Virus record (IMG/VR): IMGVR_UViG_3300009181_000334
Span: 1 to 24,053 of that record
DNA length: 24,053 bases
Strand: one strand, 5' to 3'
Origin: a virus
Part shown: positions 1 to 24,053 of the stretch, one piece after another
Layout: each line of letters starts with the position of its first letter
Position numbering within the stretch: the stretch's first letter is position 1
Program-made: the position numbers and the translations under genes
Notes under the pieces: model-generated
What the model was told of the DNA's origin: nothing
The model's database searches: none
What the model saw: only the letters and a program-made list of their open reading frames with translations

Positions 1-33
1 GAACAAACCGTACCCGCAAAAATAGTCTCTTAA
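1..33 (+). CDS. possible 3' end of an upstream gene (partial)
   Basis: The first ten codons of the window are open in frame 1 (EQTVPAKIVS) and end in TAA, 58 bases before the next start codon. Downstream genes run in the same direction and are closely packed, so this is plausibly the tail of the previous early gene. The other two frames also close within the first 42 bases, so the frame choice is a guess. No function can be read from ten residues. Confidence 0.3.
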   Translation, partial: EQTVPAKIVS

Positions 34-91
34 CCGCGTAACACCCGCACCAAATAAAAAAACCCTAAAACCCAACCCAAGAGTATTTACC

Positions 92-913
92 ATGAGCGAA
101 CCAGTAATCAGCGAATTTAAAACAGCCTTCGAGCTGGGCACAAAACAAGTTATTCAGCAGGAAATCAACGGCGTACCCGTTTTGGTTGTGCCACGTGATA
201 TGGCCGTACACGTCCAGCAAGAGCTGGCGGATTTAGGTTTAGAAAAACCGCGCCACCTAAAACAATCCGTCTCACTCTTCACCGCCGAAGCGTTCATCGC
301 TTACTTCAACCGCTTTGCCGACGACTGCAGCACCGTATTCTACAACCCAGAAACCGGCAAATTTACCGGCTATTTAGACTTTCACGCAAGCAAACACCAG
401 CCCGAATTTCTGCGGCACATATGCCACTACACCTGCCCAAAAACCGTGGAGTGGAGCGCGTGGATAAAAAACAACAACCAAAAAATGAACCAAGAAGAAT
501 TCGCGCTTTTTATTGAGGACAACCTTAAGCAAATTGCCGAACCCGATGGCGCAACCATGCTGGAAATTGCCAGCAGTTTAAAGGCAACCAACAACGTAGA
601 TTTCCGCAGCGCCACCAGCCTATCCAACGGCCAAGTGCAGTTCACCTATAACGAAACCATCAACGGACAAGCCGGTGCCAAAGGCAATTTGGAAATCCCG
701 CAAATTATCAAAATCAACATAAAGCCATTCATGAGCGGCGCACCCTACGAAATGCAAGCGCGCTTCCGCTACCGCATTTCAGCACAGGGCCTACAGCTGT
801 ATTACACGCTAATCAGCCCACACCTGATTATTCAAGACGCCGTGAATGACGTGCTGGAAGTCATGAAGGAACACATAGATTCAGAACGCATTATCGAAGG
901 CGAACTGATCTAA
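92..913 (+). CDS. DUF2303 family phage protein (YfdQ-like)
   Basis: This 273-residue protein matches the layout of the DUF2303/YfdQ family found in early operons of many proteobacterial phages and prophages, including yfdQ of E. coli prophage CPS-53. Family-like features are the N-terminal segment with VPVLVVPRDM, the central stretch FTGYLDFH followed by a WSAWIKNNNQKMNQEEFALFIEDN region, and a C-terminal beta-rich part. The biochemical role of the family is not established. The ATG is preceded by AAGAG at 79-83. A hairpin lies just downstream. Its position at the left of a + strand operon that includes an AlpA-like protein fits an early, non-structural role. Family assignment is from recognition of the sequence pattern, without a search. 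Confidence 0.8.
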   Translation: MSEPVISEFKTAFELGTKQVIQQEINGVPVLVVPRDMAVHVQQELADLGLEKPRHLKQSVSLFTAEAFIAYFNRFADDCSTVFYNPETGKFTGYLDFHASKHQPEFLRHICHYTCPKTVEWSAWIKNNNQKMNQEEFALFIEDNLKQIAEPDGATMLEIASSLKATNNVDFRSATSLSNGQVQFTYNETINGQAGAKGNLEIPQIIKINIKPFMSGAPYEMQARFRYRISAQGLQLYYTLISPHLIIQDAVNDVLEVMKEHIDSERIIEGELI

Positions 914-923
914 ACCAACACCA

Positions 924-946
924 CCAGCCAGCAATGGCTGGCTTTT
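924..946 (+). terminator. putative weak intrinsic terminator
   Basis: A 7-bp perfect stem CCAGCCA / TGGCTGG with a GCAA loop is followed by CTTTTGC. It lies between the DUF2303 gene and the next start at 997. The U run is short, so it may only attenuate transcription of the early operon. It also argues against using an ATG at 934, which would put the hairpin inside a coding region. Confidence 0.45.
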
Positions 947-996
947 GCAAACGCTTGCCCAGCGAGCCTTTACCAAAGCCAACAAGAACAAAAACC

Positions 997-1422
997 ATGC
1001 GCAAAAAACTCAACAAACAGCAACAACTCGCAAAACGCAAAGCCCGCCTAGAGCGCATTGCCATAGGCGAAATGCGCCAGGCACTCATGGGCACCACGCT
1101 CAGCTACAACAGCACATGGGGCGAGTTTGAAGCTATGTACCCAAGCGGTTTTGAAAAAGCCAAAAAACTCGCCAAAGGCAACGGCGAATTAGTCGCCCAA
1201 ATTATCGAAACGTGGGAATTCGACTGGGACGCCCTGCTAACCGTTTATTGCTCCGGCACCAAACAATATGACCAACCAGCAACCATAAAAATCAGCGCCC
1301 ACACCGCCATAGAAATGGCCAAACAAATGGAGCTGGCAGCATTACCCAGAGTAAAAGCCGCATGCAACCACCAACAGGTGGTTGAGTGGGGCTTCATGGC
1401 AACCATCACCCAACTAGCATAG
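997..1422 (+). CDS. hypothetical early phage protein, 141 aa
   Basis: The protein starts with a strongly basic segment (MRKKLNKQQQLAKRKARLERI), followed by a mixed alpha/beta body with WGEFEAMYPSGFEKAKKLAKGN and EFDWDALLTVY. I chose the ATG at 997 over an in-frame ATG at 934 because the longer version would begin inside a terminator-like hairpin and its extra 21 residues look non-coding. No strong Shine-Dalgarno sequence is visible. I do not recognise the family. The basic N-terminus could contact nucleic acid, but that is inference. It sits between the DUF2303 gene and the cupin-like gene in the same direction, as expected for an early accessory gene. Confidence 0.6.
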   Translation: MRKKLNKQQQLAKRKARLERIAIGEMRQALMGTTLSYNSTWGEFEAMYPSGFEKAKKLAKGNGELVAQIIETWEFDWDALLTVYCSGTKQYDQPATIKISAHTAIEMAKQMELAALPRVKAACNHQQVVEWGFMATITQLA

Positions 1423-1435
1423 GCATAATCACAAC

Positions 1436-2044
1436 ATGAACGCCCTACCAATAAACCTAGAGCAAACCGAGAAATACAAAAACAAAGTGCTGCTAAAGCA
1501 GACTGAAAACCTGCCCTGCAAAATAATAGAAATCAATGGCAAACCCTACCTAGAGCGCTATTTTGTAGGCCACAACGCCGCCGGTGACCAACTGTGGTTA
1601 CACCACTTTTTAACCGCCGATGGCGAACGCCACCACCACAGCCACCCATGGCACGCCACCAGCGAAATATTAACCGGCGGCTACTGTGAAGAAACGCTAA
1701 CCCTACACAGCTCGCCAGAACTGCCCGAAATACTCGGCGCTGCAGGCACAAGCATTTTTGATTGGCTATGGGCCAACAACACCACCGCCAGAATAAAAAA
1801 CGAGCGCTGGTTTTTAGCCGGCGACAAAAACCACATAACACCCAGCACCCTGCATAGAATCACCGAAGTAAAACCCAACACATGGAGCGCGTTAACCGTT
1901 AGCAGCGCACGCGCCGCCAGCTGGTTTTTTATCGACGAAAACGACAACCGCCACACCATGGCCACCAGCCCAAGCGACTGGTGGAAAACCTGCACAACCC
2001 GCGACGGAGGCTGCTATGACCGCAACGCACTTGCGCTGGCCTAA
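1436..2044 (+). CDS. cupin-fold phage protein of unknown function
   Basis: This 202-residue protein carries a cupin-like pair of motifs. Motif 1 is a histidine cluster H66-H67-H68-S-H70-P-W followed about ten residues later by G81-G82-Y-x-E85, which resembles the metal-binding strand pair of small cupins. Motif 2 is approximated by GDKNHITPSTLHRI (129-142), with H133 and H140 as candidate ligands. Cupins bind a divalent metal and include dioxygenases, isomerases and ligand-binding proteins, so no reaction can be assigned. The stop overlaps the next gene, whose start is at 2016, which indicates translational coupling. The gene lies in the early operon and its role there is unknown. Fold inference is moderate and function is open. 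Confidence 0.6.
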   Translation: MNALPINLEQTEKYKNKVLLKQTENLPCKIIEINGKPYLERYFVGHNAAGDQLWLHHFLTADGERHHHSHPWHATSEILTGGYCEETLTLHSSPELPEILGAAGTSIFDWLWANNTTARIKNERWFLAGDKNHITPSTLHRITEVKPNTWSALTVSSARAASWFFIDENDNRHTMATSPSDWWKTCTTRDGGCYDRNALALA

Positions 2045-2342
2045 TGTCGACTCAGCGCCCGACCACTGCACACCCAGCGCCGCCGAACACCGCCGCCGCG
2101 AAATTGCCAAACACATCGCCGACTACAAAAAACGCGGTGGCAAAATTACCAAAGTGCGATCCGGCACACTCAGCAGCACACCCGACACAATAAGCTGGCG
2201 CATGCAAACATTGCCAGAAGGAATCGGCTTTTGCACCACCAACATGATCTACCAAATTAAAACCGGCAAACGCTACACCGGCAAATTCGAAACCATCCCC
2301 GCCGCACTCGCGGCGCTCAACCGATTCAAGGAGGCAAAATGA
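2016..2342 (+). CDS. hypothetical early phage protein, 108 aa
   Basis: The ATG at 2016 is preceded by GGAGG at 2006-2010 with five-base spacing, a clear ribosome binding site, and overlaps the end of the cupin-like gene by 29 bases. The protein has a helical segment, AAEHRRREIAKHIADYKKRGGKIT, then a polar region and a C-terminal helix, PAALAALNRFKEAK. I do not recognise a family. The stop overlaps the start of the AlpA-like gene (ATGA, 2339-2342). The layout indicates co-translation of the two, and the basic helix would be consistent with a small DNA-associated protein, but that is inference only. Confidence 0.6.
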   Translation: MTATHLRWPNVDSAPDHCTPSAAEHRRREIAKHIADYKKRGGKITKVRSGTLSSTPDTISWRMQTLPEGIGFCTTNMIYQIKTGKRYTGKFETIPAALAALNRFKEAK

Positions 2343-2545
2343 CAACCTTCGAAAACTGCGGCGCAATCATCCCGCAAAAAACACTTATGGATATTTTGGG
2401 CCTAAAAAAATCCACCTTTTTCGAATGGAAAAAACGTGAGGGCTTCCCAAAACCCATAAAACAAAACGGCCACAGGGCTGGGGCCGTGTACTACAAAAAA
2501 CCGGAGGTGGTGGCGTGGTATGAACAGCTTGGCAGCGCCGCCTAG
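2339..2545 (+). CDS. AlpA/excisionase-like helix-turn-helix DNA-binding protein
   Basis: This 68-residue protein has the pattern of AlpA/MerR-like small HTH regulators and phage excisionases: a first helix with LMDILGLKKSTFFEWKKREGFPKPI (about residues 16-40), a wing-like GAVYYKKPEV segment, and a short C-terminal helix VVAWYEQL. AlpA-type proteins bind DNA as regulators of integrase expression or as recombination directionality factors. A near-perfect ribosome binding site AAGGAGG lies at 2328-2334, five bases before the ATG, which overlaps the preceding stop. The integrase lies 1.6 kb downstream on the opposite strand, so an excisionase or int-regulator role is reasonable. It could instead regulate the early operon. 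Confidence 0.75.
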   Translation: MTTFENCGAIIPQKTLMDILGLKKSTFFEWKKREGFPKPIKQNGHRAGAVYYKKPEVVAWYEQLGSAA

Positions 2546-2876
2546 CGCCAACCAAAAAACAATCACCCGATCAGCGACTATGCGAAACATCAAAGCCAAC
2601 TATTACAAGGAGCACACACTATTTGGCCACACGTATTCGCTAGCAGACCATGGCGACATGACAGAAGTTTTTATTATTCACCCAGAAAGCATGCTGCGGC
2701 TCAGCTGGTTCATCACCGATATTCACGGAGAAATGTACAGAACCGCACAATTTAAAGCCGCCCCATACCAAGACGAACTTATTCAGCTAAACACAGCTAG
2801 AGCACGAAATTTTTTTATTGGTCTAGAAAACCAAATCAACCAAGATTTAGCTTCTCAAGTCCTGAAAACAGGATAA
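2520..2876 (+). CDS. hypothetical early phage protein, about 118 aa
   Basis: The ORF starts at ATG 2520 inside the AlpA-like gene, with GGAGG about 12 bases upstream. A second in-frame ATG at 2580 would give a 98-residue protein without an obvious ribosome binding site. The first 20 residues (SLAAPPSANQKTITRSAT) look low-complexity, so the shorter start remains possible. The body has FGHTYSLADHGDMTEVFIIHP and a C-terminal helix with LNTARARNFFIGLENQINQDL. I do not recognise a family. It is part of the + strand early operon. Confidence that it is a gene is fair, and no function is proposed. Confidence 0.55.
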   Translation: MNSLAAPPSANQKTITRSATMRNIKANYYKEHTLFGHTYSLADHGDMTEVFIIHPESMLRLSWFITDIHGEMYRTAQFKAAPYQDELIQLNTARARNFFIGLENQINQDLASQVLKTG

Positions 2877-2895
2877 ACCAACTAGGCGCAGCCCA

Positions 2896-3030
2896 ATGCA
2901 AAGCCAGCTATTAACCTTCCTGCTAGCCGTACTATTAGTTTTAGCACTGGCCGCAGCAATATTAATTGCCACAGTTATATTTCATTGCGGAAGAAAACAC
3001 AGCAGCAAACCACCACAACAAGAGGAATAA
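2896..3030 (+). CDS. tiny single-pass membrane protein, 44 aa
   Basis: Forty-four codons run from ATG 2896 to TAA 3030. Residues about 5-29 (LLTFLLAVLLVLALAAAILI and following) form one long hydrophobic helix, followed by a short basic, polar C-terminus (HCGRKHSSKPPQQEE). The stop is three bases before the next ATG, and the AGAGGA inside its last codons serves as the next gene's ribosome binding site. Such one-helix peptides are common in phage early operons, often with unknown roles. Its own ribosome binding site is poor. A holin role cannot be excluded but no endolysin is nearby. Confidence 0.5.
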   Translation: MQSQLLTFLLAVLLVLALAAAILIATVIFHCGRKHSSKPPQQEE

Positions 3031-3033
3031 TTC

Positions 3034-3222
3034 ATGGGTAGATTTATTATGGTTTTATTGGGGCTGCTGTTTGTTGTTAGCAGCTTTTTATGCGCACTAG
3101 GCAACCATCCACCGGCCGCAGTAGCCGTGTGCTGCACGGTTACCGCGCTCGCGGGCGCCTGTTTGGTTGTCATCGGCTGGTTTTTGCTTAGTGGCTTAGA
3201 CGGTGACGGTACTAAGGGCTAA
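3034..3222 (+). CDS. small two-helix membrane protein, 62 aa
   Basis: The protein has two hydrophobic segments, about residues 4-22 (FIMVLLGLLFVVSSFLCAL) and 28-53 (AAVAVCCTVTALAGACLVVIGWFLL), separated by a short GNHPP turn and followed by a polar tail. The ATG is preceded by AGAGGA at 3021-3026 with seven-base spacing. It is packed between another one-helix protein and a zinc-ribbon peptide on the same strand. The topology would suit a holin or superinfection-exclusion protein, but no lysis gene is adjacent, so I leave the function open. Confidence 0.55.
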   Translation: MGRFIMVLLGLLFVVSSFLCALGNHPPAAVAVCCTVTALAGACLVVIGWFLLSGLDGDGTKG

Positions 3223-3225
3223 TTT

Positions 3226-3390
3226 ATGCACACCAAAAAAACAAAAAACATAAAACGCAAAAAACGCGGCTGCCCAACCTGCGGAGGGATTGATTCAAAA
3301 ACCTGCATGCGGTGCAAAGGCAAAACAAAGCTATGCGACTGGCAACTTGTGTACCCAAAACCCACCGCACCAAAAGACAAACAAGGGTAA
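3226..3390 (+). CDS. small zinc-ribbon-like basic protein, 54 aa
   Basis: The 54-codon ORF from ATG 3226 to TAA 3390 encodes a lysine-rich N-terminus (about residues 4-14), then C16-x2-C19 and C27-x2-C30, with a further C37. Two CxxC knuckles seven residues apart are a typical zinc-binding ribbon arrangement. AAGGG at 3213-3217 is a plausible ribosome binding site. The gene follows the two-helix membrane gene after three bases. Small basic zinc ribbons often bind nucleic acid, but no specific function is recognisable. The same reading frame stays open after its stop into the next ORF. Confidence 0.55.
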   Translation: MHTKKTKNIKRKKRGCPTCGGIDSKTCMRCKGKTKLCDWQLVYPKPTAPKDKQG

Positions 3391-3408
3391 TTTAAGGACA
3401 ATCAAAAA

Positions 3409-3690
3409 ATACTAGAAATAGCCCACAGAACCGCGTGGAAATACAAGCACAGCAGCGACCCCAATCACTCGGCCACCTACACCTTTAACGCACACACAAT
3501 TATTGATTTTGCGCGCAAGGTTTCCGAACGCGAAGCGCCGTGCGCAAACGCCTGCGAACAGAAGTCTTTCAACATAGAAATAAGACGATTAAAAGCCGCC
3601 ATCCGCGAAACCATAGAAGACAACCTGCACCTAGCCGATGGGGAAAACTGCACACTCATTAAATTAAAGCGCGCAATTGGGTACGACTAA
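3409..3690 (+). CDS. phage ORF without a canonical start codon (ATA at the expected place)
   Basis: From the stop at 3388-3390 the same frame stays open to TAA 3690. The encoded sequence looks real: KILEIAHRTAWKYKHSS, then TYTFNAHTIIDFARKV, then IRRLKAAIRETIEDNL, which resembles small hypothetical proteins of phage early operons. There is no ATG, GTG or TTG near the beginning. AAGGA at 3394-3398 is followed ten bases later by ATA (3409), exactly where a start is expected. Either the start codon decayed from ATG to ATA, the gene uses a rare start, or it is reached by readthrough of the zinc-ribbon stop. The 93-residue product depends on the ATA start. Confidence 0.45.
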   Translation: MLEIAHRTAWKYKHSSDPNHSATYTFNAHTIIDFARKVSEREAPCANACEQKSFNIEIRRLKAAIRETIEDNLHLADGENCTLIKLKRAIGYD

Positions 3691-3891
3691 TTATTTGCCG
3701 CACTCTTTACACGTCCAGCCGCCAATTTTAGCGTTTAACACCTTCCAAATAATCAACAGAGCCAACCAAACACCCCACGTAACTACGATCAAACAAAGGT
3801 GCACCACAATCATAATCCCACTGGTTGTGCTGTGATTGCGCATAAGGATTTTGGCGAAGTAGTCGAGCGCATTAAAAAGCTCTAAAATCAC
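3691..3891 (-). CDS. small membrane protein with C-terminal CxxC tail, about 66 aa
   Basis: The - strand ORF ends tail-to-tail with the preceding + strand ORF, with no gap. I favour the GTG at 3891 because GGAG lies nine bases upstream; a TTG at 3907-3909 or an ATG at 3843 are alternatives. Residues about 24-50 form one long or two short hydrophobic segments (GIMIVVHLCLIVVTWGVWLA and onward), followed by a positively charged linker and a terminal GGWTCKECGK knuckle. The GTG overlaps the stop codon of an integrase 3'-end copy (GTGTGA), the classic arrangement for translational coupling to an upstream int gene that is no longer there. Function unknown. Confidence 0.5.
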   Translation of the reverse strand: MILELFNALDYFAKILMRNHSTTSGIMIVVHLCLIVVTWGVWLALLIIWKVLNAKIGGWTCKECGK

Positions 3892-3933
3892 ACGCCAACA
3901 AACTCCCAAGGCGGCACATAGCCGACTTTATTT
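3890..3933. repeat. 44-bp direct repeat, copy 1: orphan integrase 3' end
   Basis: This segment matches 4137-4180 at 43 of 44 positions (the difference is G3894 against A4141). Read on the - strand it encodes NKVGYVPPWEFVGV followed by TGA, the same last 14 residues as the complete integrase gene. It also carries the ribosome binding site of the small membrane protein gene. It looks like the 3' end of an integrase gene whose body is missing here. It is a candidate attachment-site core or recombination scar. Confidence 0.85.
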
Positions 3934-3953
3934 AAAACGTGGAAAACCCACCT

Positions 3954-4118
3954 ATGAAACTTAAAGAACCACAAAAACTCACAGAAATTCCATCGGGTGA
4001 AAGCTTGCCTAAGAAAAATGCACCTCACGTGACCGATCTATTACAGGTAAAGCGTGAGCGGCAGATAGAGGACTCAACACAACGGCTTTATCAGCTTGCA
4101 AAAAGTCTTCGCTGGTAA
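3954..4118 (+). CDS. 54-codon ORF between the two integrase 3'-end repeats
   Basis: ATG 3954 to TAA 4118 encodes a 54-residue, charged, soluble peptide with PSGESLPKKNAPHVTDLLQV and a C-terminal amphipathic stretch STQRLYQLAKSLRW. There is no convincing ribosome binding site (GG at 3941-3942 only). It fills most of the 203-bp segment bounded by the 44-bp direct repeats and runs opposite to int. I recognise no family. It may be a genuine small gene carried by the inserted segment, or a fragment of a truncated one. Confidence 0.4.
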   Translation: MKLKEPQKLTEIPSGESLPKKNAPHVTDLLQVKRERQIEDSTQRLYQLAKSLRW

Positions 4119-4134
4119 GGCCGCCTGAGGTAAA

Positions 4135-5397
4135 TTACACACCAACAAACTCCCAAGGCGGCACATAGCCGACTTTATTTTTCGCCAGGTACGCACTCCA
4201 CCAATCCATCATCCGCCGCCGCTCCTGTAAAAATTCAGCTTTGTGAATGTAGGCCGCCCGCACAGCGTCCCGCTCTTGGTGGCTCATTTGCCGTTCGATA
4301 GCATCGCGGGAAAATAGCCCGCATTCATTCAGCGCCGAACAGGCCATAGTGCGAAAGCCGTGCCCGCACACCTCTTTGCGCGTGTCATACCCTAGCCGCC
4401 TAAGCGCGGCATTTACCGTGTTTTCGCTAACAGGCTGCACCTTCACAAAATCCCCCGGCAACACCAACTCACTAGGCCCAACGCTGGCCTCTAGCTCGCG
4501 CAGCAACTCAACAACAGGCAAGGAGAGCGGCACCAAATGAGCCGTGCGCATCTTCGCCCCTCGCGCCGAATACTTAACCCCAGCCAGCGGTGCCCGTTCC
4601 GGCGGAATCGTCCAGGTGCGGGCATCTAAGTCAAATTCTGCACGGCGGGCAAAGCGCAGCTCACTCGAGCGCACAAACAAATGCAAACTCAACAACAGCG
4701 CAAACCGCGTAACACGGCGGCCACCGTAGCCGTCAATTTTGGCCAGCAGTTCCGGCAACCGTTCCAGCGGCAGGGCAGGCCGGTGCGTAGGTTGCGGGTT
4801 AGTAAAATTGCCCAATAAATCCTGCGCCGGGTTATAAGTAATCAACCCCTTCAATACTGCAGACCTAAACACCAACACCAACTGCTGCCGCATCCGCGCC
4901 GCAATATCCAAAAACCCCGCCGCCTCCACGGCATTCAATACGCCCAACAACTCACGGGCAGTAATCTCACCAATGGGCCGCTGGCCCAACACAGGGTACA
5001 AATGCCGCTCAAACCGCGCCACCACCCGCCGCTGGTGATCCGCCTGCCACTTCTTTTGCGTAGCCAACCACTCGCTAGCCAACACCGCAAACGCACTGGC
5101 GGCATCCACCCGCGCCACTGTAGGCTTATCCGGCCTAGGGTCCCGCCCAGCACGTAACGCCGCCAATAACTCATCCCGCATTACACGCGCAGCCGCCAAC
5201 CCAATCAACGGATACTCACCAAAAGAAACCATATTGCGCCGCCCATCCGGCCGCGTGTACCGGCACCGCCAAACCTTGGCACCAGTAACCCGCACCAACA
5301 ACACCAACCCGCCACCATCGGGCAGGCTGTAGTCTTTGTCTTTTGGCTTGGCCGCACTCAGCTTCACATCACGCAGCGGCAGGATAGTTTTTGGCAT
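4135..5397 (-). CDS. int: P4-type tyrosine integrase
   Basis: The 420-residue protein is a site-specific recombinase that integrates and excises the phage genome. Residues 1-90 form the DUF4102-like arm-binding domain (LPDGGGLVLLVRVTGAKVWR, then SFGEYPLIGLAAAR). Residues about 100-190 are the SAM-like core-binding domain. The catalytic domain shows R243 (in RSSEL), H346 and R349 (HGFR), H373 and the nucleophile Y383. Length and residue order fit an intact P4-like integrase. The ATG has AAGGAG 11 bases upstream. The last 14 codons lie in a 44-bp direct repeat. Strand base skew resembles the left arm rather than the late genes, suggesting that it travels with the early region. Confidence 0.93.
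   Translation of the reverse strand: MPKTILPLRDVKLSAAKPKDKDYSLPDGGGLVLLVRVTGAKVWRCRYTRPDGRRNMVSFGEYPLIGLAAARVMRDELLAALRAGRDPRPDKPTVARVDAASAFAVLASEWLATQKKWQADHQRRVVARFERHLYPVLGQRPIGEITARELLGVLNAVEAAGFLDIAARMRQQLVLVFRSAVLKGLITYNPAQDLLGNFTNPQPTHRPALPLERLPELLAKIDGYGGRRVTRFALLLSLHLFVRSSELRFARRAEFDLDARTWTIPPERAPLAGVKYSARGAKMRTAHLVPLSLPVVELLRELEASVGPSELVLPGDFVKVQPVSENTVNAALRRLGYDTRKEVCGHGFRTMACSALNECGLFSRDAIERQMSHQERDAVRAAYIHKAEFLQERRRMMDWWSAYLAKNKVGYVPPWEFVGV
4137..4180. repeat. 44-bp direct repeat, copy 2: 3' end of the intact integrase gene
   Basis: This copy forms residues 407-420 of the integrase, ending GGT GTG and then TAA. It is a direct repeat of 3890-3933 with one mismatch; copy start points are 247 bp apart. 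Duplication of int-terminal codons is what a recombination site overlapping the int 3' end would produce. Confidence 0.85.
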
Positions 5398-5429
5398 ACG
5401 GTTTTTGGCTCCTTTGGCGGTATGCCAAA
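5390..5429. promoter_or_regulatory. inverted repeat spanning the int start, possible operator or arm site
   Basis: TTTGGCATAC (5390-5399) and GTATGCCAAA (5420-5429) are a perfect 10-bp inverted repeat around the int start codon and its ribosome binding site. A related half-site, GGTATACCAAAAA, follows at 5431-5443. Such spacing would suit binding by a dimeric regulator or by Int/Xis and could mediate int autoregulation. The binding role is inference. Confidence 0.45.
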
Positions 5430-5444
5430 GGGTATACCAAAAAC
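5420..5444. repeat. imperfect 25-bp direct repeat, copy A (int side)
   Basis: The sequence beginning GTATGCCAAAG and ending TACCAAAAAC matches 5649-5673 at 20 of 25 positions, with the mismatches at position 9 and clustered at positions 12-15. The conserved ends are GTATGCCA and TACCAAAAAC. Confidence 0.6.
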
Positions 5445-5492
5445 CCGCCGACCGTAACCGGACAAGGCCGGACTTATACGGAATTCAAAACG

Positions 5493-5541
5493 AAAAAAAA
5501 GCCCCGAAAACCTTATGCTACGGGGTTTTCGGGGCTTTTTC
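5493..5541. terminator. bidirectional intrinsic terminator between late operon and int
   Basis: A 12-bp perfect stem (5501-5512 with 5524-5535, GCCCCGAAAACC / GGTTTTCGGGGC) closes an 11-base loop. It is flanked by eight A on the left and five T on the right, so it can terminate in both directions. On the - strand it would stop late-operon readthrough about 100 bases before the int start, insulating int from late transcription. Confidence 0.9.
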
Positions 5542-5648
5542 TGGTCTTACTTGGAGCTGCAAAACCTTTGCAATGGTACCAGTAGCCGGAATCACAAAGC
5601 AAATTAAGCTATTGATTTAACTAGCTTTTACATCCTAACCGTTTTCGC

Positions 5649-5673
5649 GTATGCCATAGATGTTACCAAAAAC
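5649..5673. repeat. imperfect 25-bp direct repeat, copy B (tail-gene side)
   Basis: This is the partner of 5420-5444, beginning GTATGCCATAG and ending TACCAAAAAC, 229 bp away. The hairpin terminator lies between the two copies. Together they are candidate protein-binding sites. Confidence 0.6.
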
Positions 5674-5728
5674 GGCAACCGGCCGGCAATGGGTAATCGA
5701 ACCGCCGCCAGCCGGACTAGAACCCGCG

Positions 5729-6427
5729 CTAGCGTTCGGTGATTAGGAAATAGATGGTGCGTTCGTCTACGCGGCCGCCGGTGGTGGTGGCGCGGCAGGT
5801 TATGTGGGCGGGGGTTTGTAGGGTGCCGCCGGAGATTGTTAATACCACCTCGGTGGTGCTGGTGTAGGTTTGGGTGGCGGTTAGGCCGCCGGTGGCGGCT
5901 ACGTCCACGGCTTCTATGGTGTCGCCGTCTGCTAGCCATGCCGACCAATCCCACGTGTAATCCAGCACGGCCGCGGGGCTTTTGAATGCAGCTACTCGGC
6001 CGGCGCCGTCGCGGAAGAGATCGCCGGATTCGGGTAGGCCGTTGTTTTTGGCGCTGCTGATACTGAACACGCGGGCGGCGGCGCTGACGTAATCTGGCTC
6101 GGCTTCGCTGGCGGTGGTTATGTTGGCGGAATCGGTTACGGTGCCAACGGTGAAGCTGCGAGCTAGCGTTGCGCCGGCGGTGGCGCTGGATAGGCCGAAA
6201 ACCTCGATTTTATTGCCTAGGCTAACGCTGCCGGCCTCGCTTTGCATGCCGCCGTAGGTGGTGCCGCCGTCGGTGGAAACGCGATAGTGCACACCGGTGG
6301 CCAGCGTGCCAACGGCTAATGGGTCTTCTTCGGTGTCGCCGGTTAGGGTGAAGGCGCCTAGGCTTACGTAGGTTGCGGCGGCGGCGCTTGTGGCGTCGGC
6401 TAGGGTGAACTGGTTAATGTCGGCCAT
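5729..6427 (-). CDS. phage fibre-tail adaptor-like protein
   Basis: The 232-residue protein has a beta-rich, Ala/Thr/Gly-rich N-terminal half (about 1-120) and a C-terminal domain (about 130-232) with LDYTWDWSAWLADGDTIEAV, then TCRATTTGGRVDERTIYFLI. The latter is the signature of the phage fibre-tail adaptor domain that joins tail tip to side fibre. It is the last gene of the late operon, after the hub and the lectin-bearing tail protein, which fits a role at the tail tip or fibre. The bidirectional terminator follows about 190 bases downstream. The N-terminal half is not recognised. Adaptor function is inferred from the C-terminal motif. Confidence 0.65.
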   Translation of the reverse strand: MADINQFTLADATSAAAATYVSLGAFTLTGDTEEDPLAVGTLATGVHYRVSTDGGTTYGGMQSEAGSVSLGNKIEVFGLSSATAGATLARSFTVGTVTDSANITTASEAEPDYVSAAARVFSISSAKNNGLPESGDLFRDGAGRVAAFKSPAAVLDYTWDWSAWLADGDTIEAVDVAATGGLTATQTYTSTTEVVLTISGGTLQTPAHITCRATTTGGRVDERTIYFLITER

Positions 6428-6473
6428 TAATTATTCCTCGTGCTCAGGCGCTGGCCTGCTGGTTGTTTTGACA

Positions 6474-6498
6474 ATAAAAAGCCCGCGCATGGCGGGCT
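6474..6498 (-). terminator. intrinsic terminator overlapping the stop of the LamG tail gene
   Basis: On the - strand, AGCCCGC pairs with GCGGGCT around a five-base loop (6480-6486 with 6492-6498), followed by a U-rich tract. The stem includes the stop codon of the gene at 6497. The next gene starts 47 bases further on, so that gene is expressed either by readthrough or from a very short promoter interval. Confidence 0.75.
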
Positions 6499-7540
6499 AG
6501 GATGGTATTAGGGAGCTGGTTGGCGGGGTGAAATTCGCCTTATATTCTGGAACGCAATAGCCGTTCACAAAAATTAAGTCGTCGATATAACCGGAAAAAG
6601 AATTAAGCGCGTAATCCTCGTAAGTATTGACAACGCTGAAAGGCCTATTGCCTGCACCGGTTGCAGTACCTACAGCTTGGGAAGCTACAACGCCATCCAA
6701 CCCTAAATAGAGCGAAATTCCGTCTTCGCAAAATGTTATGAAGTGCCACGAGTCATAAGGGACATTAACGCCTCTGACCCCGTATCTTCCAAAGTTAGCG
6801 CAGCCCAGCTGCGCATACCCTCCTGATCGTTCTATAGACCAATAAGAGCTGCCGTCACCCCTATTCAGCAAATGTTCATAGGTATTGCCGCTGGTGGGAA
6901 TATATACCCAAAAACATAATGTGCAAGAAGTTCGCATCTCGAAATTAGATGATGATGAATAGTCTAGCTTCGCCCTAGAACCCCCTGAACCACCATCGGC
7001 TTTTAAAGAAGAAACCCCCATCGCCTGCTGTGCGGTGCTTGTGTAAGCGTGTGCAACCGTGGCCGGCACGTTGGCTAGGGGGCTACTATCTATAATGGAC
7101 GTTCCGCCATTAGACCCGTCAAACCGCAACGCCAGGACAACATACTGCCACCAAGATGGCACCAATTGAGCAGAGCCAGACGACAATAAATCGAAGCTGC
7201 ACTTCACCACATCGTCGGTTATAAAATCTTCCGCATAGCCGCTGATATAAAACGCGGACTGGATCCGCTCGCCAGTTTCAAACAGCACATAAACACCGTC
7301 AACAAGGCGCGTATCGTCCAGAATCAGGGATTTAATTACGGCGCTTTTGGCTATGCCTTCCACGCTTATATCAATAGAACGCGTGCTGCTTTGGCTCAGT
7401 AATTCACGAAAACCCGCGCCATCGTCGGCGGTTATGTCGATGGGGTCGCCGTTGTATTTGATTTTTTTGCCGGTGATACCACTGCAAATCACCGCATCGT
7501 CCAGCATCACTTTTACGTTTAAACCCAGCTGTGCGGCCAC
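6497..7540 (-). CDS. tail-tube paralogue fused to a LamG-like lectin domain
   Basis: Residues 1-128 are clearly related to the main tail tube protein encoded at 13470-13859: both share DAVICSGI or SAVICSGI, then KKIKYNGD, I[DE]IT, DD-GFR, and ILNDTR or ILDDTR in the same order. Residues about 135-340 form a second module with RFDGSNGGTSIIDSS, CTLCFWVYIP, WHFITFCEDGISLYL and YIDDLIFVNG, the pattern of a LamG/concanavalin A-like jelly roll that binds glycans. The likely role is a terminal or decorating tail-tube subunit that displays a lectin. The start is GTG with AAGGTG upstream. The LamG part is AT-richer than its neighbours, suggesting an acquired module. Confidence 0.8.
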   Translation of the reverse strand: MAAQLGLNVKVMLDDAVICSGITGKKIKYNGDPIDITADDGAGFRELLSQSSTRSIDISVEGIAKSAVIKSLILDDTRLVDGVYVLFETGERIQSAFYISGYAEDFITDDVVKCSFDLLSSGSAQLVPSWWQYVVLALRFDGSNGGTSIIDSSPLANVPATVAHAYTSTAQQAMGVSSLKADGGSGGSRAKLDYSSSSNFEMRTSCTLCFWVYIPTSGNTYEHLLNRGDGSSYWSIERSGGYAQLGCANFGRYGVRGVNVPYDSWHFITFCEDGISLYLGLDGVVASQAVGTATGAGNRPFSVVNTYEDYALNSFSGYIDDLIFVNGYCVPEYKANFTPPTSSLIPS

Positions 7541-7567
7541 TTAGTCACCTTTTTTAATTCGTTAAAA

Positions 7568-9820
7568 TCAGCCAACTTGCGGGCCTAAAATGTCGTCGGT
7601 GCCGGTGATTGTGCACAAGCTCACGCCGGTAATAGCGTTACCCGCGGCGCCTGCAGTGCCGGCGCCAGCATCAACGCCCGCCTCACCCGGGTCACCACCC
7701 GCGCCACCATCGGTGCCGCCGGTGCCGTTCATTTTGCCGCCGTTGCCGCCGTAGGTTAGGTGGCCGTCGCCGTGGCCGGCTTCGCCGTTGGTGCCGCCGG
7801 AGCCGCTTAGGCCAATGACCGAACCCGCACCGCCACCACCCCAGCTGCGCCCGCCGCCATAAGGCGCAACGCCACGGCTGCCACCGCCACCGCCCCCCCA
7901 AATAATGGGGTCCACCAGCGTAACGGCTGAATCCGTGAAAAACGCGGGGCCGCCGTCGCCGGCTTCGGCATTGCCGCCCCAGCCGGTGCTATTCCACTCC
8001 CAGCCGCCTTTGCCGCCTGCGCCCTGAATGCGCCCGCCGGCAAATTCAATAGTGACATCCACGCCTGCCGCCCAGCCGGTATTGGTTGCCGCATATTGCG
8101 ACGGCGCCAAGGAGCCAACAATTACGCCGGCGCCAATAACAAAAAGCACGGTATCGCCGGATTCTGCTTCAGTGTAAATGGCGTCGTGCAGGGTTTTTAG
8201 GTCGATGCTGTAGGCGGTTACGTCGATGTACACCACGCGGTCACCGCCACTTAATAACGGTAAATTCACCTGCTCGGCCTGCACTACGTAATCCGCAATG
8301 CGCGGCTCCACGCGGGTGACTAGGTAAGGCGCTGGTGCGGCGGTGGCGCCTTGGGCGTCTTCAAAAATGCGGCTTTGGATGGTGACAATGCGGCCCAGTG
8401 CCGGGGTTATGCTTTTTGGCAGCGCGAAGGAAATAGTGCGCGGGGCTTTGCCGTAGCGGCCCACTAGCAGCGCGGTTAAGGCCTCGGCGGCTGGGCGGTT
8501 GTCTACGGTTATCCAGCGGCTGTAAATTTTGCGGATGGCCGGCGGCGCGTCTTCCAGTGCCACTTGGGCATTCGTGTAAAACGTGTTCAAAATCGCTTGG
8601 TAATTTTCGTCTTCGTCGATTTTTTTAAGGGGGTTTTTTTGGCCGTAATAAAACAAAACTTGGTCGGTGCGGGCGTCTTGTTCTAGGCTGCCGGTTATGG
8701 TGCCTTTTAAAAAAACGTCGTCATTCCATGCGGTTAAGGGCGGCTGGTTGCGCAGTACCTGCAGGGCAATTTTTTTGGCTGCCGTGTCCGTCCACATCAC
8801 CAAGCCCACTTGGTTAATTAACTCATCAATCAGTTTTTTAACGCTGGTGGGCTTCATTATTTCGGCGCTGTATAGCCGGCCATTATTGGCCAGTGTTTCG
8901 GCGCTCCATGCGGCATAGTCCAAGTATTCGGCTGGGGTGTTGGTGTAGTCGCTTAACAGGGTGTTAATAATTTCCGATGGGTCTAGCGAGTCGAACGCCA
9001 GCGCAATCTGGAAGGTGCTGCCGGCCTCGTGGCTTACGGCTTTGCTGCCGCGAAGGGCTCGGGCTGTTAGGGTTACGGCGTCGCCGCTACGGGTAAAGCT
9101 CACCACCTCGTCTGCAATGCTGGCCAGCCCGCCCGCTGGGTAGCTGTCGTCGCCTACGCCGGTTGGGGTTAGGGTTAGGCTGGTGGCGCTGTCGGTTATT
9201 GCCGCGTCTAACAGCCCGGCACTCAACACCGGCGCCTGTGCCTTGTCGCCGTCCAAAAAACTAATGGCGTCTTTAGCTGTGATGGCAAAATTGCCTTTAT
9301 TGTCGGGTCCGCTGGTGCTGTCCACCACGTAGTAACGGCGGTCCATATCGTCTATTGACTGGCCAACATACCCACGCACGGCGCGGCATTCTAGGCCTTT
9401 TAGGTTTGGCCAGCGGGCGGCGAACTTGGGCCAAAAGCTGCCTTGGGTGTAGGGGTTAAAACCACGGTCGGCCAAATAGGGGTCAAACCCCACATCGTTA
9501 TGCGGGTGATTGGAAAAACTGGCCGATAGGCCCTCACGCACGCCCAAACTTTCGCCGGGGTTGAGTTTTTGCGGGCGAATGGCGAGGCCTTCCAAGCTGG
9601 GGATAACGTCCACATCCAGCGGCAAATCGGAACTTGGCGCGGCCCAGCGCACTAGCTGCTCGCCGGGTAAAAAATTGGCGGGGTCTTGGCAGGTGGCGGG
9701 GCTTTGGTAACACTTAAAATCCCCCGTGGTGCCCAGCTCGGCGGCGCAGGGGCTGCTGCCGTAGGTGCGCGTGCAGGGTTTTAGCACCAGCTCAAAAAAT
9801 TCTAGGGCGGTGCCGGTCAC
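7568..9820 (-). CDS. tail hub / tip protein with glycine-rich adhesin C-terminus
   Basis: The 750-residue protein has an N-terminal four-cysteine segment (C16, C25, C37, C44), a long central region (about 50-530) resembling the baseplate hub of siphophages, and a C-terminal adhesin part. The latter starts with GDTVLFVIGAGVIVG and continues into a glycine-rich stretch at about 596-728, like polyglycine adhesins of phage tail tips. It probably forms the tail-tip hub and touches the host receptor. The start is GTG, overlapping the stop of the preceding gene (GTGA), with TGAGG eight bases upstream. The next gene downstream is the LamG fusion. Hub assignment comes from position, size and motifs. 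Confidence 0.7.
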   Translation of the reverse strand: MTGTALEFFELVLKPCTRTYGSSPCAAELGTTGDFKCYQSPATCQDPANFLPGEQLVRWAAPSSDLPLDVDVIPSLEGLAIRPQKLNPGESLGVREGLSASFSNHPHNDVGFDPYLADRGFNPYTQGSFWPKFAARWPNLKGLECRAVRGYVGQSIDDMDRRYYVVDSTSGPDNKGNFAITAKDAISFLDGDKAQAPVLSAGLLDAAITDSATSLTLTPTGVGDDSYPAGGLASIADEVVSFTRSGDAVTLTARALRGSKAVSHEAGSTFQIALAFDSLDPSEIINTLLSDYTNTPAEYLDYAAWSAETLANNGRLYSAEIMKPTSVKKLIDELINQVGLVMWTDTAAKKIALQVLRNQPPLTAWNDDVFLKGTITGSLEQDARTDQVLFYYGQKNPLKKIDEDENYQAILNTFYTNAQVALEDAPPAIRKIYSRWITVDNRPAAEALTALLVGRYGKAPRTISFALPKSITPALGRIVTIQSRIFEDAQGATAAPAPYLVTRVEPRIADYVVQAEQVNLPLLSGGDRVVYIDVTAYSIDLKTLHDAIYTEAESGDTVLFVIGAGVIVGSLAPSQYAATNTGWAAGVDVTIEFAGGRIQGAGGKGGWEWNSTGWGGNAEAGDGGPAFFTDSAVTLVDPIIWGGGGGGSRGVAPYGGGRSWGGGGAGSVIGLSGSGGTNGEAGHGDGHLTYGGNGGKMNGTGGTDGGAGGDPGEAGVDAGAGTAGAAGNAITGVSLCTITGTDDILGPQVG

Positions 9821-10641
9821 GCAATGGCCTCAATATCAAAACTAAAGCCCATCATGCCGTTGGGCTGTTGGTTGTCTGGGTGGATGGTGCCGTGCGTCCA
9901 GCCGTAGAGCGTGTCCGCTGGGTGGCTTAGCGGCCGCCATGCGAAAAAATACGGGCCCTGCGCGGTGCCATCGTCTGGCGCGGTGTTATTGGCGTGGGCG
10001 GCGAAGGGGGCCACGTAGGTGTACACAAAATCGGCGGTTACATTGGTTTGGCTAACGCTGGCTTTACGCCACTTGGCGGTATTAATGCGCCCCAGGTACT
10101 GGCCGCTTTCGCTGGTTTGCGTAGTGCCTTCGGCGTATTGCGCCAGCGCGGCTGGCTTGTGGCCCACGTAAATGCTGCGCTGCAATTGCAGCAATTTGCC
10201 CAGTTTTATGTGCGCCAGAATTGGCCGAATGCCGTCATCGGGCTGTACAAAGTTCACGCGGAATAGGTGCGCATTAGTGGCGGTAAAATGCTGAATAATG
10301 GCGGAATCGTCGCCGATAACATGCTGCGGCACTATCTCATCCCATGTTGCGCCGGCGTCGTCGGAGCTTTCCACCTGCAGCTCTATGCCTAGGCTGCCGA
10401 GGTTGTGGCGGGCAATGCCGATGTAATCAACCTGTACGCCGTCTGGGTTTTCCAGCAACAGGTAACTGGCGTCGCTGTCGGGCTCCCAGAGGGCGGCGGT
10501 GTCTGGTGACCACAGGTTAATCACCGGCCGCGCGCTGGTGGAGCTCTCGGCGGTGATATTGGCGGTGGTTAATACGCTATGCCAGCCAATTACGGGGTTA
10601 TTGGAGCCTAGGGGCGCGGTTTCGGGTTCGAAGTAGCTCAT
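9817..10641 (-). CDS. tail-tip protein, possibly with a galactose-binding-like fold
   Basis: The 274-residue protein starts at an ATGA overlap with the tape measure stop and ends overlapping the hub start, so it belongs to the tail-tip block. Residues about 40-150 (NLWSPDTAALWEPDSD, VDYIGIARHNLGS, SSDDAGATWDEI, HLFRVNF) resemble the jelly-roll pattern of discoidin/galactose-binding-like domains: a strand with VDYIGIA, then a W, then a terminal RV strand. Position directly after the tape measure matches the distal tail protein slot of siphophages. Sequence alone does not settle whether it is Dit-like or an extra carbohydrate-binding tip component. Confidence 0.6.
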   Translation of the reverse strand: MSYFEPETAPLGSNNPVIGWHSVLTTANITAESSTSARPVINLWSPDTAALWEPDSDASYLLLENPDGVQVDYIGIARHNLGSLGIELQVESSDDAGATWDEIVPQHVIGDDSAIIQHFTATNAHLFRVNFVQPDDGIRPILAHIKLGKLLQLQRSIYVGHKPAALAQYAEGTTQTSESGQYLGRINTAKWRKASVSQTNVTADFVYTYVAPFAAHANNTAPDDGTAQGPYFFAWRPLSHPADTLYGWTHGTIHPDNQQPNGMMGFSFDIEAIA

Positions 10642-12827
10642 GATGCAAACACCACCTGCCCGCCGTCTTTTTGATATTGCACAAGGCCTTTGGCGATTTT
10701 TTCCACCGCGGAACCACTGAAAAAATCCCCCGCGAAGCTAACGCGCTGCACGTTGCCGGATTGTGGGCCGGCGGCTGGGCCGGAACTGCCGCCACCAGCA
10801 GCGGCTGGGGCAGCCGATATGCTGCCACCACCGCCACTAACAGCGCCAGCCCCACCGCCGCCGCCACCGTTAAAACTGGTGCCGCGGATACCTTGGATCA
10901 TGGCGCCGGTTCTTAACAAGCTGGACGCGGTATACGCCGCCGCCACAGCGGGCGCCCAAGGCCCACCCACCGACATACCCGCCGACCATGCCGCCGTGGC
11001 TGATCGGTAACCATCAATGGTGGCACTGACTATGGCGGCAGTTTTGGCGAACTCGAAGGCCTTTTTACTATGGCCTTGCGCCACACCCATAAGCTGCTGA
11101 CCAAGGCCAAGGGCCACACCTATGGCGTGCTGCCGCTCGGTTTCGCGCAATTTGGCGCGGGATTTTTCGGCATCGGCTTGTACCGCGGTTAATTGATCCT
11201 GCTTAATCTGCTCGGCCAAAATGTCCTGCGCGTCGTATTGCGCAATCACCGCGGCAATGGCGGCTCGGTCGGTGCCTATTTTGGCCAGCGCATCCGCTTT
11301 GTGCGCCTCGCGAGTGGCTAAGTCTTTGGCGTAGGCGGATTCCAACTCCGCCGCCTTAACCGCTTCGCTGATCTGAATATCGGTTAACTGCTGTGCGTAA
11401 TAAGGCGCGTCGGCTGCCAGCGTATTCGCACGGTATATGGCCAAAACCTGCTGGCGCTTGTCATATTCGGCTTGCATGGCGGCGGTTCCGGTGGTTAAGC
11501 CTTGCATCACATCGCCCACGGTTTGATCGTGTTTGGCGCGTTCGGCGGCGGCTTTTTTGGCGGCGGCTATGTCGTCTTTTGATTGGCCAACATTGGTGCC
11601 GGTGCTGCCGGCCCGATCCTGCTTAACGGTGTTGGCGCTGGCATCAGCTTGCGCGGCTACATCGTTTAAAAATTTGGTCACGCCGTCGCTGGGTAGCGGC
11701 TGGGCGGCTAGGTCTTCTAGCTCTTTGCGCAGGCGCTTAGTGTTGTCTTGCGCTACCTCGGCGGCCAGACCTATGCCTTCCATTAAGGCACTTTTGCTGG
11801 GCAGCTCGAACAAATCCTGCTGGGTGCCTAATAGGGTATTGCTGGCGCTAATGGCGATATTGACGGCGCCCACAACACCATCCATGGACTCGGCAACGGC
11901 TTGGGAGGCAGCGGCGAAGACGGTAACGAAGGACTCCCCCACAAACGATACGGCCACCTCGATGGCCTTTAAGACTACGTGCAGGCCGTGAATCACATTG
12001 GCCAGCTTGCCCGACCACTCCACACCGGTCTTGATAGCGTCCTGGATAGCGTCGCGGAAGCCGTGCGAGCCTTTGGCGGCATCGGCTAGGCGTTGGGCGA
12101 TCACCTGAATATAGGGCGATAAACCCACAGCAATTTGATTGCCTACGCCTTTTGATACCAGCCCGATCCGCGAAATCGCGTCGTTGGCGGCTTCTACTTT
12201 GTTGGTCTCTACGTCATTCAGCGACACACCGAAGTCGCGCAGGTCTTGCGAGGCTTGGCGTATTTGCTCGCCGCCGTCTAGCATAAACTGGCGCATTTCC
12301 TCGCCTTTTAGGCCCATCTCTTTAAGGGCGGCGCCGGCGGTGGTGCTGTCCATGCCTAAGCCTTTTATGCGGTCGGCAATAACGGCAAAACGCTGGTCGG
12401 CATCCATGTTGGCCAAGTCTTTTACGCTTAACCCTAACCGCTCAAACGCGGCCGCACTGGCACCGCCGTTTTGGATGGCCTCGCCAATTTTGACGTTGAG
12501 TTTACCGCTAGCCGCCGCCAGTGCCTCTTGGTTAACGCCCGCCAGGTCGGCGGCATACGCAAGGCCTTGGAAACCGGCGGTGCTGGCGCCCACGGCGCGG
12601 GCGAGCTTGGCTTGTTGGTCGATGGTTTCGGCGGCGCTTTGATACAGGCCGGCAATAAGCGCCGCACCACCCGCTGCCGCCGCGCCCGCGTAGGCGCCAA
12701 AGGTGCCAATGCTGGCGCGGATTCTATTGTTTAGCGTCTCGGTGGAGTTTGCGGCGGTTTGCATACCCGCCACAAACCCAGAAACATTCGCGCCAACGGT
12801 TACCGCTACATTGCCAATTTCTGCCAT
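10638..12827 (-). CDS. tail tape measure protein
   Basis: The 729-residue protein is largely helical and rich in Ala, with VTVGANVSGFVAGMQTAANS at the N-terminus, a hydrophobic stretch at about 43-65 (GAYAGAAAAGGAALIAGLY), long coiled-coil segments (about 360-570), a second hydrophobic region near 590-650, and a Gly/Ala/Ser linker near 660-700. This is the usual tape measure architecture. It sets tail length and is ejected ahead of DNA; at about 0.15 nm per residue the tail would be near 110 nm. It follows the frameshifted chaperone pair by four bases, as is standard. It overlaps the next gene by ATGA. Confidence 0.9.
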   Translation of the reverse strand: MAEIGNVAVTVGANVSGFVAGMQTAANSTETLNNRIRASIGTFGAYAGAAAAGGAALIAGLYQSAAETIDQQAKLARAVGASTAGFQGLAYAADLAGVNQEALAAASGKLNVKIGEAIQNGGASAAAFERLGLSVKDLANMDADQRFAVIADRIKGLGMDSTTAGAALKEMGLKGEEMRQFMLDGGEQIRQASQDLRDFGVSLNDVETNKVEAANDAISRIGLVSKGVGNQIAVGLSPYIQVIAQRLADAAKGSHGFRDAIQDAIKTGVEWSGKLANVIHGLHVVLKAIEVAVSFVGESFVTVFAAASQAVAESMDGVVGAVNIAISASNTLLGTQQDLFELPSKSALMEGIGLAAEVAQDNTKRLRKELEDLAAQPLPSDGVTKFLNDVAAQADASANTVKQDRAGSTGTNVGQSKDDIAAAKKAAAERAKHDQTVGDVMQGLTTGTAAMQAEYDKRQQVLAIYRANTLAADAPYYAQQLTDIQISEAVKAAELESAYAKDLATREAHKADALAKIGTDRAAIAAVIAQYDAQDILAEQIKQDQLTAVQADAEKSRAKLRETERQHAIGVALGLGQQLMGVAQGHSKKAFEFAKTAAIVSATIDGYRSATAAWSAGMSVGGPWAPAVAAAYTASSLLRTGAMIQGIRGTSFNGGGGGGAGAVSGGGGSISAAPAAAGGGSSGPAAGPQSGNVQRVSFAGDFFSGSAVEKIAKGLVQYQKDGGQVVFAS

Positions 12828-12831
12828 GGTA

Positions 12832-13047
12832 TTAACTCAATTGCGAATAGTGGTAATTAAAATCAAAAGCCTGCGCCTTCACAGGGGCGGCTTGTTTGGC
12901 GGCTTCTACGCGTTTTTCACTGCCCTGTTTTTTGGCTTCAATAAACCACCAAAACTCGTAGGGCTGCATGCGCCAAAAATCGCTAGGGCTTATGCCGGCA
13001 TCCCCCACCAGCAACTGGAATAGCTGTTTAACTATGCCGCCGTTGGC
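12832..13047 (-). CDS. tail assembly chaperone T-domain, reached by -1 frameshift
   Basis: This frame has no good start of its own (only a TTG at 13014), but it is open from the slippery site of the upstream chaperone gene. After a -1 shift at 13047 it reads ANGGIVKQLFQ and then LLVGDAGISPSDFWRMQPYEF, ending in DFNYHYSQLS. The WRMQPYEFWW motif is typical of the T part of gpGT-like chaperones, which recruit tail tube protein to the tape measure. The fusion would be about 189 residues (118 from the first gene plus 71). It lies directly before the tape measure, the conserved location of this pair. Confidence 0.85.
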   Translation of the reverse strand, partial: ANGGIVKQLFQLLVGDAGISPSDFWRMQPYEFWWFIEAKKQGSEKRVEAAKQAAPVKAQAFDFNYHYSQLS

Positions 13048-13400
13048 TTTTTTTCGGTGTCGCCCTCGCTGCTGGCGGTGTCGTCGGCGCTAATAATTTC
13101 GTCCGGCGCTTGCAGCAATTTCATTAAATCAATGCACTTTAAAATGGCGTCGGTGGCGGTGTTTGGGTTGCGCATAAATGACAATGCTAATTCGCCTTCG
13201 TCTACCGCTTTAAAACCCGCCGCGGTCAATACCGGCGCATAATTTAAGGCCAGCGTGGCTGCGCTAAAGGTTTTGCAGGATTGAATAGCGGTTAAATCGA
13301 AATTTTGTTCAATGGCTGCAATAAGGCGCAGCACTTTTGAAGGCGGCACGGTGATGGTTTGGCCGTTGTAAGTAAAATCCACTGGCTTAAAGGTTGACAT
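13032..13400 (-). CDS. tail assembly chaperone (gpG-like)
   Basis: The 122-residue protein lies between the tail tube gene and the tape measure, the standard place of the gpG/gpGT pair. It is acidic near the C-terminus (EIISADDTASSEGDTEKKPTAA) and helical in the middle (CKTFSAATLALNYAPVLTAAGF, then DAILKCIDLMKLLQ). Near its 3' end the coding strand reads GAA AAA AAG, a slippery heptamer at 13047-13053 that links it to the overlapping -1 frame. The unshifted product ends four residues later. GGGAA precedes the ATG. The two products would coat the tape measure and guide tail tube assembly, and are absent from the mature virion in known systems. Confidence 0.85.
   Translation of the reverse strand: MSTFKPVDFTYNGQTITVPPSKVLRLIAAIEQNFDLTAIQSCKTFSAATLALNYAPVLTAAGFKAVDEGELALSFMRNPNTATDAILKCIDLMKLLQAPDEIISADDTASSEGDTEKKPTAA
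13047..13053 (-). promoter_or_regulatory. A AAA AAG programmed -1 frameshift site
   Basis: The - strand reads A AAA AAG in the zero frame of the chaperone gene (codons AAA AAG). It fits the X XXY YYZ slippery consensus and is the same heptamer that E. coli dnaX uses. The -1 frame is open across the site to the T-domain ORF, and the zero frame stops at 13032-13034, shortly after it. No downstream pseudoknot was modelled. Confidence 0.85.
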
Positions 13401-13422
13401 AAAATTCCCATTGTTTTTGCGT

Positions 13423-13443
13423 AAAAAAGCCGCCTAAGCGGCT
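13423..13443 (-). terminator. intrinsic terminator after the tail tube gene
   Basis: On the - strand, AGCCGC / GCGGCT closes a four-base loop and runs into six U. It follows the tail tube stop at 13470 and precedes the chaperone start at 13400 by 23 bases. It probably attenuates transcription after the highly expressed tube gene. Confidence 0.8.
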
Positions 13444-13469
13444 GCTGTTAGGGTTGTTATTGCCAACAA

Positions 13470-13859
13470 TTAATCCGGCGTGAAGGTGTATTCGCCAGAG
13501 GTTTGCAGCTCGGCGCTAAACTTAACCGCGTCGTCGTGCTGGTAGTCTTCGTCGAAGCTGGCCAGATAAAAATTGCCGGTGATTACGTCGCCATTGGAGA
13601 ACACCAGCGAGACATCGGTAAGCATGCGCGTGTCGTTCAAAATTAAATTGCGCAACACCGTATCTTTGGCCACGCCCTCAATGGAAACATCAATGGACTT
13701 AGTGCCAGAGGCACCCAAAAACGTGCGAAAGCCGTTGTCGTCGTCGCTGGTAATTTCGATGGCGTCGCCGTTGTATTTAATTTTTTTGCTGGCGATACCG
13801 GAACAAATTACCGCCGATGCTTTTTTGACTTGAAACAATAAACCTTTTTCTGCTGCCAT
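13470..13859 (-). CDS. major tail tube protein, TP901-1 type
   Basis: The 129-residue protein polymerises into the tail tube. It has the short tube-protein pattern: SAVICSGIASKKIKYNGDAI, then a DNGFRTFL turn, KSIDVSIEGVAKDT, VSLVFSNGDVITGNFYLAS and a terminal FSAELQTSGEYTFTP. Length is normal for the TP901-1 major tail family. It lies between the tail terminator gene and the gpG-like chaperone, the canonical position. A diverged copy of the whole protein forms the N-terminal part of the LamG-bearing protein at 6497-7540. A terminator follows its stop, consistent with a separate high level of mRNA. Confidence 0.87.
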   Translation of the reverse strand: MAAEKGLLFQVKKASAVICSGIASKKIKYNGDAIEITSDDDNGFRTFLGASGTKSIDVSIEGVAKDTVLRNLILNDTRMLTDVSLVFSNGDVITGNFYLASFDEDYQHDDAVKFSAELQTSGEYTFTPD

Positions 13860-13871
13860 GATTGCTGCCTC

Positions 13872-14291
13872 TTAAATGGTGTCTGCTAAAAATTGGAAAG
13901 TCATAACGCCGTGCTGGCTTAAGCCATCCGCGTCTAGGAATACATCGCTCCCCAAAAACTTGGGCGGCAATGTTTTGTAGCCGGGCACACTAAGCGTTTG
14001 CCGGTGTAAAGCGTTGTAAATGTGGTTTTGAATTTTTTTATTTAATACGCGGCCCGCGTAACGGGTCCACACGTGGATAGTTAGGGTTACGTCGAAACCG
14101 GTTTCGGTGTCTGTGTCCCACGGCTGGGCGTGGTCGTCGCCGATTACTACATAGGGGAAAACGGCGGCGCTGGGGTTATCTTCCTGCGCCTCTTGTGGCG
14201 GCTGGTCATAAATACCCACCACCAAAGCCATTAACGCGGGAATATTGGTTAACTTTTGATAGAGCGCGGTTTGTAGGTCGTTGCCGATCAT
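13872..14291 (-). CDS. tail terminator / completion protein, DUF3168 family
   Basis: The 139-residue protein has the DUF3168 pattern: an N-terminal helix (LQTALYQKLTNIPALMALV), a G-x-YDQPP turn, FPYVVIGDDHAQPW, then TLTIHVWTRYAGR and a C-terminal FLADTI strand. Members of this family, such as SPP1 gp17-like proteins, cap the tail tube and join it to the head. The start overlaps the stop of the gp10-like gene by ATGA. It sits directly upstream of the tail tube gene, as expected. Confidence 0.85.
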   Translation of the reverse strand: MIGNDLQTALYQKLTNIPALMALVVGIYDQPPQEAQEDNPSAAVFPYVVIGDDHAQPWDTDTETGFDVTLTIHVWTRYAGRVLNKKIQNHIYNALHRQTLSVPGYKTLPPKFLGSDVFLDADGLSQHGVMTFQFLADTI

Positions 14292-14716
14292 TGGTTTTGT
14301 GCTCGCGCGGCTTGGCGTGCTAAATATTGCTCTAACTTGCGGCCAAAACTTTCGCGCAAAATACGCGGCATTTCGGCGGCGTATTTTTGTTTAATGGGTG
14401 CAATAAATGGGCGGGCCTGCATATTGCGGGTGCCGAATTCGATGAACTTCCAATAAAACGCATCACCACCCGGGCCGGCTTTTTTGGAGTTGGCTTTTAC
14501 TTGGCTTTGCGGATTGGTGCGGCTGCCTTTTTTGCGCTGGGCTTTAAGGGATTTTTTTAAGTTGCCACTGCGCACCGGCGCGGCGGCCTTGGCTTCTTTG
14601 GCTATTTTGCTGGCAATATCCTGCACCACGGTGCGCATTAAATTGGTGGCCACGCGGGGCGCTAATTGGCCCAGTGTTTGGCGCACCTCTTCTAGGCCGG
14701 TCACGGTCATAAACAT
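14288..14716 (-). CDS. HK97 gp10-like head-tail joining protein
   Basis: The 142-residue basic protein contains AKAAAPVRSGNLKKSLKAQR, followed after a polar linker by YWKFIEFGTRNMQARPFIAP, the hallmark of HK97 gp10 family proteins. Known members act at the head-tail junction or tail completion step. The gene overlaps the head closure gene by one base and the DUF3168 gene by four, so the three are translationally coupled. The KKGSRTNPQSQVKANSKKAG insertion is strongly basic. Assignment rests on the FEFGT/ARPF motif pair and on gene order. Confidence 0.87.
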   Translation of the reverse strand: MFMTVTGLEEVRQTLGQLAPRVATNLMRTVVQDIASKIAKEAKAAAPVRSGNLKKSLKAQRKKGSRTNPQSQVKANSKKAGPGGDAFYWKFIEFGTRNMQARPFIAPIKQKYAAEMPRILRESFGRKLEQYLARQAARAQNQ

Positions 14717-15045
14717 TACACAGCCCCCCGCTCGGCGATTATTTCCATAAATAAATCACGGCTGTTGCGCGGCGGCAGGCTGCGAATGTTGTAGGCGTTG
14801 CCGTCGTGAATAATGGTGTAACTTTCTTTTAAATCTTGCCGATTGCGAATAACAAACACGCACTGGGCGCTGGCGGTGGTTTTTTCCGCCTGCTGTGATT
14901 CGCGGGCACTTAACTGGCGCACATAGGCCCAGCAGCTGCAAACAGGTTGGGTAAACTGCTCGAAGCCGCCAGCACCGTCTGGCCGCTTATGGCGGCGCTC
15001 GATGCTAATACGCTGGGTTAGCTGGCCTATGCGGTAAATATTCAT
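14716..15045 (-). CDS. phage head closure protein (SPP1 gp16-like)
   Basis: The 109-residue protein shows the head closure family pattern: IGQLTQRISIERRHKRPDGAGGFEQ, then CWAYVRQLSARESQQAEKT, FVIRNRQDLKESYTIIHDG and IRSLPPRNSRDLFMEIIAER. This small beta-barrel closes the connector channel after DNA packaging. The ATG overlaps the stop of the connector gene (TAATG), giving close coupling. Order connector, closure, gp10-like, tail terminator matches HK97-like phages. Confidence 0.87.
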   Translation of the reverse strand: MNIYRIGQLTQRISIERRHKRPDGAGGFEQFTQPVCSCWAYVRQLSARESQQAEKTTASAQCVFVIRNRQDLKESYTIIHDGNAYNIRSLPPRNSRDLFMEIIAERGAV

Positions 15046-15650
15046 TAGCAGACCACCGGCACAACGTAGGGCGCCAACAGCGCTTGCACACCGAAGGGCA
15101 ATTCACCCATGGTGCGGTCGGTGGTGGCCTCGCGGTTGAGGTCGTAGTGGCCGGCCAACAACAGAATGGCCATAACTATGTCCGGCTCCACATCTGCCGC
15201 CGCGCCGTAGCCGGCGGTGTAACTAATACGCACCGCCACAGGGTGCACGGCTATAGCCGGCCAAACGCAGTTGAATGCGGGGCGGATGTGGCCTTGCAGG
15301 GTGCTGGTGTCTACCTCGTATTGGGCCTCGTCCAGCGTTTGCCAATCGCCTTGCGGGTCCAGGTATTCCACTTGCTCCACGCTCAGCAGCGGGGGCTTTG
15401 GCAGTGCCAGTGGCGCGGTAGCCTGATAACACATAGAGCCTAGCGGCGAGGCGCTGAAACGCGGGGCGGTTAATTGCCACTCCTGAGTAATTAGCGCGCG
15501 CCCGGTTACCTGCTCCACCTGCCGCGTGGCTACCGCCAATAAACGGGTCACCTCGTCGTCGGTGGTGGAATCTTCCAGCCGCAGGCGCGTGCGCGCTTCG
15601 GCGACACTAACCGGCAGGCTAGCAGGGGCACTGGTGCGCGCTAAGCCCAT
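15045..15650 (-). CDS. head-tail connector protein, HK97 gp6 / phiE125 gp8 type
   Basis: The 201-residue protein starts with PVSVAEARTRLRLEDSTTDD and continues DEVTRLLAVATRQVEQVTGRALITQEW, the helical signature of gp6-like connectors. A central beta part (PLALPKPPLLSVEQVEYLD) and VRISYTAGYG, then IVMAILLLAGHYDLNRE complete the phiE125 gp8-type pattern. It would form the ring below the portal. It starts three bases after the preceding small gene's stop and overlaps the head closure start. Confidence 0.87.
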   Translation of the reverse strand: MGLARTSAPASLPVSVAEARTRLRLEDSTTDDEVTRLLAVATRQVEQVTGRALITQEWQLTAPRFSASPLGSMCYQATAPLALPKPPLLSVEQVEYLDPQGDWQTLDEAQYEVDTSTLQGHIRPAFNCVWPAIAVHPVAVRISYTAGYGAAADVEPDIVMAILLLAGHYDLNREATTDRTMGELPFGVQALLAPYVVPVVC

Positions 15651-15653
15651 GGG

Positions 15654-15899
15654 TTAGGCCTGCTCGTCGAAGGTTGGATAGGGGTCGGCAGCGGCCACAG
15701 CTTTGGCTACATGCTTAACCACCTCGGCCCGCAAAAAGGTTTTTACGTAATCCACGGCGGCTTTGTGATCGTCCACCATGCCGGCGGTTTTTAGGGTTTT
15801 GGCGTCGGCGGCGGGCAGCTCTAACAGGGTGTTAGGGAGGTACTTAACGCCCTCGTGAATAATATCGGCGAGCACGCGAACTAATACGGGTTTGGACAT
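15654..15899 (-). CDS. hypothetical protein between capsid and connector genes, 81 aa
   Basis: The 81-residue protein begins with a beta-like MSKPVLVRVLADIIHEGVKY, then PNTLLELPAADAKTLKTAGM, and ends in a helix and an acidic tail. Small proteins of this shape lie between the capsid and gp6-like genes of many siphophages, usually without an assigned role. The start is 22 bases after a terminator hairpin that follows the capsid gene. It might be a head accessory protein, but no function is claimed. Confidence 0.6.
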   Translation of the reverse strand: MSKPVLVRVLADIIHEGVKYLPNTLLELPAADAKTLKTAGMVDDHKAAVDYVKTFLRAEVVKHVAKAVAAADPYPTFDEQA

Positions 15900-15920
15900 A
15901 AACGGCCTATAAATTTGACC

Positions 15921-15944
15921 AAAAAAAACCCAGCCGAAGCTGGG
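15921..15944 (-). terminator. intrinsic terminator after the capsid gene
   Basis: On the - strand, CCCAGC / GCTGGG closes a four-base loop (15929-15934 with 15939-15944) and runs into eight U. It is 19 bases beyond the capsid stop and 22 bases before the next start codon. It can limit expression of downstream genes relative to capsid. Confidence 0.85.
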
Positions 15945-15962
15945 CGTTTGGGCTTGCTGGGT

Positions 15963-17177
15963 TTAGATGGCGGCGTTTTGGTAGTACTTGACGGCGGACG
16001 TGTTGGACAATTCGCCAGCGGTGCGCACCCAGCCCATGAAGCCAATTTGGCCTTTGGTTAGGTAGTTGGAGTCCTCGAACTTCATGAGCACCACTTGGCG
16101 CACATCGCGGATGATGTAGTGGCTGAAATCACCAAACAAAATAGGCTTGGCGCTGGCCGCAGGCACTGCCAGGTCGTTGTTGATTTTCACCTTCACGCCC
16201 AACAGCTCATCAGGCATACCGGCCGCAGAGCCAACGTCATAACTGGGCGTCCAGATTGGGCGGCCTGCAGTGTCCACCATTTTGCGCAGGGCTTTACGCA
16301 CAGTTTGGCTAAACATGAACATACAGTTGCCGCTGTCGATGTAGGCTTGGTCTACCGACTCGTACAAATCCACCAAATCATCATAAATGAAGGTAGTGGT
16401 TTGTCCGTTGGCGCCGACTTTGCCGGCCGAGGCACGCGCCGCCACGCCGTAAGGCTGCGCGGAACCGGTGCCGGTGGTGTAACCAGCGCTGGTGGTGCGG
16501 CCAATACGCTGGGCCATACGGTTCATGACAAAACCGGCCACGTCGAAGGCGGCGTCTTCTAACAACTCAATGGGCACAGTGATGATTTTGGAGCCGGCCT
16601 TGTAGGCCGTAAGCGCTACAGTGCCAAAACTTGGGTCGGAATCAGAACCGGCGGCGTTTTCCGCCAACCACTCACCCGTTTCGCTGGTGCCGTCTGACGT
16701 TGGGTAGCTCAGCGGGTTGCCAGAATCGGTGGTGATGATGGTGGCCACGTCGCGCATGGCGCCATAGGCCTTGAGCTTTTCGATCACCTTGTCGCCAATT
16801 TCGCTGGCCACGGTGTAGCCGCCCTGCGAGCCAGTGGTGGTGCTCATGGTGTTGCGAATGGCTACGCGCTCGGCGTCGCTTAGGTCGCGGTCGCGTTTAC
16901 GCATTAAGGTGTTTAGCACCTGCGCCGCCGTGGATTGGCTAGCGCTGGGCTTGCCTTTGAAGTTGTCCACATCGTCGAAGGACTCCTCGGCGATTTTATC
17001 TAAGCGCGCTTGCTCGGTGCTTAGGCGTGCGTCAATGTCGCAAATTTCCGCCGTCAGCGTGTCGTACTGCGCCAACTGATCTTTGCCAAAATCGGCGCCT
17101 TTGTGGGTGTCCAAAACGCGGCGTGCTTCAATTGCTAAAGCGTTGCGGCGCTCGCTCAGTTTGTCTTTGTATGACAT
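15963..17177 (-). CDS. HK97-fold major capsid protein
   Basis: The 404-residue protein has an N-terminal coiled-coil region (about 1-70, LSERRNALAIEARRVLD and on), acting in known cases as a scaffolding delta domain, then the capsid body from about 115 (TGSQGGYTVASEIGDKVIEK). Later blocks, such as ETGEWLAENAAGSDSD, ITVPIELLEDAAFDVAGFV, AQPYGVAA and FGDFSHYIIRDVRQ, match the HK97 capsid family. The delta domain is probably removed by the adjacent ClpP-like protease. The ATG has AGAGG upstream. Two terminator hairpins precede it and one follows it, so its transcription is unusually bounded. Confidence 0.93.
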   Translation of the reverse strand: MSYKDKLSERRNALAIEARRVLDTHKGADFGKDQLAQYDTLTAEICDIDARLSTEQARLDKIAEESFDDVDNFKGKPSASQSTAAQVLNTLMRKRDRDLSDAERVAIRNTMSTTTGSQGGYTVASEIGDKVIEKLKAYGAMRDVATIITTDSGNPLSYPTSDGTSETGEWLAENAAGSDSDPSFGTVALTAYKAGSKIITVPIELLEDAAFDVAGFVMNRMAQRIGRTTSAGYTTGTGSAQPYGVAARASAGKVGANGQTTTFIYDDLVDLYESVDQAYIDSGNCMFMFSQTVRKALRKMVDTAGRPIWTPSYDVGSAAGMPDELLGVKVKINNDLAVPAASAKPILFGDFSHYIIRDVRQVVLMKFEDSNYLTKGQIGFMGWVRTAGELSNTSAVKYYQNAAI

Positions 17178-17199
17178 AGGTTTTGCCTCTTACAGGTAC

Positions 17200-17220
17200 A
17201 AAAAAAGCCGCAATTGCGGC
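17200..17220 (-). terminator. intrinsic terminator immediately upstream of the capsid gene
   Basis: The palindrome GCCGCAATTGCGGC (17207-17220) is followed, on the - strand, by seven U. It ends 23 bases before the capsid start codon, leaving no space for a promoter between them. Capsid transcripts must therefore read through it, or it acts as an RNA-processing or stability hairpin. Confidence 0.8.
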
Positions 17221-17266
17221 CGGATGGAGCCAGCAGGCGAGCGCCTAACTAGCGGTTTTTGGGCGT

Positions 17267-17289
17267 AAAAAAAGCCGCTATTGCGGCTT
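17267..17289 (-). terminator. intrinsic terminator after the head protease gene
   Basis: On the - strand, AAGCCGC / GCGGCTT closes a four-base loop and runs into a U tract, 23 bases beyond the protease stop. Its core is very similar to the hairpin at 17200-17220, so the pair may have arisen by duplication. Confidence 0.8.
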
Positions 17290-17311
17290 GGGTGGTGCGG
17301 TGTTGGGTGCG

Positions 17312-18043
17312 TTAAGCCGCCAGTTTTTCCAGCAGGCTTAGGCGCGCGCTTAAAATGGCGTGGTGCTCTTCAGCAGTTAGGCCGGCGGGCTCGGGTTCTG
17401 GTGCGGGTGGCGCCACCAGTGCTTGCGGGGTGTTGCTATAGGCCGCCAAGTTCCACGCGCTTTTGGGTTTTTCGGCGGGCTGGTCAATGGCGTCGATGAA
17501 GCCAACGGCTAGTGCCTCGGCGGCACTGAACCATGTTTCGGCGTTCATCCACGCCTGCACCTGCTCGGCGCTGGCTTCAGTTTTGCGCATGTAGTCGGTG
17601 GCTATGCTGGCGTCCACCTTGCGCAGTAGCGCGGAGACTTCATCTAAGCTGTTGGCATTACCCATGGCGAAGGTCCACGCGTTGTGCACCATAAAAAACG
17701 CCCCATCGGCCATATGCACCTCATCGCAGGCGGTGGCAATGTAGGTGGCGGCGCTGGCGGCTAGGGCGTCGATATAGGCCACGGTTTTGGCTTTGTGGCC
17801 ACTGAGCGCGGCGGCTATGGCGCGGGCGTCGAATATGTCGCCGCCGGGGCTGTTAATGCGTAGGTTGATCTGGGTTACATCTAGCGCAGCCAGCTGGGGC
17901 ACCAGCTCTTTGGCGCTAATGCCGCCGAACATATCCGCACCAATCACATCGTACAAATACACGGTGGCCTCGGTACCTTTTTGCTCAATGCGCAGGCTGC
18001 GCGGTGCGGCTTGGTTTTGTGTGATTAGCTGCATTAGGTTCAT
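17312..18043 (-). CDS. ClpP-like head maturation protease
   Basis: The 243-residue protein carries NSPGGDIFDARAIAAAL (64-80), the nucleophile S97 in ALAAS and H120 in FMVHNAW, the ClpP-type serine protease signature used by phage prohead proteases. It cleaves the capsid delta domain during head maturation. The C-terminal part after about 190 is proline-rich and ends in a helix with LSARLSLLEKL, perhaps a docking segment. The start overlaps the portal stop by four bases (ATGA). The position between portal and capsid is canonical. Confidence 0.9.
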   Translation of the reverse strand: MNLMQLITQNQAAPRSLRIEQKGTEATVYLYDVIGADMFGGISAKELVPQLAALDVTQINLRINSPGGDIFDARAIAAALSGHKAKTVAYIDALAASAATYIATACDEVHMADGAFFMVHNAWTFAMGNANSLDEVSALLRKVDASIATDYMRKTEASAEQVQAWMNAETWFSAAEALAVGFIDAIDQPAEKPKSAWNLAAYSNTPQALVAPPAPEPEPAGLTAEEHHAILSARLSLLEKLAA

Positions 18044-19329
18044 GGTGCGGGTGCCTCGGTTGGCGTTGGTTCGGGTTGTGGGGTGGCGCTGGCTGGCGCG
18101 GCGCCGGCGCGGGTTACGGTGTTGCTGTCGGGGCTGGCGTCGGGCGGCAGGTTTTTAATGCGGCGCACTTCGTTAATCGCCATCCAGCCTTGTGCGCCGG
18201 GGCCACCTAAGGCGCGGGCAAAATATTCGGCTTCGGCTTTGCTGTCGCCACTTAACAGGCCTTCGCGGTTGAATTCCACAAACATGCGCAAGCTGCGCGG
18301 AAATAATTTGCGGTTTAATTCCTGCTCGATTTTTTTGGCGTGCGGGTCGATAGTGTGTTTGACGTGGGCGATCATGCGCTGCTCTAGGCCGGTGCCCCAC
18401 GCACTGGTGGTGTTTTCACCGATTAAATCCGGCGAGACTAAAAACGCCCGGCACACATCCACCACGTTAAAGCGGCGGGTTTCTAGCAATTGCGAATCTT
18501 CAGGGCTGACACTCACCGGCTTTAAGTCGCCGCCGTTTACCAGCAGCGCTGGGCGGTGGCGGTTGCCGCGCCCGCTATAACGCTCCTCAAATTGGGTGCG
18601 CAGCTGGGCTTGCTGTTCTTGGGTTGGGGCTACACCGGCGGGATAAGTAACCACCACGCTGGGCGAGGCGCCATTGGCGAAATATTCCGCGCTATATTCA
18701 TCCGCCGCTAGGCCGCAGGCTATGGCATTGCGTGCCCAGCTTTTGATGGCGCTTTGGCCGTGCAGGCCGTTGAAGCCGAAGCCGGGGAAGTGTAAAACCT
18801 CTGACTGCACTAGGCCTTTTTTGCTAATGCCATCATTGATTAGGTAAATCAGTTCGGCGCCGTCGCGCTTTACCACCACGCATTCGCGCGGGATTGGCTC
18901 TAGCTGCGCCACGGCGCCGAGTTTGTCGCGCATTAGGCGGCTGATAGCATCGCCGCGCAGCAGCATGGATTCTAGGCACCATTGCCAATAAGTGTGCGCG
19001 GTTAATACGGGGTGCGGCGACTCATTAAGCAGCCACCAATAATCATGGCGTACGGACTCGCGGTTGCCGTTGGCGTCGCGCTGGTAGGTACTGCAGGGCA
19101 TGGCTGCCACGCCGTTGCAAATGAGCTGCAAACAGGCACCCACGGCGCTTAATTTTTTGGCGTTTTCGGGGTTTACATTCACGCCGGCGGCGGTTTTGGT
19201 GTTGCCGAAAAAATCGTTCCAGCTGTCGCTATTAGCGGCCATTAGGGTTTGATTTTTAATGGTCGCCAGTTCGGCGTGCAGCTGGTCTATTTGCGCCTGC
19301 TGCTGTTTTCGCTTGCCGAATCCGAACAT
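18040..19329 (-). CDS. portal protein, HK97 family
   Basis: The 429-residue protein forms the dodecameric portal. It shows FFGNTKTAAGVNVNPENAKK (41-60), then SAVGACLQLICNGVAAMPCS, GFGFNGLHGQSAI, and the family block DVCRAFLVSPDLIGENTTSA (291-310) with WGTGLEQRMIAHVKHTIDPH following. The C-terminus is proline/alanine-rich (about 405-429). Residues 7-27 are a charged helical segment. Length is normal for the family. It starts one base after the large terminase stop and overlaps the protease start, so terminase, portal and protease are closely coupled. Confidence 0.93.
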   Translation of the reverse strand: MFGFGKRKQQQAQIDQLHAELATIKNQTLMAANSDSWNDFFGNTKTAAGVNVNPENAKKLSAVGACLQLICNGVAAMPCSTYQRDANGNRESVRHDYWWLLNESPHPVLTAHTYWQWCLESMLLRGDAISRLMRDKLGAVAQLEPIPRECVVVKRDGAELIYLINDGISKKGLVQSEVLHFPGFGFNGLHGQSAIKSWARNAIACGLAADEYSAEYFANGASPSVVVTYPAGVAPTQEQQAQLRTQFEERYSGRGNRHRPALLVNGGDLKPVSVSPEDSQLLETRRFNVVDVCRAFLVSPDLIGENTTSAWGTGLEQRMIAHVKHTIDPHAKKIEQELNRKLFPRSLRMFVEFNREGLLSGDSKAEAEYFARALGGPGAQGWMAINEVRRIKNLPPDASPDSNTVTRAGAAPASATPQPEPTPTEAPAP

Positions 19330-19330
19330 G

Positions 19331-20992
19331 TTACAGCCCTATGAAAATGTCTTGGCACTGGCCTTCCGCCGCGATTTTCGCGCGGCCTATGCCCATAATC
19401 AGCGCCACAGCGCCGTCGATTTTGTTTTGCGGTAGTTCTTTGCGGGGGTAAATATTGTCTTTTGCATCTACGTGGCACACCACGTTGCTAATCATCCAAT
19501 CCAGCACGGGGCAGGCGTTGTGTTGTAGCCGGCTGGCCACCACTAGCGCCTGCAGTTCCTTCATGGGCTCGCTTATGTTCTGCACCGTTTGGCGCAGCTC
19601 CACCATGTTTAGGCCTTGCTCCATTAGGCGGCTGGCCAAATAGTTGGCTTGCCATGGGTCGTAGGCGACTTCGCGTAAATCAAACTGGGCGGCGGCTTTT
19701 TTCAGGTCGTCTTCAATGGCGGCGTAGTCGGTCATGGCGCCGGGGGTGACGGTTATTAATCCGTCTTCGGCCCAGCCTTCGTATTGCGAGTTGTCCGACT
19801 CTTCTACCGTTAATTCCGGCAGATAATTTTTGACAAATACGGTAAAGGTTTGCGTAATTTCATCGGGGAAAACGTAGGCCACACAGGCTATGTCCAGCTT
19901 GCTGGCAAGGTCTATCGCCGCGTAACAGGTGCGGCCGGCCATATCTTCTAGGCGTAAATTTTCATTGCCGCAGCGTTGCCAGGCGCTTACATCCATCCAC
20001 GCGGTATCCGCATTCACCCAGCAATTTAAATGCTTGGTTAAAAAATTGTTTTGTGCTGCCGTCATGCGCATAGCTTTGCGCGCTTTGCGGGCAATGTCTT
20101 CGGGATTTACGGAGCTACCCCAGTTGGGATTGGCTTTGGCCCATGCGGCTGGGTCTGTCCAGTCGTCGCCCTCGTCGATGGTGTAAATTATTCCGAAGTA
20201 TTCTTCGTCGATGTGGCTGTTGTTTAATATTTTGGTGACGTAAATGCGCTGCTCGTAACAAATTCCGGCGCGGTTAAAACCGGCGGTGGTAATTAACCAC
20301 AACAACGGCTGCTCGCGGGCGCCGGTACCGGTTTCGATTACGTCGAAAACCTCGCGGGTTTTGTGTGCGTGCAGCTCATCAATAACGCCGCAGTGCACGT
20401 TTAGCCCGTCCAAATTGCCGCCTTGGTCGCGGCTTAAGGCTACGAATACCGAGGCGCTGCGCTCGCTGTAAATGCTGTGCGCGCTGGTGGCCACTTGAAA
20501 GCGGCGGCGCAGCCCGGGGCATTTATCCACCATGCGCTTGGCGTCTTGCCAGACGATTTTGGCTTGGTCCCGCGTGGTGGCGGCGCTGTATACCTCGGCG
20601 CCGGCTTCTTTGTCGGCCACTAAACAATAAAGCGCGACGCCGCTGCTTAGGGTGCTTTTGGCGTTTTTGCGAGGCACCTCTAAATAACTGGTTTTAAAGC
20701 GGCGCAGGCCGGCGGCATTCACCCAGCCGAATATGCAGGTGACGATAAACACTTGCCAGGGCGCTAACTCAATATTTTTGCCAGCCCATTTACCCTTAAT
20801 GTGCGGCAGTTTTTCTATAAATGCGCAGGCGCGGTGGGCTTTTTCTACATCAAAAAAATAGGCAAATTCGCTGCGCTGCAGGTCGTGCAATTGGCGCTGG
20901 CACGCGGCCTGTACGTATACACAGGCCGGAATTTCGCCGGCGACTACCTGTTCGGCATAGGCTGTGGCTATGCCGAAATAATCTTTGATCAA
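19331..20992 (-). CDS. terL: large terminase subunit
   Basis: The 553-residue packaging motor has an ATPase domain with a variant Walker A, VPRKNAKST (106-114), and Walker B VIDE with D205 and E206, and a nuclease domain with D361 (CYAAIDLAS), D445 (AYDPW) and D526 (NKIDGAVALIMG). I chose TTG 20992 because it overlaps the small-subunit stop (TTGA) with GGGA upstream and begins at LIKDYFGIATAYAEQVVAGE, as such proteins usually do; the frame is open 34 codons further up, but that part looks like shadow sequence. It packages DNA into proheads with the small subunit and portal. Confidence 0.93.
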   Translation of the reverse strand: MIKDYFGIATAYAEQVVAGEIPACVYVQAACQRQLHDLQRSEFAYFFDVEKAHRACAFIEKLPHIKGKWAGKNIELAPWQVFIVTCIFGWVNAAGLRRFKTSYLEVPRKNAKSTLSSGVALYCLVADKEAGAEVYSAATTRDQAKIVWQDAKRMVDKCPGLRRRFQVATSAHSIYSERSASVFVALSRDQGGNLDGLNVHCGVIDELHAHKTREVFDVIETGTGAREQPLLWLITTAGFNRAGICYEQRIYVTKILNNSHIDEEYFGIIYTIDEGDDWTDPAAWAKANPNWGSSVNPEDIARKARKAMRMTAAQNNFLTKHLNCWVNADTAWMDVSAWQRCGNENLRLEDMAGRTCYAAIDLASKLDIACVAYVFPDEITQTFTVFVKNYLPELTVEESDNSQYEGWAEDGLITVTPGAMTDYAAIEDDLKKAAAQFDLREVAYDPWQANYLASRLMEQGLNMVELRQTVQNISEPMKELQALVVASRLQHNACPVLDWMISNVVCHVDAKDNIYPRKELPQNKIDGAVALIMGIGRAKIAAEGQCQDIFIGL

Positions 20993-21477
20993 ATGTCGTC
21001 CCAGCCATCGCCAAACATGTCGCCCTGTGGGCCGTTTTTCATGCCGCGGTCTGCCGCTGGGGCTAAACCAAACTCGCCAACCAGCGTGCGCCACTTGCGC
21101 CAGTCGTCGTTTAGCTGGCCAACTTCTGGGCGGCTTTTATGTTGTAGCCCGTTGCGGTTTTCGGTGCTGTAGGTCCAGCCCTCTAGGTTTAAAAATGCGC
21201 GGGTGTCGCGCATGCGGATAACAACAACGCAGTATTCTTCGTACGCAAAAACAAAATGCGGTTTTAGGCGGCCTAGCATCACCATTTCTGGCGCTGTGGC
21301 GTCCCAAAATTTTCTTTCGGCTGCGGTTAATGTTTTTGGCCGCAGCTTTTTTGCGGTGGCAATATGCGCAGCGTTTGGCCCGTCGCCGGGCTGAATTATG
21401 GGTACATTTTTGGCCGTAGGGTGCCGCAAGACGTTGCGCAGTGGTGCGGCTAGGTCTGGTTTGGGTCCACGTGCCAT
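20989..21477 (-). CDS. terS: small terminase subunit, P27 family
   Basis: The 162-residue protein has the P27-type pattern: a basic N-terminus (MARGPKPD), LRPKTLTAAERKFWDATAPEM, LKPHFVFAYEEYC, then GWTYSTENRNGLQHKSRPEV, and a C-terminal GEFGLAPAADRGM. Small terminases recognise the packaging site and regulate the large subunit. The stop overlaps the TTG start of the large subunit, giving coupling. The gene follows the fibre cassette by 16 bases, so terminase expression may depend on the fibre operon transcript. Confidence 0.87.
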   Translation of the reverse strand: MARGPKPDLAAPLRNVLRHPTAKNVPIIQPGDGPNAAHIATAKKLRPKTLTAAERKFWDATAPEMVMLGRLKPHFVFAYEEYCVVVIRMRDTRAFLNLEGWTYSTENRNGLQHKSRPEVGQLNDDWRKWRTLVGEFGLAPAADRGMKNGPQGDMFGDGWDDI

Positions 21478-21493
21478 GGGTTTTTTGTGTCGG

Positions 21494-21898
21494 TTATAGC
21501 CAGCTTGCCAATGCTTCGGCGTAGGTTCCGGCGTTGTCTTTTAAGTAGCGTTTTTTGGCGTAGAGTTTTGCTGTGCGTAGGGCTTTTTGTTTTTCGGTTT
21601 CGTCTAACACGGCATTTAATTGTGATTTTGTTAGGGCTTGTTGGGTGTTGTCCGCCACTTGCCAAAGTACGCATTTTTCGCCGTTGCGCATTTCGAAAAC
21701 ACCGGCTTCTAATGGCTGGTCGTCGAAGTATTTTAGGGTTTGCTCCATGGTTTTAATGGAGTTTTCGTCGCAGTCGATTAGGGTGCCGAAGACTTCAACG
21801 GGTAGCTCGCGATATTTGATAAACAATTCATCGCTTAAGTCTTTTGGCGCTGTTATATGCCCCCAGTTTTCCAAGTCTATAAGTTCCAAATTAATCAT
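21494..21898 (-). CDS. hypothetical protein after the fibre gene, possible fibre partner, 134 aa
   Basis: The 134-residue protein begins immediately at the fibre stop (TAATG overlap) and is therefore translated with it. It has an acidic N-terminal region (LENWGHITAPKDLSDELFIK), a beta segment LEAGVFEMRNGEKCVLWQVA, and a C-terminal helix with TEKQKALRTAKLYAKKRYLKDNAG. Small proteins encoded directly after fibres are often fibre assembly chaperones, which is my inference here; no diagnostic motif is seen. It could equally be an unrelated virion or head gene preceding the terminases. Confidence 0.5.
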   Translation of the reverse strand: MINLELIDLENWGHITAPKDLSDELFIKYRELPVEVFGTLIDCDENSIKTMEQTLKYFDDQPLEAGVFEMRNGEKCVLWQVADNTQQALTKSQLNAVLDETEKQKALRTAKLYAKKRYLKDNAGTYAEALASWL

Positions 21899-23640
21899 TA
21901 CGCCCTGCCCATGGTGTTTCGCTCGTAATACAGCGAATCCAGCGTGATTAATTTAGTAACGCCGCCGCCAGAATCGTTGGCAACTGAAAAAACAGGCCGC
22001 AGGGCTGACGATGGAATATTCGTTGATACTGTTCCGGAAAATAATGAAGCGCCGGTCGCGCCATCCAGAACAAAAAACGTTATGGATGCTCCACCGTTTG
22101 GAATTGTCATGCCTATGGTGTACCACGTTGAGCTTGACAGGGTATAAGTGCTGGATGTTGCTGTGGATGATCCACCATTTTTGCAACGCCCCTGAAATGT
22201 TCGCCCCGTAATTTCGCAAGCTATTTGGTTGGTTGAGTCCGCCGTGTTTGACGACACGCCATTGCCAAACCTAAGCCTTAAATTTGAGGCTGACGCGGAG
22301 TTTAAATAGATGGATGCTTTAATTGTGACGGCGGTAGTTGGCGCCATCGCTAGGTCTGCAGACGACACAACCGCGTAGTAACCTGTAAGAGCACCTGCGC
22401 CAGATGTTATTGTGGAAACGCCTGTTCGGTTACCTATAGCTGCCGCATTATCTGAAGCGGTTACATCGTGACTGACCGTGCCGCTATTTCCGCTTAGAGA
22501 CCAGCCATTGGCAACGGTATACGTTGAGTCTGAAAAATAATCACAATATAAAACGAATTTTTCCTGCTGCGCTTCCCATGATTGAGCGCTGGCGGTGTAG
22601 GTCATGTCATCGCGCAAGAATTTGACGTTTGTGGCTGTTCCGGTTGCCGGTGCGAGGCCTTTGGCCGAGCTGGTTGCGGTGTTTAGCAGTGCTGTGGCTT
22701 GTGCTGCAGTTAGGGCTTCAACGTTGCCTGTGCCGGCGGTGGTTCTGCCTAAAAATGTTGCTGTGGCTACTGTGGCCATTTTGGCCAAGGTTACAGCGTT
22801 GTTGGCAATTGTTAGGGTAACGGATGTTGTGCCGCTGCCAGTTGCGTCGCCGCTGAATGTGATTGTTTGGTTGCCGGTTAGGTATGAGCCGGTTGGCTGC
22901 TTGGCGTCTAGCGCGGCTTGGGTGGCTGTGCTGATCGGCTTGTTGGCGTCGCTGGTGTTGTCTGCATTGCCTAGGCCAACGGCGCTTTTGTCCAGCGTTT
23001 GGAATGTTTTGTCACCGCGATAATATTGGCTGCTGGTGCCAGCGGCGATTGTGTCTTGCTTGGCGTCGAGCGCGGTTTGCGTGGCGGTGCTGACTGGCTT
23101 GTTGGCGTCGCTGGTGTTGTTCACATTGCCTAGGCCAACGGCGGTTTTATCCAGCGTTTGGAAGGTTTTGTCGCCGCGATAATATTGGCTGCTGGTGCCG
23201 GCAGTGATTGTGTCCTGCTTGGCGTCGAGCGCGGTTTGCGTGGCGGTGCTGACTGGCTTGTTGGCGTCGCTGGCGTTGTCCACATTGCCGAGGCCAACGG
23301 CGCTTTTGTCCAGCGTTTGGAATGTTTTGTCGCCGCGATAATATTGGCTGCTGGTGCCAGCGGCGATGGCGTCTTGCTTGGCGTCTAGCGCGGCTTGTGT
23401 GGCTGCGCTTACGGGCTTGTTGGCGTCGCTGGTGTTGTCGACATTGCCGAGGCCAACGGCGCTTTTGTTGTGCGTGTGCGCGGATGGCGGGAATGTCGAT
23501 GGCTTGCCGGTTATGTCGGCCCAGTCACCACCACCGCCGCCGCTTTGGCCAGCTTCGGCGATATTAATTAGCGTGGCGACTTCTATCACTTGGCTGATCT
23601 CAACCAAATCGCCGAATTCCGCTTGCAGAGTAATTTGCAT
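21898..23640 (-). CDS. tail fibre protein with 53-residue repeats
   Basis: The 580-residue protein has an N-terminal region with a glycine run (QSGGGGGDWADITGKPSTF, about 32-50), three full and one partial 53-residue repeats (59-248) of the type AVGLGNVDNTSDANKPVSTA, a pattern common in phage fibre shafts, a linker with TGNQTITFSGDATGSGTTSV, and a C-terminal beta-sandwich-like domain (about 370-580, with YYAVVSSADLAM, LRLRFGNGVSSN, ITFFVLDGATG). The repeats probably form a trimeric shaft and the C-terminus binds the receptor. The C-terminal coding part is AT-richer than the repeats. It is translationally coupled to both neighbours by TAATG overlaps. Confidence 0.85.
   Translation of the reverse strand: MQITLQAEFGDLVEISQVIEVATLINIAEAGQSGGGGGDWADITGKPSTFPPSAHTHNKSAVGLGNVDNTSDANKPVSAATQAALDAKQDAIAAGTSSQYYRGDKTFQTLDKSAVGLGNVDNASDANKPVSTATQTALDAKQDTITAGTSSQYYRGDKTFQTLDKTAVGLGNVNNTSDANKPVSTATQTALDAKQDTIAAGTSSQYYRGDKTFQTLDKSAVGLGNADNTSDANKPISTATQAALDAKQPTGSYLTGNQTITFSGDATGSGTTSVTLTIANNAVTLAKMATVATATFLGRTTAGTGNVEALTAAQATALLNTATSSAKGLAPATGTATNVKFLRDDMTYTASAQSWEAQQEKFVLYCDYFSDSTYTVANGWSLSGNSGTVSHDVTASDNAAAIGNRTGVSTITSGAGALTGYYAVVSSADLAMAPTTAVTIKASIYLNSASASNLRLRFGNGVSSNTADSTNQIACEITGRTFQGRCKNGGSSTATSSTYTLSSSTWYTIGMTIPNGGASITFFVLDGATGASLFSGTVSTNIPSSALRPVFSVANDSGGGVTKLITLDSLYYERNTMGRA
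22897..23466 (-). repeat. tandem 159-bp repeats inside the fibre gene
   Basis: Three complete in-frame units (23308-23466, 23149-23307, 22990-23148) and a partial fourth (22897-22989) encode near-identical 53-residue blocks differing at a few positions, for example NVDNTS, NVDNAS, NVNNTS and NADNTS. The period is visible at both DNA and protein level. Copy number could change by recombination, altering fibre length. Confidence 0.9.
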
Positions 23641-23957
23641 TAGCTGCCTCGCGTCTCGGATTCTTGCACGTCAACGCCCCAGGTATTGGTGCGGCGGATT
23701 GCGCCGGTGTCGGTAATTACTTTTACATCGGCGCGCAGCTTTTTTAATGGCCAGCTTTCGGTTGGTGTTGTGGCGGTCAATGTAAAAACACTTTCCTCGG
23801 CCGCAATCGAAACATAGCTAACGGCGAGGCGATCAACCAGCACGCCGGACGGATCGCGCAGGTGGCACTCAATGGCAAACCCATCCAGCGAGCGTGGCGT
23901 TGTGCACGTTAGCTTAAACGTGTCGCCCCGCTTGAATGTGAAGTATTCGATTGCCAT
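23640..23957 (-). CDS. fibre or baseplate N-terminal adaptor-like protein, 105 aa
   Basis: The 105-residue all-beta protein has FKRGDTFKLTCTTPRSLDGF, AIECHLRDPSGVLVDRLAVS, FTLTATTPTESWPLKKLRADV and a final strand TWGVDVQESET. This resembles the small Ig-like proteins and BppU-type N-terminal domains that attach receptor-binding proteins to the tail. It is directly upstream of, and overlaps by TAATG with, the fibre gene. It is the first gene of the - strand block visible in the window, about 45 bases after a terminator hairpin. The adaptor role is inferred from fold pattern and location. Confidence 0.6.
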   Translation of the reverse strand: MAIEYFTFKRGDTFKLTCTTPRSLDGFAIECHLRDPSGVLVDRLAVSYVSIAAEESVFTLTATTPTESWPLKKLRADVKVITDTGAIRRTNTWGVDVQESETRGS

Positions 23958-24000
23958 CTAATTTATTAACTCAAGGGTGAAAAACGAAAAAAACAACACC

Positions 24001-24022
24001 AAAAAGCCACAAGTGGCTTTTT
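24001..24022. terminator. bidirectional hairpin terminator upstream of the fibre cassette
   Basis: AAAAAGCCAC and GTGGCTTTTT are perfectly complementary around AA, and each side carries a run of A or T, so it can work in both directions. It probably ends a transcript arriving from the right on the - strand, so the fibre-to-tail genes would begin a new or antiterminated unit here. Confidence 0.8.
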
Positions 24023-24053
24023 GTATTTAATTAATCACGCGTAAAAAAAAGGC

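Follow-up and report, generated by a model that had tools for sequence, protein, structure and literature searches.

A second tail-tube gene extended by a LamG-like domain lies behind the hub gene of a phage tail operon and is a candidate tip adhesin

Why would a phage carry a second tail-tube gene behind its hub gene, and what would a tube subunit do with an added LamG-like domain? This question is raised by the 24,053 nucleotide stretch analysed here (IMG/VR record IMGVR_UViG_3300009181_000334, positions 1 to 24,053; hereafter the window). The second tube gene, T2, occupies 6497..7540 on the minus strand. Its ORF starts with GTG, runs intact for 347 aa and is preceded by a Shine-Dalgarno-like AAGGTG. 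It is separate from the gene of the main tail-tube protein, T1 (129 aa, 13470..13859, minus strand), and lies 5.9 kb downstream of it in the operon. The initial annotation had read T2 as a diverged tube copy extended by a jelly roll, and had proposed that it decorates a mixed tube or caps the tube tip.

The N-terminal tube domain of T2 (residues 1-128, 7157..7540, minus strand) was compared with T1 by alignment, domain search and structure prediction. The two align over 128 gap-free columns with 49% identity and 68% positives (E 4e-40). The T2 domain matched PF06199 Phage_tail_2 with 29.6 bits, above the curated Pfam cut-off of 23.8 bits, and T1 matched with 56.1 bits; these were the only two PF06199 matches in the whole record. 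The NCBIfam equivalog for the TP901-1 major tail protein (TIGR02126, cut-off 37) scored both proteins below its cut-off, T2 at 12.9 and T1 at 27.2 bits. AlphaFold2 modelled the tube half with pLDDT mostly about 90 as strand, strand, a long loop (about residues 32-53), strand, helix and further strands, which is the tail-tube fold with its long loop and helix. Foldseek ranked the RcGTA tail tube chains 6toa and 6tba as closest in the PDB, followed by other tail tubes, and a sequence-profile search agreed by matching the RcGTA tube Rcc01691 (E 7.8e-16). Assignment as a Distal tail protein (Dit) was rejected, as the best Pfam, PDB-sequence and Foldseek matches were all tube proteins and SPP1 Dit (2x8k) ranked far lower. 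The proposal that the first 128 residues are a diverged tube copy was thus borne out in both sequence and predicted fold.

The C-terminal part of T2 (residues 129-347, 6500..7156, minus strand) was assigned as a LamG/ConA-like jelly roll. PF13385 Laminin_G_3 matched residues 196-323 with 33.2 bits against a curated cut-off of 27.6, and AlphaFold2 modelled this half alone as a jelly roll with mean pLDDT 84.1 and pTM 0.84. The LamG identification made at first reading therefore held under both tests, and only its length needed correction, from 210 to 219 residues. Foldseek returned generic jelly-roll domains, many from carbohydrate-binding proteins; these matches to a model speak to the fold only and name no ligand. 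Folds of the LamG/ConA type bind glycans or proteins, and the fold alone does not imply glycan binding. The tube and LamG assignments are both statistically secure and beyond chance. Each half was backed by its own alignment, as combined alignments put LamG rows in the wrong place, and the full-length model carries no information on the relative orientation of the halves. Third-position GC (GC3) of the LamG part was 0.48, lower than in most genes tested and compared with 0.57-0.73 in the structural genes tested outside T2, suggesting that the LamG part was acquired separately.

T1 lies in the usual slot of a main tube gene: the connector, gp10-like and tail terminator genes precede it, and the tail chaperones and tape measure follow. 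The hub, or tail fibre-adhesion protein (750 aa, 7568..9820, minus strand), matched phrog_11439 tail fiber protein (E 4.5e-115) in a gene order shared with relatives and is directly upstream of T2, with 27 nt between them. The hub of the window has a Gly-rich C-terminal region in common with Idiomarinaceae phage 1N2-2 and the hubs of T2-bearing relatives. Next to the hub gene, a 274-aa tip protein (9817..10641, minus strand) matched phrog_11633 (unknown function) and is a candidate distal-tail protein by gene order; the hub and distal-tail names are both based on gene order and PHROG labels. Terminator-like hairpins were found at the T2 stop codon, followed by a T-run (6480..6498, minus strand; AGCCCGCCATGCGCGGGCT TTTTATTGTC), and just after T1, where one may act as an attenuator (13428..13443, minus strand; AGCCGCTTAGGCGGCT TTTTTACGCA); both are pattern matches only, of a kind expected 16.5 times by chance in the region scanned. 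Past the T2 hairpin, 5729-6427 encodes a 232-aa protein whose C-terminal part is a Gp77 (fibre-tail adaptor) domain, PF23148. A P4-type tyrosine integrase encoded at 4135-5397, 47% identical to that of phage P4, makes a temperate lifestyle probable. A defence-system library gave no match.

Relatives of the complete fusion were sought in several collections. Neither 50,697 phage records nor a plasmid collection yielded a full-length relative of the tube-LamG fusion. Rhizobium phage matches that spanned both halves were rejected as fusions, since the 911-aa protein has LamG and CBM_5_12 matches and no PF06199. None of 80 viral loci with LamG relatives had a tube domain, indicating that the LamG module is not usually paired with one. 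Among 754 Gamma- and Alphaproteobacteria genomes, two PF06199 copies on one contig occurred only in the known MAG (G001), and no other above-cut-off PF06199 match lay in an open frame as long as the 347 aa of T2; a 338-aa frame was detected in a Devosia genome. Single-protein scans of viral contigs returned only IMGVR_UViG_3300027754_004713, a fragment whose T1 and hub are 99-100% identical to those of the window, which makes it a second sighting of the same phage. An open-access literature search, which is weak evidence, found no report of tube-LamG fusions or of such a second tube gene.

The relatives surfaced through hub alignments. The hub-based survey covered 222 hub loci and 152 distinct hubs. 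Sequence past the hub reached 400 nt or more for 110 of these, and the counts include the window and its sub-locus L002. A tube domain directly followed the hub in seven distinct contigs: the window, L015, L021, L099, L103 (with L104), L145 and L163. Five of the six besides the window are viral and one is a Gammaproteobacteria MAG (L163). The survey ranks matches by similarity to a few hubs, so the ratio of 7 in about 109 should not be read as a population frequency. Two PF06199 copies above cut-off were detected in each T2-bearing record by an independent Pfam genome search. The hub stop overlaps or abuts the second-tube start in 5/7, and the gap is 4 nt in L103. The C-termini, compared where readable (the T2 genes of L021, L145 and L163 run off the contig end), differed from phage to phage. 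RCC1 repeats forming a propeller were present in L015 and the tail-fibre module phrog_12940 in L099, and L163 had repeats resembling a minor tail protein of Stenotrophomonas phage Sonora; L103 gave only a weak phrog_10080 match and appears SPRY-like by eye. Finding the same arrangement with other C-terminal domains strengthened the idea of a recognition device. Six named phages of the same hub family have one PF06199 protein each and manage without T2, which makes T2 accessory at most.

Other arrangements were seen in the same survey. Tandem tube genes filled the T1 slot in L023 (4261-5355), L027 (5758-6843), L078 (1120-2239), L080 (5725-6808) and L079 (1-935), the first copy carrying a C-terminal Ig-like domain (weak Pfam Ig matches) and the second plain; in these phages duplication, in place of frameshifting, may yield a mixed tube. 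Two plain tube genes stood in tandem in the T1 slot of L026 (lambda-type TTP family), L130, L198 and L055. One Roseovarius chromosome (OX638333.1) held two hub loci about 47 kb apart with equal match scores (L169 and L170).

The origin of the second tubes was assessed with a tree of 85 tube domains from all T2-bearing contigs but L163 and from other loci. T1 and T2 of the window were sisters (100/99), which together with their gap-free alignment upheld the claim of a tube-gene duplication. The L145 T2 grouped with the clade of its own T1 (99/84), the T2s of L021, L099 and L103 were placed near their own T1s (94/96), and the L015 T2 formed a long branch with no firm placement. A single origin of all six T2s in the tree was rejected by the AU test (p-AU 2.7e-6), as were two smaller T2 unions (3.6e-4 and 0.0096), and the starred branches of the tree force at least three changes. 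As the resolved T2s group with the tube gene of their own phage, the simplest reading of the tree is three or more separate duplications; old gene conversion between T1 and T2 is a possible alternative. Recent conversion is argued against by codon usage: of 63 residues shared by T1 and T2, 36 have identical codons where usage predicts 29, a level near saturation.

T2 was farther from the outgroups than T1 in every pair tested and is thus the faster copy. All T2s retain the R45 loop motif, the aromatic residue before R45, G6 and G62, and the long-loop residues G43, R45 and the preceding aromatic are mostly kept. The T2s also share losses at other sites that are common or nearly fixed in T1s (e.g. 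S120, G95 and D39); convergence at these sites is suggestive only, as it comes from seven T2 sequences of which four are apparently related. Net charge showed no clear difference between T2 and T1 tube domains (p 0.06).

Together, we think it reasonably probable that T2 is a virion adhesin made from a duplicated tube gene, with the tube-fold domain docked at or near the tail tip and LamG binding a host ligand. Stacking of tail-tube proteins relies on a long loop extending to the next ring, and in RcGTA this loop also docks onto the distal tail protein (PMC7296036). By this mechanism the N-terminal domain of T2 would insert into, or sit on, the stack of six-fold, tube-like rings, most probably at the tail tip or beside it, for example as a ring next to the distal-tail/hub complex. 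We infer that T2 is present in the virion at this position, possibly as a ring or partial ring by the hub with its C-terminal domain outside; this placement appears likeliest because the hub stop and T2 start overlap or abut in most T2-bearing contigs. The jelly roll would point outward and add an accessory step to receptor binding by attaching to a ligand on the host surface, probably a glycan, and the binding module would be swappable among relatives. The proposal that such a device is separate from the fibre and hub genes is supported by the Pfam domains of T2, the T1 alignment, the tree and the AlphaFold2 models. Whether one broad group of phages with GTA-like tubes has repeatedly duplicated the tube gene into the post-hub slot, each copy being a tip-docking adaptor with an interchangeable adhesin, we judge to be an evenly balanced proposition.

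Of the two placements offered by the initial annotation, the tip is favored and the mixed shaft is kept as a rival. Along the shaft, T2 could be a decorated minority subunit co-polymerised with T1 in the manner of SPP1 gp17.1*, and both SPP1, with a 3:1 ratio (PMC8718954), and lactococcal MTP-TpeX (PMC6669499) provide precedents. The grouping of resolved T2s with the T1 lineage of their own phage would fit such co-polymerisation, as do the retained long-loop motif and the tandem plain and Ig-like-domain tube genes of some relatives. However, T2 is coded after the hub, overlapping it in relatives, and not beside T1, and it diverges fast and at shared sites from the tube consensus. The post-hub position, the hub overlap and this faster shared-site divergence speak for a tip part linked to the hub more than for free mixing within the shaft, and we regard a mixed tube as rather doubtful.

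The same divergence bears on a fibre-type anchor, in which the tube domain may have lost ring formation and would be only an N-terminal peg fixing the adhesin to the hub. Coupling to the hub, swappable C-termini and the loss of several tube-consensus sites are compatible with this, but the tube fold and the loop residues G43, R45 and preceding aromatic are mostly kept, making a simple peg improbable. A role for T2 outside the virion, as a regulator, decoy or decaying duplicate, would agree with the small number of phages that carry it; we consider it very improbable, given intact ORFs with start signals within or ending the tail operon and recurrent fusion to adhesin-type domains from at least three origins.

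Decorated tail tubes are already known and the role of the decoration is still called speculative (PMC8718954). The T2 decoration has its own gene, a repeated origin from tube genes and swapped C-terminal modules, and being on its own gene makes its role testable by single-gene deletion with the tube left intact. Should T2 be a tip ring, receptor binding would gain a tube-fold anchor beside the known fibre, spike, hub and Dit anchors, and if the repeated-duplication reading is true, the tube fold itself serves these phages as a plug-in platform for receptor binding. A building block of the tube seems to have been given a second use, as a holder into which host-binding modules are plugged.

The nearest known systems are frameshift-made decorated tubes (SPP1 gp17.1* and lactococcal MTP-TpeX) and CBM-bearing distal tail proteins. 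Like T2, SPP1 gp17.1/gp17.1* provides a tube subunit with an outward C-terminal domain and a proposed contact with cell-wall carbohydrate; however, in SPP1 one gene and a ribosomal frameshift yield both forms, 3:1 in the shaft (PMC8718954), whereas T2 is a separate diverged gene after the hub and not a frameshift or read-through product of the tube gene. MTP-TpeX of lactococcal 936 phages likewise joins a tube protein to a carbohydrate-binding module and its host binding has been shown (PMC6669499), but it is a frameshift product of the main tube gene with a BppA-type CBM. Lambda gpV and T5 pb6 also carry a C-terminal domain on a tube fold (PMC5717097), in their case an Ig-like domain on a single main tube protein with no second gene. 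Dit proteins with extra domains (RcGTA, R4C and evolved Dit) resemble T2 in placing an added, partly saccharide-linked domain on a tube-like fold at the tip (PMC7296036, PMC10276861); the tube half of T2 differs in matching tube proteins by sequence and fold ranking, and its gene lies after the hub. The tail-ring paralogs of RcGTA, the nearest solved tube, are held to descend from one multiplied gene (PMC7296036), and while those share <19% identity and each forms a regular tail ring, T2 is accessory, shares 49% identity with T1 and has an adhesin domain fused to it.
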